This document shows positions 1-64,000 of a DNA stretch of 64,000 nucleotides, piece after piece. A program made the position numbers and the translations under genes. Location: positions 62,001 through 126,000 of the forward strand of contig NZ_JACJPI010000083.1 of the NCBI RefSeq assembly GCF_014695975.1, written 5' to 3'. The DNA is from Leptolyngbya sp. FACHB-321 (GTDB lineage: Bacteria > Cyanobacteriota > Cyanobacteriia > Leptolyngbyales > Leptolyngbyaceae). Under the pieces are notes generated by a model, which worked only from the letters and a program-made list of their open reading frames with translations, searched no databases and had not been told where the DNA came from. Each line of letters begins with the position of its first letter. The first letter of the stretch is position 1.

Positions 1-70
1 CAAAATCGAAATGCAGCTGATCTCGAAATGCAGCTTATCAATCATTACGTCCAGCTACTTAGACGTTTTC

Positions 71-844
71 TTAGTAGTCGCTGAGGTTGCCGTGGCGCTT
101 TGTGTAGCGTTCTGCCCAACGAAAAAGGACGAGACCGATCGCAAAGTAAACTCCACCATTCACCAGGGCTATGCTGAGTTGGTGTAGATCCAACGCTTGC
201 TGTCGCGCCATGACGTTTCGCAACAGCCCTGCACCAGGGCTCATGGGCAACAAATCACCGAGCAGACGCAGGTTCCCTGTCCATTCCTCAGTTGGTACAC
301 TGAGCAAAAACAGGAGCGCAAACTGAAAAATCCCCAACACCTGCTGAATACGTTTGACCATCAACGCCAGGGAGCCGATCGCAAACGACAGTCCGTAGGC
401 TCCTAGTAGCACCGTCAGCAGGGGTAGCCAAAGGGTCAGCGGAAAGGCTAGCCAGCGCCCAGTTAACGCCATGATAATCACCAAAATGGCAGCGATTAGA
501 CCCGCTTGCAGCAGCAGATCCGCCACTGCCCGCGCCAAAAACACCTGTGAGGCGCTGAAGGGCGAAATAAAGAGTTGCTCTAACGTGCCGGTTTGAGCTT
601 CTCGCTGTAGGGTGCCAGAAATGTTTGCCATGATAAACAGCACCAGCGTCCAAAGCACGTAGCCAACAATAATGGCATCCAGCCGATCGCCAAACGCTAG
701 CCCCGGACCAGCAATGTAGCTGACGCTAAGGAAAAGCCCATAAAAGACGGCAGTTGAAATCACAATGCCGCCGACCGCTTCAAAGAGATAGCGCCGAAAC
801 TGAATACCAGCCCGCGTTAACTCTGCTAAAAGAAGTTCAAACAT
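71..844 (-). CDS. ABC-2 type exporter, permease subunit
   Basis: Membrane subunit of an ABC-2 class exporter in the plasma membrane, expected to work with the ATPase encoded just upstream. The protein is about 257 aa, with a short N-terminal cytoplasmic part followed by about six hydrophobic segments, the usual build of the family. The substrate cannot be read from sequence. I chose ATG at 844 because GGAGG lies 5 nt before it; an in-frame ATG at 862 gives six more residues but lacks that site. The start overlaps the end of the ATPase gene by 8 nt, so the two are probably translationally coupled. The gene reads out toward the window edge with no partner visible downstream. Confidence 0.85.
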   Translation of the reverse strand: MFELLLAELTRAGIQFRRYLFEAVGGIVISTAVFYGLFLSVSYIAGPGLAFGDRLDAIIVGYVLWTLVLFIMANISGTLQREAQTGTLEQLFISPFSASQVFLARAVADLLLQAGLIAAILVIIMALTGRWLAFPLTLWLPLLTVLLGAYGLSFAIGSLALMVKRIQQVLGIFQFALLFLLSVPTEEWTGNLRLLGDLLPMSPGAGLLRNVMARQQALDLHQLSIALVNGGVYFAIGLVLFRWAERYTKRHGNLSDY

Positions 845-1796
845 GGGCACCTCCAGGTACATTCATTGGTGTTAGGGTCGCTTGGGCTGGCGGCGCTTGA
901 GTTAGCTTCAGAAAAATATCGGTGAGCGTGGCGCGTTCGGTTTCGAGCCGAATGATCGGTAAGGGGTTCAAAACCTCTAGCACAGGATAAAGTAACGCAG
1001 GGTCGGGAATATGAATCACCGTGCCTTCCACGATCGCGCCCAGAGCCATCAACTTAGCGCTGCGATCGTCAGGCAGTTCAGACAACTCCACCCGGTAGAC
1101 CGCTCTGGAAAACTGCTGGATCAGCGCCTTCGTCGGCTGCTCGGTCACAATTTCGCCATTGTTGATAATCGCGACGCGATCGGACAATTCCTCGGCAATG
1201 TCAAGTTGGTGTGTCGTTAGAAGAATCGCTCGACCTTCGCTGGCAATCTCGCGCACCAGACGCTTCACCGTTTGGGTTGCCTCTACATCCAACCCCAGGG
1301 TCGGTTCATCTAACAGCAGCAGCGGTGGCTCATGAATCAATGCTACGGCAATCGCCACCTTTTGCTGCATCCCCCGCGAGAGCTTTTGTACCCGCGTCGT
1401 ACTCTTATGGCTCAACTCAAACCGTTCGAGCAATGCTCGTGATCGCTGCCGTGCGACCCGTCGTGATAAACCCCTTAAAACCCCGAAATACTCCAGATTT
1501 TCTGCTGGAGTCAACCGCCAGTAGAGATTGCGGCTACCCTCCAAAACTGCTCCCACCGATCGTAGTGCTTGTGGTTGGCGATGGGGGTCGCGTCCGGCAA
1601 TGCTCACGGTTCCCTCATCCGGCAGCACAAGTCCGGCGATCATTTTGATGGTTGTCGTTTTGCCTGCACCATTCGGACCCAAGAACGCTAGCACTTGCTT
1701 TGCCTCAATCTCAAGTGATACATCCTTGACAGCACGGGTCGTTTTGCCTTGAGCGCGATAGGCTTTATGCAAATGGTGGACTTGAAGCAGAGACAT
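837..1796 (-). CDS. ABC transporter ATP-binding protein
   Basis: Cytoplasmic ATPase powering the adjacent ABC-2 permease. Seen in order: Walker A GPNGAGKT, signature LSRGMQQK, Walker B LLLLDEPTLGLD, and the switch histidine in LLTTHQL. About 90 further residues follow, as in drug- or polysaccharide-type ABC-2 ATPases. Family similarity begins at MSLLQVHHLHKAY, so I start at ATG 1796. The reading frame stays open to a GTG at 1883, but those 29 extra residues look non-coding and include a perfect palindrome at 1820-1834. The 8-nt overlap with the permease gene indicates one operon. The substrate is unknown. Confidence 0.88.
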   Translation of the reverse strand: MSLLQVHHLHKAYRAQGKTTRAVKDVSLEIEAKQVLAFLGPNGAGKTTTIKMIAGLVLPDEGTVSIAGRDPHRQPQALRSVGAVLEGSRNLYWRLTPAENLEYFGVLRGLSRRVARQRSRALLERFELSHKSTTRVQKLSRGMQQKVAIAVALIHEPPLLLLDEPTLGLDVEATQTVKRLVREIASEGRAILLTTHQLDIAEELSDRVAIINNGEIVTEQPTKALIQQFSRAVYRVELSELPDDRSAKLMALGAIVEGTVIHIPDPALLYPVLEVLNPLPIIRLETERATLTDIFLKLTQAPPAQATLTPMNVPGGAHV

Positions 1797-1819
1797 GACC
1801 GTACCAGAAAAACTATCTG

Positions 1820-1834
1820 TTACGAAGCGTAACA
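1820..1834. promoter_or_regulatory. 15-bp palindrome upstream of the ABC exporter operon
   Basis: GTTACGAAGCGTAAC is a perfect inverted repeat with 6-bp arms around AAG, 24 bp before the ATPase start. It has the size and position of an operator for a dimeric regulator. No regulator gene lies next to it, so the binding protein is unknown. It could also be chance. Confidence 0.35.
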
Positions 1835-1948
1835 AATAAGCGAGCCTGACGGTTTCCCTTGCAGTTTCGACACGACCTTTCACTCAAGATTAGACTGACC
1901 ATAACTACCGCTTAGTACGACTGCCATTTACTTTTGACATACTCTCTT

Positions 1949-2437
1949 ATGACGATCGCCCAACTTTTTGACGGTGCCAATCTTTTTGTCTTGCCCTTTT
2001 GGGCTTTGATGATTGTGCTTCCTAACTGGAACATCACTAAACGAGTGATGACATCCTACTTGCCCTTTGTTGCTTTAGCGTTACTCTACCTTTATTTCAT
2101 TTTCGGTACGCTGAATACTGAAACGGCGCAGGCACTTTCCAACCCAAAACTAGCAGACATTGCTCGGTTTTTTAGCGATGAAAGAGCTGCTGCAACAGGC
2201 TGGGCACATTTTCTAGTGATGGATTTATTCGTTGGTCGCTGGATCTATTGGGAAGGGCAGCGGACAAATGTCTGGACAGCTCACTCCCTGGTACTCTGCT
2301 TGTTCGCGGGTCCGGTCGGTCTGTTGTCGCATATCGTGACAGTTTTGTTAGCACAGAAAGTATCGTCTGTGATCGCCACCCCTGCAAGCCCTGTAGCAAA
2401 AGTGACAGTCAATACAACATCAGACGTAGAACAGTAG
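1949..2437 (+). CDS. ABA4-like (DUF4281) membrane protein
   Basis: Integral membrane protein of the ABA4-like family (DUF4281). The plant member is required for neoxanthin formation; bacterial members have no firmly assigned reaction. The protein is about 162 aa with four hydrophobic segments. Family-like stretches include FDGANLFVLPFWALMI near the N-terminus and GWAHFLVMDLFVGRWIYWEG in the middle. I chose ATG at 1949; the frame also allows TTG at 1934. It is divergent from the ABC exporter operon and shares a gap of about 150 bp with it. A carotenoid link is inference from the plant family only, though crtW lies 29 kb away. Confidence 0.8.
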   Translation: MTIAQLFDGANLFVLPFWALMIVLPNWNITKRVMTSYLPFVALALLYLYFIFGTLNTETAQALSNPKLADIARFFSDERAAATGWAHFLVMDLFVGRWIYWEGQRTNVWTAHSLVLCLFAGPVGLLSHIVTVLLAQKVSSVIATPASPVAKVTVNTTSDVEQ

Positions 2438-2703
2438 AGTAACAGTCCCTTAATCCTGATGGCTGCCGCTGCTTACTTTGCTCATCCAGATGGGGGAAGC
2501 CATCCCTCCGCTTAACACGCCACCCTAGTATGTATGGTGGGTTATCCGTCACATCTACGTAGGCGGCTTACTGCTGATCTAAAGAGTCGTTTGAGGGCTT
2601 TAAACGCTCAAGCAATTCTTGGTGGAACACTAGAGGCTATCCAGAAGGGAAAAGAGATGCTAGTACTGAAACCATTAGCCAGTCTGCTGTCGCGATCGCG
2701 CCC

Positions 2704-5034
2704 TTGTTTGGGGAGCGTAAGACCGTGCCATTAGGAGCATACCTGCTCAGGACTGGAGCGATTGCACTAGCCTATTTTGTGGTGGGTAGGTTAACGTTTT
2801 TCGTAGCAAATTTGGGCTTAGAAGCCTCACCGATCTGGTTTCCTGCGGGCATTGCTCTGGGCGTTTTGCTACTAAGCAGCACTGATGTCTGGGTTGGTAT
2901 TAGCCTGGGAAGTTTTTTGCTAGCCGTATCGGTAGGAGCGACAGGGGCAGCCGCTTTAGTCGCTGCTGTTGGCACGACGTTAAGCGCGATCGTTGGCAAA
3001 GCGTTACTGCGTCAGGTCGGCTGGTCTTCGTCTCTCAACAGCCTGCGGGGTGCCCTCAAATTTCTCGCGTTGGCAGTTGTAGCATCCCCTATACCCAATG
3101 CCACTATTCGTACTCTCTATGCATGCATCGCTGGTCTAAGTCCCTGGCAGCAATTTAGCAGTCAGTGGTGGGCGATCGCGCTGGGAGACAGCATTGGCAT
3201 TTTGGTCATGGCTCCGCTGCTGCTGGTTTGGTTGAGCAAACCCCTGCCCAACAATGTTCCATTCGGGTCAAATGCGTCGGTATGGTGGCAGCAATTGCAG
3301 CACCAATGGCGTCGATGGCGAACCCTTGAAGCCTTGCTGTGGGTAACGCTGCTCTTAAGCGTGAGCTGGTTTGTTTTTTGTGCTTCTATGCACGCAGGTA
3401 AAGCGCGGTATCCGTTAGAGATCTTACCGCTTGCTCCCATTGTCTGGGCAGCGTTGCGGTTTGGGCAACGGGGTACCGTAGTAAGTGGTTTTATTGTTTC
3501 TAGTCTTGCCTTTTGGGGCTTAACGCAACATCGAGGACCTTTCTTGATGGATGCAAATGGCAACACACAGCAGGCGACCCTCCTACTCCAGACTTTTGTG
3601 GGTGTCACGATGGGCATTGTGCTGATGTTGGCGGCAGCCGTAGCGGAACGGCAGCAGGCGGAAGCTCAACTGCGGTTTGCAGCAGATCGTGAGCGGTTAT
3701 TGGCGGAGACAGCACAGCGCATTCGGCGATCGCTGGAGCTAGACGAGATTCTCAACACGACTGTTTCTGAAGTTCGTCATCTGCTACAAGCTGATCAGGT
3801 TTTCATCATACGGCTCGATCCCTGTGGGCAGGGCTTATCTGGACACAACTTGACGGTCGCCGAGTCAGTAAGCCCCGGTTGGACCTCAGTGCAAGACTGG
3901 GTGTCAGATCAGCGGGTGGCTCAGGAAATCGAGGCACTTTTTAAGCAAAAAACCTCAGAGAATCCCTGCCATGTAAAGCCTGTGAAGGCGATCGATGATA
4001 CCGCTCAAGCAGACAAGCCCCCACTAATTGCTGAGTACTATCGCTACTGTCAAGTCAAAGCAAGCATTGGTGTACCCATCATGGTGCATCACAAAATGTT
4101 TGGCATTCTGCTGGTCAATCAATGCTCTGGACCGCGCCACTGGTTGCCGCTAGAAACCAATTTGCTAGAACAACTTGCGACACAGGTGGAAATTGCGATC
4201 CAGCAAGGTCAGCTTTATCAGCACCTTCAAACGCTTACAGTGAGCTTGGAAGGACAGGTGCAAGCCCGTACCGCCGAGTTGCAGCAGCGCATGCAGGAAC
4301 TGCAAAGTCTCAATCAGGTGAAAGATTTGCTCCTACATGCCGTTGCCCATGACCTACGGACTCCCGTACAGGGAATGTTAATGGTGCTAAACAGTTTAAG
4401 AAGCCGTCATAAAGACTGTGAAGCGGTACCCGTGCCCTGTGGCAAATTCGATCGCATGGTGCAGAGCTGCGACCATCAGCTCAATCTACTGAATTCTCTT
4501 TTAGAAGGTCATACAGATGACACACCTGCAACCGTACTTCATTGCCAGCCCGTGCATCTGCATCAAGTTGTAGACATTGCTCTGTCAAATCTGAAACCAC
4601 TTTTGGCAGAAAACCATGTTACTCTCTGCGCTCAGGTACCTTGCGATCTGCCGCCCATCAAAGCAGACTTACAGCAACTGCGGCAAGTGTTTGAGAGTTT
4701 ATTGCTTAATGCGGTTAAACACAATGCACCCGGTTTGACTATCACACTCAACGCCACGATCGACACCACAACGGCTGCGCCCCGCATGATCCACTGCGCG
4801 ATCGCAGACAATGGACGGGGGATGGATCAGAACCAATGCGATCGGCTGTTTCAACTCTATGTGCGGGGCATCGACAACCAGCATTTGACAGGCATTGGGC
4901 TAGGTTTACATCGCTGTCGGCAAGTGATTACAGCGCATGGTGGGCAGGTTGGTGTTGCTAGCCATCCTGGCAAAGGCTCCCAGTTTTGGTTTACGTTGCC
5001 CTTAGCCGATGGAAATATAAACGCTTATAGTTAA
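2704..5034 (+). CDS. MASE1-GAF sensor histidine kinase
   Basis: Membrane-bound two-component sensor of about 776 aa. Residues about 8-310 are a MASE1-type sensor with many hydrophobic helices and the WFPAGIALGVLLL stretch. A GAF domain follows at about 335-490, then a Gln-rich coiled coil. The HisKA domain has VAHDLRTP with the phosphorylated His near residue 548. The ATPase domain shows an N box (LLLNAVKHN), DNGRGMD and GIGLGLH. The GAF lacks the Cys-His pair of bilin-binding cyanobacteriochromes, so it is not an obvious photoreceptor. No response regulator is adjacent. No ATG is available at the N-terminus: TTG at 2704 or GTG at 2725 must be used, and the latter fits the MASE1 start equally well. 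Confidence 0.85.
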   Translation: MFGERKTVPLGAYLLRTGAIALAYFVVGRLTFFVANLGLEASPIWFPAGIALGVLLLSSTDVWVGISLGSFLLAVSVGATGAAALVAAVGTTLSAIVGKALLRQVGWSSSLNSLRGALKFLALAVVASPIPNATIRTLYACIAGLSPWQQFSSQWWAIALGDSIGILVMAPLLLVWLSKPLPNNVPFGSNASVWWQQLQHQWRRWRTLEALLWVTLLLSVSWFVFCASMHAGKARYPLEILPLAPIVWAALRFGQRGTVVSGFIVSSLAFWGLTQHRGPFLMDANGNTQQATLLLQTFVGVTMGIVLMLAAAVAERQQAEAQLRFAADRERLLAETAQRIRRSLELDEILNTTVSEVRHLLQADQVFIIRLDPCGQGLSGHNLTVAESVSPGWTSVQDWVSDQRVAQEIEALFKQKTSENPCHVKPVKAIDDTAQADKPPLIAEYYRYCQVKASIGVPIMVHHKMFGILLVNQCSGPRHWLPLETNLLEQLATQVEIAIQQGQLYQHLQTLTVSLEGQVQARTAELQQRMQELQSLNQVKDLLLHAVAHDLRTPVQGMLMVLNSLRSRHKDCEAVPVPCGKFDRMVQSCDHQLNLLNSLLEGHTDDTPATVLHCQPVHLHQVVDIALSNLKPLLAENHVTLCAQVPCDLPPIKADLQQLRQVFESLLLNAVKHNAPGLTITLNATIDTTTAAPRMIHCAIADNGRGMDQNQCDRLFQLYVRGIDNQHLTGIGLGLHRCRQVITAHGGQVGVASHPGKGSQFWFTLPLADGNINAYS

Positions 5035-5079
5035 AGCAGCGAACGCATAACGGCAGAAGTTTTGCAGCGTTACTTAAGC

Positions 5080-5682
5080 TTAGTCAAGTCGATGTCCACA
5101 ATGCGCGCAAAAGCGATCGCTGGGTTTAAGTGTGCTACCGCATTGACTACAAAAATTGCGTTGCACAGCCGACGTGGATGGTTGTTCTCCTCCTGTTTGA
5201 GGTGATGGCTTACTCGATGCCTCGATCGGGTTCATCTCCATCCGCATGTTTCCCATCTGCATCATCATCGTCGTTTGATCCATCTGCATATCACCCATTT
5301 TCATCGGTGGTAAAGGCTGCATGGGTGCCATCGAAGGCTTTGGAGACATGGCAGCAGGCATTGAATCAACGTGTACTGGCAGGGGTTGAGCATCACCCCA
5401 GGATGGCGCTTCTGTTGACGTACTAACTTGGTTGCCCTGTATGTAGATAAACTGTTCGCCCTGAGCTGTAAGCAATTTAACTACAAGACCGATCGCGACT
5501 CGCCAGATTTCGGGTGGTGCAGTCCAGCGTCCTGTTTGAACATGGTTGCTCGACTGCTGCTGCTGTCCTGGGCTGCTATTAGTGAGGGTCACACGAGTCT
5601 GTTCATCAACGTTTTCGAGGTAAACCGACTGTCCTGTCGCCCATTCGCATCGATACCCCATTTGAACTGCCTCGTAGTGCAT
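5080..5682 (-). CDS. Met-rich protein with C-terminal zinc ribbon
   Basis: Unrecognised protein of about 200 aa in three parts. The N-terminal 100 residues look like a small globular domain (MGYRCEWATGQSVYLENV onward). A low-complexity stretch follows with about 15 Met in 50 residues, many as MxM or MMM. The C-terminus is a zinc ribbon with CSQCG and CAHCG pairs. The ribbon suggests zinc binding; the Met cluster could bind Cu(I) or simply be a disordered linker. I chose ATG at 5682 over TTG at 5709. It is convergent with the histidine kinase upstream, and the pentapeptide gene lies behind it on the same strand. No function assigned. Confidence 0.7.
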   Translation of the reverse strand: MHYEAVQMGYRCEWATGQSVYLENVDEQTRVTLTNSSPGQQQQSSNHVQTGRWTAPPEIWRVAIGLVVKLLTAQGEQFIYIQGNQVSTSTEAPSWGDAQPLPVHVDSMPAAMSPKPSMAPMQPLPPMKMGDMQMDQTTMMMQMGNMRMEMNPIEASSKPSPQTGGEQPSTSAVQRNFCSQCGSTLKPSDRFCAHCGHRLD

Positions 5683-5768
5683 TGAATCTATTGTGCCAGG
5701 AAGCAGCAATGCTAGAGCCGTTGAGGCTAAGACCAGTAATCTTTAGTCAGTTAATCAGAGTCAGCTAA

Positions 5769-6455
5769 TTAGTGATCAACGATCGCACCACGCTGTTGCA
5801 AATCTGCTATCACCTCTTTAGTCAACCCCTGATTGTCACCAAGCAACGCCTTTTCAAAGGTCGCACCCGCCAAATTTGCATCAGTCAAGTCTGCTCCTCG
5901 CAGATCGGCATAGCTCAAGTTTGTGCCATAGAGATTAGCGCTTCTAAAGTTAGCCGTTGTCAGACTCGAACGGCGTAAATCGACATGATTGAGCGATGCC
6001 AAGTACAGAATGGCACCATCTAGCTTGCAGCCAACCAATACAGCGCGACGTAAATCAGCGTGGCTTAAGTTGGCTTTAGTCAAGTTCGCACCTGTAAGGT
6101 TTGCACTCAAAAGCGTGGCATTGACCAGGCTAACGCCCATCATGTCAGCGCTGACTAAACTGGCACTATCTAAAGTAGCGTTGATGAGCTTTGCACCAAT
6201 CAGATTGGCATTAATTAAATTAGCTTCCGCCAAATTGGCATTTACTAGATTGGCTTGCGAGAGATCGGTCGCTATAAAATTTGCCCCTTTCAGTTGAGCA
6301 GAGCGCAGATCTAGACCACTCAAGTTTGCAGTAGAAAAATCTTTAGAAGGATTAAGTCCAGCTATTTTCGCAAGTTCAAAGAAGTCGTCAGTCTCTGCCT
6401 CTACAATGCGCTGAATCAGTTCTCGAAGACGATTCAGAGATCTTTCACTAACCAT
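5769..6455 (-). CDS. Pentapeptide repeat protein
   Basis: A 228-aa protein whose residues about 45-210 consist of A(D/N)LXX pentapeptide repeats, for example SQANLVNANLAEANLINANL. Such repeats fold as a right-handed quadrilateral beta helix. Cyanobacteria carry many of these proteins and most have no known partner. The N-terminal 40 residues form a charged helical cap (LRELIQRIVEAETDDFFELA). The C-terminal segment ITKEV-type end (GLTKEVIADLQQRG) lies outside the helix. There is no signal peptide or membrane segment, so it is probably cytosolic. The start at ATG 6455 gives the full cap. Confidence 0.88.
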   Translation of the reverse strand: MVSERSLNRLRELIQRIVEAETDDFFELAKIAGLNPSKDFSTANLSGLDLRSAQLKGANFIATDLSQANLVNANLAEANLINANLIGAKLINATLDSASLVSADMMGVSLVNATLLSANLTGANLTKANLSHADLRRAVLVGCKLDGAILYLASLNHVDLRRSSLTTANFRSANLYGTNLSYADLRGADLTDANLAGATFEKALLGDNQGLTKEVIADLQQRGAIVDH

Positions 6456-6803
6456 TTTGCCAACTGCCCGACGAGTATAGGGCGGCGATCGAGGAACACA
6501 GACTGCTAAGACTACAGTGCCATCTTAGCCAGTTTCGCAATACCCTCAATCGATGCTCTTAGTTGCGGCTGCTAAACTCTACTCCAGCAGTACTCAAGCT
6601 GAAACATTAACACGTAAAAACAACCCCATAGCGCTATTGTAGATGAGGTTGCTAATAAATAAATTGTTGTCGGATAAAATATTACTCAACGAAGCTTAAT
6701 TTAGTAAGCCTTAAAAGTACCAATCCAACTGAAATCAGAAGCGGAAGACGGTTGGAGGAAGACATGACACAACTTGGCAGATGAGAACCAATAGTATCAA
6801 AAC
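6456..6803. other. Intergenic gap, AT-richer, no gene seen
   Basis: Upstream region of the pentapeptide gene. The only curiosity is GGAGG five bases before an ATG at 6765 on the plus strand, but that frame ends after six codons. I see no RNA gene, terminator or longer reading frame here. Confidence 0.5.
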
Positions 6804-7028
6804 CTAAGCCACATCACGCTCGGGCGCTGTAGCCCACATGGTAATAAGACGTTCAATCACAGCTTGCTTACTGGCACTAATACCTTTGGGCATCAAGCTT
6901 TCTGTTAGCGCCTCAATGTCAGAAGACTGAGCCAAAACACGGCTTTGCGTTGGCTGTATCGTACTACGGTCTGAAGCGGTTGGTAGACGATCCAGGCTAA
7001 CGGGTTGGCGATGTTCTGGTCGAAGCAT
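6804..7028 (-). CDS. Small hypothetical protein
   Basis: Possible 74-aa protein, Arg- and Ser-rich in its first half (SLDRLPTASDRSTIQPTQSR). The second half is more regular and helical (IEALTESLMPKGISASKQAV, then VIERLITMW) and looks like real coding sequence. I recognise no family. No clear ribosome site precedes the ATG at 7028. It stands alone between two long non-coding gaps, so it could be a conserved small cyanobacterial protein or a chance frame. Confidence 0.4.
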   Translation of the reverse strand: MLRPEHRQPVSLDRLPTASDRSTIQPTQSRVLAQSSDIEALTESLMPKGISASKQAVIERLITMWATAPERDVA

Positions 7029-7211
7029 AATGATAATGAGGTTTAAGTTTCAAGTGGAGAGCCACTAGCTCTCTCAGGACAAGTAATGACAGGTATCAAT
7101 GTAAAACTTAGGATTTTTCTTCCCTTCGATCTGCGGATGACTTAAAGCAAGCTTTGACCATCATCCCTTAATAAATCTTACTGCTTTAGCAGTAGCAGTC
7201 AAGCAACGTAG

Positions 7212-7248
7212 CTAGAAGTAAGCTTTCTCATCCTAAAGTTACTTCTAG
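7212..7248. repeat. Inverted repeat, 10-bp perfect arms
   Basis: CTAGAAGTAA at 7212-7221 pairs with TTACTTCTAG at 7239-7248. Inside, three more A-T pairs can form past a two-base mismatch, giving a long stem with a small loop. No T-run follows on either strand, so it is not a standard terminator. Confidence 0.6.
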
Positions 7249-7400
7249 AGCGGGACGTTAAAAACGTGAATTGTATTAGTGTACAGAGTCATTACCTATA
7301 GTGTGCCCGTCTCCATCCGACAATAACATCCCCGACAAGTGATTGGCTGGCATACACAGAATCTTCATGCAGTAAGTTACCTGTGCTCCTTCTGACAATG

Positions 7401-7440
7401 AGGCTTTTGTGACTATTGAAAGGCTTTTGTAACTATTGAA
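7401..7440. repeat. Tandem duplication of a 20-bp unit
   Basis: AGGCTTTTGTGACTATTGAA is followed directly by the same 20 bases with one G-to-A difference. Two copies only; a recent slippage or duplication product. Confidence 0.85.
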
Positions 7441-7755
7441 CAGCCGCGCCATGCCTCTCCAACCCATTCTAAGCATCATGCTGCACTGTATGAAGCCTAG
7501 AAAGTATCGTTGCTGCTATAGCGCTTAGAGTCAGGTAAGGGCATCTCTGACTTTCTTCCCCTCCTACTTGTATCAGTTTGTCTATCGTATAACGTCATTC
7601 CCTAAGCTATCGCAATAGATCCTAGCTACAAAAATAGTCGACTTGTCTGCAAACAGCTAACCAGGACACTGCTGAATCATGACTGCTATTGGCTTACTGT
7701 CCATATCCGGCTACGTAAGCTTTACCTTAAGTGCGGACTGTAGCTCTAAATAGCC

Positions 7756-10077
7756 TTACGTTTCAGTTGAACGGTTGAGCAGGTGCTTTAAAGTGACACG
7801 GCGCTGGGTCGTTGATGGACGTTTCAAGTCGCGCAATCGTTGCTTTAGCTGAGTAAGGTTGGGGACTTGACCCCCATAGCGCCAGCGAACATACGCTTGA
7901 GAAATATCGTCGATCGCCCTTGACTGAGCTAGCGGTTGAACTGTCTGTGCCTGCTGCGCGTATTCCAGCGGAGTTTGAGCCGGACGTTTACGAAAGCCTT
8001 GAAGTGCCTGCCAATGCAACATTTGCTGATACAGACTTTCCATCGGCGGTAGTTTTGCCAGCCAGCGACGGTAGCGCCAACTACGCCAACCACGCCATAG
8101 AAGCCAACCTATAAAGCCGAGCGCGATCGCCAGCAGTAAGCCTGCAAAGAGCCCAACCCAGCCTTGCGAAAGCAGCCCCATTAACCGTGTAAGAGCAATC
8201 GCAATCCAACCAGCCAGTGTGCCAAAAATCCGACTGAGCCAACTGGTAACGGGTGACGGTAGCCAACCTGCTACCCAGCGCCAAAACGATCGCAGGGCAT
8301 TAAAGGTTTGGCTCTCCTCAATCGACGGTGGAATTAACTCATGACCAGGAATCGGGTCAAAGCCAAACCAGCCATATTTAGGAAAAAAGACCTCTGTAAT
8401 GGCGTAAGCATCAGTATTACGAACGACGTACAAACCTGTAAAGGGATTAAATTCTCCCGGTCCAAAACCCGCTACAAGCCTTGCTGGTATATCAATTGAG
8501 CGCAGCATGACCGTCAGTGCTGTCGAAAAATAGTCTGGATAGCCCCCTTGATATTTAAACAGAAAGGCTTCTACCAGGTCTTCATCTGGCTCCAGAAATG
8601 GCAACTCAGGCTGAATCGTGTAGCGCTGCTTTACAACCTGAGCTAGAAAGAGCGCTTTTTCGTAAGCAGACGTAATTGGCTTCGGCGAGGTTGCGAGCAA
8701 TTCTTGTGTGCGCTTTCGTACCCGCGCCAAAATTTTGGGCGGCACATCCAAATAGTCAGCCACAATACTGGCTGGATAGTTCGGTGACGCTTCTCTAAGG
8801 CGGGTGCGATCGCGATACGGTACTTCCGAAACAACCGTATAAGTTAGCCCTTCACGCAGTTCCAGCGGCGATCGCAAGTTGCCATTAAGGTCGATCGCGA
8901 CTTGCCGTGTCGGAAAATAAAGCTCCTTTGGCTGGGCTAGGGATGGCAGTAGATTCGGCAAATCTGAGACAGCCGTATAGGTCTGAACAATTTCTTTCGT
9001 TTTATTTAGTGTGATCGGTCGCGGCAAAAAGAACTGATACGACCATTCAGGGCGCGTAATTGTGACTGTCTTATCATTCTGAGAAATCTCCCAACCCTGC
9101 CCAAGATAGCGATCAAACGCCAGCACTCGCCAAAAGCCTTCTGCCTGAGATCGTATCCGCAGTACGACTCTAGGCTTCAGCGCTCCTCGCAAGTTCTGGT
9201 TGATACGGCTACTAAAACCATAGTAAAAATTCTCATTCAGTTTGCCCGGTCCACTCCCTTGACCCTGATCTGGAGTGCCACCGCCGCCTTTGCCATCACC
9301 TGGGCGCACATAGCCAGGGTTGATAATACGGCTGTTGTCTTGAAAATCTTGCTGAATCTGTGGGCTGACAGGAAACGATCGCAGTTGGTAGCCCGGAAAA
9401 CGCGGCAAACAAGCAAAAACAATTAGCCCGATGACCAAAATCACCGACATAAAGCCGAGCCATCGTTTGGGAGACAGCCCTGCCCGTTGTAGTGGTGACT
9501 GATAAAACTGGTTCGATAAACCCAACCGGGAACGGTAATCCAGTACCAGTACGGGCAGCGCGATCGCCAAAAACAACAGCAGCAGCAGCCCAAACGTCAT
9601 CGTCTGGCTCAGCGTACAGGCAACGCTAATCAGGATTAACCCGATCACCATTGAGTAGCCTAGATCTTTACGACGTGGAAGGTCAAAGCTGTGCAACACC
9701 TGAAGCTGCACCAGTAGCTCCGCTAAAACTAACCGAGTGTCATTTAGTTCAGCTCGTAATCCTACAAAAAAGGCTGCCATTGCCAGCAGCATTCCGATCG
9801 CAATGCAGAACTTTACCGCTATGTTGCGCTTGTGCCGCTGTCGCCAGCTCCAGAATGCTCCTGTAATGCTTAAGGGGATTGCCCAGACACTCATGCTAGT
9901 CGATGCCGCTACGTCTGTTGCGGCGATCCCAGCTAGCACCATCACCTGCACTAGTATCCGTAGTAAGAGCGACTCTTCAACTTCCGGTGGTAGGGTCTGC
10001 AAGCGCTGTTTAAAGCGAGCTGCGATCGTTCCTACCTTTGCACCCTCAGAAACACCAGCCCCAGAATGACTAAACAT
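7756..10077 (-). CDS. TgpA-like membrane transglutaminase homologue, triad degenerate
   Basis: A 773-aa integral membrane protein of the TgpA (DUF3488/transglutaminase core) type. An N-terminal block of six or more hydrophobic helices occupies about residues 40-240, followed by a periplasmic domain, a transglutaminase-like core at about 430-580, one membrane helix near 650 and a C-terminal cytosolic tail. Active members have a Cys-His-Asp triad. Here the Cys motif reads GGYPDYFSTAL (about 506-516), placing Pro where Cys is expected. The His motif reads TDAYAITEVFF, with Tyr for His; the Asp in GFDPIPG remains. It therefore looks catalytically dead, perhaps a binding or scaffold protein at the cell surface. 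It is monocistronic in this window. Confidence 0.85.
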   Translation of the reverse strand: MFSHSGAGVSEGAKVGTIAARFKQRLQTLPPEVEESLLLRILVQVMVLAGIAATDVAASTSMSVWAIPLSITGAFWSWRQRHKRNIAVKFCIAIGMLLAMAAFFVGLRAELNDTRLVLAELLVQLQVLHSFDLPRRKDLGYSMVIGLILISVACTLSQTMTFGLLLLLFLAIALPVLVLDYRSRLGLSNQFYQSPLQRAGLSPKRWLGFMSVILVIGLIVFACLPRFPGYQLRSFPVSPQIQQDFQDNSRIINPGYVRPGDGKGGGGTPDQGQGSGPGKLNENFYYGFSSRINQNLRGALKPRVVLRIRSQAEGFWRVLAFDRYLGQGWEISQNDKTVTITRPEWSYQFFLPRPITLNKTKEIVQTYTAVSDLPNLLPSLAQPKELYFPTRQVAIDLNGNLRSPLELREGLTYTVVSEVPYRDRTRLREASPNYPASIVADYLDVPPKILARVRKRTQELLATSPKPITSAYEKALFLAQVVKQRYTIQPELPFLEPDEDLVEAFLFKYQGGYPDYFSTALTVMLRSIDIPARLVAGFGPGEFNPFTGLYVVRNTDAYAITEVFFPKYGWFGFDPIPGHELIPPSIEESQTFNALRSFWRWVAGWLPSPVTSWLSRIFGTLAGWIAIALTRLMGLLSQGWVGLFAGLLLAIALGFIGWLLWRGWRSWRYRRWLAKLPPMESLYQQMLHWQALQGFRKRPAQTPLEYAQQAQTVQPLAQSRAIDDISQAYVRWRYGGQVPNLTQLKQRLRDLKRPSTTQRRVTLKHLLNRSTET

Positions 10078-10338
10078 CAGCAGGTAAAAAGATCATGCGG
10101 TTTGCTGGCTGCAATGACGACAACGTTAAACTCGCTTCCCTGATCCAAAACTGTTATGCCAGAGCGATGCCTGAGCAACAGAAATCACTCTCTGAACTTC
10201 CTCTCTGCCATCAGTGAGACTGTCCAATCTACTTTTAACGTTCAACGTCCGATCGTCATGCAACCAGATCCATCATACCCACGACTTGAAAAGGCTAACT
10301 GATGCACTAAAGTTGTCACCCTGACGTTCATCCACAGT

Positions 10339-11406
10339 TTAGTCAGTAATGCGAACGGCAAAAACTAACGGCTTTTGTTCAGGCAAGCAAACTTCCAACA
10401 CGCCAGACTGATGGGGGGCAAGGTCAAATAGCTCCACACTTAGGACACCAGCCGTAGCACGTTGAGCGCTTGCTTCTAAATGCTCACTCCGCAGTGTAAG
10501 CGTTCCACCACAGGGCAAGGTGCCTTGAATGCGTAGTTTTGCAGCCGTTGCATCCAAGCCGTAATCTACTTGTAAGCTTAAAGCCCCTAATTCAGTAAGC
10601 CACTGGCGCTCTAAGGTTGGCTGTCTAAGAGAAACCGTCAGCGTTAGCGCTGCAATGATTTCGCGTGCCGCTAAAAGCGATAACACCATTTGCTGGGCTG
10701 GAACTGCTGACTCGTAGTTAGTTGGGTAGTTGGCACCCGAGGGCGGCGGCATAGCACCTGAACGAGCAGGTGATGTCATCACCATCCCTGCAAGCTGATT
10801 CAGTGATTGAGACTGACCAGGAAACAAGTCCTCGACAGATTTTACAAGCTTTGCACCCTCTAAAAGAGAGGATTGAACGACGTTTTGACAGCGCTCTAGC
10901 AATTGCCCCAAAAGTCGATCGGGTAAAGCAACAGGTAAATTCAGTACTTTTAATTGATGGAGCCAAACTTGAGCTGGAATGCTCTGGTTTACGGCTGCGG
11001 GAGGCGCAGCAAGTACAGCCGAGTCTACGAACCCAACGGTACTTTCGGTTTCGTAATCGTGAACTTCTGTTTCCCAGGGGAACAGGGGGAGGTTTTGTTG
11101 AATCTCGCTTTGTAACCGATGTTTCAACAGGGTATGAAAACGGTCTTGCACAGCAGGTGTCTCTCCAAGTTTTAGTAAGTTTTTCCGTTGAGAGGAAGCA
11201 TCGAATTTAAATTGGCTGGAATCTACAGAGGGTGCATCCTGTGAAATGAGTAAATCCGGCGCACTCACTACTGAAGCGCCGCTTTGCCCATCGCTCCCAT
11301 CAATAACTGGATTAACCACTTCAGATGACTCTGAGGTGGTAAAAAGAACCAGATCTTGAAGTAGCTCGAGCAGATTCCTCTGGAGAGCGTCCGAGTCATC
11401 ATTCAT
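10339..11406 (-). CDS. patU: PatU-like protein downstream of hetZ
   Basis: A 355-aa soluble protein. The first 75 residues are variable and Ser/Asp-rich. A conserved-looking segment follows (LKHRLQSEIQQNLPLFPWE, about 91-109), then a helical middle (VWLHQLKVLNLPVALPDRLL) and a beta-rich C-terminus. In filamentous cyanobacteria a PatU gene follows hetZ, and in Anabaena PatU3 acts against HetZ in heterocyst patterning. The assignment here rests mainly on position, 11 bp after hetZ, plus the FPWE-type motif, which I recall from such proteins. DUF1822 proteins are an alternative of similar size. Same operon as hetZ. Confidence 0.55.
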   Translation of the reverse strand: MNDDSDALQRNLLELLQDLVLFTTSESSEVVNPVIDGSDGQSGASVVSAPDLLISQDAPSVDSSQFKFDASSQRKNLLKLGETPAVQDRFHTLLKHRLQSEIQQNLPLFPWETEVHDYETESTVGFVDSAVLAAPPAAVNQSIPAQVWLHQLKVLNLPVALPDRLLGQLLERCQNVVQSSLLEGAKLVKSVEDLFPGQSQSLNQLAGMVMTSPARSGAMPPPSGANYPTNYESAVPAQQMVLSLLAAREIIAALTLTVSLRQPTLERQWLTELGALSLQVDYGLDATAAKLRIQGTLPCGGTLTLRSEHLEASAQRATAGVLSVELFDLAPHQSGVLEVCLPEQKPLVFAVRITD

Positions 11407-11417
11407 GGCATATGTTC

Positions 11418-12635
11418 CTATTCATCGGAAGACGCACTTTGTCCGGACACTAAATAATTACGCATTTCCCAGGCTTGCTCAAGTAGCTTAAACCACTGCT
11501 TGCGAACTTGTGTTATCGTGCAGCCGATCGACTGAGCGATCGCCGCATCAGTTAGCTGCTTTCGCTTCAGTTGCAGCAACTCTGTCTGCTGAGGATCAAG
11601 CTGTGCCTGAAACGTCTGCCACTGATGCAACGTTAAACCGAGATTGCGCTCTAAGTCTACCTCCAACCATTGATGCACCAGTTCCCAGCGGTGCGAGAGC
11701 GCAAAGCGAATGAGGTGATACTTAAAACGTTGCTGTAAGTAATCCCGTTGACGGGGTGTCAGCCCTAAGATTACCTCAATTTCATTGGCAGGCAAATCTT
11801 GCAGACGGAGCGCAAAGTAATCAGCGCAATCGGTTTGCTTCCGCTCTTCCAGGTACGCCATTAACTCAGCTACAACAGCCTGACGCAAGCTATCCTCCGT
11901 CGGCTCTGGCTCCTGAGCCACCATTTGCTCTCGCACTTGCTGCATGGAAGCAGCTGTCCATTGACTGTCGCCTTCACTAGAGCCACCATCAGCCGCACGT
12001 TCGATATCAACTAGTGTTTCGAGCGGCTGTTGTTGTGAAAAAGTTTGGGCACGCAGAATAATAAGCTGTTGATTACGCCGTCCCGGTAGAGGAATGCGAC
12101 GCTTACCATAGCGTTCAGTAAAAGCCATGTATTCTGCTAGTTGTAGCAGTGTCCGTGGCTGGTAGGTTACTGGTAGCTGAGTCTCACGTCGAAAAGCATT
12201 CAGCGCTTCCATGTAGAAGCTTTGAAGAAAGTCTTCGATCAGCGTCAAACGTGCTTGATAGCTTGATTGGGTCTGGGGGGGAGTAATGTAACGATACACG
12301 ATCGCACTGAGCGTGCTGTGCAGTTCTACCCGTCCTCGCTTCGAGCCTAGCTTGTAATAATGCAAGCATTGCTGAAGGCGGTGTCGTGCCAGTGCTGTTG
12401 CCCAAGTATCAATCTCGCCAGACGCTTGAATACGCTTACTCTCAACACAAATGCGAGCGACTTCTTTTGCCAGTCGATCGGATACATCCAAGCAATTTTG
12501 CTCAGACGCATTAGTTGACAGCTTTAACTCATCAAGCAGTAATTGAAAAATTGCCTCCACGCTTCGGCAGATATCCCCCACGGTACTTACATACTCAACG
12601 ATAACTGGAATTAATTGAACTAATTGTGACCACAA
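11418..12635 (-). CDS. hetZ: HetZ-like DNA-binding regulator
   Basis: A 405-aa protein close in length to Anabaena HetZ (about 400 aa), an early regulator of heterocyst differentiation that is also kept in filamentous strains without heterocysts. Helical throughout. Its C-terminal third holds LGLTPRQRDYLQQRFKYHL, then RWELVHQWLEVDLERNLGL, and ends in a helix-turn-helix (LTDAAIAQSIGCTITQVRKQ). A sigma-like or HTH regulator of another family is the alternative. The first codon is TTG at 12635 with no clear ribosome site; GTG at residue 19 is another choice. It leads an apparent operon with the PatU-like gene and is divergent from the gene at 12719, with an 83-bp shared control region. Confidence 0.7.
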   Translation of the reverse strand: MWSQLVQLIPVIVEYVSTVGDICRSVEAIFQLLLDELKLSTNASEQNCLDVSDRLAKEVARICVESKRIQASGEIDTWATALARHRLQQCLHYYKLGSKRGRVELHSTLSAIVYRYITPPQTQSSYQARLTLIEDFLQSFYMEALNAFRRETQLPVTYQPRTLLQLAEYMAFTERYGKRRIPLPGRRNQQLIILRAQTFSQQQPLETLVDIERAADGGSSEGDSQWTAASMQQVREQMVAQEPEPTEDSLRQAVVAELMAYLEERKQTDCADYFALRLQDLPANEIEVILGLTPRQRDYLQQRFKYHLIRFALSHRWELVHQWLEVDLERNLGLTLHQWQTFQAQLDPQQTELLQLKRKQLTDAAIAQSIGCTITQVRKQWFKLLEQAWEMRNYLVSGQSASSDE

Positions 12636-12718
12636 TACGATGGCAACGTCTAGATCAAAGCAGGGAAGCTTTACAACTTACTCATTTCACTCATTTAATT
12701 AGGAGTTTACTCTTCAAA

Positions 12719-13198
12719 ATGAATATTGACAAACAAATTCAGGAACTCATCAACGACGCTCCTCAAGACGGTAATACGCCTGCCTTGGTTACAGCTATTG
12801 CCCCTGTGCTGAAATCTTTAGCGTCACAACTGCGTCATGAACAGTACTACATTGTGCAGACGTTAGATCAAGACTGGGCGATCACAACTTTACAAAACCA
12901 GTCACAAGTAGAACTGGAGAAAAACGTCATTTACGCCTTCTCTAGCTTGAAGGATGTCTCAAACAGCCCTTATCCAATGCACGATCCGCAGATGATAGCG
13001 CTACCCATACCCGTCACACATATTCTTTTTCAGATGCTAGCCATGGAGATTATCCATAGCATCATTTTCTTTGATACACCTGGCAACACTGTTACAGGGA
13101 CTGAAATCCAGCGCGAACACGTGAGTGAACTCATTGCGTCTTACCTGGCGCAAACTCAGGGTGTGCCTGACTCAGAATTACCACCTAATATTGCTTAA
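12719..13198 (+). CDS. Conserved hypothetical protein divergent from hetZ
   Basis: About 159 aa, acidic and soluble, no signal peptide. I do not recognise a family. It begins MNIDKQIQELINDAPQDG, has an alpha/beta middle (YYIVQTLDQDWAITTLQNQ), and a hydrophobic helix near the C-terminus (THILFQMLAMEIIHSIIFF). I start at ATG 12719, with AGGAG 13 nt upstream; the frame is open to 12626 but those residues look non-coding. Its promoter must share the 83-bp gap with hetZ, so the two may be co-controlled. A hairpin at 13359-13391 may end its transcript. Confidence 0.75.
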   Translation: MNIDKQIQELINDAPQDGNTPALVTAIAPVLKSLASQLRHEQYYIVQTLDQDWAITTLQNQSQVELEKNVIYAFSSLKDVSNSPYPMHDPQMIALPIPVTHILFQMLAMEIIHSIIFFDTPGNTVTGTEIQREHVSELIASYLAQTQGVPDSELPPNIA

Positions 13199-13544
13199 GC
13201 CCGTACCGCTTGATTTAGTCTTGCCTCAGGCTTTAAGTAGGACTCTGCGCTTCTAAGGTTGAACTTCTAGATCTTTCTTCTCTTTCTTCTAAAGTTGAAC
13301 TTTTAGGATGTGTCAGCCATCCTTTGATTGAGCACTTTTTGCAAAACTTAAGCCATGCCGAGCGCTTGCCATAACAGGTGACAAGCGCTCGAAGCATTTT
13401 CTAGGGGCAATTTTTCTGGTGGCTACCGTTATCGATAACAAAAAGGATGAGGGATGAGGAGAAGCCCTTGCTCCAAGGAGGTTTCAAGGTTTAGGTCTGC
13501 CCTAACGTTCTTTTCGACTGCTGTAGCTTAATTGATGACACGTC
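13199..13544. other. Intergenic gap with hairpin and short direct repeats
   Basis: An imperfect direct repeat of about 20 bp (TTCTAAGGTTGAACTTCTAG at 13251 and a near copy at 13287) lies in the first half. At 13359-13368 and 13382-13391 CGAGCGCTTG/CAAGCGCTCG form a 10-bp stem with a 13-base loop, followed by ATTTT, a weak terminator for the gene ending at 13198. GGATGAG-type heptads occur near 13445. No gene seen. Confidence 0.55.
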
Positions 13545-15404
13545 CTAGCGCTGTTCTAGCTGAATCAGTGCGCCGCCACGCTGTACACCTGCTTGCTCGC
13601 CGTAGCTGCTAAGGGTGAGCGATCGTAGATGACTGAAAAGTGGTTTGCCTGCTAGCTCAAGTACTTTCAGCACTGGAAAGCGCTGCTCTAAAAAGATCTG
13701 GCTAGCTGCCCAGTCGAAATACAGGTAGCCGTTGTTGGGCTGTAAGAGGGATGCCGTTGCTTGCTGGAACAATCGATCGGTCAACAGTGGACGCTCGGCA
13801 GCTTTGAGGGCTGTGTGCATTGCTGCCACTGAGGTTGCAAACAGTTCATAGTTGCCCAAAGAGGCATGAACGCCTTGCACGTCTGCCTGTAAGTTGAGCG
13901 GTTGTGACACGCGGTTTGTAGCAGCAGTAAGGCGCGTCCAGGCTGAAACGGTTCGATCGCCAATGGTGAGCGGACCCACATTCAAGCCTTGCTGTTTGGC
14001 GAGGTCGTCAAGATGGGCAATCGCCTGCTGACCTGCCTCAGTTTGTGGACGTTGAGCTGCAAACAGCCAGTCAGGTTGCTTTCCAGGCGCGCTGATTGGG
14101 TCAGGAGGCACCATTGCTAGTGCATATTCGCCCTTCGCCCAGCTAAACACATCGGCAGGAATGTCAAGCTGCCAGCGGGTTTGCAAGGCTTGCAGTGGTT
14201 GTTCAAGTATTTGAGCTGCTGTTTTATAGGGTGCTAGCCCGTTTGTGAGCTGCGTCCACAGACGATCAAGGTCTGCCCCTGAAGCGGCGATCGCGCTGCT
14301 GCTGGGCATATACTGCAAGGCTCCCACAGGTTGAGCTAGCAAGGGTAAGTCTGTTGTCTTCGTCTCAGCGTCGTTATCGGCTGTCTGCCTGTCTAATGCC
14401 AGCAGGGCAGTTTCAGCAAGCAGACCGTATTGATTGGGTGCAAACCCAACGACGAGTGTTTGATTAAGTGTTAGTGGCTTCTCTAGTATTTCTGTCGTAT
14501 TCGTTGCCACTTTTGGCTGTACTGCCTGGGCGGTCAGCTTCTTTCCTAGTAGTTGAGTGAGCTTTGGAACATCAATGAATGTTAGTGCCACCCGTGGTTG
14601 GATGAGCGCCGCGATCGCCTGTGTGAAAACGGTTGATCGCTCAAGGCTAAGGTCAGGCGCTTGCACATTGTTAATTGCCTCACGCAGCACTTTAGGATGA
14701 TTGGCAAAGAGGATGAAGCGATCGCCTACAGCCGCACTGGCAAGCGTTGGCATAGGTGCGGCTGTAGGCGGTGCGGATGGCTCTTCTAGTTGCAGACGAT
14801 ACTTGGATGGTTGCGGTTTGCGTGCTGTAGCGACGCTTTCGGGTTCTGCTGCTGAGGCTTTGGCAGCAATGATCTTCACGCCCTTGTATTGCTCAAAGAC
14901 TAGATCGCTACCTGCGATCGCCCGCTTTTGCCAAAACAACTCCAAAAACTCGCGCGATCGCTGTGGTTCTTGAGTCGCGATCGCCATTAAGTAGCCCGGC
15001 TGTTGCCCATTTGCCGTATCACGATCAATATCCAGTGTGGTCACGGCAAGCGTAATTTCTTGCCCTAGCCAGGGTTGTACGTCTCGCTCGTAGTCCAGAC
15101 CCGTCGTTGCCAGCAAACTTTGCTTCAACTGGGCTAGCTCCTGCCGTACCTTTCGTCGTTCTGCGGGTCGGGTCGATACCAGTTGAAAGGCTTCTAGCTG
15201 ATCGGGGTTCAACAGTAGTGATGCCATGACTGGCGCTTGCTTCGGCACAAAAATTGCGGCACCGGGAACGCTTCCCTGCTCATTACTTAGCAGGCGGCTG
15301 GGATTGCGACCCACCAACCAGTAGAAACCACCAGCGCTGGACAACAGCAGCACCAGCACCACGACTGCCAAAACGGTGAGGAACGAACGAAACTTCATGG
15401 GCAT
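13545..15404 (-). CDS. DUF3352 domain protein, membrane-anchored
   Basis: A 619-aa protein with one N-terminal membrane helix (VLAVVVLVLLLSSAGGFYWL, about 10-29) and a large, probably periplasmic or lumenal DUF3352 domain. The family is common in cyanobacteria and has no known reaction. Typical segments include AAIFVPKQAPVMASLLLNPD near residue 49 and YLYFDWAAS near the C-terminus. ATG codons at 15404 and 15398 are both possible starts. It stands alone, facing away from the helicase gene across a 448-bp gap. Confidence 0.83.
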   Translation of the reverse strand: MPMKFRSFLTVLAVVVLVLLLSSAGGFYWLVGRNPSRLLSNEQGSVPGAAIFVPKQAPVMASLLLNPDQLEAFQLVSTRPAERRKVRQELAQLKQSLLATTGLDYERDVQPWLGQEITLAVTTLDIDRDTANGQQPGYLMAIATQEPQRSREFLELFWQKRAIAGSDLVFEQYKGVKIIAAKASAAEPESVATARKPQPSKYRLQLEEPSAPPTAAPMPTLASAAVGDRFILFANHPKVLREAINNVQAPDLSLERSTVFTQAIAALIQPRVALTFIDVPKLTQLLGKKLTAQAVQPKVATNTTEILEKPLTLNQTLVVGFAPNQYGLLAETALLALDRQTADNDAETKTTDLPLLAQPVGALQYMPSSSAIAASGADLDRLWTQLTNGLAPYKTAAQILEQPLQALQTRWQLDIPADVFSWAKGEYALAMVPPDPISAPGKQPDWLFAAQRPQTEAGQQAIAHLDDLAKQQGLNVGPLTIGDRTVSAWTRLTAATNRVSQPLNLQADVQGVHASLGNYELFATSVAAMHTALKAAERPLLTDRLFQQATASLLQPNNGYLYFDWAASQIFLEQRFPVLKVLELAGKPLFSHLRSLTLSSYGEQAGVQRGGALIQLEQR

Positions 15405-15852
15405 CAGATAGCGCTAGGAGGCAACGCAAAAACAGTCCAGCCTCATTATCCTGTAGCGCGTGCATCTTAGCGGCGATCGCGTCAGGGCGCTTCTGATTTC
15501 TGGTTCTGTTAAAGAAGTGAAGGGTGAAGAAGTGGCTGCGATCGCACTTCTAAAGTGTCTACTCTACACTTGGAGAGAAAGCGCGTCGTCTACACAAAAA
15601 CGGTGACATCTTAATAGATCTCCGGCTTCTTTGATTCAATCCTAGCTGGTTGCCTCTAATACAAAAGTCGGGGATCTTGCCGAGACTTCGCAGTTTACCC
15701 CCTCAGTTTGCTGGGATTAGGTGAGCCAAACAGCAGAATTTGGCGCAATGTGAGAGAATTTATGACCATTGAAAAATGATTGGTCTGATCTCGATCGCCA
15801 CTTTGTTTGTCTCAACGGCTGATGAAAACGATCGCGCTATCTTCAAAGCATC
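15405..15852. other. Divergent intergenic region, no gene seen
   Basis: Separates the DUF3352 gene from the SNF2 helicase gene and must hold both promoters. It includes HIP1 sites. I found no reading frame, tRNA, strong hairpin or repeat that I could defend. Confidence 0.5.
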
Positions 15853-18800
15853 ATGACTCAGGCAGCTCCTCACCCCGAACAAGTTCGCAGTCACCTTGTT
15901 CAGATATATCGCAAGTTACCGTTGCTAGAGCAAGTGATGGTGCAACTGTCTTCAGTGATTTATGAGCCAACGAGTCGCGCTTTGTTTCTCAACTGTTGGA
16001 ATTACCTTAGTGAGAACGATCGCGGCGGTAAACACTTCACAGCGGTAACAATTAAGCCATATATCGATCGCTTGATTGAGTTAGGAGTGTTAACTCAAGC
16101 TGGTGGTGCGAGTCCTCAATGTAATCCGTTGCTGGCAGAAATTGCGACTCGTGATGCGGTCAAGGCTAATCGCTTTGAACGTCTTGTTGAGGCAGTGCAA
16201 AAGGGCTTTCCTGTTCCCCGGCGCTGGAAAGATGGACCAGTTTCATTTGGGAACGATCGCCAATTGATTCGCGAAATTCGGGTTGGCGTTTACCGCAAAG
16301 ATCTCAAATTCATTAATAAGCAGTTAGAGGACTATTACAGATACAGCTATCAGAAAGAAAAGCTTTCTCTGGATGATATCTATCAGCAAATCTGCAATAA
16401 CCCCTTTGATCCGGCATGGTTTCGGACGCTGCCGTCGGAACTATATGAAGGGGCACTCATCAGCATCCTCAACTATTCCATTCTGGAGCTAACAGCGGCG
16501 GATGCGGCGGTGGCGTTATTAAAGGACGATATCACCAATGCTGACAAACAGAGCGCCAAACATGGTGTCAAGCAGAGTGCCGTTTTGCAACGGGTTGTGC
16601 TTACAGAGCAATGGTTGTTGCGGGGTCGCTTGCCAGAAGCACAGCAACTGCTTGAGCGGGTGCCAGAAGACTATCAGCATCAGTTTGCGTCGCTGCGGGG
16701 TCATCTCGCCTTTTTGCAAGGGGACGATGCGGCTGCGATCGCCCAGTACTCCACCGCGTTGAAAGCGCTGAAGCAAGGCACGGGAAAACGCAAGGTCTAC
16801 TTCCAGTCCATGAGTGGCTTGTTTTTTATCCTGGCGTTGCTCAAAGATGGGTCTGCCGATCGCCTCGAAGAAGCCGCAGAGTACACCAGCATTGCACGAC
16901 AGACAAAGCACTGGCTCAGCCCCACTTATGCAGTGCTAGAGAATGTGATCAAAGTTCAGCAGGGCGATCTGGGCAAAAAAGCATGGGTGAGCCAGATGTC
17001 GATCGCCACCCACAAAGCTGGCAACAGCCTGCAAACCTTAATCGCTTGCCTGTGCCTCTACTGGGTTGATTTGGATCAGGCGAAAAAGTATCTGCCGAAG
17101 CTCTTAGAACCCTTTTACGACGATGCCGCCGCCGCTGGCTATCTCTGGATAGCAAAAACCGTTGGCGACCTGCTCGTTAAACTTAAGCCGCGTAGCCCTT
17201 ACGGCGAACAAGCCGCCGCCTTGCTACCCGACAGTAAGCTGCGATCGCTGGCAGACCTCATCCAACCGCAAGAAGCGTGGGAGCTGAGCTTGAATGCGCT
17301 GTCCCACTTGCGGAAAGATCAGCCCCAGACAGTTGCGAAAGCGGACACAACCCAACGTCTTGCCTGGTTTATCACTTTCTATCCCAAAACTAGCTGTGTG
17401 CTGCAACCGCGTGAGCAAACCCTGAATGCCAAAGGTGACTGGAGCAAGGGCAGACCGATCGCCCTCAAGCGACTGAAAAGTAACGCCGAGGAATTTGGCT
17501 ATCTCACCCCACAAGACCTGAAGCTTTGTGCCCAAATCAAAACCTATGCTTACGGCTGGGGCAACAAAACGGACTACACCTTTACTGACAAAGCGATCGC
17601 GCTCCTGGTCGGGCATCCGCTCGTTTTTTGGGAAGACGCACCTACTACGCGGGTCGAGGTGGTAAAAGGCGAACCCGAACTGCTGGTGAAGAAAATTAAA
17701 GACGATCGACTCGCGCTGCAATTTTCGCCCGCACTCCAGGACAACAAAGAGATTCTAACGGTCAAAGAAAGCCCCACCCGGCTCAAAATCATTGACATTA
17801 CGCCAGAGCATCGCCGCATTGCCGAAATTTTGGGCACTCAAAACCGTTTGGAAGTGCCTGCTGCCGCTAAGGAACGGGTGCTAGCTGCCATTCACGCGGT
17901 GTCCAGCATTGTCACGGTGCATTCCGACATTGGCGGCGGCGTGAGCACCGAAGAGGTGCCTGCTGATCCCAAACCGCACGTTCACCTGTTGCCTGCTAGC
18001 GGCGGGTTGAAAGTAGCGGTGCTGGCGCGTCCGTTTGCTCAGGGTAGTCCTTATTATCGTCCTGGTGCGGGTGGCGAAACGGTAATCGCAGAGATCGAGG
18101 GCAAGCGCTTGCAGACAACGCGCAACCTGAAGGAAGAAAAGACGCTGGCAGATGCCGCGATCGCAGCCTGCCCCACCTTCTTGCACCAAGAAAAGAAGGA
18201 TAACGAATGGCTCATCGACGACCCAGAAGCCTGCCTGGAGCTATTGCTGGAACTGCAAGCGCTGGGCGACAGCATTGTTATCGAGCATCCTGAAGGTGAA
18301 AAATTCCGTGTGTCGCACCAGTCTGGCTTAAAGGATTTCAAGCTCAACATCAAGCGCCAGAACGATTGGTTCGCGACCGAAGGTGAGTTGAGGGTCAACG
18401 ATCAACTCGTGCTGGATATGCAGCAGCTCATGCAACTGCTAGAAAAAAGCCCCAGTCGCTTTATTCCTCTGGGTGACGGACAATTTCTAGCGCTGACGCA
18501 AGAATTTCGCAAACGGTTAGATGAGTTACGGAACTTTTCAGAGCGATCGGGCAAAGGTGTGAAACTCCATCCCCTTGCAGCCGTTGCTGTCGAAGACTGG
18601 ATGGAAGAAGTGGGAGATCTCAAAGCAGACAAACATTGGAAGGCGCACATTCAGCGCCTCAAGGAGATCCAAAACTTTGAACCCCAACTGCCATCAACCC
18701 TGCAAGCCGATCTGCGCGATTATCAGATGGAGGGCTTTCGCTGGCTGGCACGCCTGGCACATTGGGGCGTTGGAGCCTGTCTTGCGGATGATATGGGCTT

Positions 18801-20088
18801 GGGTAAAACGCTGCAAGGTTTGGCAGTGATCCTCACCCGTGCGCCCGAAGGTCCCACGCTGATTGTGGCTCCCACCTCCGTTTGCATGAACTGGCTGAGT
18901 GAGGCACAGCGCTTTGCACCCACGTTGAACGCTATGCAGTTTGGTGGGGGCGATCGCCAAAAAACACTCGCTCAGCTACAACCGTTCGATTTGGTGGTTT
19001 GTAGCTACGGGTTATTGCAGCAAGAAGATGTAGCAGAGATGCTGGCAAAGGTGCAATGGCAAACGATCGTCCTGGATGAAGCACAATCCATTAAAAACTT
19101 TGCTACGAAACGCTCGCAAGCCGCCATGAATCTGCAGGGCGGGTTTAAACTGCTGACGACAGGTACGCCGATCGAAAACCATCTAGGCGAACTGTGGAAC
19201 CTCTTTCGCTTCATCAATCCTGGCTTACTAGGTTCTTTAGATACGTTTAATGAACGCTTTGCGACACCGATCGAACGCTATGGGGATAAAGACGCTCGTA
19301 ACCGCTTAAAAAAACTAATCCAGCCCTTTTTGCTGCGTCGTACAAAGAATCAAGTCCTGCAAGAGTTGCCCTCTCGTACAGAAATTCTCTTACAAGTTGA
19401 TTTGAGTCGAGAAGAAACAGCTTTCTATGAAGCCTTGCGGCGAGAAGCGATCGCCAAGCTCTCTGACAGTGACGCCACAGCAGGTGCCAAACATCTGCAA
19501 GTGCTAGCAGAAATCATGCGCTTGCGGCGTGCCTGCTGCAATCCGCGTCTTGTCAAACCAGAAATTGTGCTGCCGAGTTCTAAGCTGCAACTGTTTGGCG
19601 AAGTGCTGACCGAACTATTAGAAAACAAGCATAAAGCGCTAGTCTTTAGTCAATTTGTGGCGCACTTGCACTTGATTCGAGAGTATTTAGATGAACAGAA
19701 AATCACCTACCAATATTTAGATGGCAGTACCCCCGCTGCCGATCGCAAAAAGCGCGTCAATGCCTTTCAAGCAGGCGAAGGTGATGTCTTTTTAATTAGC
19801 CTTAAAGCTGGTGGTACGGGCTTGAACCTTACCGCAGCGGATTATGTGATCCATATGGACCCATGGTGGAACCCAGCAGTAGAAAATCAGGCTAGCGATC
19901 GCGCCCATCGCATCGGGCAACAGCGCCCTGTCACCATCTATCGGCTAGTGGCGAAAAATACGATCGAAGAAAAGATTGTCGATTTACACCAGCAAAAACG
20001 TGATCTAGCTGATAGCTTGCTCGAAGGCGCAGAAATGAGCAGCAAGGTATCGACTGACGATCTACTGCGCTTAATTTCTGAACATTAG
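15853..20088 (+). CDS. SNF2-family DEAD/DEAH-box helicase
   Basis: A 1411-aa Swi2/Snf2-type ATPase, probably acting on DNA-protein complexes in repair or transcription. The first 900 residues are a large N-terminal region, including a helical, TPR-like part (about 220-420) and a SNF2-associated domain. The motor lies at about 960-1400: Walker A DDMGLGKT (about 979-986), the DEAQ box in IVLDEAQSIKN, TTGTPIENHLGELWNL, and the C-terminal lobe with LVFSQFVAHL, LKAGGTGLNLTAADYVIHMD and RAHRIGQQRPVTIYRL. All motor motifs appear intact. Long SNF2 proteins of this layout are common in cyanobacteria. Start ATG 15853; apparently monocistronic. Confidence 0.93.
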   Translation: MTQAAPHPEQVRSHLVQIYRKLPLLEQVMVQLSSVIYEPTSRALFLNCWNYLSENDRGGKHFTAVTIKPYIDRLIELGVLTQAGGASPQCNPLLAEIATRDAVKANRFERLVEAVQKGFPVPRRWKDGPVSFGNDRQLIREIRVGVYRKDLKFINKQLEDYYRYSYQKEKLSLDDIYQQICNNPFDPAWFRTLPSELYEGALISILNYSILELTAADAAVALLKDDITNADKQSAKHGVKQSAVLQRVVLTEQWLLRGRLPEAQQLLERVPEDYQHQFASLRGHLAFLQGDDAAAIAQYSTALKALKQGTGKRKVYFQSMSGLFFILALLKDGSADRLEEAAEYTSIARQTKHWLSPTYAVLENVIKVQQGDLGKKAWVSQMSIATHKAGNSLQTLIACLCLYWVDLDQAKKYLPKLLEPFYDDAAAAGYLWIAKTVGDLLVKLKPRSPYGEQAAALLPDSKLRSLADLIQPQEAWELSLNALSHLRKDQPQTVAKADTTQRLAWFITFYPKTSCVLQPREQTLNAKGDWSKGRPIALKRLKSNAEEFGYLTPQDLKLCAQIKTYAYGWGNKTDYTFTDKAIALLVGHPLVFWEDAPTTRVEVVKGEPELLVKKIKDDRLALQFSPALQDNKEILTVKESPTRLKIIDITPEHRRIAEILGTQNRLEVPAAAKERVLAAIHAVSSIVTVHSDIGGGVSTEEVPADPKPHVHLLPASGGLKVAVLARPFAQGSPYYRPGAGGETVIAEIEGKRLQTTRNLKEEKTLADAAIAACPTFLHQEKKDNEWLIDDPEACLELLLELQALGDSIVIEHPEGEKFRVSHQSGLKDFKLNIKRQNDWFATEGELRVNDQLVLDMQQLMQLLEKSPSRFIPLGDGQFLALTQEFRKRLDELRNFSERSGKGVKLHPLAAVAVEDWMEEVGDLKADKHWKAHIQRLKEIQNFEPQLPSTLQADLRDYQMEGFRWLARLAHWGVGACLADDMGLGKTLQGLAVILTRAPEGPTLIVAPTSVCMNWLSEAQRFAPTLNAMQFGGGDRQKTLAQLQPFDLVVCSYGLLQQEDVAEMLAKVQWQTIVLDEAQSIKNFATKRSQAAMNLQGGFKLLTTGTPIENHLGELWNLFRFINPGLLGSLDTFNERFATPIERYGDKDARNRLKKLIQPFLLRRTKNQVLQELPSRTEILLQVDLSREETAFYEALRREAIAKLSDSDATAGAKHLQVLAEIMRLRRACCNPRLVKPEIVLPSSKLQLFGEVLTELLENKHKALVFSQFVAHLHLIREYLDEQKITYQYLDGSTPAADRKKRVNAFQAGEGDVFLISLKAGGTGLNLTAADYVIHMDPWWNPAVENQASDRAHRIGQQRPVTIYRLVAKNTIEEKIVDLHQQKRDLADSLLEGAEMSSKVSTDDLLRLISEH

Positions 20089-20119
20089 GCAGCGACAACG
20101 CAACAACTCGTCATGCTAG

Positions 20120-20310
20120 GTAGCTAGGCGTAATGATTGATAAGACGCATTTCGACTCCATGCTCGACGTTTAGGCTAAGCTTAACGTCGAAGCCTGAGC
20201 GCCCTTCAGCTCAAGCGCTCAGGTCGAAAGTTTATGCCGAAGTCCTAATGCTCTCAGCCCTGTGTATCTGCGGGTTGACCCAGTCTAAACCCAGTCTCTA
20301 AGTAGGCTTG
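20120..20310. repeat. Dispersed repeat element, copy A
   Basis: Shares CGTAATGATTGATAAG, GAGCGCCCTTC, the hairpin arm GCGCTCAG, GCTCTCAG(C/T)CCTGTG, GCGGGTTGA and TCTAAGTAG, in the same order, with the element at 62285-62436. CCTGAGCGC (20194) pairs with GCGCTCAGG (20215-20223). A second small hairpin forms from GACGTT and AACGTC just before. It fills the gap after the helicase gene. No reading frame. Confidence 0.75.
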
Positions 20311-20383
20311 TTTTACCTGCTGCCACATCCATACAGTCTCTAAGCAATTTGATTGAAGTAACGCTCCCACTGCTGTTAGGGGG

Positions 20384-20923
20384 CTAAAGCTCAAAACGTC
20401 GCCCATCTAGGAGCGAGAACCGCTCATCTTCCCACAGGCACTCTAATTCCCAAAACTGTCCTAGCTTTGATTCTGGTAAAAATCCTGACACTTTAATCAA
20501 AAAAGGTTTTGCAGTGGAGTTGGGTTGATTACGGTGAATCCGCAATAACTGCTGTGCGCCATTCGTTGAAACTAATTGACCATCAATGTTAAAAACACCC
20601 AATTCCGTTGCCGGTGCAGAGGCTTCAAAGCTCTTTAGCCAAAAGGTTGTGCCACTGCGAGTCGATTTGGGATACAAGCCAAAAAAGCCTGTGAGCGGGA
20701 GTTCCTGCGTGTTTAACCAGCGCTGCAACCGATCGTTACAGCCGCTCAACGTCAACAGCTTGTCATCAACACGTAAGGAGTAACCCTCCTTGCCTGCGGA
20801 CAATTCGCCTGCTAAGAAACCAAAGGCTTGATACTCAAAGCCCAAAGGTGGAGGCAAGACAGGTGTTTGAGGGGCACGCTGCGCGGGGGCTGGGCTGCGT
20901 TTGGGTATAGATGGTTTTGGCAC
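20384..20923 (-). CDS. Conserved hypothetical protein
   Basis: About 179 aa. A Pro-rich N-terminal 25 residues precede a compact, mainly beta domain (LGFEYQAFGFLAGELSAG at about 28-45, GFFGLYPKSTRSGTTFWLKS in the middle) ending in ELECLWEDERFSLLDGRRFE. I do not recognise a named family, but the composition and HIP1-consistent codon use are those of a real cyanobacterial gene. The only start at the N-terminus is GTG at 20923. No membrane segment or signal peptide. Neighbours give no hint of function. Confidence 0.72.
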   Translation of the reverse strand: MPKPSIPKRSPAPAQRAPQTPVLPPPLGFEYQAFGFLAGELSAGKEGYSLRVDDKLLTLSGCNDRLQRWLNTQELPLTGFFGLYPKSTRSGTTFWLKSFEASAPATELGVFNIDGQLVSTNGAQQLLRIHRNQPNSTAKPFLIKVSGFLPESKLGQFWELECLWEDERFSLLDGRRFEL

Positions 20924-21007
20924 GGGTCAGTATTCAAAAAATAAGGGTTCTAGCTACGGTAAGAGGCTCAGGCGCTTAACAGCCACCGCAACCTCTAATT
21001 TAGGTCA

Positions 21008-21038
21008 CGTGCAGGCGCGATCGCCCTGACCCTGCACG
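21008..21038. repeat. Hairpin with 8-bp arms
   Basis: CGTGCAGG (21008-21015) pairs with CCTGCACG (21031-21038) around a 15-base loop carrying a HIP1 site. It lies between two minus-strand genes and has no T-run. Confidence 0.5.
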
Positions 21039-21140
21039 AAATCTACCTCCAGACCGAAAAGTGAGAGGCGTTTCCCATCATAGCAGAGGGATTGGCTCTG
21101 CCAGTGAAGGGCGGTACACCTTGCCCCGCTCGTTAACACG

Positions 21141-21170
21141 GGTCAAGTTAATGCTGGTCAAGTTAATGCT
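21141..21170. repeat. Perfect 15-bp tandem duplication
   Basis: GGTCAAGTTAATGCT occurs twice in a row. The second copy contains the stop codon of the Nudix gene, so the duplication lies exactly across its 3' end. Confidence 0.85.
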
Positions 21171-21579
21171 GGTCGAGCAGCGCTGGCTGTGCCTCAAGCC
21201 TGATCAAAAGGTGTTTGAGCGTTTTACTTTTGACACGCTTCGCTGCTTCTGACAGACTCAACCATTGCCGCTTTCGTTGCTTGGCTTCTGACCAATCTTC
21301 AAGCACGGTTTCAACGCGCATTAGAAAAAGCTCCATCTCGCACGGGTAGCCCCACTTGCGATCGATATAGGTTTCGATCGCAGGTGTCACTACATGACCA
21401 CTCACGCCTGCTTCTTCTAACGCTTCTTTGGCGGCTGAGTCAGCCGCACTCAAACCCAGCGCAATCCAACCTTTTGGCACAATCCAACGTTTACGCCGAG
21501 TGGAAGTAACGAGCAGCACTTCTGCCTTTCCCGCTGTCATCCGGTAAGGCAACACGCCTGACTGCCGCAGTATGAGCAT
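21163..21579 (-). CDS. NUDIX hydrolase domain protein
   Basis: A single-domain Nudix protein of about 138 aa. The box is PKGWIALGLSAADSAAKEAL followed by EEAGV. Relative to GX5EX7REUXEEXGU the first Glu is Leu and the Arg is Lys, while the metal-binding EAxEE part is intact, so it may still hydrolyse a nucleoside diphosphate derivative. PKGW-type Nudix proteins with this change occur in other bacteria. I start at ATG 21579 because GAGG lies 6 nt upstream; ATG 21591 and TTG 21615 are open upstream. The substrate cannot be inferred. Confidence 0.82.
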   Translation of the reverse strand: MLILRQSGVLPYRMTAGKAEVLLVTSTRRKRWIVPKGWIALGLSAADSAAKEALEEAGVSGHVVTPAIETYIDRKWGYPCEMELFLMRVETVLEDWSEAKQRKRQWLSLSEAAKRVKSKTLKHLLIRLEAQPALLDQH

Positions 21580-21830
21580 GCGTTTCCTCATTCTTATCCA
21601 CAGCCGCCAATTCAAAGTCGAAACCTGTTGGCGTCGATCGTATCAGGCTGTCACGGCATTTGTGTCACAGCATTGACGATCGCTGATCCGTATACTGGAG
21701 CTTCAGCGTTTCCTTCGAGATGTACATTGTCACTCTGGCTTCAGGGGATACCCTCGCTCTAACGATTCAGCACATAGCCAGCTAATGACGGTTTAACTTT
21801 GTTTGATTGCCGCGTCCCTACAAAAGCACT

Positions 21831-22568
21831 ATGAAACAGGAGAGACAGGACTTTAGAGAACGCTTCATCGATCGTCGCGACTTCTTAAAACAAAGCGCCA
21901 GTAGTACTGCAAGTCTGCTAGTAGCCGCTAGCACGTTTTTCTGGCGTAGCAAACAGGCGCAAGCGGCTGAGTTAGCCCCTACAACGGCTCAACCCCTTAA
22001 GCCCGAGGCAGCGCTCCAAAAGCTGATGGCAGGAAATCAGCGGTTCAGGCAGCACCACCCCCAGTATCCCGATCAATCGGCGGCTCGTTTGCAGGCAGTG
22101 TCTCAAGCCCAGCATCCGTTTGCCACTATTTTGAGCTGCGCCGATTCGCGGGTGCCAGTTGAGCTGATTTTTGACCAGGGCGTTGGCGATATTTTTGATG
22201 TCCGTATTGCGGGCAATATTGCTACGCCTGAAGTGATTGGCAGTATTGAATATGCGATCGTTCTGCTCGACACGCCTGTTTTGATGGTGCTGGGTCACGA
22301 GCGCTGTGGTGCAGTTACGGCTGCGGTCAACAGTGAAGTGCTGCCGGGTGCGATTGGTAGCCTTGTGAAAGCTATTTTGCCCGCGATCGAACCTCACAAG
22401 GCCGCGACAGCTGATCTAATTGATACGGCAGTCCTGGCAAATGTGCGCTATCAAATCGCACAACTCAAGCGATCGCCTCTGTTGGCAGAACGGCTGCAAG
22501 CAGGCACCTTAAAAATTGTGGGCGGTCGCTATGACCTTGATGCTGGTAGCGTTACGCTCCTGACCTGA
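21831..22568 (+). CDS. Beta-class carbonic anhydrase, Tat-exported
   Basis: Interconverts CO2 and bicarbonate. Zinc ligands and active-site pairs are visible as SCADSRVPVE and GHERCGAVTAAV. The N-terminus has a twin-arginine signal (IDRRDFLKQSASSTASLL) followed by a hydrophobic stretch and AQA, so the enzyme is probably exported folded to the periplasm or thylakoid lumen, unlike carboxysomal enzymes. About 245 aa from ATG 21831; the longer frame starts at an unlikely TTG at 21807. It is alone, between divergent and downstream gaps. Confidence 0.9.
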   Translation: MKQERQDFRERFIDRRDFLKQSASSTASLLVAASTFFWRSKQAQAAELAPTTAQPLKPEAALQKLMAGNQRFRQHHPQYPDQSAARLQAVSQAQHPFATILSCADSRVPVELIFDQGVGDIFDVRIAGNIATPEVIGSIEYAIVLLDTPVLMVLGHERCGAVTAAVNSEVLPGAIGSLVKAILPAIEPHKAATADLIDTAVLANVRYQIAQLKRSPLLAERLQAGTLKIVGGRYDLDAGSVTLLT

Positions 22569-22847
22569 GGCAAAGCTAGGATACGCTCTCATGAGCAGTA
22601 GGCAGAAGAAGCAGTTCATCCCTGCATAAGCGATTGTTGATGCAGATTTGCCTAGGAATAGACATCGCTGCATTGCTACTGCGACATAGAGAATAGAGCC
22701 GAAAGCCGCCTGTTTTAATGAGAATTACTATAAAAGAAACAATTTTAATGGTGGGCAAACAGCTTTATCCTTGTTTTTTGGTCTTATTGCAGGCGTTAAA
22801 ACAAAAAAATTAGATAAACGATGCAATTTGCTCTTTCTAGTTTTGGT
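22569..22847. other. AT-rich control region upstream of pncB
   Basis: The 335-bp gap before pncB becomes clearly AT-rich after about 22710 and ends in the palindromic promoter described separately. No reading frame of substance. Confidence 0.5.
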
Positions 22848-22869
22848 TTTTCTAACTATAATTAGAAAA
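22848..22869 (+). promoter_or_regulatory. Palindrome over the pncB -10 box, candidate NrtR operator
   Basis: TTTTCTAA (22848-22855) and TTAGAAAA (22862-22869) are perfect 8-bp arms around CTATAA. The centre creates TATAAT at 22857-22862, a perfect -10 hexamer; a weak -35 (TTTCTA) stands 17 bp upstream. The pncB ATG is 34 bp downstream. A repressor on this palindrome would block the promoter, and the NrtR-like gene is three genes along. The link to NrtR is inference. Confidence 0.5.
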
Positions 22870-22903
22870 CCCACTGCAACGAGTCGATCGCCCAGGTACG
22901 CCA

Positions 22904-24406
22904 ATGACTACAAAGCAAGCAACTGACGGTGACGGTCGTTTTGAGCCGAGTCGATCGCCGCTCAAACAAGCCACTTCGATCGCGCCTCAGACAACTGCAA
23001 GCGTAGCGGCATCGCTCCCTTCCCTTTTAACAGATGAGTCGCTTACTGTTTTGCCGCAGGACTCTAGCCTGCTAACCGACCTTTACCAGCTCACAATGTC
23101 CGCCTGCTATGTGGGTGAAGGGTTGGATCAGCGACGTGCCAGCTTTGAACTCTTCGCTCGTCGGCTGCCCGCAGGCTTTGGGTATTTGGTCGCGATGGGG
23201 TTGGCACAAGCACTTGATTATTTAGAACGCTTTGCGTTTAATGACGCGCAGATTGAGGCATTACAGGCAAGTGGCATTTTTACCCATGCGCCTAATCGCT
23301 TCTGGTCGTTGCTGGCAGATAGCCGCTTTAGCGGTGATGTGTGGGCAGTCCCCGAAGGCACGATCGTTTTTGCTAATGAACCGCTGCTGCGCGTGGAAGC
23401 ACCCCTCTGGCAAGCACAACTCGTCGAAACGTACCTGCTCAACACGCTCAACTATCAATCTTTAATTGCAACCCGTGCTGCCCGTTTGCGCGATGTCGCA
23501 GGACCGCACGCAACGCTGTATGAATTTGGTACGCGACGCGCCTTCAGCCCTCAGGCATCACTCTGGGCAGCGCGTGCAGCCCTGGCAGCAGGCCTGGATG
23601 CAACCTCTAATGTGCTGGCAGCACTGAAGCTGGGACGCAAACCCGTCGGCACAATGGCGCATTCTCTGGTGATGGCATTAGCAGCAACTGAAGGCACGGA
23701 GGCAGAGGCATTCACCGCTTTTCATCGCTACTTTCCCGGTGCGCCGCTGTTGATTGATACGTTTGATACGATCACCGCCGCCAAACACCTCGCTGCCAAA
23801 TTGCAACAGCACGAAATCGAGCTGGCAGGCATTCGCATTGACTCTGGTGATTTAGCAGCTCTATCTCAACAAGTGCGCCAACTCCTGCCAAGTGTCCCCA
23901 TCTTTGCCAGCGGCGATTTGGATGAATACAAGATTACTCAACTTCAAGCGGCAGGAGCCTGCGTTGATGGCTACGGGCTGGGCACTCAATTGGTAACAGG
24001 GGCACCTGTAAATGGTGTTTATAAACTGGTAGAAATTGATGGCATCCCTGTGATGAAAGAGGCTACAGGCAAAGTGAGTTATCCGGGACGCAAGCAGATT
24101 TTTCGGAGCTATGAGCAGGGGCAGGCTGTGGGCGATCGCCTCGGGCTGATGGTAGAACAGCGGTCAGCAGAACCTTCACCCGATACTTTCACTGGAGAAC
24201 AACCGCTCATGCAGCTAGTGATGAAACAAGGACAGCGCCTGCACTCGGCTGAAACGCTAGAGACGATCGCTCAACGCACGACCCATTCGGTTGCCAGCCT
24301 CTCCGCCACAGTACGCCAGATTGACGAGCCAGTTTCTCTCCCAGTCGAACCGTCCACGGCACTACTCGACCTCATCGCTCAAACCCAACGCCAACGGCAT
24401 CCCTAG
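22904..24406 (+). CDS. pncB: Nicotinate phosphoribosyltransferase
   Basis: Converts nicotinate and PRPP to nicotinate mononucleotide, the entry step of the Preiss-Handler route to NAD, in the cytosol. Family motifs: LLTDLYQLTMSACY, FELFARRLPAGFGYLVAMGL, EFGTRRAFSP, KPVGTMAHSLVMAL, RIDSGDLAALSQQVRQLL and VDGYGLGTQLVTG. At 500 aa it carries about 50 extra N-terminal residues before the conserved start near DSSLLTDLYQ; this extension is low in complexity and may be untranslated if TTG just upstream is used. It is first in the NAD gene array and preceded by a palindromic promoter. It ends 130 bp before nadD across a C/T-rich spacer. Confidence 0.93.
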   Translation: MTTKQATDGDGRFEPSRSPLKQATSIAPQTTASVAASLPSLLTDESLTVLPQDSSLLTDLYQLTMSACYVGEGLDQRRASFELFARRLPAGFGYLVAMGLAQALDYLERFAFNDAQIEALQASGIFTHAPNRFWSLLADSRFSGDVWAVPEGTIVFANEPLLRVEAPLWQAQLVETYLLNTLNYQSLIATRAARLRDVAGPHATLYEFGTRRAFSPQASLWAARAALAAGLDATSNVLAALKLGRKPVGTMAHSLVMALAATEGTEAEAFTAFHRYFPGAPLLIDTFDTITAAKHLAAKLQQHEIELAGIRIDSGDLAALSQQVRQLLPSVPIFASGDLDEYKITQLQAAGACVDGYGLGTQLVTGAPVNGVYKLVEIDGIPVMKEATGKVSYPGRKQIFRSYEQGQAVGDRLGLMVEQRSAEPSPDTFTGEQPLMQLVMKQGQRLHSAETLETIAQRTTHSVASLSATVRQIDEPVSLPVEPSTALLDLIAQTQRQRHP

Positions 24407-24420
24407 AGCCTCAAATCAAC

Positions 24421-24536
24421 CTTTGCGCCCTTTTCCCCAGACACTTTTACTTCCATCAGCCATTCTCTTCACCCCTTTACCTCCTTCCCCTTTCCCCTCG
24501 CCCCCCTTTCACCCCTCTACCCCTCCCTCACTCCCC
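24421..24536. repeat. Polypyrimidine spacer between pncB and nadD
   Basis: About 115 bases almost wholly C and T on the plus strand. The core CCCCTCGCCCCCC (24494-24506) recurs at 44712 and, slightly changed, inside nadE at 27408. It runs to the nadD ATG and hides any ordinary ribosome site. Confidence 0.75.
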
Positions 24537-25148
24537 ATGCTCAACATTGCTCTTTTTGGCACCAGCGCTGATCCACCGACCGCCGGACATCAAGCAATCT
24601 TAGTTTGGTTATCGCAGCACTTCGATCGCGTTGCCGTGTGGGCCGCCGACAATCCTTTTAAGTCGCATGAAACGTCGCTGCTCCATCGGACGGCAATGCT
24701 GCAACTGTTGCTGGACGACATTAACCCGCCTCGCCACAACCTGCTCCTTTACCCAGAACTCAGTAAACCGCGTACTATCCATACGCTTGAAATTGCCGAA
24801 ACGCTTTGGACAGATGCCAGCTTCACTTTAGTCGTTGGGTCTGATTTGATTTACCAACTGCCTAACTGGTATCAAATTGAAGCGCTGCTAGAGCGGGTTA
24901 ATCTACTGATTATTCCGAGACCGGGCTTCATACCAAATGAAATGGCTCTGGCAGAATTGAGGCAAAGAGGCGCACGTCTGACGATCGCGGATTTGACGGG
25001 TCCCGATATATCCTCCACCGCGTATCGTGAGCATGGAGACACTGATGCCCTGACACCTCCCATCGAAGCTTACATCCACCGGGAGCAACTATACCCATGC
25101 CAGAACGCCTCCAACGAAAAACAGCCCATTCACCAACACATTCATTGA
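24537..25148 (+). CDS. nadD: Nicotinate-nucleotide adenylyltransferase
   Basis: Adenylates nicotinate mononucleotide to deamido-NAD, the step after PncB. The nucleotidyltransferase signature appears as FGTSADPPTAGH at the N-terminus and ISSTAYR near the C-terminus. The protein is 203 aa, normal for NadD. Start ATG 24537 (MLNIALFGTSADP); the frame remains open far upstream into pncB, which is a low-complexity artefact. Its 3' end overlaps the NrtR-like gene by 52 nt if that gene starts at ATG 25097, so the two are transcribed together. Confidence 0.88.
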   Translation: MLNIALFGTSADPPTAGHQAILVWLSQHFDRVAVWAADNPFKSHETSLLHRTAMLQLLLDDINPPRHNLLLYPELSKPRTIHTLEIAETLWTDASFTLVVGSDLIYQLPNWYQIEALLERVNLLIIPRPGFIPNEMALAELRQRGARLTIADLTGPDISSTAYREHGDTDALTPPIEAYIHREQLYPCQNASNEKQPIHQHIH

Positions 25149-25855
25149 GCGATCGTGCCCTTGCAGACTTCAAAGTTGGCGTTGACAACGTCATTTTTTC
25201 CGTCGATACGGCACAAAATCGTTTGCTGGTGCTGCTGGTCATGCGGCAAGAAGAACCTTTTTTGGGACAGTGGAGTTTTCCTGGCACGCTAGTACGACAT
25301 GGTGAATCGCTCGAAGACGCTGCTTACCGCATCCTTGCCGAAAAAATTCGTGCCCGTAACCTTTATCTGGAGCAGCTTTATACGTTTGGCGGTCCCGATC
25401 GCGACCCACGCGAGTCTGCACATAGCTACGGCGTCCGTTATCTCTCTGTCAGCTACTTTGCCCTCGTCCGTTTTGCTGAAGCCGAACTGATTGCTGATGG
25501 TGTAAGCGGCATTGCCTGGTATCCGCTCGATCAAGTGCCTCAACTCGCCTTCGACCACAATAAAGTGCTGGAGTACGGTCATCGACGTTTGAGGAACAAG
25601 CTGGAATATAGCCCAGTCGCCTTTGAAGTGCTGCCAGAACTGTTTACACTCAGCGATTTATATCAACTCTATACAACAGTTTTGGGCGAAAACTTTTCGG
25701 ATTATTCCAACTTTCGATCGCGCCTTCTCAAGATGGGTTTTCTCTCTGATACAGGTGTAAAAGCCTCCCGAGGTGCCGGCAGACCTGCAAGCCTCTATCG
25801 TTTTGATGCCGAAGCCTTTGCACCCCTAAAGGATAAGCCTTTAGTGTTTATTTAG
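25097..25855 (+). CDS. nrtR: NrtR-type regulator of NAD metabolism (Nudix-like domain plus winged helix)
   Basis: A 252-aa two-domain protein. Residues about 25-170 are a Nudix fold, and about 175-250 a winged-helix DNA-binding domain (FTLSDLYQLYTTVLG, NFRSRLLKMGFL, GAGRPASLYRF). NrtR proteins repress NAD genes and respond to ADP-ribose. The Nudix box (PGTLVRHGESLEDAAYRIL, then AEKI) lacks the Glu cluster needed for metal binding, so it should bind but not cleave ligand. An active Nudix hydrolase is therefore unlikely. ATG 25097 lies inside nadD; TTG 25145, overlapping the nadD stop, is an alternative. Position between nadD and nadE supports the role. Confidence 0.85.
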   Translation: MPERLQRKTAHSPTHSLSDRALADFKVGVDNVIFSVDTAQNRLLVLLVMRQEEPFLGQWSFPGTLVRHGESLEDAAYRILAEKIRARNLYLEQLYTFGGPDRDPRESAHSYGVRYLSVSYFALVRFAEAELIADGVSGIAWYPLDQVPQLAFDHNKVLEYGHRRLRNKLEYSPVAFEVLPELFTLSDLYQLYTTVLGENFSDYSNFRSRLLKMGFLSDTGVKASRGAGRPASLYRFDAEAFAPLKDKPLVFI

Positions 25856-26096
25856 TTGCTAGTTGTTAGACAAATTGCAGAAATAGCAGGATTTTTGAAT
25901 GCTCCATCGACGCAAGAAAAAACTTTGCTTCAAAAGCGAATGAGATTCAGAGGTTTTCGTTTGGATTCATTTAGGTTCGATTGCGATCACAAAGATGAGC
26001 TTGATTAACTTAATGTTGAAGTTTTTGATACTCTCCGATAAGCAAGTTTAGGATTCTTTTGATTGATTATAGGCACAATGTTCCTTTAAATTCGTT

Positions 26097-26891
26097 ATGA
26101 GTAGAGAAGTGCAATTTAAGTCCGATCGCTTGGCTGTACTGATCGATGCAGACAATGCGAATGCTGACCTGATTGAATTGCTTTTGAAAGAGATTACTAA
26201 ATATGGCACGTCTCACGTCAAACGTATTTATGGTGACTGGACTAGTTCTCAGCTCGGCAAATGGAAGGATAAGCTCAATAAATTTGCCATTCAGCCCATC
26301 CAGCAATTTCGCTATACCGTTGGTAAAAATGCAACTGACAGCGCCTTAATCATTGACGCAATGGATTTGCTTTACACCCGCAACTTTGACGGCTTTTGCA
26401 TTGTTTCAAGCGATAGTGACTTTACTAGACTTGCCAGTCGTATTCGTGAATCAGGGCTAGTTGTGTATGGATTCGGCGAGAAGAAGACACCCGAAGCTTT
26501 TATCAGTGCCTGTGACAAATTTATTTATTCTGAGATTTTGGCGCGGTTAGAAGATAATAACTTGATTGAATTTGTGAGCGATAAGGTACAAGAAAAAACT
26601 AGTAATGTGCCTAATGCAGCTCCAGACCCCACAGTAGTAGCTAGGCAAAAGCTAAAAAACAATAAGAAGCTGATGAACCTTCTTAAAGACGCTTATGAAG
26701 CAGTTGATGAAGAAGATGGTTGGGCAAACTTAGGACCATTTGGTGCACAGCTTACGAAATTATCACCATCATTTGATCCAAGAAATCACGGCTATAAAAA
26801 ATTGAGCGATTTGATTCGAGCTACAGATCGTTTCGAGATTAAGAAAATGCCTAAAGGTATGCACATTAAGGCAAAACTTAAATCAACTTGA
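26097..26891 (+). CDS. NYN-domain protein with C-terminal OST-HTH/LOTUS-like domain
   Basis: A 264-aa putative RNA-binding nuclease. The PIN-like NYN domain covers about residues 8-150, with acidic residues in VLIDADNAN, ATDSALIIDAMDLLY and CIVSSDSDFTRLA that form the metal site of such nucleases. The C-terminal 90 residues (LKDAYEAVDEEDGWANLGPF, HGYKKLSDLIRAT) resemble an OST-HTH/LOTUS RNA-binding domain. The pair recurs in bacteria as uncharacterised NYN proteins, perhaps in RNA turnover. It is 241 bp after nrtR and 46 bp before nadE, so it may be cotranscribed with nadE. No partner protein is evident. Confidence 0.85.
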   Translation: MSREVQFKSDRLAVLIDADNANADLIELLLKEITKYGTSHVKRIYGDWTSSQLGKWKDKLNKFAIQPIQQFRYTVGKNATDSALIIDAMDLLYTRNFDGFCIVSSDSDFTRLASRIRESGLVVYGFGEKKTPEAFISACDKFIYSEILARLEDNNLIEFVSDKVQEKTSNVPNAAPDPTVVARQKLKNNKKLMNLLKDAYEAVDEEDGWANLGPFGAQLTKLSPSFDPRNHGYKKLSDLIRATDRFEIKKMPKGMHIKAKLKST

Positions 26892-26937
26892 AGCACTGCG
26901 TTCCAAGTCTATTCATTACTAAAAACTTGAATCACTT

Positions 26938-28749
26938 ATGAAAATTGCGATCGCACAACTCAATCCGACCATCGGCGATCTAGCTGGCAACGCTCAAAAA
27001 ATTCTTGCTGCCGCACAGCAAGCAGCCGATCAGGGCGCACGGTTGCTGCTTACTCCAGAGCTTTCGCTATGTGGCTATCCACCCCGCGATTTGCTTATGC
27101 ACCCTGGTTTTGTCGCATCAATGGCAAAAACTTTAGAGCAGATAGCTCACGATCTACCGCGATCGCTGATTGCCCTGGTCGGCACCGTGGAGCTTAACCC
27201 AAACTCCCTCTTGCATGGCGGCAAACCCCTGTTTAACAGCATGGCGCTCCTTGAAGATGGCAAAATTCGCCACGTCTTTCACAAACGCTTGTTGCCGACC
27301 TACGATGTGTTTGATGAAGACCGTTATTTTGAGCCAGGGCAGCAGGCAAATCATTTTGTGCTGGCATTGCAGAAGGCAGAAGTAAGTCAAACTGCTTCTC
27401 CCCCTTTCCTCGCCCCCCTCTCTCCACCCCCCTCTCTCCACATCGGTGTCACTATTTGCGAAGACCTGTGGAACGACGAAGAATTTTGGGGCAAACGCAG
27501 CTATACGGTAAACCCGATCGCCGATTTAGCGCAGCAAGGCGTTGATCTCACCATCAACTTGTCTGCATCGCCTTACACAGTGGGTAAGCAGCGGCTACGC
27601 GAAGCGATGCTCAAGCACAGTGCAACTCGGTTTGCCCAACCCGTCATCTACGCCAATCAAGTAGGTGGTAATGATGACCTGATTTTTGATGGCTGTAGCG
27701 TTGCCTTTAACCGTCAGGGCGAACTGGTCTGCCGTGCCCGCGCCTTTGAAACTGATCTGGTGCTACTTGAGTTTCAGGATGGTGATTTGCAACCCAGTGT
27801 TGTTAACGCTGTGCCCGACAGTGACGATGCTGAGATCTGGGCAGCGCTGGTTTTGGGTGTACGAGACTACGCTCAGAAGTGCGGCTTTTCGCAAGTTGTG
27901 ATTGGCTTAAGCGGTGGCATTGACTCGGCTCTGGTGGCAGCGATCGCCGTGGAAGCACTCGGTCGCGAGAATGTTTTAGGTGTCCTTATGCCCTCCACCT
28001 ACAGTTCCGCTCATTCTGTTAAGGATGCACTGGCACTAGCTGAGAATTTGGGGATGCGTACCGAAACCTTGCCCATCGGCAACCTCATGCAGTCGTATGA
28101 CCAGACCTTCATAGATCTCTTTGCAGGCACCGAATTTGGGCTGGCAGAAGAAAACATTCAGTCGCGGATTCGCGGCAATCTGCTGATGGCAATCTCCAAT
28201 AAGTTTGGGCACCTGCTGCTTTCAACAGGCAATAAATCTGAAATGGCAGTTGGTTACTGCACGCTGTATGGCGATATGAATGGTGGGCTAGCCGCGATCG
28301 CCGATGTCCCCAAAACCCGCGTCTATTCCTTATGTCGATGGTTGAATAGCCATCAGCTATCAGCCATCAGCTATCAGCCATCAGCACTTAAAACTCAAAA
28401 CTTAAAACTTAAAACTGAACTCATTCCCAACAACATTCTCACCAAGCCTCCTAGCGCCGAACTCAAGCCCGGACAGGTCGATCAAGATTCTCTACCCGAC
28501 TACGATACGCTAGATGCAATTCTGTCACGGTTGATCCACAGCCATCAAACCCCTGACGAGATTGTGGCAGGCGGTTACGACCCTCAAATTGTGAACATGA
28601 TTGTGAAGCTGGTGACACGGGCTGAGTTTAAGCGGCGACAGGCTCCTCCGGGTCTCAAAGTAACCGATCGTGCCTTTGGTACAGGCTGGCGGATGCCAAT
28701 CGCGAATCGCTGGTTACCCAGTGCAGCCTCAGCGATGGAAAAGGAATAG
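26938..28749 (+). CDS. nadE: Glutamine-dependent NAD(+) synthase with two in-frame repeat inserts
   Basis: Amidates deamido-NAD to NAD using glutamine. The N-terminal nitrilase-type amidase has its Glu in LLLTPELSLCGYPPRD, Lys in FHKRLLPTYDVFDEDRYF and Cys in GVTICEDLW. The synthetase domain has the PP-loop GLSGGIDSALVAA and LLSTGNKSEMAVGYCTLYGD. At 603 aa it is about 45 residues longer than I expect. The excess sits in two low-complexity inserts: residues about 148-168 (pyrimidine-rich repeat DNA) and about 471-495 (heptad repeat DNA). Both keep the frame and avoid the catalytic motifs, so the enzyme is probably active. Last gene of the NAD array. Confidence 0.93.
   Translation: MKIAIAQLNPTIGDLAGNAQKILAAAQQAADQGARLLLTPELSLCGYPPRDLLMHPGFVASMAKTLEQIAHDLPRSLIALVGTVELNPNSLLHGGKPLFNSMALLEDGKIRHVFHKRLLPTYDVFDEDRYFEPGQQANHFVLALQKAEVSQTASPPFLAPLSPPPSLHIGVTICEDLWNDEEFWGKRSYTVNPIADLAQQGVDLTINLSASPYTVGKQRLREAMLKHSATRFAQPVIYANQVGGNDDLIFDGCSVAFNRQGELVCRARAFETDLVLLEFQDGDLQPSVVNAVPDSDDAEIWAALVLGVRDYAQKCGFSQVVIGLSGGIDSALVAAIAVEALGRENVLGVLMPSTYSSAHSVKDALALAENLGMRTETLPIGNLMQSYDQTFIDLFAGTEFGLAEENIQSRIRGNLLMAISNKFGHLLLSTGNKSEMAVGYCTLYGDMNGGLAAIADVPKTRVYSLCRWLNSHQLSAISYQPSALKTQNLKLKTELIPNNILTKPPSAELKPGQVDQDSLPDYDTLDAILSRLIHSHQTPDEIVAGGYDPQIVNMIVKLVTRAEFKRRQAPPGLKVTDRAFGTGWRMPIANRWLPSAASAMEKE
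27372..27441 (+). repeat. Repeat DNA inserted in nadE, pyrimidine-rich
   Basis: Within the amidase domain, before the Cys motif. It starts with an AGAAGGCAGAAGTA segment also found near 47693 and continues into a C/T tract with CCTCGCCCCCC (27408-27418) shared with 24494 and 44712. It is translated as Ala/Pro/Ser-rich sequence (SQTASPPFLAPLSPPPSL). Confidence 0.7.
28348..28420 (+). repeat. Heptad tandem repeats inserted in nadE
   Basis: Five AGC(C/T)ATC heptads (28348-28382) are followed by about five ACTTAAA-type heptads (28386-28420). The DNA is read in frame as HQLSAISYQPSALKTQNLK and so on. The same AGCNNTC heptads occur between genes at 32567, 45703 and 55776. Confidence 0.85.
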
Positions 28750-28769
28750 GAGCGATCGACAGCACCACC

Positions 28770-29342
28770 TCACAATGGCTGAAAAACAGTCTTCCAGGCT
28801 TTGACAGTATCTTTGCCAATCTCCGTATCCTTCGTCCTGCCGTCATCCCAGATGAGACGAATCGCAATGTTGCCGGACGGTGCGCTGGCGAGGGCAGCCG
28901 CTAGCTCCGGCGAGACAGGTCCATCCTTGTAGGTATAAATTTTGCCCGCGATCGCAAGGCTGATCGAGTCCGGTACACTTTCAGTCAGGTAGTAGTTATA
29001 GACTGGCTCAATATCAGAGAACAGCCCCAAGCCCAGCCCAAAGCCTTTTCGATAGCGCCCAAAGCCAAAGCCAGAGTAACCAAAGCCGGTGTTGTAACCA
29101 ATGAACCGTGATCCGATGCGATTGTAGGTTACGCCAATGCCATTCTTCGACCAACTGCTAACAAAGACAAACCCAGACTTATAGTTCCGGTCGTAAACAA
29201 CTTTGCCATCAAAAGGATTCTCGACGACCTTTGACCACGCTACATTATCACCTGCATCGACTGAAGCTGGTGCGACTGCCAAAGCCGGAGCAGCAGTGCT
29301 AACGGCGAGGCTGAGTCCCAATCCTAGTAATTGCCACTTCAC
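28770..29342 (-). CDS. Secreted hypothetical protein
   Basis: About 190 aa with a clear Sec signal peptide (VKWQLLGLGLSLAVSTAAPA, cleavage after ALA). The mature part is rich in Gly, Phe and Tyr in its middle (RFIGYNTGFGYSGFGFGRYR) and ends in an ordinary globular segment containing IRLIWDDGRTKDTEIGKDTV. I recognise no family; related single-domain periplasmic proteins occur in cyanobacteria. I chose GTG 29342 because GGAG lies 8 nt upstream; GTG 29366 is less likely. It converges on nadE and diverges from the metallopeptidase gene. Confidence 0.72.
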   Translation of the reverse strand: MKWQLLGLGLSLAVSTAAPALAVAPASVDAGDNVAWSKVVENPFDGKVVYDRNYKSGFVFVSSWSKNGIGVTYNRIGSRFIGYNTGFGYSGFGFGRYRKGFGLGLGLFSDIEPVYNYYLTESVPDSISLAIAGKIYTYKDGPVSPELAAALASAPSGNIAIRLIWDDGRTKDTEIGKDTVKAWKTVFQPL

Positions 29343-29766
29343 GATCGTATCTCCGTATCCGCTCACTATTAATGCTGTTGAGTTGGCAGATGTAGAACTG
29401 CTCAGATAGCTTGAACACTCTAAAGTTCAGCGCCTTATTAAGACTTGATGATCAGCTCATCTCTCTATTGTGAAGGATTTTCCTTGATCTCGACAGCACC
29501 CCTGTAACCGACAGAAAGGGCTAAGTTTTATAGCATTACTGCCCTGCTGTAACCCTGAAGAAGCAAAGGCTTGAAGTGATTTTGTTTACTGTGGTTTCAG
29601 CAGTATTTGAACCAGACGCAACATTCAAACAACGCTTATAAATCTGTATCTTTTGATTCTTGCCTTAGCGATCGCCTTTGCTGATTACTGTAAATATTAA
29701 AGCAAGGCAGCTTGGTGCTGAAAAGCTTGCATACCCTCTTAAAAACACACGAACGGGAAAGACATT
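29343..29766. other. Divergent promoter region
   Basis: 424 bp between the secreted-protein gene and the metallopeptidase gene; both promoters must lie here. No reading frame, tRNA or strong inverted repeat seen. Confidence 0.45.
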
Positions 29767-30624
29767 ATGAAATGGAGTGACCTGCGCCGCAGCAACAATG
29801 TGGAAGACAACCGGGGCGGGTCTGGGGGTGTGCCAAGAGGCGTAGGCGGTGTCGGTATTGGTGGGTTAATTATTGCTGTTGTGGGGGGACTAATCTTCGG
29901 CGTTAGTCCCCTTCAGATCTTAAGTTTGTTGCAAGGTGGTGATGTTGCTCCTACCCCGCCACAACAAGGGCAACCTATCCAGGATCGTGATTCGGATTTT
30001 GTAAGAGCAGTTTTAGGCGACACCGAAGATACCTGGAGTCGTGTTTTCAAGCAGCAGCTTCAGGCAACCTATCAACCGCCGAAGCTAGTGCTTTTCAGTA
30101 GTCGAGTTAATTCAGCCTGTGGGTTTGCCCAAGCTGCCGCTGGACCGTTCTATTGTCCCGCTGATGACAAAGTGTATTTGGATATGAGCTTCTTCAAGCA
30201 GGTGCAGGCGACAGCTGGTGCCGATGCTGATTTTGCTCGCGCCTATGCGATCGCCCATGAGGTCGGACATCATGTACAAAATGAACTTGGCATTGCCACT
30301 AAAGTAAGGCAACTACAAGCCCGCTCAAACAAGGCAACAGCCAATAACTTATCCGTCCGGCTGGAGTTACAGGCTGATTGCTTTGCTGGCGTTTGGGGGC
30401 ATTTCACTGCCGAGCGTAACCTCATTAATGGACAAGATGTCAAAGCGGCAATGGACACAGCCAGTCAGATTGGGGATGACTATCTACAACAGCAGTCAGG
30501 CGGCTATGTCGTGCCAGAAAGCTTCACACATGGGTCGTCAGAGCAGCGCGTCGCGTGGTTTACCCGTGGCTTGAAGTCGGGCAGCGTTAGGCAGTGTGAT
30601 ACGTTCAGCGCTGGTCGCATTTAG
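29767..30624 (+). CDS. Neutral zinc metallopeptidase (YpfJ/KPN_02809 family)
   Basis: A 285-aa single-pass membrane protein. A short cytosolic Arg/Asn-rich start (MKWSDLRRSNNVEDNRGGSG) precedes one hydrophobic segment (GGLIIAVVGGLIFGVSPLQI), then a periplasmic catalytic domain. The HExxH zinc motif is AHEVGHHVQ, followed by LELQADCFAGVWGHF with the third ligand region. CGFAQAAAGPFYCPADDKVY is a family signature. Family length is normal and the motifs are complete. Substrates are unknown for this family. ATG 29767; it stands alone, convergent with crtW. Confidence 0.92.
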   Translation: MKWSDLRRSNNVEDNRGGSGGVPRGVGGVGIGGLIIAVVGGLIFGVSPLQILSLLQGGDVAPTPPQQGQPIQDRDSDFVRAVLGDTEDTWSRVFKQQLQATYQPPKLVLFSSRVNSACGFAQAAAGPFYCPADDKVYLDMSFFKQVQATAGADADFARAYAIAHEVGHHVQNELGIATKVRQLQARSNKATANNLSVRLELQADCFAGVWGHFTAERNLINGQDVKAAMDTASQIGDDYLQQQSGGYVVPESFTHGSSEQRVAWFTRGLKSGSVRQCDTFSAGRI

Positions 30625-30670
30625 CCTCTCTCGTTTGCCTGCAATCAAGAAGGTCTTAACCAATAAGGGC

Positions 30671-31441
30671 TTAATCAGCCCTGCGTGCGACGATCGCAGG
30701 CAATTGCCACCATGCGGCATGGGGGTATTCGTGATGCTCATGGTGATACCCAAAGTGGTAGCACGTTAAAAGCGACCACCATAAAGGACGATACGAGCTT
30801 TGAGTACGAAACACATTCTGATAGCCACCTGCCGGTTCACGGTGGGGCAGATAGGTGCCAAAGTAAAAAAGCTGTATTGAACTCAAGATGGAAGGCACAA
30901 TCCAAAACTGCACTAAGTTTGCTTCTGGCACATGGAGCAGCAAATGCATGGCATGAAAGGACGCAATTAGCCCTAGAAAACGCCCCCAGCTCCAATAACG
31001 CTGTAAGAAGCAAACATACCAGGCGAATGGATTTTTATACTTGCCATTGTGAAAGTCAGGGTCTTGCTCGCTCGCTGGGTGATGATGGTGCTGCCAGTGA
31101 GTCTTAAACAGCTGACTGTAAGAAAACAAACCATACAGCAGCAGTGTCAAAGTGCCGACGAAACGATTGATTTTAGGATGCGGTGACACAACTCCATGCA
31201 TAGCATCATGAGCAGTGACAAACAGCCCTGCATATAAAAAGGTCTGCCAAAGTACGGCAAACGGCGTCCAGAAAGAATGCTGTTGTGGCGACATCAGCAG
31301 TAGCGTTAGGCTCCCTGCCCAGATCGTCATAATGAAGCCAGCGACAAATAATCCTCGCTGGCTTGGTGCAATGGCTATGGGTAAGGCTGGTGATGCAACT
31401 GTTGAGAGTTGATGCTTCTTAAGCGGCAGAGCGTTGGGCAT
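30671..31441 (-). CDS. crtW: Beta-carotene ketolase, CrtW type
   Basis: Membrane di-iron oxygenase of the fatty acid hydroxylase/desaturase superfamily that adds 4-keto groups to beta-carotene, giving echinenone and canthaxanthin. The histidine motifs are HDAMHG, HWQHHHHPASEQDPDFHNGK and HHEHHEYPHAAWWQLP, typical of CrtW rather than the unrelated CrtO. The 256 aa include about four hydrophobic segments. ATG 31441 is the start. No other carotenoid gene is adjacent. It converges on the metallopeptidase gene, and a 10-bp inverted repeat lies about 100 bp upstream. Confidence 0.92.
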   Translation of the reverse strand: MPNALPLKKHQLSTVASPALPIAIAPSQRGLFVAGFIMTIWAGSLTLLLMSPQQHSFWTPFAVLWQTFLYAGLFVTAHDAMHGVVSPHPKINRFVGTLTLLLYGLFSYSQLFKTHWQHHHHPASEQDPDFHNGKYKNPFAWYVCFLQRYWSWGRFLGLIASFHAMHLLLHVPEANLVQFWIVPSILSSIQLFYFGTYLPHREPAGGYQNVFRTQSSYRPLWWSLLTCYHFGYHHEHHEYPHAAWWQLPAIVARRAD

Positions 31442-31776
31442 GAGGGCAGATTCTTGGTTTACAGATGCTAGCTTGGGTTACGAGGTTTGGCTGTGTGCTT
31501 ATAGCTAGCGGCAGTCCGTCAGTCCTCATTAAATTAAAGTTTGTGCAATCAGACGGGGCTTGCCACCTCTGGCTTGCACAAACAATGTAACAGGATTTTA
31601 ACAATTCTATGAGCTGAAAACCTGACCTGGAGGAGGAAATCGTCTGAGGACGATCGCACTCGATAGAAGTAAGCACGATCGCACTCGCATCTGCCCACCT
31701 ATGGTCCCTGCAACGCTACTATCCTCAAGTTGAATTCGCTGTGGCGTTTGCAAAGGTTACTTTCAGTAATGTTTAT
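31442..31776. other. Upstream region of crtW
   Basis: A 335-bp gap. An 85-codon frame at 31419-31676 has no coding character and overlaps the crtW start. Apart from the inverted repeat at 31539-31583 I see only HIP1-like GATCG sites. Confidence 0.5.
31539..31583. promoter_or_regulatory. Inverted repeat upstream of crtW
   Basis: GTTTGTGCAA (31539-31548) pairs perfectly with TTGCACAAAC (31574-31583) across 25 bases. It could be a paired operator or the stem of a leader RNA, or the end of the transcript of the minus-strand gene upstream. No T-run directly follows. Confidence 0.35.
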
Positions 31777-32559
31777 TTAACGACGATCGCGTCGAGGGGT
31801 GCGATCGTCAAATTCATCTTCAAACCAGTCATCAGCACTGTCTGGATCAGAGGATTCTGTAGGGGCAGGGGTATCATCTAACGAGCGAAGCGGCGGCACA
31901 ATGACACGATAGTCTGCATCCACTACTGGTTGACCAATCACTGGTTCGGTTTTGCCCACACCAGAATCCTTGGGGTCGCTATAGCTATAGGAGTATACAG
32001 AGCCGTTACGAGACGTAGTTTTTGGTTCTTGCTTAGCTTCGTAGTCATTGCGGGTTCTTGACGCAGGGCGAGCATCAACAGGCTCATCTCTAGAATCATC
32101 CAGATCCCAATCATCCTCAGGTTCTTCATCCCAATCATCGATGGGGTCTTTGTCTACAGGCGATCTCGTACTGGTTGCTTGACGAGGCTCCTCATAGCCC
32201 TCCCAGTTGTTCCAGTCAGCGTCATTATCAGTTGCTTGTGCGGTTGCTGTGCGTGCGTAGGAAGCTGGTTCCGATGATGGTGCAGTCGAACGTGCTTGAA
32301 AGCCAGTTTGACGCGGTGCTTGCCGCATCCGCGATCGTGCGGCACGAACAGCAAAATAGTTGGAGACGCTAAATAAACTGGTGATCAACAAATTGGTGAT
32401 AATGCCAGCCCCGATCGCGCCTAAAACCCATATCGCCAGCGGCAAGGCAGGGGTTTGGATACCCAAAAACGTCAGTGGTAAGGGTGACCAGTTGAACTGA
32501 ACCAGGAGAAACAAACCTCCAGCCAGCCCTAGCAGCAGAATCAGGCGAATTATAGCCAT
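31777..32559 (-). CDS. LapA-like membrane protein with acidic tail
   Basis: A 260-aa protein. Two hydrophobic helices at the N-terminus (LILLLGLAGGLFLLVQFNWS and a second near 40-65) resemble the LapA/DUF1049 fold. A basic hinge (AARSRMRQAPRQ) follows, then about 175 residues of Asp-, Glu- and Arg-rich disordered sequence with WDEEPEDDWDLDDSRDEP-type runs. Function unknown; such proteins occur widely in cyanobacteria. ATG 32559. The heptad repeat at 32567-32594 sits immediately before the start. Confidence 0.75.
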   Translation of the reverse strand: MAIIRLILLLGLAGGLFLLVQFNWSPLPLTFLGIQTPALPLAIWVLGAIGAGIITNLLITSLFSVSNYFAVRAARSRMRQAPRQTGFQARSTAPSSEPASYARTATAQATDNDADWNNWEGYEEPRQATSTRSPVDKDPIDDWDEEPEDDWDLDDSRDEPVDARPASRTRNDYEAKQEPKTTSRNGSVYSYSYSDPKDSGVGKTEPVIGQPVVDADYRVIVPPLRSLDDTPAPTESSDPDSADDWFEDEFDDRTPRRDRR

Positions 32560-32566
32560 ACTTTTA

Positions 32567-32594
32567 GCGATCAGCCGTTAGCGATCAGCCCGCT
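32567..32594. repeat. Heptad repeat, AGCNNTC type
   Basis: AGCGATC-AGCCGTT-AGCGATC-AGCCCGC, four 7-base units directly upstream of the LapA-like gene. Same family as the insert in nadE. Confidence 0.75.
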
Positions 32595-32637
32595 TTCTCT
32601 CAAGAACTTCCTATCAAGAACAGGATACCAGCCTATC

Positions 32638-32850
32638 TTAACGTGCGTCTCTTATACGAGGGCATCGGTATCTTGACGCGATCGCATTAGGTTCGTCCCC
32701 GATGATGATTTTCTGTTTCTCGTTGATCGAATGCCACTCATCATCAAAAATGGCAGCAAGTGGATCGTCGAATACGGCTTCTGCAGCAAAGGCTACTCCA
32801 TGCTTTGCAAGATTAGCCTGAGCTTTGGTTTTATCCTACTCAAACGACAT
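32638..32850 (-). pseudogene. brnT: Remnant of a brnT toxin gene
   Basis: Reading the minus strand from ATG 32850 gives MSFE, a TAG stop, then DKTKAQANLAKHGVAF and AAEAVFDDPLAAIFDDEWHS, ending IIIGDEP. This matches the N-terminal two thirds of BrnT ribonuclease toxins (FEWDxxKAxxNxxKHGVxF, AxxVFDDP). The TAG replaces the conserved Trp by a single base change from TGG. The C-terminal third (RIRIISAR region) is missing or scrambled before a TAA at 32638. No brnA antitoxin was found. It is a dead toxin-antitoxin relic 30 bp after ureC. Confidence 0.75.
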
Positions 32851-32879
32851 AGTTCGATGTAACACTGCTCTCGAGTGGA

Positions 32880-34610
32880 CTAAAACAAGAAGTAGCGTTG
32901 TGCCATTGGTAGGACGGTAGCAGGTTCGCAGGTGAGCAGTTCTCCGTCGGCGTGGACTTCGTAGGTTTCGGGATCGACTTCCATTTTAGGTGTGGCATCG
33001 TTGAGCTTCAGGTCTTTTTTGGTAAGTGTGCGGGTGCCAGATGACGCAACTGCCTTTTTTTGCAAGCCAAGTTGGTCAGGAATGCCTTTTTTGAGGGCAG
33101 CTTTGGAGACGAAGGTGAGAGAGGTTGCTGCGATCGCGCCTCCAAAGCTAGCGAACATCGGGCGCATATGAACAGGCTGTGGGGTTGGAATGCTGGCATT
33201 GGCATCGCCCATTTGTGCCCAGCCAATCAAGCCACCTTTGATCACCACTTCAGGCTTCACGCCAAACATAGCGGGTCGCCAGAGGCACAGGTCTGCAAGT
33301 TTGCCGACTTCGACGGAACCGACATGAGCAGCGATGCCATGCGCGATCGCAGGATTGATCGTGTACTTGGCAATGTAGCGTTTGGCGCGGAAGTTGTCGT
33401 TGTGATTGTGTGCTTCAACGCTGCCTTCGGTGGTGGGAGCCAGCCACCCGCGATCGAACTTCATTTTGTGTGCGGTTTGCCAGGTGCGGATAATGACTTC
33501 GCCGATGCGTCCCATTGCCTGTGAGTCGGACGATATCATGCTGAACGCGCCCAGGTCATGCAGGATGTCTTCAGCAGCGATCGTCTCGCGGCGAATGCGG
33601 GACTCGGCAAAGGCAACATCTTCAGCGATCGCTGGATCAAGGTGATGGCAAACCATCAACATATCCAGGTGTTCATCAAGGGTGTTTTGCGTATAGGGAC
33701 GGGTGGGGTTAGTGGAGGAGGGCAGCACATTCATCTCGCCGCAGATTTTGATGATGTCAGGTGCGTGTCCGCCGCCTGCGCCTTCGGTATGATAGGTGTG
33801 GATGACGCGATTTTTGAAGGCAGCGATCGTATCTTCGACAAAGCCTGCTTCATTCAGCGTGTCGGTGTGGATAGCAACCTGCACATCGTATTCATCCGCA
33901 ACACTCAGGCAGGTATCGATCGCTGCGGGTGTTGTGCCCCAATCTTCGTGCAGCTTTAAGCCCATTGCGCCTGCTTCCACCTGTTCTACCAGTGCTTCTG
34001 GCTTGGCGCTATTGCCTTTACCCAAAAAGCCGATATTGATCGGAAACGCATCTGCTGCTTGTAGCATCCGGTGCATGTTCCAGGGTCCAGGTGTACAGGT
34101 CGTTGCGTTGGTGCCTGCTGCGGGACCCGTCCCACCACCGATGAGTGTTGTCACCCCTGAGGCGATTGCCACTTCAATCTGCTGTGGACAGATAAAGTGA
34201 ATATGGCTATCAATCCCGCCTGCGGTGAGAATCATCCCCTCGCCTGCAATGACTTCTGTGCCGGGACCAATCACGATCGTCACATTGTCTTGAATGTAGG
34301 GATTGCCCGCTTTGCCGATCGCGTGAATTTTGCCGTGCTTGATCCCAACATCCGCTTTGACAATGCCCCACCAGTCGAGAATGAGCGCATTAGTAATCAC
34401 CGTATCCACTGCGCCATCGGCATTTGTAATCAGCGACTGTCCCATGCCATCCCGAATTACCTTGCCGCCGCCAAATTTAACTTCATCGCCATAGGTCGTG
34501 TAATCCTGCTCAACTTCAATGATCAAATCAGTGTCAGCTAAACGGACGCGATCGCCAACGGTGGGACCAAACGTTTCCGCATAGGCGCGGCGATTCATAC
34601 GATAGCTCAT
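32880..34610 (-). CDS. ureC: Urease subunit alpha
   Basis: Catalytic nickel subunit that hydrolyses urea to ammonia and carbamate. It is complete at 576 aa: [20 protein letters not shown] at the start, metal ligands in [14 protein letters not shown], the carbamylated Lys in [14 protein letters not shown], and [20 protein letters not shown] with the mobile-flap histidines. ATG 34610 matches the family N-terminus ([12 protein letters not shown]). None of ureA, ureB or the accessory genes ureDEFG is in the window, so the urease genes are dispersed, as in many cyanobacteria. Confidence 0.95.
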
Positions 34611-34812
34611 CGGGATGCCTCACAGAGTTTGACTAAGATTGAGAGTGGATGCACAGATCAACGCCTTTTGCTTTCGGCAACGCTCGATGCTGCCTGAGTT
34701 CCCCTTGTTGAACCGTCTGATTATGCAACACGTGATTCGATTACTGCAAATGCTCCCTCACTTTACCGATTTGAGGCAAAGGCAACGTCATGATACGCCT
34801 TGCTACACCCAT

Positions 34813-35238
34813 CTAAGCCATTGCAGCATAGTGTTTGACGATTAGCAGGCAGTTACGATCGCCCGATCGCACATAGCTCAGATGGTCAGAAAATTGCTGC
34901 AAAAGCAATAGCCCACGTCCACCGATCGCATCAGGGCTGACTGTCTGCGGTAGTGCTGCCAGTCGTTGCGCTAGATCAAATGCAGCACCCTCATCCCAGA
35001 TCCGAATTTCGATCGATCGGGCTTGAATTGTCACCACAATTTCAATAGGGGTCTTTGCTGGCTTACCCGTATGTGCATGGCGAATCGCATTGGTTAAGCC
35101 TTCAGCCAGAGCAGTCTGACACTGCATCCAAATTGTTTTTGGTATAGCAGGCTGATGCAGTTGATTAAACCAATCCAGCACTGGACTGAGTTCATCAAGC
35201 GTCGATCGCACCTGAAGTTGGCTTGTCTTGCTTCCCAT
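34813..35238 (-). CDS. Anti-sigma-type serine kinase / HATPase_c_2 protein
   Basis: A 141-aa GHKL ATPase domain of the SpoIIAB/RsbW class. Visible: N box ALAEGLTNAIRHAH (about 43-56), then IRIWDEGAAFD, and a glycine-rich lid IGGRGLLLLQQFSD. Such proteins phosphorylate anti-anti-sigma factors or bind sigma factors in partner-switching systems. No STAS-domain partner, sigma factor or PP2C phosphatase is adjacent. The 141-aa length is typical. Upstream of it is a structured-looking 366-bp gap. Confidence 0.82.
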   Translation of the reverse strand: MGSKTSQLQVRSTLDELSPVLDWFNQLHQPAIPKTIWMQCQTALAEGLTNAIRHAHTGKPAKTPIEIVVTIQARSIEIRIWDEGAAFDLAQRLAALPQTVSPDAIGGRGLLLLQQFSDHLSYVRSGDRNCLLIVKHYAAMA

Positions 35239-35604
35239 CCACTGCTTACCGTTAACGGTTCACTGTTAACCCGTTCTTTAATCATCATCATTTATGCTTG
35301 CAGCAGTAGTCATACTGACTACTTTCAAGCTCATTGCCATCCCTTCGACTGCCAGGGGAACAATAGGATGATAGCTCTCAAACTATCAAGTGCTACGGCG
35401 ACTGCCAGGCAGCTTTGGTGCTTGAGAGCCACTGAAGGGTGGGAACATTCTCTTCGGTTAAGCGCTCTACCCCTCCAATCTATCTTTGGCTTGCTGCGTC
35501 AAAACATTTGCATAACTCAAGACGATGCTCCGTTTGACTGCTCATGCAATGCTATAGAACGCTTTGAGGCCTCTTATACCATCTAATTGATCAAATATTC
35601 TGTC
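35239..35604. other. Gap with nested inverted repeats before the PAS kinase
   Basis: Contains GCTCTCAA (about 35373) and TTGAGAGC (about 35423) as an outer pair, CAAG/CTTG and CTGCC/GGCAG pairs between them, and GATAG/CTATC locally. Downstream is GCCACTGAAGGGTGGGAA, which recalls part of the cobalamin riboswitch core, but the B12 box and other conserved strings are missing. No gene seen. Confidence 0.35.
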
Positions 35605-37350
35605 ATGCCCCATTCAAGGACTACGCGTATTTCTGCCCCCACAATGTCAGCACTAGCACCAACCAATTTGCTTCAGTCCATCTTGGCGCATCTCCCACAA
35701 TGCGTTTTCTGGAAAGACCGTGACTCGGTTTTTCAGGGGTGTAACCAGAGTTGGGCAACGCTGATTGGGTTAGCCGATCCGCAGATGATTCAAGGCAAAA
35801 CAGAATACGATTTGCCCTGGAGCAAGGAGGATGCGGCAGCATATGAGGCACGCGATCGCGAAGCCATGCTTTCGGGCATACCGCAGTGCCATCGCCTTAC
35901 TTCTCGCCTTAAAAATGATGGCGAACAGCTCTGGTTCGATGCTCAAAAAATACCGCTGTACGACGCAAATGGTCAAAACGTGGGTATCGTTTGCATTTTG
36001 ACAATGATCACTGAAGCACAGCGTGCTCAAGAGTTGAATCAAAGCGCTGAACTGCTACAAATCGTCCTGGACAGTATTCCGCAGGCGCTCTTTTGGAAAG
36101 ATATTAATTCAAATTATTTGGGCTGCAACCGTAATTGGGCAAAGGCAGCGGGTCTGCGTGCTCTGGGCGATGTCGTGGGGAAAAGCGATTACGACTTTTG
36201 TTGGACACCGGAAGAAGCCAAGCTCTACCAGGAACAAGATCAAGCCGTGATGGAAACGGATACTCCCGTGCTGCATTTAATCGAGCAGCGGTTGCAGGCA
36301 GATGGCAAACCAGCCTGGATTGATGTCAACAAGATTCCGATCCATGACTCCGAAGCGAATGTCATTGGTTTGTTAGGCACGATCGAAGATATTACGGAAC
36401 GCAAAGCAGCAGAGCTTGCTCTACAGCAATCAGAAGCTCAGTTACGCCAGCAAACGCAGCAACTTGAACACACCTTGCAAACGCTGCAAAGAACGCAAAT
36501 GCAGCTAGTGCAAACCGAGAAAATGTCGAGCCTAGGGCAAATGGTTGCGGGTATTGCTCACGAAATCAATAATCCCGTTAACTTTATCTATGGCAACCTC
36601 AACCACGCGACTAGCTATACGCAAGATCTCTTACATCTCATTGAGCTTTATCAGCGGCACTATCCTCAGCCTGTTGCTGCGATTCAAGGGGAAATTGCAG
36701 CGATCGATCTAGAGTTTTTGTTAGAAGATCTGCCTAAACTTTTAACCTCCATGAAGGTTGGTGCCGAGCGCATTCAAAAAATTGTGCTGGCACTTCGTAA
36801 CTTCTCGCGCATGGATGAAGCCGATGTGAAAGCGGTCAATATCCATGATGGCATTGACAGTACCTTGATGATTTTACAAAGTCGGCTGAAAGCAAGATCC
36901 GATCATCCCGGCATTCAAATCATTAGGCAATACGGTGCGTTGCCGGACGTGGAGTGCTACGTGGGTCAACTCAACCAGGTCTTTATGAACATTTTGGCAA
37001 ACGCGATCGATGCCTTGGAGACTGCGGATGAGGAACGATCGGCGGCTGATCTTCGAGAGAATCCTAGTACTATTACCATTTGCACGGAGCGATCAACCAC
37101 AGGCGACTCGATCATCATTCGGATTATCGACAATGGCATTGGCATGTCAGAAGCGGTGCGAACCCGCCTCTTTGATCCCTTCTTCACCACAAAGCCAGTG
37201 GGCAGAGGCACAGGTTTGGGGCTGTCGATTAGCTATCAGATCATTGTCGATCGACACAATGGTCGCCTTACCTGTGAGTCAGAACCGGGCAAGGGTTGCG
37301 AATTCCGCATCGAAATTCCGCTCCTGCAACACTCGGCAGCAGTGGGCTAA
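35605..37350 (+). CDS. PAS-PAS sensor histidine kinase
   Basis: A cytosolic two-component sensor of about 581 aa without membrane segments. Two related PAS domains lie at about 20-140 and 145-270, each with a FWKD...C(N)xxWA motif (VFWKDRDSVFQGCNQSW; LFWKDINSNYLGCNRNW), suggesting internal duplication. A Gln-rich coiled coil follows, then HisKA with AGIAHEINNPVNFI and an ATPase domain with NILANAIDALE, DNGIGM and GRGTGLGLSISYQI. I start at ATG 35605; TTG 35587 and ATG 35644 are alternatives. Its end overlaps the convergent HbpS-like gene by 4 nt. No response regulator is adjacent. Confidence 0.88.
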   Translation: MPHSRTTRISAPTMSALAPTNLLQSILAHLPQCVFWKDRDSVFQGCNQSWATLIGLADPQMIQGKTEYDLPWSKEDAAAYEARDREAMLSGIPQCHRLTSRLKNDGEQLWFDAQKIPLYDANGQNVGIVCILTMITEAQRAQELNQSAELLQIVLDSIPQALFWKDINSNYLGCNRNWAKAAGLRALGDVVGKSDYDFCWTPEEAKLYQEQDQAVMETDTPVLHLIEQRLQADGKPAWIDVNKIPIHDSEANVIGLLGTIEDITERKAAELALQQSEAQLRQQTQQLEHTLQTLQRTQMQLVQTEKMSSLGQMVAGIAHEINNPVNFIYGNLNHATSYTQDLLHLIELYQRHYPQPVAAIQGEIAAIDLEFLLEDLPKLLTSMKVGAERIQKIVLALRNFSRMDEADVKAVNIHDGIDSTLMILQSRLKARSDHPGIQIIRQYGALPDVECYVGQLNQVFMNILANAIDALETADEERSAADLRENPSTITICTERSTTGDSIIIRIIDNGIGMSEAVRTRLFDPFFTTKPVGRGTGLGLSISYQIIVDRHNGRLTCESEPGKGCEFRIEIPLLQHSAAVG

Positions 37351-37772
37351 GCGTGGTGTGCGATCGCGTTTTGTAACGCCTCGATGCCAGCTTGAGCTAC
37401 CTCTATATCTTCCTCATCATTGCCTGAGCCGACGCCGATCGCGCCAACGATTTCTCCCTCAAGCTCGATAGGCAGTCCACCTGCGATCGTAGCAAAGCGG
37501 TTGTTAGTTGCCAGCGCAATACCAAACGCTAGCTCGGTGGGGAGTTGCCCGGTTGGCGCTTTGGCAGAGATAGCTGTAAATGCCTTCTGAATGGCAGAAA
37601 ATTGGCTGTGCAGCTTGGCTCCATCCATCCGCTCAAACACCAACAGGTTGCCGCCTGTGTCTACTACCGCTACACATTGAGGTACACCCATCGCAGTGGC
37701 ACGGTCGATCGCCCCTCGTAAAACAACCTTTGCCCCTTGTGCAGACAGTTCTGAAACTCGACGCACATACAT
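37347..37772 (-). CDS. HbpS/GlcG-family heme-binding protein
   Basis: A 141-aa single-domain protein of the GlcG/HbpS (DUF336) family. Signature segments: CVAVVDTGGNLLVFERMDGA (about 33-52), KAFTAISAKAPTG and AIGVGSGNDEEDIEVAQAGI. Some members bind heme or act with redox sensors; most are uncharacterised. No signal peptide, so presumably cytosolic. It follows the BMP lipoprotein gene on the same strand, 111 bp away, and overlaps the PAS kinase gene tail to tail. A role beside the kinase is possible but unproven. Confidence 0.88.
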   Translation of the reverse strand: MYVRRVSELSAQGAKVVLRGAIDRATAMGVPQCVAVVDTGGNLLVFERMDGAKLHSQFSAIQKAFTAISAKAPTGQLPTELAFGIALATNNRFATIAGGLPIELEGEIVGAIGVGSGNDEEDIEVAQAGIEALQNAIAHHA

Positions 37773-37883
37773 ACTTAACGCTCCTGTGTATCAATCGATC
37801 GACGGCAAAGCATGGTGGAGCGTAACTAACGCTGGCGATCGACGAACACGCTAGCGGTCAGACTTTTCTCCTCCAAGTTTTCG

Positions 37884-39059
37884 TTAGGGATTACCGCGCA
37901 CTCCTTCTACCAGCCAATTCATACCTTGTAATTTGGGATCTTGGAGTGTGTAGGAAATGCCGCTTGGAATCACTACGTTGCCTTTGTTGTCTTTGAGTTC
38001 GCCTTTGAAAATCGCTAAACTCCCGTCTAAGAGTTTCGCTTTTGCTGCTTCAGCCGCTTTTTGTGCCTCACTGCTGACTGCCGCACCATAGGGAGACAGC
38101 CGACAGAAATCTTCCTTCAGCCCACCGGCAACGATCGGTGGAATCCCTCCATTCATCAACGTTTTGCCTGCGCGAATCAGTTCGGCATACTGGGCGTAAA
38201 TCTTACCCCAGTTCCACTCTACTCCGGTCAAGTAGCCTTTTGGCGCTAAACTCGCCTGATTGATGTGGTAGCCAGACGAAAAGACTCCACGTTTTTCAGC
38301 AGTTGTAATGATGACCTTCAAGTTATCCACTCGTCCGGTAATCACGTCGGCGTTCTGGTCAATCAAGCTATTGGCTGCTTCTGCTTCTTTAACGGGTAAC
38401 GACCAATCGCCTGTGAAGATAGCCTGTACGACGATCGACGGTTTGACGCTGCGTGCCCCTAAGGTAAAGCTGTTGACCTCCCGCAACACCACTGGAATGG
38501 GTTTCGGTACAACAAAGCCTAGCTTGCCTGTTTTCGACGCATAGGCAGCGATGATCCCTGCTAGATAAGCGGGTTCAGCCAGCTCACTAAAAAAGGAACC
38601 CACGTTCTTGGGATAACCGTCTTTGTAGGGCTGATTGGGGTGAAAAAGCTGCACCTCTGGAAACTCGCGGGCAATCTGCAAGCTATGAGGGTTGAAATAG
38701 CCGTAAGAGGTGGGAAACAGAACGGTTGCGCCATTGTCTTTAACCATGTTACGCATCGTTTCTGCTACCTCCTTTGTCTCTGGCACGCTTGCTTCTTCAA
38801 CGGTCTGCACGCCGCTTAGTTGAGCAACAGTCGCTTTGCCTTCAGCATGAGACTGGTTGTAGCCGTAATCGTCTTTAGACCCGACATAGATAAAGCCGAT
38901 CGTCAGCGGTTTTTCGGCTGTTGGCGTTGGAGATGCTGCCTGTTGAGGTGGTGCTGTACAGCCTGTCCAAAGGCGCGATGTGGCTCCAAAGGCACCCGCT
39001 GCCAAAAGACTGCGAATAATTGTCCGACGACTGAACCCACGCTGCGTTTGCTGAGACAC
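37884..39059 (-). CDS. BMP-family substrate-binding lipoprotein
   Basis: About 391 aa, a periplasmic binding protein of the BMP/Med family, whose members bind nucleosides or related ligands for ABC import. A twin-arginine-like N-terminus (GFSRRTIIRSLLAAGAF) leads to a Cys in SRLWTGCTAPPQ, a plausible lipid anchor. The domain shows GFIYVGSKDDYGYNQSHAEG and VGSFFSELAEPAYLAGIIAA. Two GTG starts exist; I chose 39059, preceded by GGGGAGA at 6 nt, over 39074. No permease or ATPase is nearby, so the import partners must be elsewhere. Confidence 0.87.
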   Translation of the reverse strand: MSQQTQRGFSRRTIIRSLLAAGAFGATSRLWTGCTAPPQQAASPTPTAEKPLTIGFIYVGSKDDYGYNQSHAEGKATVAQLSGVQTVEEASVPETKEVAETMRNMVKDNGATVLFPTSYGYFNPHSLQIAREFPEVQLFHPNQPYKDGYPKNVGSFFSELAEPAYLAGIIAAYASKTGKLGFVVPKPIPVVLREVNSFTLGARSVKPSIVVQAIFTGDWSLPVKEAEAANSLIDQNADVITGRVDNLKVIITTAEKRGVFSSGYHINQASLAPKGYLTGVEWNWGKIYAQYAELIRAGKTLMNGGIPPIVAGGLKEDFCRLSPYGAAVSSEAQKAAEAAKAKLLDGSLAIFKGELKDNKGNVVIPSGISYTLQDPKLQGMNWLVEGVRGNP

Positions 39060-39237
39060 AAAGACTCTCCCCACAGAACATTACAAAACCGTCTACATGG
39101 GTTTGCTGTGCTACTGATCGTCGCACTCCTTAGCCCAGACGATTCTATAACCTCTGGATACTTAAGCAACGAGAAACTTCGAGGAACGTTATGCTAGTGC
39201 ATCTCTAGGTGCAGACAGTCTGCGTGAATTAGCCAGT

Positions 39238-40362
39238 ATGAATCAGTACTTTGCAACAGTGGCACGGGGGCTAGAAACGCTGGCAGCTCAAGAATTAGAG
39301 CAACTAGGCGCTCATGCCGTCACACCAGGTTTCTGTGGGGCTGCGTTTGAGGGCGATCGCACGCTCCTCTATCGCGTTAATCTTTGGGCACGTTTGCCGT
39401 TTCGCATCCTGATGAAGCTGGGCGAGTTTCCTTGTAAGGATGCGGAAGATCTCTATCGTGGTATCCAGACAATCGATTGGTCGCTGTATCTCACGCCAGA
39501 GATGACGTTGGCGGTAAACGCGACGGGCAAAAGCGAGCAGCTTAACCATACCCACTTCACAGCGCTCCAGGTAAAAACGGCGATCGTTGAGCAGCAGCAA
39601 GAAACGGTGGGCGATCGCTCTGATGTGGAGTTGCAATCGCCGGATGTGCAGATCAGCGTCCATATCGATCGCGATATGTGTACCGTTAGCCTTGATAGTT
39701 CTGGCAAAAGCCTGCACCGTCGAGGGTATCGTCCGGCTGTGGGTGCTGCACCCTTAAAGGAATCGCTGGCAGCGGCGCTCATTCAGCTATCGGGTTGGCA
39801 GCCAGAGCAGATGTTTTACGATCCGCTGTGTGGCTCTGGCACGTTGCCGCTGGAAGCCAGCCTGAAAGCGCTCAATATTGCACCAGGGCTGTTTCGAGAG
39901 CATTTTGGGTTTGAAACATGGCTGGATGCTGACCTGCCGCTGTTAGAAAAACTGATCCAGGAAGCAGAAGATAGCCAGCGAGAAAGCCTTCCTGCACCCA
40001 TCTGGGGTAGCGATCGCGATGAAGCGGTGATTGAGCAGGCGATCGTCAATGCAACCAACTGCGGTGTGCTGAAGCACGTTTATTTTGCGCCGATCGACCT
40101 TGCCGACGTTGCCGCCCCCGCAGACAGCGGCGTGTTGTTTTGCAATCCACCCTACGGCGAACGGTTAGGACGAGACAGCGATTTAGGTGCCTTTTACAAA
40201 CAGCTAGGCAATGTATTGAAACATCGCTTCAAAGGCTGGACGGCGTTTGTGCTGAGTGGCAATAAAGAACTCTCGCAGTCGATCGGGCTGAAATCGTCTC
40301 AACGAACCGCCGTCTTGAACGGTACGTTGCCCTGCCAGTTGATGAAGTATGAACTGTATTGA
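39238..40362 (+). CDS. THUMP-domain 23S rRNA methyltransferase (RlmL-like)
   Basis: A 374-aa SAM-dependent N2-guanine RNA methyltransferase. A THUMP RNA-binding domain fills about residues 45-160. The catalytic domain has FYDPLCGSGTLPLEA (SAM site) and FCNPPYGERLGRD (NPPY active-site motif). This is the length of the RlmL half alone, without the RlmK part fused in E. coli. The likely target is a 23S rRNA guanine, by analogy. ATG 39238. It is divergent from the BMP gene and followed by a heptad-repeat spacer. Confidence 0.88.
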   Translation: MNQYFATVARGLETLAAQELEQLGAHAVTPGFCGAAFEGDRTLLYRVNLWARLPFRILMKLGEFPCKDAEDLYRGIQTIDWSLYLTPEMTLAVNATGKSEQLNHTHFTALQVKTAIVEQQQETVGDRSDVELQSPDVQISVHIDRDMCTVSLDSSGKSLHRRGYRPAVGAAPLKESLAAALIQLSGWQPEQMFYDPLCGSGTLPLEASLKALNIAPGLFREHFGFETWLDADLPLLEKLIQEAEDSQRESLPAPIWGSDRDEAVIEQAIVNATNCGVLKHVYFAPIDLADVAAPADSGVLFCNPPYGERLGRDSDLGAFYKQLGNVLKHRFKGWTAFVLSGNKELSQSIGLKSSQRTAVLNGTLPCQLMKYELY

Positions 40363-40430
40363 AAAGGCAGGAGGCAGAAGGCAGAGAGCAGAAGGCAAAA
40401 GGCAAAAGGTAAAAGGCAAAATAGAAAGGT
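40363..40430. repeat. AAGGCAN heptad tandem repeat
   Basis: About nine 7-base units of the form AAGGCAG/AAGGCAA with point changes, starting 1-5 bases after the methyltransferase stop. The same units occur at 45759-45791 (inverted), 47671-47706 and 61189-61210. Confidence 0.85.
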
Positions 40431-40504
40431 AGCCCTTCTAATAACAAATGCTGTAGGGACGTTCCATAGAATGCTCCTACAGGTAGGAATCTTAATTTCT
40501 GATT

Positions 40505-42115
40505 ATGTTACGACTCACTGAAATCAAGCTGCCGCTGGATCATCCTGAAGAGGCGATCGAAGCAGCGATTCTCAAAAAGCTGCAAATTGCGCCAGAGGCA
40601 TTAATTCGCTACACCATTTTCAAGCGTAGCCATGATGCTCGCAAGAAAGGAGAAATTGCGCTGGTTTATATTCTGGATGTCGAGACGACCCAGGAAAAGC
40701 AACTCCTCCAGCGGCTCAAGAAAGATCCCCATGTGATGCCTACGCCAGATATGAGCTATCGGCTAGTGGCTCACGCTCCGGCTAAGCTCACAAGCCGTCC
40801 TATTGTGATTGGGACTGGACCTTGCGGGATGTTTGCTGGGCTGATGCTGGCGCAAATGGGATTTCGTCCCATCTTGCTGGAACGTGGGAAAGCGGTGCGC
40901 GATCGCACTGTAGACACCTTTGCCTTTTGGAAAAAGAAAGATGGGCTGAACCCAGAATCTAACGCGCAGTTTGGCGAAGGCGGCGCGGGTACGTTTTCGG
41001 ATGGCAAGCTCTACAGTCAGGTGAAAGATTCTAACCACTATGGGCGGAAGGTGCTGAACGAACTGGTTAATTCTGGAGCCTCACCGGAAATTCTCTACGT
41101 CAACAAACCGCATATCGGCACCTTCAAACTGGTTGGTATTGTGCAAAGTCTGCGTGCCCGCATTGAAGCGCTGGGCGGCGAAATTCGCTTTCAAAGTCGC
41201 GTTGAAGATCTGCATATTGAAAACGGGCAGGTGCAGGGCGTAACCCTTGCCAGCGGCGAATTCATTGCCAGCCATCATGTGGTGCTTGCAGTGGGTCACA
41301 GTGCCCGCGACACGTTTCAAATGTTGTTCGATCGCGGCGTTTATATCGAACCCAAACCCTTTTCCATCGGCTTTCGGGTAGAGCATCCGCAGACCTTGAT
41401 CGATCAGTGTCGCTTTGGTGAGCAGGCGGGTCACAAGCTCTTAGGCGCTGCCGATTACAAGCTGGTGCATCACTGCCAGAATGGTCGATCGGTTTACAGC
41501 TTTTGTATGTGTCCTGGCGGTCTGGTGGTTGCTGCCGCCTCTGAACCAGGGCGAGTTGTCACCAACGGCATGAGTCAATACTCGCGCAACGAACGCAATG
41601 CCAACAGCGCGATCGTAGTGGGCATTACGCCCGATGACTATCCTGGTCATCCACTGGCTGGCATTGCTCTGCAACGTCGCCTAGAAGAACGTGCCTTTGA
41701 GCTGGGTGGCGGCACTTATGATGCACCGGGGCAGCTAGTCGGAGACTTTCTCGCTGATCGCCCCTCGCAGTCATTCGGCACTGTGCAACCGTCTTATGCG
41801 CCAGGAGTGCGTTTGGGTGATTTGAGTACAAGCTTGCCTGAGTATGCGATCGAAGCCATCCGCGAAGCATTGCCTGCCTTCAACAAACAGATCAAAGGCT
41901 TTGCCATGCCAGATGCCATGTTGACGGGGGTTGAAACGCGCACCTCATCGCCTATTCGCATTAAGCGCAAAGAGGATTACCAAAGCCTGAATACAAACGG
42001 TCTCTACCCTGCTGGCGAAGGCGCCGGTTATGCAGGCGGCATTCTCTCGGCTGGTATTGACGGCATTAAAGTAGCGGAAGCAGTGGCATTGAGTATGGTG
42101 CGATCGACGGGATAG
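40505..42115 (+). CDS. FAD-dependent oxidoreductase (COG2509-like)
   Basis: A 536-aa flavoprotein. An N-terminal domain of about 95 residues precedes the dinucleotide-binding motif PIVIGTGPCGMFAGLMLAQM (about 99-118). Further flavin-family signatures are NAQFGEGGAGTFSDGKLYS and GEGAGYAGGILSAGIDGIK near the C-terminus, where the flavin ring is bound. These proteins are called uncharacterised FAD-dependent dehydrogenases; the substrate is unknown. Length and motifs are complete. ATG 40505. It seems monocistronic. Confidence 0.88.
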   Translation: MLRLTEIKLPLDHPEEAIEAAILKKLQIAPEALIRYTIFKRSHDARKKGEIALVYILDVETTQEKQLLQRLKKDPHVMPTPDMSYRLVAHAPAKLTSRPIVIGTGPCGMFAGLMLAQMGFRPILLERGKAVRDRTVDTFAFWKKKDGLNPESNAQFGEGGAGTFSDGKLYSQVKDSNHYGRKVLNELVNSGASPEILYVNKPHIGTFKLVGIVQSLRARIEALGGEIRFQSRVEDLHIENGQVQGVTLASGEFIASHHVVLAVGHSARDTFQMLFDRGVYIEPKPFSIGFRVEHPQTLIDQCRFGEQAGHKLLGAADYKLVHHCQNGRSVYSFCMCPGGLVVAAASEPGRVVTNGMSQYSRNERNANSAIVVGITPDDYPGHPLAGIALQRRLEERAFELGGGTYDAPGQLVGDFLADRPSQSFGTVQPSYAPGVRLGDLSTSLPEYAIEAIREALPAFNKQIKGFAMPDAMLTGVETRTSSPIRIKRKEDYQSLNTNGLYPAGEGAGYAGGILSAGIDGIKVAEAVALSMVRSTG

Positions 42116-42228
42116 AAAGGACATTAGTAACACGTAAAGATGACTAACCCTAGAAAAGCGGGTGTTTATCTAGCTAGCGTGGCGTTAAGTACATAGCTAG
42201 GCATATACGAAATTTGTAGGAAAATTTT

Positions 42229-42813
42229 ATGGAGTCAGAAGAGCAAATCGTATTTAATCAAAGCCTCTACTTGGCACTTGGGCGGTTTGTTGTTTGCTTT
42301 TCTCATCTTCTTAACTCCCTTGAAGAAGCAACTGTCTGGTTGTTTGGTCTTGGTCCTGACGGAGAACGTACGATTCTGATCAAGGCTGCTCTTGCAGATA
42401 GAACTGCATCCCCAATCGCTTCAGCATTTTTCTCAGTCTTCTTTGAGCGCTGGGGAGAGCTGGTTACAGATCAAGATTCCAGAATAATTAGGTGCTTAAG
42501 AAAAGAAATAGAAGGTCTTATAAAAACAAGAAATAGAATTATGCATGATGCATGGATGAGTAAAACAATTGGGGGAAACCCTGGTCCGCACTCAATGAGT
42601 CTTGTGCGTGTTCGAGCCCACGGCAGTGGCGCTGAATATGACTCAGTGGACTATGGTCCAGAGGACGTAACAAATATTGCGAATGATGCAGGTCGGCTAG
42701 CAAGTGTTGTCAACGCCATAGCTTGGTACATGAAACCTGGGCAAAATGGACCAGAGGTAGCGGAAAGATTTGAAATTTGCGAAAATAAGGTTTACATAAA
42801 AGAAAATACATAA
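42229..42813 (+). CDS. HEPN-like protein, possibly acquired
   Basis: A 194-aa protein of no family I can name firmly. The first 110 residues are helical and end in IKTRNRIMHDAW; Arg101-Asn102-x3-His106 matches the RX4-6H motif of HEPN ribonucleases, where the residue after Arg is often polar. The rest (SLVRVRAHGSGAEYDSVDYG) looks like a small beta extension. Its DNA is AT-richer than the neighbours, with AGA and ATA codons and no HIP1 site, suggesting transfer. No nucleotidyltransferase antitoxin lies beside it. ATG 42229. Confidence 0.7.
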   Translation: MESEEQIVFNQSLYLALGRFVVCFSHLLNSLEEATVWLFGLGPDGERTILIKAALADRTASPIASAFFSVFFERWGELVTDQDSRIIRCLRKEIEGLIKTRNRIMHDAWMSKTIGGNPGPHSMSLVRVRAHGSGAEYDSVDYGPEDVTNIANDAGRLASVVNAIAWYMKPGQNGPEVAERFEICENKVYIKENT

Positions 42814-42905
42814 GATGCAGTGAGAAGCAAATGCATCAATCGAGTAATCCATGTCCAAGATTTTGCTCCACCTGGCTCATTGCTGATCGGACCGTAACAT
42901 TAAAC

Positions 42906-43826
42906 TCACAGGCGTTCATCTAGCCAGGACAAGCCTGCACCAGCGACTTCTGCCAGAATGCTGACCAGCCGGTAGAGCGCTACAACGCTGAGCAGTAGTC
43001 CCGGTGAGAACGTTTGACCCAGGAGCGCGATCGCTGTTGCCTCAAAAACGCCAATGCCTCCAGGTGCGCCTGGAACTACTAAACCGAGCAGCCACGACAC
43101 ACTAAACGCACTTACCAGAAGCGGCAGTTGACTCAGCAGCACCGGGCTGATTGCCAGAAAGGTGAACAAAAAGCCTGCGCTCCGCAGTAGCAAAAAGCCA
43201 ACCTCTCCCAGCAAGGGCACCAGGGGATAGTCTTTCAGAGCGACAGACATTAATGACGGCGCTTTCGTCGCTTTTTGCTTCAGTTTGCCGAGATACCGCA
43301 CTAAGGGATTGATGATGTGGGGATGCACAGACGCTAAAACGACCAGCAGGCTAAACCACTGAAGCATTAAAACGGGCAAGCCATACTGTGCCATGATCGG
43401 CTGGCTCCCCAGCAAGGCAAGCAATAGTGCAGCCGCTGCCATCAACAGCGGTTCTAGTAAGACGCTCACGGTAGCAGTTTCCAGGGTTGCGCCTGCCTTT
43501 GTTGCCGCAGTAATGCGACCGTAGTAGTGCCAAACATTTCCAGGCAGATACTTGGCGATCGTCGTTTTCAAATAGGCTTGCACTAGCCAAACTCCCTGCA
43601 CCGGCTGGCGAAAATCTTGCAAAAGACGACTCCAGACACCGCCAGCACAGATATGGGCAAGTAGCGTCATACCAAGAGCGATCGCAAGACAGGCTAAACC
43701 CGTGCTTTCTAAACGGATGGCTAGAACCTTTTGCCAGTGCTGCTTGAGGACGGTGCCCAAAAAGAAAAGCGTTCCACCCAGAATTGCCCAGCGTAAGCAT
43801 GGTTTTAAGCGAGCGATCGCGGTCAT
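42906..43826 (-). CDS. UPF0104/LPG synthase transmembrane-type protein
   Basis: A 306-aa polytopic membrane protein with about eight hydrophobic helices, related to the membrane half of lysylphosphatidylglycerol synthases (UPF0104). Family-type stretches include TIAKYLPGNVWHYYGR (about 88-103) and VVPGAPGGIGVFEATAIALL near the C-terminus. The aminoacyl-transferase domain of MprF is absent, so lysyl transfer is unlikely; a flippase or lipid role is possible. ATG 43826. It is followed on the opposite side by recR, 73 bp upstream on the same strand. Confidence 0.82.
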   Translation of the reverse strand: MTAIARLKPCLRWAILGGTLFFLGTVLKQHWQKVLAIRLESTGLACLAIALGMTLLAHICAGGVWSRLLQDFRQPVQGVWLVQAYLKTTIAKYLPGNVWHYYGRITAATKAGATLETATVSVLLEPLLMAAAALLLALLGSQPIMAQYGLPVLMLQWFSLLVVLASVHPHIINPLVRYLGKLKQKATKAPSLMSVALKDYPLVPLLGEVGFLLLRSAGFLFTFLAISPVLLSQLPLLVSAFSVSWLLGLVVPGAPGGIGVFEATAIALLGQTFSPGLLLSVVALYRLVSILAEVAGAGLSWLDERL

Positions 43827-43899
43827 TGTTCAAGCAAGTTTCAGGTCAAAAATTAGAAGGGAGAAGAGGCTTATCAAAAGCTGGCTGCTGATCGCTTCT

Positions 43900-44496
43900 C
43901 TAATCCAACTCCCGTCTACCTTCTAGAGCCCTCGCTAGTGTTACCTCATCGGCATATTCCAGGTCGCCGCCCATTGGTAACCCAAAGGCGATGCGCGTGA
44001 CTTTTGTAAAATGCTTCAACAAGTGTCCAACGTAAAGCGTAGTCGTTTCGCCCTCCACGCTGGGACTAATCGCCATGATCACTTCAGCAATATTTTGCTG
44101 CTTAACCCGCCGAATCAACGGTTGAATGTGCAGTTGTTCGGGACCAATGCCATCCATTGGCGAGATCAAGCCGCCTAAAACGTGATATTTACCGCGATAC
44201 TCACGAGTTTTTTCTAGCGCGATGACATCCCTGGAGTCTGCAACCACACAGATTGTCTGGCTATCACGACTGGGTGTACGACAAATTTCGCAGACAGGTT
44301 CGGCTGAAAGGTGAAAGCAAACCGAACAATAGCCAACCTGCTGCTTGGCTTCTAGCAGCGCATTTGCCAACGCTTTCACTTCATCTTCCGATCGCCGGAG
44401 AATGTGCAGTGCCAATCGCTGTGCTGTTTTAGGACCAACACCCGGAAGGTGTTGCAGTTGCTCAATTAAGCGGGCAAGGGGGCGTGTATAAACCGT
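43900..44496 (-). CDS. recR: Recombination protein RecR with non-standard start codon
   Basis: RecFOR-pathway protein that loads RecA at gaps. Seen: helix-hairpin-helix [15 protein letters not shown], the four-Cys zinc finger [16 protein letters not shown], and a Toprim domain ([27 protein letters not shown]). The family N-terminus [13 protein letters not shown] is encoded, but no ATG, GTG or TTG precedes it in frame; a TAA stands 33 nt upstream. GGAGGT lies 6 nt before an ACG (44496) and 9 nt before GTT (44493). A TTG at 44415 would delete the HhH motif. I therefore infer an ACG or GTT start, or a sequence error in GTG. About 198 aa, the normal length. Confidence 0.85.
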
Positions 44497-44529
44497 TGGT
44501 CTACCTCCGACTCTAAGTTCATTTTAGCG

Positions 44530-45491
<962 letters not shown>

Positions 45492-45599
45492 ATGTTGACC
45501 TTAGCAGTAGTACTTTTCAGCGGTTGGCTTATTGCTGCCACGCTTGGTACCTGGACTCATTTTGCAGCCCAAAACCCTTCCCGCAATACCTGGTTTTGA
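45492..45599 (+). CDS. 35-aa single-span membrane peptide
   Basis: A short gene: MLTLAVVLFSGWLIAATLGT, then WTHFAAQNPSRNTWF and TGA. One hydrophobic helix of about 18 residues and a short polar tail. It is supported by AAAGGAGG four to five bases before the ATG, a hairpin leader, and a strong terminator 60 bp after the stop. Cyanobacteria use many such single-helix proteins as subunits of photosystems, cytochrome b6f or NDH-1. I compared it from memory with PetG, PetL, PetM, PetN, PsaI, PsaM, PsbM, PsbN, PsbX and Ycf12 and found no match. Function unknown. Confidence 0.7.
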   Translation: MLTLAVVLFSGWLIAATLGTWTHFAAQNPSRNTWF

Positions 45600-45659
45600 G
45601 CTGCCGTGAGGCAATTGAAAGCATTAGCTTCTGTGACTGATTGTAATTAAGTGCATTGA

Positions 45660-45692
45660 GGCTTCCCAATCGCTATTTGGGAAGCCTTTTTT
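45660..45692 (+). terminator. Rho-independent terminator
   Basis: GGCTTCCCAA (45660-45669) pairs perfectly with TTGGGAAGCC (45677-45686) around a 7-base loop and is followed by TTTTTT. It ends the transcript of the 35-aa peptide gene and is the clearest terminator in the window. Confidence 0.9.
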
Positions 45693-45702
45693 GATGTACT
45701 GG

Positions 45703-45791
45703 TGAGCTATGAGCGTTCAGCTATCAGTATTCAGCGTTCAGCCATCAGCGGTTAGCTTTTTACCTTCTGCCTTTTGCCTTCTGCCTCCTGA
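45703..45791. repeat. Two heptad repeat blocks
   Basis: First CAGCNNT-type heptads (about 45703-45755, e.g. TTCAGCTATCAGTATTCAGC), then inverted AAGGCAN heptads read as TGCCTTC/TGCCTTT (45759-45791). Both families lie side by side directly after the terminator. Confidence 0.8.
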
Positions 45792-45883
45792 CCGCTTCAA
45801 CAAGCAACGTAAAGCTGAAAGTACGGGGTAAGCTTGAGTGACTTTGCATACGCTATCAGTTTTGGTTTGAGGCTTTTTATTTG

Positions 45884-47503
45884 ATGAATGTTTTACTTCT
45901 TTACCCGCTGTTTCCAGAATCGTTTTGGTCGTTTGATAAAGCACTGGAGCTAATCGATCGCAAAGCGTCACTGCCCCCGCTCGGCATGATTACGGTTGCT
46001 GCTATCCTGCCACAGACGTGGGAGTTTCGGCTGGTTGACCGCAATGTGCGATCGGAAACCGAAGCTGACTGGGCTTGGGCGGATCTGGTGATTCTATCGG
46101 GAATGATTGTTCAAAAGCCTGATTTGCTCCACCTTATTCATGAAGCCAAGCGCCGGGGCAAGCGGGTAGCAGTGGGTGGTCCGTATGTCACATCTGTACC
46201 TGATGCTGCGCAGGAAGCGGGAGCCGACTTTTTGGTGTTGGATGAAGGAGAAATCACTCTGCCAATGCTGGTAGACGCACTAGAACGAGGCGAAACGTCA
46301 GGAATTTTGCGTGCGCCTGAGGGTGAAAAGCCTGATGTGTCAGGTACGCCCGTCCCACGCTTTGACCTGTTGGATCTCAGCGCTTACATTGAAATGTCGG
46401 TGCAGTTCTCGCGAGGTTGCCCCTTTCAGTGTGAGTTTTGCGACATTATCGTGCTGTATGGACGCAAGCCGCGCACAAAAACGCCTGCGCAACTGTTGGC
46501 AGAACTGCAAGCGCTGTACGATCTGGGCTGGCGACGATCGGTTTTCATGGTGGATGACAACTTCATCGGCAACAAGCGTAACGTGAAGCTGTTGCTGCGC
46601 GAACTGGGTCCCTGGATGGCGGCGCGCCAGTATCCCTTCCGGTTAAGTACCGAAGCATCGGTGGATTTGGCGCAGGATGAAGAATTGCTCGACTTGATGA
46701 TTGCTGCAAACTTTACGGCTGTCTTTTTGGGTATTGAAACACCCGATACAGAGAGTCTGGCAATGACCCAGAAGTTTCAGAATACGCGCAATTCGCTGAT
46801 CGAATCGGTGCAAACGATTAACCGCAAAGGTCTGTCAGTGATGGCAGGGTTTATCCTCGGTTTTGACGGCGAAAAAGTTGGAGCGGGCGATCGCATCATT
46901 GAGTTCGTCGAAGCCACTGCCATTCCCAAAGCAATGTTCGGCGTACTCCATGCGCTACCGAATACTGCCTTGTGGCATCGACTGGAAAAAGAAGGACGCT
47001 TGCTAGCATCCAGTAAAAATCTAAGTGGACAACAGATGGGGCTGATGAACTTTATTCCTACACGCCCGATCGAAGATTTGGCGAAGGAATACGTCGATTG
47101 CTTCTGGGAGCTTTACGAACCCAGTCGTTACCTCGCACGCGTCTATCGCCATTTTATGAACATGCAACCAGCACCGCACAAGCGCCCGTTTCAGATGTTG
47201 GAATGGGTTGAACTACGTGCTGTATTGACCATTTTTTGGCGGCAAGGCATTAAGCGCAGCACACGGGGTCAATTCTGGCGGCAGCTTTTCTCAATGCTCC
47301 AGCGCAACCCAGCAGTCTTTGTGCCTTATATGAGCAACTGCGGTTTGCTAGAGCATTTTCTCCACTACCGCCAGCTTGTGCGCCATGAAGTTGAAACACA
47401 GCTAGCTGCCTATCTGGCAGAGAAAGCGACTCATCAGACAGAGCCAGAAAAGGCAGTCACCGCGATCGCCAGCCAGGAGAAAGTGGTAGCTAGATCAACT
47501 TAG
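45884..47503 (+). CDS. B12-binding radical SAM protein (DUF4070 type)
   Basis: A 539-aa enzyme with an N-terminal cobalamin-binding Rossmann domain (about 1-140; LLLYPLFPESFWSFDKALEL, AVGGPYVTS) and a radical SAM core. The 4Fe-4S motif CPFQCEFC sits in SRGCPFQCEFCDIIVLYGRK (about 183-202), followed by FMVDDNFIGN and FLGIETP. The C-terminal part matches the DUF4070 region found with such enzymes. Possible reactions include methylation of an unactivated carbon, as in hopanoid methylases, but the substrate is not evident. ATG 45884 is preferred over TTG 45881. Its last 14 nt overlap petL on the other strand. Confidence 0.87.
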   Translation: MNVLLLYPLFPESFWSFDKALELIDRKASLPPLGMITVAAILPQTWEFRLVDRNVRSETEADWAWADLVILSGMIVQKPDLLHLIHEAKRRGKRVAVGGPYVTSVPDAAQEAGADFLVLDEGEITLPMLVDALERGETSGILRAPEGEKPDVSGTPVPRFDLLDLSAYIEMSVQFSRGCPFQCEFCDIIVLYGRKPRTKTPAQLLAELQALYDLGWRRSVFMVDDNFIGNKRNVKLLLRELGPWMAARQYPFRLSTEASVDLAQDEELLDLMIAANFTAVFLGIETPDTESLAMTQKFQNTRNSLIESVQTINRKGLSVMAGFILGFDGEKVGAGDRIIEFVEATAIPKAMFGVLHALPNTALWHRLEKEGRLLASSKNLSGQQMGLMNFIPTRPIEDLAKEYVDCFWELYEPSRYLARVYRHFMNMQPAPHKRPFQMLEWVELRAVLTIFWRQGIKRSTRGQFWRQLFSMLQRNPAVFVPYMSNCGLLEHFLHYRQLVRHEVETQLAAYLAEKATHQTEPEKAVTAIASQEKVVARST

Positions 47504-47582
47504 CGGCACGGAAGGTAAAGAACAGCCCGATCGCTAAAGTAAAGACACCACCCAAGAGAAGGGGGAAAAGCAAAAATTCCAT
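47490..47582 (-). CDS. petL: Cytochrome b6-f complex subunit PetL, probable
   Basis: A 30-aa peptide: MEFLLFPLLLGGVFTLAIGL followed by FFTFRAAKLI. Single membrane helix with a positively charged end, the size and layout of PetL (31-32 aa), which also ends in K-L-I in a thermophilic relative. PetL is a peripheral small subunit that stabilises the b6f dimer in thylakoids. GGAG stands 7 nt before the ATG at 47582. The gene overlaps the 3' end of the radical SAM gene by 14 nt in the opposite direction. Assignment is from memory of short sequences, so another one-helix subunit is possible. Confidence 0.6.
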   Translation of the reverse strand: MEFLLFPLLLGGVFTLAIGLFFTFRAAKLI

Positions 47583-47907
47583 GTGTATGCTCCGTAGGAC
47601 TAGCAAAACTATACAAAACTATGGGGCACTTCAGGGCGATCGAAGCGAATAAACTAGAGCTGTAGTGCAAGAAGGCAGAGGGCAGAAGGCAAAAGGCAGA
47701 AGTACAAAATGGTTGCGAGAGAGGCTCTTTGCTACATCATCACTTGTTGCTTACTTTTGCCTTGATGCGCTAGGGGCAGTCAAAAGGACATTCAACCAAT
47801 AAGTCTGCTGGGAAGCATGACATTCGCCCGGTTCCTGCTCATCTATGCCCCTGTTCAAGCTCTAACTCCTATCCCCTCACTCCTTACCTCACCTCTCCTC
47901 ACTCACC
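47583..47907. other. Repeat-bearing gap before aroB
   Basis: Holds AAGGCAN heptads at 47671-47706 and a C/T-rich run at about 47855-47907 that ends at the aroB ATG. Promoters for petL (minus) and aroB (plus) must be here. No reading frame seen. Confidence 0.55.
47671..47706. repeat. AAGGCAN heptad repeat
   Basis: GAAGGCAGAGGGCAGAAGGC and following units, about five heptads. Its end, AAAGGCAGAAGTA, is nearly identical to the start of the repeat insert in nadE at 27372. Confidence 0.75.
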
Positions 47908-49023
47908 ATGCAAGCTCTCATTCCCGTTAACCTTCCGCAGCACTCATACGAGGTGGCGGTCGCCCCTGGTAGCTTGGATCAACTTGGCACCTGGATGCAA
48001 GGCACTGAAACTCGACCATTAAAGCTGGGTAAAAATGTGTTGCTCGTTTCCAATTCAGCGGTTTTTCAGCACTATGGCACACGCACGATCGACGCTCTAG
48101 AGCAGGCAGGCTTTACGGTGGCGACTTGCCTCTTACCAGACGGTGAGCAACACAAAACATTGGAAACATTGACCCAAATTTACGACGCAGCGCTGGCAAA
48201 CCATCTGGAGCGATCGTCTACCTTTGTTGCCCTTGGAGGTGGCATCATTGGTGACATGACAGGCTTCGCGGCAGCAACCTGGCTACGTGGTGTAAACGTA
48301 GTGCAAGTACCCACCACCCTTTTGGCAATGGTGGATGCAGCGATCGGTGGCAAAACAGGGGTCAACCATCCTCATGGCAAAAACCTAATTGGTGCCTTTC
48401 ACCAGCCGCGTTTGGTGCTGATTGATCCGCAAGTCTTACAAACCTTACCTGTTCGAGAATTTCGTGCCGCGATCGCAGAAGTCATTAAATATGGTGTGAT
48501 TTGGGATGCCGATCTATTCTCTCAACTAGAAGCTGCGCCCCAGCTCGATCAGCTTGCTAACCTGAGTGCCGATCTCTTGCAAGCAATGCTGACCCATTCC
48601 TGTCAGGCAAAGGCACACATTGTCAGCAAAGATGAAAAAGAAGCCGGACTGCGGGCGATCTTAAACTATGGACACACGATCGGTCATGCAGTTGAAAGCC
48701 TCACAGGTTATCAGGTCGTTAATCATGGCGAAGCCGTCGCGATCGGCATGGTCGCTGCCGCAGAGATTGCCGTCGCGCTCCAACTTTGGCAAAAAGCCGA
48801 TGCCCAGCGCCAACTCACGTTGCTGCAAAACGCCCACTTGCCGACTCGCTTACCGGCTGGCATTGACCTTGATGCCATTCTCACCTCTCTCCAAGCCGAT
48901 AAGAAAGTAGAAGCAGGACAGGTACGCTTTGTGTTGCCCACTCAGATTGGAGCCGCGATCGTCACTGACCAAGTGCCCACTACCGTCATTCGACAGGTGC
49001 TTGAGCAGATGCAGGCTGTTTAG
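47908..49023 (+). CDS. aroB: 3-dehydroquinate synthase
   Basis: Second step of the shikimate pathway: cyclises DAHP to 3-dehydroquinate with NAD and a metal ion. Complete at 371 aa. Seen: [20 protein letters not shown] (NAD-binding Gly-rich), [31 protein letters not shown], and the metal ligand region [21 protein letters not shown] 47908 follows a pyrimidine-rich stretch without a normal ribosome site. No other shikimate gene is adjacent; pheA lies 13 kb downstream. Confidence 0.95.
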
Positions 49024-49112
49024 GTAGAGGCATTTAACAAGCTTGCCCGCTGCTGGCTTCTGCTGTCAGATGTGCTAACGATCGAAATGGGTTAAGCCGA
49101 AAACTTACCAGT

Positions 49113-50222
49113 TTATGGTTCGACCCGGTAGCCCAGTTCAGCAAGACGAGCGCTAGACTGTCGCCATTTCGGCTGTACTTTGACGAATAATTCTAGATAA
49201 ACCTTGCCTGCGACCAATTTTTGGATTTGCTGACGTGATGCTGATCCGATCGCCTTCAGCATTTCTCCCCCCTTCCCAATGAGGATGCCTTTTTGGGACG
49301 ATCGCTCAATGTAAATGGTGGCGAGGATGCGCGTAATGGTGGGTTCTTCTTCAACGCGATCGATCCCGATCGCCGTTGAGTGGGGCACTTCCTCCCGCGT
49401 CAGCAGCAGCACCTGCTCTCGAATCAACTCGCCCATAATGAAGCGCTCCGGTTGATCCGTGACCAAATCGGGCGGGTAATAGTAAGGACCCGGCTGCAAA
49501 TGCTGAATGAGCTGTTGCTGTAGTGCTTCTAGTCCCTCGCCTGTTAGCGCTGAGAATTTGGCAATGTTCCACTGTTGGCTGGCGGCGAGTTCCTGATAGC
49601 TGCGATCGAATGAGTGAGGGCTGAGAGGCGTAGCTTGCTTCCGTATGGCGGTGGGATGAGGAGTCAAGCCTGTTTTGTCAGCGTTTTTGGTGTTTGATGC
49701 CTTACTTTCTACATCTGACTGTTGCTTGCCTGCATCCGCATCCCCTGTCCCTTCGCTCTCTTGCGCTTCTACTGCGTCCTGCCCTGGCTGCTGATCTGCC
49801 TTATTGATGCCCAAAATGATTGGTATTTGGCAATGTGTTAACAAATTAGCGATGAAGCGATCGCCGCCGCCTGCCTCAACCGAGCCGTCTACGACAAATA
49901 GCAAAACATCCACCGATTGAATTGCAACCTGGGCGTTCTTGACAAGGACTTTGCCCAACTGATGGTGCGGCTTGTGAATGCCAGGGGTATCAACAAAAAT
50001 GAGTTGAGCGGTAGGTGTCGTTAGAATGCCACGTAAGCGGTTGCGAGTCGTTTGCGCTACAGGAGAGGTGATGGCAATTTTCTGCCCCACCAGATAGTTC
50101 ATCAGCGTTGATTTACCGACATTTGGGCGACCAATAATGCCAACAAACCCCGATCGAAATCCAGGTGGTGAGGCAGGAATGAGTCCAAACCCTGCTTGAT
50201 CATGGTCGTTAAGCTCACTCAT
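49113..50222 (-). CDS. era: GTPase Era with a 60-residue insert
   Basis: Ribosome-assembly GTPase acting on 16S rRNA. G1 GRPNVGKS (31-38), G3 DTPG (78-81) and G4 NKAD (140-143) are intact. The KH domain has ERSSQKGILIGKGGEMLKAI. Normal Era is about 300 aa; this one is 369. The excess is residues about 144-204, Asp/Gln/Lys-rich then Pro/Thr-rich (TPHPTAIRKQATPLSPHS), inserted right after NKxD and before the G5 region FSALTGEG. The DNA of the insert is partly C/T-rich on the coding strand. ATG 50222. Divergent from surE. Confidence 0.93.
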   Translation of the reverse strand: MSELNDHDQAGFGLIPASPPGFRSGFVGIIGRPNVGKSTLMNYLVGQKIAITSPVAQTTRNRLRGILTTPTAQLIFVDTPGIHKPHHQLGKVLVKNAQVAIQSVDVLLFVVDGSVEAGGGDRFIANLLTHCQIPIILGINKADQQPGQDAVEAQESEGTGDADAGKQQSDVESKASNTKNADKTGLTPHPTAIRKQATPLSPHSFDRSYQELAASQQWNIAKFSALTGEGLEALQQQLIQHLQPGPYYYPPDLVTDQPERFIMGELIREQVLLLTREEVPHSTAIGIDRVEEEPTITRILATIYIERSSQKGILIGKGGEMLKAIGSASRQQIQKLVAGKVYLELFVKVQPKWRQSSARLAELGYRVEP

Positions 50223-50338
50223 TCAGTCTCTAACCTGTACCTTGTTACTAGAACCGCGATCGCCGCTCCGCCTGTTACTTTAGTTTACGCACTAACGCCT
50301 ATCCAGCAGCGCCCAAAACTCAAACGTTTCCTACTCTC

Positions 50339-51025
50339 ATGACTTTAATTTTGACCAATGACGACGGTGTAGACGCACCTGGAATCCAATCGCTGCTCCA
50401 AGCTGTTAGTCGGATTGATGACAAAACAATCATTGTGGCACCCCAATTGCCCCACTCAGGCTGTGGGCATCAGGTAACAACGACGACGCCTATTCACGTA
50501 CAGCGGCGATCGACGGCTGAATATGCTGTTAACGGTACTCCGGCAGACTGTACCCGCCTCGCCCTTAACCATTTGGCTCCCGATACTCGCTGGGTACTCT
50601 CTGGCATCAATGCAGGCGGCAACTTGGGGGCAGATGTCTATATTTCCGGTACAGTGGCGGCTGTGCGCGAAGCAGCGCTGTATCGCATCCCTGGCATTGC
50701 CTTGTCGCACTATCGTCAGGGCAAACGAGCGATCGATTGGAACCTTGCTGCACACCTAACGACTCAGGTTTTACTGACCCTTTTTTCGCGTACTTGGGAA
50801 CCTGGAACGTTTTGGAACGTCAACTTGCCACATCTAGAGGCGACGGCAGCGATGCCAGAAATGGTTTTTTGCCAGCCTTGTACGCAGCCTTTGCCCGGAA
50901 ACTATCGTATTGAAGGTGATTACTTTCAGTATGCGGGAGAGTACGCTAAACGGCGGCGAGATGTGGGGAGTGATGTTGATGTCTGCTTCTCGGGTCGCAT
51001 CGCCATTACTCAAATCACACTCTAA
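50339..51025 (+). CDS. surE: 5'/3'-nucleotidase SurE
   Basis: Metal-dependent phosphatase of nucleoside monophosphates, linked to stress survival. The N-terminal active-site motif LTNDDGVDAPG and the second motif VLSGINAGGNLGADVYISGT are intact, as is the NGTPADC segment. At 228 aa it is slightly shorter than most SurE (about 250), mainly at the C-terminus. ATG 50339. It shares a 116-bp divergent region with era. A small AGCAGC/GCTGCT hairpin directly follows its stop without a T-run. Confidence 0.92.
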   Translation: MTLILTNDDGVDAPGIQSLLQAVSRIDDKTIIVAPQLPHSGCGHQVTTTTPIHVQRRSTAEYAVNGTPADCTRLALNHLAPDTRWVLSGINAGGNLGADVYISGTVAAVREAALYRIPGIALSHYRQGKRAIDWNLAAHLTTQVLLTLFSRTWEPGTFWNVNLPHLEATAAMPEMVFCQPCTQPLPGNYRIEGDYFQYAGEYAKRRRDVGSDVDVCFSGRIAITQITL

Positions 51026-51318
51026 GCAGCTTCTTGCTGCTCTGTAGACAGTCTCTCCGCTGTCTGCATCAACAAGTGTCTCTACCTTGATAGCAGTAGG
51101 CTTTATGGGTTAAAAGCCTAGGTACATAACTTTATTCACTCCGTTGCGCCTCCGTCATCGACTTTCTAACATCTTTAACAGAACTTTATTTTTTAGATAG
51201 GCGAAGATAAATTCACTTTTTCTTAGAGAACATATTTTGCCCAGACATCAGTCGTTAAAAACGTTTTCTTTACATTGATTACCGATTTGATTGTATTAGC
51301 AAGGTTTCGAGTCCTACC

Positions 51319-51600
51319 ATGATGCTGATTCGTGAAATTGTCCAACATGCTTTTACAACCGGATGCCTGACGGTTGAAGCAGAAGAGCAACTACGGCAAC
51401 TTCTGCGGAAAAAGTATGATGTCAACGACTTTAAAGCGTTTATGCTGCTGCAACAGGCGGCAATGTCTGGCTCAGTTCGACAAGAATCACGCGAACGGGC
51501 ATTATACGAGTGTGCGGTCTCCAAGCGCGCTGCATCTGATCGCGCTCTTTCAAGTTGTGTGTTGGCAGACCGCACGACCGCTACTAGTAGCAGGGTATAA
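51319..51600 (+). CDS. Small conserved cyanobacterial protein
   Basis: A 93-aa protein. The first 55 residues are a compact helical domain (IREIVQHAFTTGCLTVEAEE, QLRQLLRKKYDVNDFKAFML), followed by LQQAAMSGSVRQESRE, which I recall from short conserved cyanobacterial proteins of unknown role. The C-terminal 30 residues are Ser/Arg-rich and probably disordered. ATG 51319 or the adjacent 51322. It is preceded by a 293-bp AT-rich gap and converges on rnj. Confidence 0.72.
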   Translation: MMLIREIVQHAFTTGCLTVEAEEQLRQLLRKKYDVNDFKAFMLLQQAAMSGSVRQESRERALYECAVSKRAASDRALSSCVLADRTTATSSRV

Positions 51601-51686
51601 CGCAAAAAGCGAGGCGCTATCACTAACACCTCGGCTTAATTTGCTTTGACTAACGTGCTTTGACTACCGCTACCGCCGTCAGCGGC

Positions 51687-53459
51687 TTACGACGCAATGA
51701 CAGCAGTACGTCGACCGCGAGGGGCTGCTTCTCGGACAGGTGGCTCATTCGGTGTTTGGAGTAGAAACACCAGTAACGGATTGCTTTGCAGATCTCGACG
51801 CATCATCCGTTGAATCTCGCGTTCAATCTGTGTTTGTAGACCAACCCAGTCAACTTCAAGCTGCCCATCAGTGCCAACGGGACGAGCAAATTCTTGCCAG
51901 CGATCGCGCAGTACACCATTAATCGCTGTTTCAACCGCTGTTTGCAGCTTCGGTCGCTCTAACGATGTCACCACACCGCTCAAATGTACCTGTGGTTTTG
52001 CAATCACTGTACCAGCCCAGTCGATCGCGGTAGCCACTGTAACAATACCGTCACCGGCAAGCTGCTGACGCTCGCGTAACACTTTATTGTTGACCACTCC
52101 AGAGCGCGATGTATCAACGAGTTCAATACCAGATGGCACTTTGCCTGCTACGCGCATTGTGGTTTCAGTTAGTTCCACCACATCACCGTTGTCAATAATC
52201 ACCATATTCTCAGCCGGTACACCAACGCTCTGAGCCGTCTGAGAATGCTTGACCAGCATCCGGTGTTCCCCATGAACAGGCAAAAAGAACTTGGGTCGGG
52301 TTAAGCCCAGCATGAGCTTTTGGTCTTCCTGGCAACCGTGCCCAGACACGTGAATGCCATGTTCTTTACCATAGATAACCTTGGCACCCTTCATCATCAG
52401 CTTGTCGATCGTGTTAACGACTGCGATCGTGTTTCCAGGAATCGGGTTTGCCGAAAAGACGACTGTATCGCCTTCACGAATTTTGACCTGACGATGCTCA
52501 CCGTTAGCAATGCGAGTCATCGCTGACATTGGTTCACCCTGTGAACCAGTGGTAAGGATCAAAACATGCTCATCTGATAGCTTTTGGAGCACATGCAGGG
52601 GTTGAAACAGGCTGTCTTCGCACTTGATATAACCCAAAGTACGAGCATGAGCGATAAGATTCAGCATCGATCGCCCAACCACTGACACCACGCGCCCGTT
52701 CTTTTTCGCCAGTTCTAGGATGATGTTGATGCGGTGAACGGACGATGCAAACGTCGTGACCAACAAACGTCCCTGCGCTTGGGAGAAGGCGCGATCGAGA
52801 CCCGGAATGACCGCCCGTTCAGAGGGTGTGCTGCCTGCAACTTCCGAATTGGTCGAGTCACTGATCAGACATTGAACGCCTTTTTCGCCGTATTCTGCCA
52901 GTCGCTGAAAGTCAAAATACTCGCCATCAACGGGTGTGTGGTCAACTTTGAAGTCGCCTGTATGAATAACCACACCGACTGGGGTACGAATCGCGACGGT
53001 AAAGCTATCAGCCATCGAGTGGGTATTGCGAATGAATTCTACGAAAAACGATTTGCCTAAACGCACTACGTCGCGTGGACCAACCGTTCGCAGTTCTGTT
53101 CGTTTCGCAACACCTGCTTCATTCAGCTTGTCCTTCAGTAGCGACATGGCTAAACGAGGACCATAGATGACAGGAATGTCGAATTGCTTGAGATGAAATG
53201 CGATACCGCCAATATGGTCTTCGTGACCATGCGTGACAATCATGCCCTTAATTTTGTGGCGGTTCTCTCGCAGATAGGTCATATCTGGCAGAACAATGTT
53301 TACCCCGTGCATGCCGTCTGTCGGAAAGGCAAGACCAGCATCGAGCAAAATGATTTCATCATCGATCTCAAAGACACAGGTGTTCTTGCCGATCTCATGC
53401 AGTCCACCAAGGGGAATAATTTTCAGCGCAGGTGAAGCGTTCTTTTGGGTCATTGGCAT
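51687..53459 (-). CDS. rnj: Ribonuclease J
   Basis: Endo- and 5'-exoribonuclease of the metallo-beta-lactamase/beta-CASP class, central in mRNA decay. Metal motif VTHGHEDHIGG, then IHTGDFKVDHTP, a beta-CASP block with TGSQGEPMSAMTRIANGEH, and FLPVHGEHRML. The C-terminal domain is present; 590 aa is normal for cyanobacteria. ATG 53459 or 53453. It lies 259 bp after dapA on the same strand; asd-dapA-rnj order is shared by many cyanobacteria, so partial cotranscription is likely. Confidence 0.95.
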   Translation of the reverse strand: MPMTQKNASPALKIIPLGGLHEIGKNTCVFEIDDEIILLDAGLAFPTDGMHGVNIVLPDMTYLRENRHKIKGMIVTHGHEDHIGGIAFHLKQFDIPVIYGPRLAMSLLKDKLNEAGVAKRTELRTVGPRDVVRLGKSFFVEFIRNTHSMADSFTVAIRTPVGVVIHTGDFKVDHTPVDGEYFDFQRLAEYGEKGVQCLISDSTNSEVAGSTPSERAVIPGLDRAFSQAQGRLLVTTFASSVHRINIILELAKKNGRVVSVVGRSMLNLIAHARTLGYIKCEDSLFQPLHVLQKLSDEHVLILTTGSQGEPMSAMTRIANGEHRQVKIREGDTVVFSANPIPGNTIAVVNTIDKLMMKGAKVIYGKEHGIHVSGHGCQEDQKLMLGLTRPKFFLPVHGEHRMLVKHSQTAQSVGVPAENMVIIDNGDVVELTETTMRVAGKVPSGIELVDTSRSGVVNNKVLRERQQLAGDGIVTVATAIDWAGTVIAKPQVHLSGVVTSLERPKLQTAVETAINGVLRDRWQEFARPVGTDGQLEVDWVGLQTQIEREIQRMMRRDLQSNPLLVFLLQTPNEPPVREAAPRGRRTAVIAS

Positions 53460-53718
53460 CCTTAATTGAGGTGTAAAGAGTAAAAAATGAGCAGTTGAGG
53501 GCGGTTAAAACAATTGCAGCCAGCGACCCAAATCAATAACGGTGCTTAAGAATAAAAATTCTTGATAAACGCTTTAATAAAACCGTTCCGAAGAATTGAG
53601 TGGAGGCGTTGGTCTGCTCAAACTAGCGCCAGTCATTCAAACGTCTTTGGTAGTAAAAGTCGTTGGTGCAGGTAGTGAACTATTTAGTTGTCGAGAAACT
53701 TTATGGCGCTGCTAATGC

Positions 53719-54603
53719 CTAAATGAGAGCTAACTCTGCCATCACTGAGGCTAGCGTCTCGGTCAAATCAGTGGTGGAATCAACGAGCGGGAGACGGGTA
53801 GAACCCACTTGCCAACCTTGTAGCCTGAGCGCTGCTTTAACAGGAATCGGGTTAGCTGTGATAAACAAGGCTTTGAACAACGGGAGAAGCTCTAGGTGAA
53901 TCCTAGTGGCGATCGCATGCTGACCCGTCTCAAAAGCCTGGATCATCTGCTGGAGCTGTAAACCAACTAGATGACTAGCAACGCTGACAACACCCTTACC
54001 ACCGATTGCTAGCAGCGGTAGAGTGATTGAGTCATCTCCAGAGTAGAGTGCAAACTCGGGTGGTGTCAAACGCTGAATCTCACTTGCTTGATCAAGATTT
54101 CCAGTCGATTCCTTAATTGCCACAATATTTTCGATTTTGGCAAGACGACCCACTGTTTCAGCCTGCAAATTCTGACCAGTGCGCCCTGGCACGTTGTAAA
54201 GCATCAACGGCATATCTGGTGCAGCTTCCGCAATTGCCTTAAAGTGCTGATACAACCCCTCTTGGGGAGGCTTGTTGTAGTATGGCACAACCTGCAACGA
54301 ACCATCTAGCCCTAGTTTAGCTGCTTTTTGGGTGGCTGCGATCGCTTCTCGCGTTGAGTTTGACCCTGTACCCGCAATTACCTTCGCGTTGCCTGCCACT
54401 GCTTGCCGTACCACTTGGAAGAGTTCGTATTCTTCATCCCAGGTCAGAGTCGGTGATTCGCCGGTCGTGCCACAGACGACTAGCGTATCGGTGCCGTGCT
54501 CTGCCAAGTAGGACGCAAGCTTGGCGGCGATCACAAAATCAACGCTGCCGTCCTCTTTAAACGGCGTGATCATTGCAGTTAAAACACGTCCAAAATTCAC
54601 CAC
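53719..54603 (-). CDS. dapA: 4-hydroxy-tetrahydrodipicolinate synthase
   Basis: Condenses aspartate semialdehyde with pyruvate, committing carbon to diaminopimelate and lysine. TIM barrel of 294 aa with GTTGESPTL, the catalytic Tyr in [10 protein letters not shown] and the Schiff-base Lys in [10 protein letters not shown]. The first codons are GTG GTG (54603, 54600). It directly follows asd, whose product is its substrate, with a 103-bp gap. All key residues are present. Confidence 0.95.
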
Positions 54604-54706
54604 ATTGTTTCAGTTGTTAGTTAATTGTTTGCCAGTCGGACTGATGTATTGACTGGTTAAACAGCCTGACTGGTAGATGCTGATCACTAGCTAACCGCTC
54701 ATTGCT

Positions 54707-55747
54707 CTAATTGGCAAGAGCGATCGCTGGTCGGACTAAATTCTGCTGCACCAACAGCTCGGCAATCTGCACTGCATTCAGTGCTGCACCCTTACGAATC
54801 TGGTCGCCGCAGAGCCAAAGTTCCAAACCAGCAGCATGGGATAGATCTTGGCGGATGCGCCCGACGAGCACCTCATCTTTGCCACTGGCATCGATTGGCA
54901 TGGGAAAGTAGTTTGCTTCCCAATCTTCCACCAGCTTAACGCCTGGAGCTTGACTTAGGATAGCCCGCGCTTGTGCCACATCAAACGGTTGGTCAAACTC
55001 CAGGTTAATTGCTTCAGAGTGCGCCCGCAATACGGGAACCCGCACACACGTTGCTGTTACCCGCAAATTAGGAGCACCAAAGATTTTACGCGTCTCGTTA
55101 ACCATTTTCATTTCTTCTTCGCAATAGCCCTCCCCATTTAGTGGAGAGTTGTGCGGAAACAGATTGAACGCCAGTGGGTAGGGGAAAAGCTCTGCGACGG
55201 GTTCTTGTCCCTGCAAAATTGCCTGCGTCTGCGTTTTAACTTCCTCCATTGCTCGTGCCCCAGCGCCACTAGCAGACTGATAAGTCGCTGCGACAATACG
55301 CCGGATAGGTTGCACTTGATGTAACGGATAGATGGCAACTGCCATCAAAATCGTTGTGCAGTTGGGGTTTGCAATGATGCCCTGGTGCGCTGCGGCTGCC
55401 TGGGGGTTTACCTCTGGCACTACCAAGGGCACAGTCGGGTTCAGCCGAAAGGCACTGGAGTTGTCAATGACTACAGCACCAGCAGCGACCGCTTTAGCTG
55501 CCCATGCCTTTGACACCGATGCGCCAGCCGAAGCCAACACTAGATCAATCTGTTTGAAGCTATCGTCATTGACGGCTTCTAGAGGCAACTGCTCTCCTTT
55601 GAAAGTAAGCGTCCGTCCTGTCGATCGTGCTGATGCCAGTAGCTTCAGATCTGCCAGGGGAAAGTCTCGCTGCTCCAATAGCTCTAGTAGTTCGGTGCCG
55701 ACTGCACCGGTTGCCCCTAAAATAGCAACCCGATAGGGATGAACCAA
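54707..55747 (-). CDS. asd: Aspartate-semialdehyde dehydrogenase
   Basis: Reduces aspartyl phosphate to aspartate semialdehyde for lysine, methionine and threonine synthesis. NADP-binding start VAILGATGAVGTELLELLEQ, active-site Cys in ANPNCTTILMA, and the catalytic His region GLELWLCGDQIRKGAALNAV. 346 aa, normal length. The only fitting start is TTG at 55747, supported by AAGGAG 6 nt upstream. It heads the asd-dapA block. Confidence 0.95.
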   Translation of the reverse strand: MVHPYRVAILGATGAVGTELLELLEQRDFPLADLKLLASARSTGRTLTFKGEQLPLEAVNDDSFKQIDLVLASAGASVSKAWAAKAVAAGAVVIDNSSAFRLNPTVPLVVPEVNPQAAAAHQGIIANPNCTTILMAVAIYPLHQVQPIRRIVAATYQSASGAGARAMEEVKTQTQAILQGQEPVAELFPYPLAFNLFPHNSPLNGEGYCEEEMKMVNETRKIFGAPNLRVTATCVRVPVLRAHSEAINLEFDQPFDVAQARAILSQAPGVKLVEDWEANYFPMPIDASGKDEVLVGRIRQDLSHAAGLELWLCGDQIRKGAALNAVQIAELLVQQNLVRPAIALAN

Positions 55748-56288
55748 CGTAGTCTCCTTTTCAATAAAAAGTGTGAGCTTTCAGCCGTCAGCTTTCAGCT
55801 TCATCATTTACATGCTAAGAAACTTACATGCCAAGGAACAATCAACTGCTCCATAACTTACGCTTAGGGCTAACTGCTGTCCGCTTACCTTTAATAAGCT
55901 TTTAAGCTCTACGCATCAATCACACGTTACTAATGCAAGCTGCGGTAGCTTCAGTTAGCACTTTTATTCAGCATACATTTCATCCAGCATACAACTGAGG
56001 GTCGCGTTCAAAGGCTGGCGCAATTTTTCGTAAACCTAAGTAAACTCTGTAGCGATCGCTGCCATCTTGCCTCACTCTATCGACCCAATGGTTAAGATTC
56101 TTCTAAACTAAGCGTTAACCCTCTGGCAGAATCAGTTACGATTACTTACTGCGGTGATGTTGAGAACAGCGATCGCCTGCTCTTGAATGTTTGATCTTTG
56201 TCTGACGTTGAGTGAGTGATTCTGCGACCCTCGAGCCATGCCTGACCGAATCCATCACTAATAGTAATTGTCTGTAGCGAATATACCG
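55748..56288. other. Divergent region between asd and tig
   Basis: 541 bp. Heptads AGCTTTC-AGCCGTC-AGCTTTC-AGCTTCA lie at 55776-55803, just upstream of asd. The rest contains several HIP1-like sites and AT-rich patches that could be promoters for asd and tig. No gene, tRNA or terminator seen. Confidence 0.5.
55776..55803. repeat. Heptad repeat, AGCNNTC type
   Basis: Four 7-base units upstream of asd, same family as at 28348, 32567 and 45703. Confidence 0.75.
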
Positions 56289-57914
56289 ATGAAAGTTACT
56301 CAGGAAAAACTTCCCGCTAGCCAAATTGGCTTGGAAATTGAAATTACGCCGGAAATGTCTCAAAAGGCATACGAGCAAGTCATTCAAAAATTTACTCGTA
56401 CTGCCAATATTCCTGGGTTTCGTAAAGGCAAGGTGCCACGACAGGTGCTGGTTCAGCGTTTTGGCTCCATGCAATTGAAAGCAACAGCGCTAGAAGAGTT
56501 AATTGATGAGACGCTGAAACAGGCGATCGAGCAAGAAAAAATTGACGCACTGGGCAACTTTCAACTGCGATCGTCCTTTGAGGAGTTGGTGAGCCAGTTT
56601 GCGCCTGGCTCAGCACTCACGTTTTCTGCTTCGGTTGATGTGCAGCCCGAGGTAACGCTCCAGCAATATACTGACTTTCAGCTTCAGGCAGAAGAAATCA
56701 AGCCCGATGCTGAACGAGTCGAGAAGGTACTCCAGCAATATCAAGAGCAAACCGCAACCTTGATCCCCGTCGAAGGACGTGCTGCCCAATTCGGCGACAC
56801 TACTGTTATTGACTACAAGGGCGTGCTGGTCAGCGATGATCCTGATGCCGAGCCGGAGCCATTTCCAGGTGGCGAAGCGGAAGACTTTCAGGTAGAGCTG
56901 GCCGAAGGGAAGTTCATTGAAGGTTTCATTGATGGCATTGTAGGGATGAACCCAGGCGAGACAAAAGACCTTCCAATCCCGTTTCCAGCCGATTACACAC
57001 AGGAAACGTTGGCTGGTCGAGACGCAATCTTTACGATTACTCTGAAAGAGATTAAAGAAAAAGAGCTACCTGCACTCGATGACGATTTTGCTCAAGAGGT
57101 CAGTGAGTTTAAAACACTGGCAGAGCTACGATCGTCACTTGAAGCGCGTTACGTCGAAGAAGCCGACGAGAAGACCAAGGCGAATAAAGAACAGGCAATT
57201 CTAGATGAACTGCTCAAGCACATTGAGGTTGAGCTACCAGAAACCTTGATTGAGCGAGAAATGACCTATCTCCTCAATCAGACAGCGATGCAACTCCAAA
57301 ATCAGGGCATTGATGTCAAGCGGTTATTTAACCAGGACACAATTCCAATGCTGAAAGAGCGATCGCGCCCCGAAGCCATCGATCGCATCAAGCGCACTCT
57401 GGCATTGGGCGAAGTTGCTAAGCGGGAGTCTATTAAGGTTGAGCCGAATGAAGTTAAGGCAAAAGTGACTGAACTGATGGCAGAACTTGGCGATCGCGAC
57501 ATTGATCCCGATCGTTTGCAAGCCGTTGTCACCGAAGATTTGCTCAAAGAAAAAATTGTGGACTGGCTGCTTGAGCGGTCTACGGTAGAGCTTGTCCCTG
57601 AAGGCACACTAGCAAAACCAGAGGATAACGCAGAGGCAGACGACATAGAAGCTAATGAGGCAGAAGTAACTGAAACAGCAGCTAACAGCACCATTGATGT
57701 TACGCCAGTTGTTGATACTGAAGCTAGTAACACCACTGATGTCGTTGACGCAACCGAAACTGAACCAGTGGCTCTAGACGCAGCCTTGCCATCAACTCAA
57801 GCCGTAGGAGCTAGCGATGAGACGAGCGCAACCGACAATACTACTGATACCGAGAAACCCAAAAAAGCACGTAAGGCGGCGAAAGCAAAAGCAGAATCCT
57901 CTGACAGCGAGTAA
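56289..57914 (+). CDS. tig: Trigger factor with long acidic C-terminal tail
   Basis: Ribosome-bound chaperone and peptidyl-prolyl isomerase. The ribosome-docking signature GFRKGKVP is at about 45-52, the FKBP-type domain at about 155-245 (FGDTTVIDYKGVLVSDDPDA), and the chaperone arms follow. The fold ends near residue 437; about 100 more residues are Asp/Glu/Thr-rich, then Lys/Ala-rich (KPKKARKAAKAKAESSDSE), giving 541 aa against about 430-470 usual. ATG 56289 begins the family sequence. It precedes clpP and clpX on the same strand, the usual bacterial order. Confidence 0.95.
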   Translation: MKVTQEKLPASQIGLEIEITPEMSQKAYEQVIQKFTRTANIPGFRKGKVPRQVLVQRFGSMQLKATALEELIDETLKQAIEQEKIDALGNFQLRSSFEELVSQFAPGSALTFSASVDVQPEVTLQQYTDFQLQAEEIKPDAERVEKVLQQYQEQTATLIPVEGRAAQFGDTTVIDYKGVLVSDDPDAEPEPFPGGEAEDFQVELAEGKFIEGFIDGIVGMNPGETKDLPIPFPADYTQETLAGRDAIFTITLKEIKEKELPALDDDFAQEVSEFKTLAELRSSLEARYVEEADEKTKANKEQAILDELLKHIEVELPETLIEREMTYLLNQTAMQLQNQGIDVKRLFNQDTIPMLKERSRPEAIDRIKRTLALGEVAKRESIKVEPNEVKAKVTELMAELGDRDIDPDRLQAVVTEDLLKEKIVDWLLERSTVELVPEGTLAKPEDNAEADDIEANEAEVTETAANSTIDVTPVVDTEASNTTDVVDATETEPVALDAALPSTQAVGASDETSATDNTTDTEKPKKARKAAKAKAESSDSE

Positions 57915-58127
57915 CATTTCGTCTATCCTATGTCAGTAAGATATGTGAGCAAGACGCTACGCCTCACAACACCGGGCTACAATAGCAGAGCTTTTCGCTC
58001 GATGCGCCCACAAGTCACAAGTTAGTTAAGGCATAATGTTTGGATATACGTATGCGATTCCCACAGCAAATCGCTGATGCTGATTCGTAAACCCGGTCTA
58101 CAGTGACTTCAGGCGATAACACCTACT

Positions 58128-58820
58128 ATGTTTGTATCCCGTTCCCCTAACTACTCTATTAACAGCTTGAATGCACTGGATGTCACGTCGCTGGGTCCCA
58201 GCAATGTGGTGCCTATGGTGGTCGAGCAATCCGGTCGCGGTGAACGTGCGTTTGACATCTACTCTCGTCTGCTGAGAGAGCGCATTGTCTTCCTGGGCAC
58301 ACCAATCGACGACAACGTTTCCGACTCGATCGTGGCTCAACTGCTGTTTTTGGACGCTGAAGACCCAGAAAAAGACATTCAGCTTTACATCAATTCCCCT
58401 GGCGGTTCAGTAACCGCAGGTATGGCAATTTATGACACCATGCAGCAAGTACGCTCTGATGTTGTTACTATTTGCTTTGGCTTGGCAGCAAGCATGGGGG
58501 CATTCTTACTAGCAGCAGGCGCTAAAGGTAAGCGGATGTCTTTGCCAAACTCGCGCATCATGATCCATCAGCCCCTTGGTGGTGCTCAGGGGCAAGCCGT
58601 TGATATCGAAATCCAGGCAAAAGAAATTCTTTACCACAAGCGCAAGTTGAGCGAACTGCTGGCGCACCATACGGGACAACCGTTTGAACGGGTAGAAATG
58701 GATACCGAGCGCGACTTTTTCATGTCCGCTGCTGAAGCAAAAGATTATGGACTGGTTGACCAAGTCATTTCCAGACAAAATCTTCCTAAAGCTGGAGAAG
58801 CTGTTGCCGCCGTTAACTAA
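58128..58820 (+). CDS. clpP: ATP-dependent Clp protease, proteolytic subunit
   Basis: Serine protease chamber of Clp. Ser in [14 protein letters not shown], His in [15 protein letters not shown], and the Asp in the [12 protein letters not shown] region complete the triad. 230 aa, including a 30-residue N-terminal stretch before [16 protein letters not shown], as in other cyanobacterial ClpP paralogues. It is 213 bp after tig and 9 bp before clpX, so clpP-clpX is an operon and ClpX its unfoldase. Confidence 0.96.
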
Positions 58821-58829
58821 GAGGTAGAT

Positions 58830-60179
58830 ATGGCTAACAAGTATGACTCCCATCTCAAATGTTCCTTTTGCGGCAAGTCTCAGGAGCAGGTTCGTAAGCT
58901 CATAGCCGGACCGGGAGTTTACATTTGTGATGAATGCGTTGACCTCTGTAACGAAATTCTGGATGAAGAGTTGTTCGATTCCAGCGCCGCAGCACCGCAG
59001 CCAGTGCCACGGCGAGAACAATCACCCGAAAAACGCAAGGCGCGGTCTGCAAACCTTTCTCTTAACCAGATCCCGAAACCGAGAGAAATTAAAAAGTACC
59101 TTGATGAACACGTCATCGGGCAAGATGACGCTAAGAAGGTGTTGTCGGTTGCGGTCTACAACCACTACAAGCGTCTGAGCTTTATTCAATCAAAAGGTGG
59201 CAGCAGTAAGCCATCTACTGATGACCTCGTTGAATTGCAAAAATCAAACATTCTCTTAATTGGACCTACAGGCTGCGGCAAAACTCTCCTCGCTCAAACG
59301 CTAGCAGAAATTTTGGATGTACCGTTTGCTGTGGCTGATGCAACCACGCTGACTGAAGCGGGCTACGTGGGTGAAGATGTCGAGAACATTTTGCTGCGGT
59401 TGCTGCAAGTTGCCGATCTGGATGTTGAAGAAGCCCAGCGAGGCATTATTTACATTGACGAAATCGATAAGATTGCTCGCAAGAGTGAAAACCCATCGAT
59501 TACGCGGGATGTCTCTGGCGAAGGTGTGCAGCAAGCACTGCTGAAGATGTTGGAGGGAACTGTTGCTAACGTACCGCCACAGGGTGGACGCAAGCATCCT
59601 TATCAGGACTGCATTCAAATTGATACAGGCAATATCCTCTTTATTTGTGGTGGTGCCTTTGTTGGTTTAGATAAAGCGGTAGAGCAACGCATTGGGAAGA
59701 AGTCGATGGGCTTTATCCAGCCTGGAGAAGCACAACCGAAAGATAAACGGACGGCAGATGTGTTACGTCACATGGAGCCGGATGATCTGGTTAAGTTCGG
59801 TATGATTCCAGAGTTTATCGGGCGAGTGCCTGTTATGGCTGTAGTAAACCCGCTGGATGAAGATGCGCTGACAGAGATTCTAACCGAGCCTCGCAATGCA
59901 CTGGTGAAGCAGTATCAAAAGCTTCTGAAGATGGATAATGTAACGCTGGAGTTCCGGCAGGATGCAGTGCGTGCGATCGCTCAAGAAGCCTACCGTCGCA
60001 AAACAGGCGCTCGTGCCCTCCGTAGCATTGTTGAGGAGTTAATGCTAGACGTGATGTACGAATTGCCCTCTCGTAAAGACGTGACTCGCTGTAGCATTAC
60101 GCGCGAGATGGTTGAGAAGCGATCAACAGCAGAACTAATCATCCATCCATCGTCGTTGCCTAAGCCTGAATCAGCTTAA
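58830..60179 (+). CDS. clpX: ATP-dependent Clp protease, unfoldase ClpX
   Basis: AAA+ unfoldase that feeds substrates to ClpP. N-terminal zinc finger [10 protein letters not shown] with CDECVDLC, Walker [13 protein letters not shown], Walker [12 protein letters not shown], and sensor region EFIGRVPVM. 449 aa, normal length. The 9-bp gap after clpP implies coupled translation. All functional motifs are present. Confidence 0.97.
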
Positions 60180-60279
60180 CAAAACCTGAATCTGCTTAAA
60201 TAGTTGGGAGTGTTGAGTGATGAGTTTTGCATAAAGGTTGAACTTGAAACTCATCACTCAACGTTTACTATCTGTAAAA

Positions 60280-61188
60280 ATGTCTTACGTCAGCGTTAAC
60301 GGTTTTAATCACTATTACGAGTGGGTTACAGAGGCAGGCACTCAGAAGCCTACTGGTAAGCCTGTCTTCGTCTTTATACATGGTTGGGGTGGCTCTGCTC
60401 GCTACTGGGAAAGTACAGCAAGGGAATTTTCCGACCGCTTTGATTGTCTTCTCTACGATATGCGTGGATTTGGGCGATCGCGCTCTAATGTTAGCGAGTC
60501 GCCTTTGGCTGAACCACCGGAAACCGCTGCCGAACTCAGCTATGAGCTAGAAAGCTACGCGGACGATCTTGCTGGGCTTTTGGATGCGCTTGGCTTACAG
60601 CGCGTGTCCTTGAATGCTCATTCGATGGGCGCGTCTGTTGCGACTTTTTTCCTGAATCTCTATGCCGATCGCGTCGATCGCGCTGTTCTTACCTGTAGCG
60701 GCATTTTTGAGTATGACGAAAAAGCCTTTAATGCCTTCTACAAGTTTGGTGGGTACGTCGTTAAATTTCGTCCACGCTTGCTGTACGGACTCCCATTTAT
60801 CGATCGACTGTTCATGCAGCGTTTTCTGCACCGTCCCCTGCCTACAGCTATTAGTCGATCGTTTCTGAACGATTTTTTGATGGCAGATTATGGTGCAGCC
60901 TTAGGCACTATTTTTACTTGCGTCAGCAAAAAGGCAACAGAGGTGATGCCGCAAGAATTTGCACGTCTGACTGTCCCGACGCTGCTGATTTCAGGCGAGC
61001 GTGACATCATCATCCCTGCTGAAATGGGTCGGCAAGCGGCTGCTTTAAGCGACAAAATTCAATACGTCGTAATACCAGATACGGCTCACTTTCCGATGCT
61101 AGAAGATCCGTCAAGCTATCTTCAGCTTGTTCGAGAGTTTTTGGGTGTTAGCACTGTTCAACCCTCTGTAGCCGGCAGCAGGGAGTAG
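60280..61188 (+). CDS. Alpha/beta hydrolase
   Basis: About 302 aa with the alpha/beta-hydrolase fold. Oxyanion region FVFIHGWGGSARYW, nucleophile elbow NAHSMGASVA (Ser in HSMGA), Asp in ISGERDIIIPAE and His in DTAHFPMLED form a full triad. The substrate is not evident; many cyanobacterial homologues are uncharacterised. I start at ATG 60280 (MSYVSVNGFNHYYEWV), since the open upstream 14 codons begin with TTG. It follows clpX by 100 bp and ends at an AAGGCAA heptad block. Confidence 0.88.
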   Translation: MSYVSVNGFNHYYEWVTEAGTQKPTGKPVFVFIHGWGGSARYWESTAREFSDRFDCLLYDMRGFGRSRSNVSESPLAEPPETAAELSYELESYADDLAGLLDALGLQRVSLNAHSMGASVATFFLNLYADRVDRAVLTCSGIFEYDEKAFNAFYKFGGYVVKFRPRLLYGLPFIDRLFMQRFLHRPLPTAISRSFLNDFLMADYGAALGTIFTCVSKKATEVMPQEFARLTVPTLLISGERDIIIPAEMGRQAAALSDKIQYVVIPDTAHFPMLEDPSSYLQLVREFLGVSTVQPSVAGSRE

Positions 61189-61215
61189 AGAAAAGGCAAA
61201 AGGTAAAACAAACTT
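61189..61215. repeat. Short AAGGCAA heptad block
   Basis: GAAAAGGCAAAAGGTAAAAC, about three heptads between the hydrolase and pheA, which converge here. Confidence 0.6.
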
Positions 61216-61250
61216 AACGCTCAAAACGTTTAGCCTTTAGCCTTCCTCCT

Positions 61251-62096
61251 TTAGCTTTTAGCAGTGGGCAAAATATCATAGCTACCGAAGACTTTTAGCG
61301 TTTCGGTGTCTTTGGCAAGTTCTGCCAGCGTTGCTTGTACGTCGGGCTTACGGGCATCGGCTTCCAGGTCAACAAAAAACAAGTAGTCGCCAAGCGATCG
61401 CTTCGTTGGACGTGACTCAATATGGCTGAGGTTAATGCCTCGGCTAGCAAAGACTTGTAACGGTTTAACGAGGGAACCCGGCAAATCGTGAACAGTAAAT
61501 GCGAGTGACGTATGGCTACCACCAGGAGACGGTTGCTGGCTAAGTATCCAGAAGCGCGTGCAGTTATCAGGATGGTCGTTGATCGAGTCAGCGAGCACAG
61601 GCAGGTTATACAATTCAGCAGCGCGAGGGGAAGAAATCGCGGCGCTTGTAGCGTCTTCCCCCAACGATTGCAGCGCTTCAGTGGTCGAACTAGTGGGAAT
61701 TAACTGGGCTGTGGGCAGAAACTTTTCGAGCCACCCTTGACATTGAGCTAGCGCCTGTGGATGAGAGTAAACCGTCTGGATTACGTCGAGCGCGGGAGCC
61801 TGAGACAACAGCGCGTGTGAAATTGGCAAGATCAACGCCCACTGAATTTGCAAGTTGCCAAACCGCCATAGCCCATCTAATGTGGCAGGAACGCTGCCCT
61901 CAGTCGAGTTTTCGATCGGCACAACTGCTACATCAGCATTACCTTCAGCAACGGCTCGTAGAGAGAGAGCAATGCTGGGGTAAGGGCAGAGCAGTGATTC
62001 TTGTCCTGTGCTTGCAGTGAGCCAGCTTGCATACTGAAGAGCAGCGGCTTCAGCATTGGTGCCAATAGGTCCTAAGTGGGCGATCGATACTGCCAT
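61251..62096 (-). CDS. pheA: Prephenate dehydratase
   Basis: Converts prephenate to phenylpyruvate in phenylalanine synthesis. Catalytic Thr in NCTRFWILS, the ENSTEGSVPATLDGL loop, and a C-terminal ACT domain with SLVKPLQVFASRGINLSHIE and ESRPTKRS that binds phenylalanine for feedback inhibition. 281 aa, a monofunctional enzyme without a chorismate mutase domain. ATG 62096. Confidence 0.94.
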   Translation of the reverse strand: MAVSIAHLGPIGTNAEAAALQYASWLTASTGQESLLCPYPSIALSLRAVAEGNADVAVVPIENSTEGSVPATLDGLWRFGNLQIQWALILPISHALLSQAPALDVIQTVYSHPQALAQCQGWLEKFLPTAQLIPTSSTTEALQSLGEDATSAAISSPRAAELYNLPVLADSINDHPDNCTRFWILSQQPSPGGSHTSLAFTVHDLPGSLVKPLQVFASRGINLSHIESRPTKRSLGDYLFFVDLEADARKPDVQATLAELAKDTETLKVFGSYDILPTAKS

Positions 62097-62472
62097 AGCG
62101 TTTCTTCTCTAGTTCTGCCTGCCATTACTTAGCTTGCCATTAAAATTACCCTGTTCAGCCGCAAGACAGGTAGCTATAACGCATTAGATCAGTGGTGGCT
62201 AATCAGTTGCGCGATCGGGTTGGTAGGTAACCCAAGCAGCTTCACTTAGTTATATTTACTCATCAATTACTCTCTTAGCTTTAAGTAGCTGAACGTAATG
62301 ATTGATAAGCTGACTTCCGACTTCGCTTTCGATCTGAGCGCCCTTCGGCTTGAGCGCTCAGATCGAAAGCTCAAGGCTCTCAGTCCTGTGGGTCAGCGGG
62401 TTGAGCGCAGTCGAAACCAGTTTCTAAGTAGTGCTTAATTTAGTCCTCCGACTGAATTTGTTTTCTCTACTG
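62097..62472. other. Gap carrying dispersed repeat copy B
   Basis: Upstream of pheA. Most of it is the repeat element at 62285-62436; the remainder has HIP1 sites and no reading frame. Confidence 0.55.
62285..62436. repeat. Dispersed repeat element, copy B, with 17-bp perfect hairpin
   Basis: GCTTTCGATCTGAGCGC (62325-62341) and GCGCTCAGATCGAAAGC (62354-62370) are perfect 17-bp arms with a 12-base loop. Flanking blocks match the element at 20120-20310 in the same order, but this copy is about 40 bp shorter. No reading frame and no terminal inverted repeats or target duplication identified. Confidence 0.8.
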
Positions 62473-62649
62473 ATGAAAATCAACTTGCTATCAAAACTCA
62501 CCCTAGCAATGATTCTTCTCATGTTTCTCATCGAAAAGGGCGTTGTGGCTCAGAATTCTGCAAGAATAGTCTGTGAAAGGAAAGCGCGTGAATCTACTGA
62601 AGTAGATCTACTGAAAAAGGTGCAGTCACATTCCTTCATATCTACTTAA
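62473..62649 (+). CDS. Small putative secreted peptide
   Basis: Possible 58-aa product: MKINLLSKLTLAMILLMFLI looks like a signal peptide or membrane helix, followed by EKGVVAQNSARIVCERKARE and a short charged tail. No ribosome site is evident. It could be the 5' remnant of a longer secreted protein or a chance frame. Confidence 0.3.
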   Translation: MKINLLSKLTLAMILLMFLIEKGVVAQNSARIVCERKARESTEVDLLKKVQSHSFIST

Positions 62650-62702
62650 GATTAATAGTAACTACCTGATTTTTTCTACCACCTACTCGTGGCTTTTCAG
62701 CT

Positions 62703-63290
62703 ATGTATACACGCTTTACTGCCTCTCAAGCTGTTGAAATGGCAGTTCAAGAGCAGCCTGTTCCGATTCAACACTATTTGCGGCAGCCTCAGCGCGTTGT
62801 GGCTGCTCTCGCTGCTTCAAGCCAAATTGAGCCGTTTGGTGACGAGCGTTTTCGCTTGAAGATGCGCCCGTTAAACTTCATGATGCTGACCATTCAGCCA
62901 ATTGTAGATTTGCGCGTTTGGGCTGATTCAGACGGTACCGTGTACGTACAGTCAGTTGGTTGTGAGATTCGGGGTGTTGAGTACATTAACCAGCGCTTTA
63001 AGCTGAACCTGGTGGGCAAGCTACAGCCCCAGCAGGTGAACGGCAAAACTGTTTTGAAGGGTAGGGCAGATCTAGAAGTGCAGGTTGATGTGCCCCCACC
63101 GCTCGACTTTACGCCAAAACCGTTTTTAGAAGCAACCGGTAACGGGCTGCTTAAAAGCGTTTTGCTGACTGTAAAGCAGCGCCTCATACACCATCTTTTA
63201 GCAGATTACGGTGCGTGGGCAAGCTCAAACCTGGGTCAAATGTCAGCAGTGAAGCCGTCTGTTGCACCGACAAATAACCCGATCGCCTGA
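62703..63290 (+). CDS. DUF1997 domain protein
   Basis: A 195-aa protein of the DUF1997 family, found in cyanobacteria and plastids with no known activity. Beta-rich middle (FRLKMRPLNFMMLTIQPIVD, LRVWADSDGTVYVQSVGCEI) and a C-terminal helix (LLKSVLLTVKQRLIHHLLAD). No signal peptide. ATG 62703. Convergent with rnhB, 34 bp apart. Confidence 0.88.
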   Translation: MYTRFTASQAVEMAVQEQPVPIQHYLRQPQRVVAALAASSQIEPFGDERFRLKMRPLNFMMLTIQPIVDLRVWADSDGTVYVQSVGCEIRGVEYINQRFKLNLVGKLQPQQVNGKTVLKGRADLEVQVDVPPPLDFTPKPFLEATGNGLLKSVLLTVKQRLIHHLLADYGAWASSNLGQMSAVKPSVAPTNNPIA

Positions 63291-63324
63291 CTTTTGCCTT
63301 ACTCTCACTTCCCATCGTTACCTT

Positions 63325-63957
63325 TTAGATGCGGCATGGGCTGAATGATCGCCGATGCAGGCGTGAAACTCCATACGTTTGTAAGGCTAGGCGATGGGCA
63401 GGCGTGCCGTACCCTTTATTAGCTGCCAGATTGTAGCCAGGGTATTTGGCATCCAGACGCGTAATCAATTCGTCACGCCACACCTTGGCGAGAATGCTGG
63501 CAGCAGCGATCGCTAGTGATCGGCGATCGCCTTGCACAACGGTCTGTTGTGGTAACGCTAGTCCTGGAATGCGTTTATTACCATCAATTAAGCAAAGTGC
63601 TGGTGTTACTTTTAGCTTAAGTACAGCGCGCTTCATCGCTAGCAGCGACGCTTGTAGAATATTGAGGCGATCGATTTCCCAGACCGAAGCGTAGCTTACC
63701 TGATACGCCAAGGCATGAACGCGAATGATCTCTGCCAGTAGCAGCCGACGCTCTGGTGATAGAAGCTTGCTGTCAGTTACACCAGCTTTAGTCAATATGG
63801 GCGCTGCCTCTACAGACAAAATCACAGCCGCTGCTACTACAGGACCAAACAGGGCACCCCGCCCCACCTCGTCTACACCAGCCACCAGTGCTGGCAGCGC
63901 TATGCCATCCAAAACGGGCAGAGTTAACTGATGCGTTGGAGGTTGTTGTTGCTCCAT
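63325..63957 (-). CDS. rnhB: Ribonuclease HII
   Basis: Removes ribonucleotides from DNA and RNA from hybrids. Acidic catalytic residues in [20 protein letters not shown] and CLIDGN, and the [15 protein letters not shown] segment typical of HII rather than HI. About 210 aa. I start at ATG 63957; the frame continues to TTG 63990 close to the window end, and no clear ribosome site separates the two. Confidence 0.93.
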
Positions 63958-64000
63958 AAAGGACACTCGAGGGCGATCAAAACTAGGCAAGAAACAACGC

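Follow-up and report, generated by a model that had tools for sequence, protein, structure and literature searches.

The window analysed here, a stretch of 64,000 nucleotides from Leptolyngbya sp. FACHB-321 (G000:C82:62001-126000), contains on its forward strand the nadE gene (26938-28749), which encodes a glutamine-dependent NAD(+) synthetase of 603 amino acids and is present in a single copy, NadE being matched once in the 6.7-Mb, 91-contig assembly. The gene was assigned from its open reading frame (ORF) and profile matches (NF010588, E 2.9e-225); as glutamine-dependent NAD synthetases do, the product possesses CN_hydrolase and NAD_synthase domains (PF00795 and PF02540), and its equivalog score exceeds the cut-off (748.8 bits against the NAD+ synthase profile versus 479). 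The coding sequence harbors two repeat-containing inserts, designated loop A and loop B.

The loop inserts of nadE and their protein context

Loop B consists of two adjacent heptad arrays on the plus strand. Array 1 (28348-28385), found by direct reading and by Tandem Repeats Finder, has a period of 7/14 and comprises five whole AGCYATC units (AGCCATC or AGCTATC) followed by AGC, which are read in frame from residue 471 as SHQLSAISYQPSA. Array 2 (28386-28416, period 7, also detected by Tandem Repeats Finder) continues in frame with ACTTAAA ACTCAAA ACTTAAA ACTTAAA ACT before GAA, giving LKTQNLKLKT. The original prediction, made from the sequence, had described five AGC(C/T)ATC and about five ACTTAAA-type units inside nadE, read in frame as about 24 residues. 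The heptad array inside nadE is real, the ORF is open across both arrays and the five AGC-type units were confirmed, and the number of ACT-type units was corrected to four. The insert occupies about 24 residues (471-494), within which a tryptic peptide, WLNSHQLSAISYQPSALK, is expected from the sequence. ACTYAAA heptads whose fourth base falls at codon position 1 carry C (28396) or G (28417), where T would create TAA, and the other three, lying in other phases, have T as the fourth base. This pattern is only suggestive of stop avoidance because it involves two sites and C is common in ACTYAAA units anyway.

The loop A insert lies in the CN_hydrolase domain (27367-27441, plus strand, residues about 144-168, delimited by alignment with approximate outer limits) and ends in a 14-bp tandem, CCCCCCTCTCTCCA, identified by Tandem Repeats Finder at 27413-27441. 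It had been overlooked in the original prediction, and relatives hold other heptads at this place.

When core nadE, outside the loops, was compared with that of eight relatives, dN/dS was 0.043-0.070 (within the genus, dS 0.99-1.85), which indicates that these nadE genes work; a pseudogene was rejected on this basis. Since the frame stays open and the surrounding sequence is under purifying selection, the loop B insert appears to be translated. In the AlphaFold2 model of NadE (mean pLDDT 79.9), loop A is a predicted coil (pLDDT about 50-68) linking strands 138-143 and 166-172, and loop B follows helix 459-471 with block means of 59 and 43 for residues 471-490; confidence is low at 431-450 and the C terminus as well. 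The fold matches those of 4f4h from Burkholderia (Z 34.4, rmsd 2.5, 457 residues aligned) and 5kha from Acinetobacter (Z 33.0, rmsd 2.2, 445 residues aligned). Of the earlier placement near a surface loop, the loop part is supported by the model, in which the insert is low-confidence coil. In the alignment with 5kha, 4f4h and 3n05, all solved homologues, gaps cover the insert wholly or largely, and several NadE proteins of the family have a bare loop (e.g. L019 and L027-L030), so the residues are not conserved in distant NadE proteins; the original prediction, which had named such conservation as its refutation, is therefore not refuted on this point. A conserved functional extension of NadE was ruled out, since the loops are absent or different in relatives. 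The low model confidence suggests that the insert is disordered; most likely, its peptide forms a bulge that is both neutral and disordered. At the mRNA level, a hairpin in which codons preceding the array pair with array units is predicted at 28337-28382 on the plus strand (MFE z -3.9 for the 87-nt stretch 28336-28422); this hairpin, or the likeness of the units to the flanking gene sequence, may be due to chance. In a comparison with MITEs, complementary arms were seen in the inserts of L003, L005, L021 and L135, and none bounds the window array.

Heptad arrays across genomes and genes

Alignments of 30 NadE proteins of the family, and then of 121 distinct cyanobacterial proteins (133 minus 12 identical ones), revealed two hypervariable places, namely loop A before GVTICEDLW and loop B between WLN and IPxNILTKPPSAEL. 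Runs of each period were counted with a score of at least 12 in 100 of the 121 nadE genes; in the other 21, which were left out, one of the anchor motifs could not be located. Twenty-six period-7 runs were found in loops A and B (11,427 bp) versus one, in a C-terminal stretch of L134, in the remaining 163,242 bp. Period-7 runs are present in 16 of the 100 genes, a proportion that is no phylum-wide rate because near relatives are over-represented in the NadE set. All other periods between 4 and 20, multiples of 7 aside (15 periods), gave nine loop runs altogether (8, 9, 15, 16, 18 and 20 jointly nine; 4-6, 10-13, 17 and 19 none), and the runs of periods 14 and 21 are the same arrays as those of period 7. 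In codon-shuffled nadE loops, no period-7 run was obtained. Chance low complexity was ruled out by the other periods and the codon shuffles.

The loop contents differ by species, often in other heptad vocabularies: CAGTCAG and CCCCACT in L002, GGATGAG/CATCCCT in L005, AATTCCC and AAAATCC in L006, GGCAGAG in L013, AAAGGCN with its near-complement in L003 and L020, and CCCCACT in L111 (Hassallia byssoidea). The insert is not strain-specific, a possibility raised with the original prediction, as the congeners G035 and G036 have related AGC/ACT arrays and other species have other heptads in the same loop. Counted by eye, the AGC- and ACT-type units of loop B number five and four in the window genome (G000) and four and five in G036, that is, nine in both, and G035 is 42 bp longer. 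Another congener, G039, has a loop B without heptads, yet different and non-empty. G036, with its AGC type, and G038, with an AAAGGAT hairpin type, are sisters (support 100/99) with unlike arrays, so array type does not follow the gene tree. Elsewhere, the loop A insert of a Xenococcaceae MAG nadE (L157 2501-4309), PPTPLYPPLSPRRGGKKEEKSLYMGEGR, has no period-7 run, which implies that this loop may be open to repeats of other classes. In Mastigocoleus testarum nadE (L146 2501-4258), loop B contains an AT-rich repeat-like peptide, QKINNQKINNQK, also with no period-7 run.

The units were also reported to lie between genes elsewhere in the window. This holds for AGCTATC (45705-45749, plus strand, Tandem Repeats Finder) and, genome-wide, for both units; by exact pattern, ACTYAAA is confined within the window to nadE, its further matches on contig C82 falling beyond 62001-126000. 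Further tandem repeats of the window comprise AGAAGGC/AAAAGGC intergenic arrays in both orientations (40365-40421, 45763-45790 and 47670-47702) and repeats with units of 20 bp (7401-7440), 15 bp (21141-21174) and 24 bp (32104-32150). Across the 6.7 Mb, AGCYATCAGCYATCAGC (AGCYATC pattern) gave 13 matches at 9 separate sites versus 0 for the reversed-pattern control, and AACTYAAAACTYAAAACT (ACTYAAA pattern) gave 31 matches at 26 separate sites versus 10 for a control that is poor because the reversed word itself matches ACTCAAA arrays. Among 42 family genomes, the AGCYATC pattern occurs in 8, including six of the seven of the genus (2 to 365 matches), and is absent from the other 34, with a control of 0 throughout. 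CATCCCT has 133 matches in G015 (control 38), whose nadE contains it, and is present in all seven genus genomes, though unused in their nadE; it was not found in 29 of the 42 family genomes. Its reversed-pattern control is poor because the reversed word is itself a repeat here (41 versus 2 matches in G035). G034 possesses 138 AGCYATC matches but another array in loop B of nadE, and this, together with CATCCCT in the genus, indicates that genomic presence does not predict use in nadE. Overall, the units of nadE loops are in many cases those of the same genome.

The array had been regarded as an unusual occurrence in an essential enzyme; it is no isolated oddity, for twelve further family-matched genes of the genome have in-frame heptad arrays. 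Three of the 9 AGCYATC sites and 10 of the 26 ACTYAAA sites in G000 are inside ORFs (L031-L073), although three of the latter ten (L055, L059 and L065) are probably outside true genes; L033 (WD40-like) and L072 were identified by eye. All 13 sites are read on the AGCYATC/ACTYAAA strand, the opposite strand having a stop in every unit. In-frame arrays found by unit pattern are those of aspartate kinase (LysC), MutS, apolipoprotein N-acyltransferase (Lnt), MiaA, a UgpC-like ATPase and a hydantoinase-like protein, which scores below the cut-off of its best NCBIfam model; family profiles match these genes across the array or in two stretches. A periodicity sample of 400 kb at round coordinates added RlmN, a TIGR03492 protein, an HMGL/LeuA-type synthase, arginine decarboxylase, a methyltransferase and an NRPS linker. 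In this sample together with the window (464 kb; ORFs of at least 100 aa taken without gene prediction), period 7 is the main short period, with 9 runs in ORFs and 19 outside, and each other period below 14 has 0-2 runs in all. Longer periods in ORFs, 15 (11 runs) and 18 (5 runs), occur as with ordinary coding repeats. Per base, ORFs (386 kb) have roughly one tenth as many period-7 runs as the sequence outside them (78 kb). Leaving out the window, the 8 runs within ORFs correspond to about 134 per genome, and the 6 in clear conserved genes to about 100, both values being extrapolations from few cases; two of the eight arrays are doubtful (L190 19938, at the end of a cut-off ORF, and L193 6206).

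The RlmN insert lies directly before RLTVCVSSQVGC. Among 25 family RlmN loci, 11 (L222-L232) have long inserts composed mostly of repeat vocabulary, 3 are intermediate and 11 are bare or short (e.g. GIPTEKRLTV). In MiaA, an insert precedes LLVGGTGLY in most of L197-L211. Each loop was judged by eye, without a periodicity score, at 25 loci of the 42 genomes matched; L220, split in two frames, was left out and L218 is partial. The MiaA insert peptide has weak matches (E 3e-7 to 1e-3) elsewhere in G000, in G015 and G026 and in four members of the genus; some of these stretches belong to long open frames, and others contain stops. Two loops in NadE, one in RlmN and one in MiaA appear to be recurrent landing places in the family.

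Frame logic and origin of the inserts

Since 7 and 3 share no factor, a stop-free tandem heptad encodes, by arithmetic, the same cyclic heptapeptide in all three frames: SHQPSAI for AGCCATC, TQNSKLK for ACTCAAA, GRRQKAE for GGCAGAA and PHSPLPT for CCCCACT. The array can thus be read on that strand whatever phase it enters in, provided that its total length is divisible by three, which accounts for a small vocabulary in unrelated proteins. A special choice of stop-free units was rejected: with GC content assumed to be 52%, 88% of random 7-mers can be read without a stop on one or both strands, and one of the units found here, ACTTAAA, has a TAA within it.

The NadE insert is probably a translated array of dispersed STRR-type heptads that entered a tolerant loop, with slippage remodelling the array and selection keeping the frame (probability about 0.8). 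In the proposed mechanism, the many repeat copies of each genome, in families that differ between genomes, would be the source; copies may enter genes by a copying route, and a stop-free array could be read from any codon phase provided that its total length is 3n. Selection may then keep those arrays that are placed in loops, in open orientation, 3n long and stop-free, which is the pattern observed, and slippage or conversion could alter unit numbers with compensation, as the 5+4 and 4+5 pair suggests. The repeats are crisp despite a synonymous divergence of dS about 1.1, suggesting that the arrays are young or being homogenised. Among the genomes compared, no pair of filled and empty loops was found within one species, and the insertion event itself was not seen; no mobility enzyme was identified for the heptad arrays.

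Pure in-situ expansion, that is, slippage inside nadE from chance seeds with no input from repeats elsewhere, agrees with the different unit numbers of relatives and is favored locally in G016, whose nadE unit AATTCCC is found in 2 of 42 genomes and has three of its four G016 matches in nadE itself. In G016 this unit is hardly dispersed, and neither is GGCAGAA in G034, where its sole exact match is in miaA; both cases count against entry of a dispersed repeat there. As an explanation of the window insert, however, such expansion is unlikely, given that the insert joins two unrelated heptad families, each present at other genome sites. In G035 nadE, furthermore, a 20-bp imperfect palindrome (GTAGCGGCGCAAAGCGCTAC-like; L002, G035:C3:62672-62691) is nested in an ACTCAAA array. 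This palindrome is dispersed in the genus (3 matches in G035 and 26 in G034 with 1 mismatch allowed; control 0), and a similar palindrome/array junction occurs in G034 miaA (L200). An intergenic composite (L187 15660-15719 and the following sequence) likewise shows the family order of the MiaA insert. The nesting of the palindrome and the departure of array type from the gene tree favor copying plus slippage over slippage alone.

Selection for repeat-derived linkers, which might tune stability, partners or mRNA structure, could explain why the same loops are refilled repeatedly with different repeats, and mRNA hairpins (z -2.8 to -4.8) are predicted for 5 of the 16 inserts tested, among them that of the window. 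The other 11 inserts, however, have z values between -2.0 and +0.7, so that a common hairpin was rejected in favor of one in some inserts only; moreover, congeners differ freely in insert length and sequence, many relatives have no insert, and functional loops are considered quite improbable. An artefact, a pseudogene or an insert skipped or removed after transcription found no support and is hardly credible in view of comparable inserts in independent genomes, frames open throughout, the core dN/dS of 0.04-0.07 and the single copy of nadE. The preferred reading, entry of dispersed heptads followed by slippage, could be extended tentatively, at somewhat less than even odds, to a proteome-wide traffic within the family, still going on, in which frame-independent heptad cassettes move between intergenic DNA and particular "harbour" loops of essential enzymes, giving the core proteins of each species a repeat dialect of their own.

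Implications and relation to known repeat systems

Because a 7-bp unit disrupts the reading frame, essential genes would be expected to stay free of non-coding repeats, and a slip of one unit in the array would have this effect in nadE; nevertheless, heptads are common inside core enzymes and change between species. They constitute a natural series of insertion alleles for studying how proteins tolerate added sequence and how non-coding DNA gives rise to new protein segments. In practice, heptad loops can also cause errors in alignments, in family models and in the annotation of cyanobacterial genes. If the cassette traffic is true, non-coding repeats would be a continuing source of new disordered protein segments.

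Several heptad systems have been reported. In the open-access literature, to which the search was confined, no description of in-frame heptad arrays in cyanobacterial enzymes was found, and absence from print is not claimed. Microsatellites in Leptolyngbya-like genomes were surveyed in PMC8619395 for unit lengths of 1-6 bp. GGGNATC heptads of Xanthomonas and Nostoc, described in an extract of PMC4692102 as under-represented in coding regions and studied as G-quadruplexes, resemble the present arrays in being spread through a cyanobacterial genome. According to portions of PMC4679880, TAACTGA heptamers of Beggiatoaceae, found also in cyanobacteria, are in some cases within ORFs, 25 putative proteins containing or overlapping them mostly at protein ends or in hypothetical proteins. 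The Beggiatoaceae heptamers are direct repeats like the present ones, but the heptads described here lie inside conserved domains of core enzymes.

In type, the arrays resemble short tandemly repeated repetitive sequences (STRRs), of which three heptanucleotide families are listed for Calothrix PCC7601 in the same extract of PMC4692102, and which, by the title of Vioque 1997 as cited in PMC2858038, occur within the RNase P RNA gene. The arrays of nadE and of the genome are likewise tandem 7-bp units, in several families per cyanobacterial genome with dispersed copies, an assignment based on the tandem 7-bp form and the dispersal. In contrast to STRRs, heptads are here read in frame within enzyme domains. 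In this respect they behave like Rickettsia palindromic elements (RPEs), which, as far as the excerpted text of PMC10969869 goes, are dispersed in unrelated metabolic genes, many of them in frame and retained in the protein; the heptad arrays, too, are in frame in genes of unrelated function. RPEs, however, are palindromes of about 150 bp with a conserved peptide, whereas the heptad arrays are 7-bp tandems, frame-independent, of several families and variable in length, with about 70 bp of tandem repeat in the window insert and a peptide that varies by species; the arrays are therefore not RPEs, as the element type differs. The array in nadE is well supported and more widespread than the original prediction held, and it joins two known kinds: STRR-type units that behave like RPEs.
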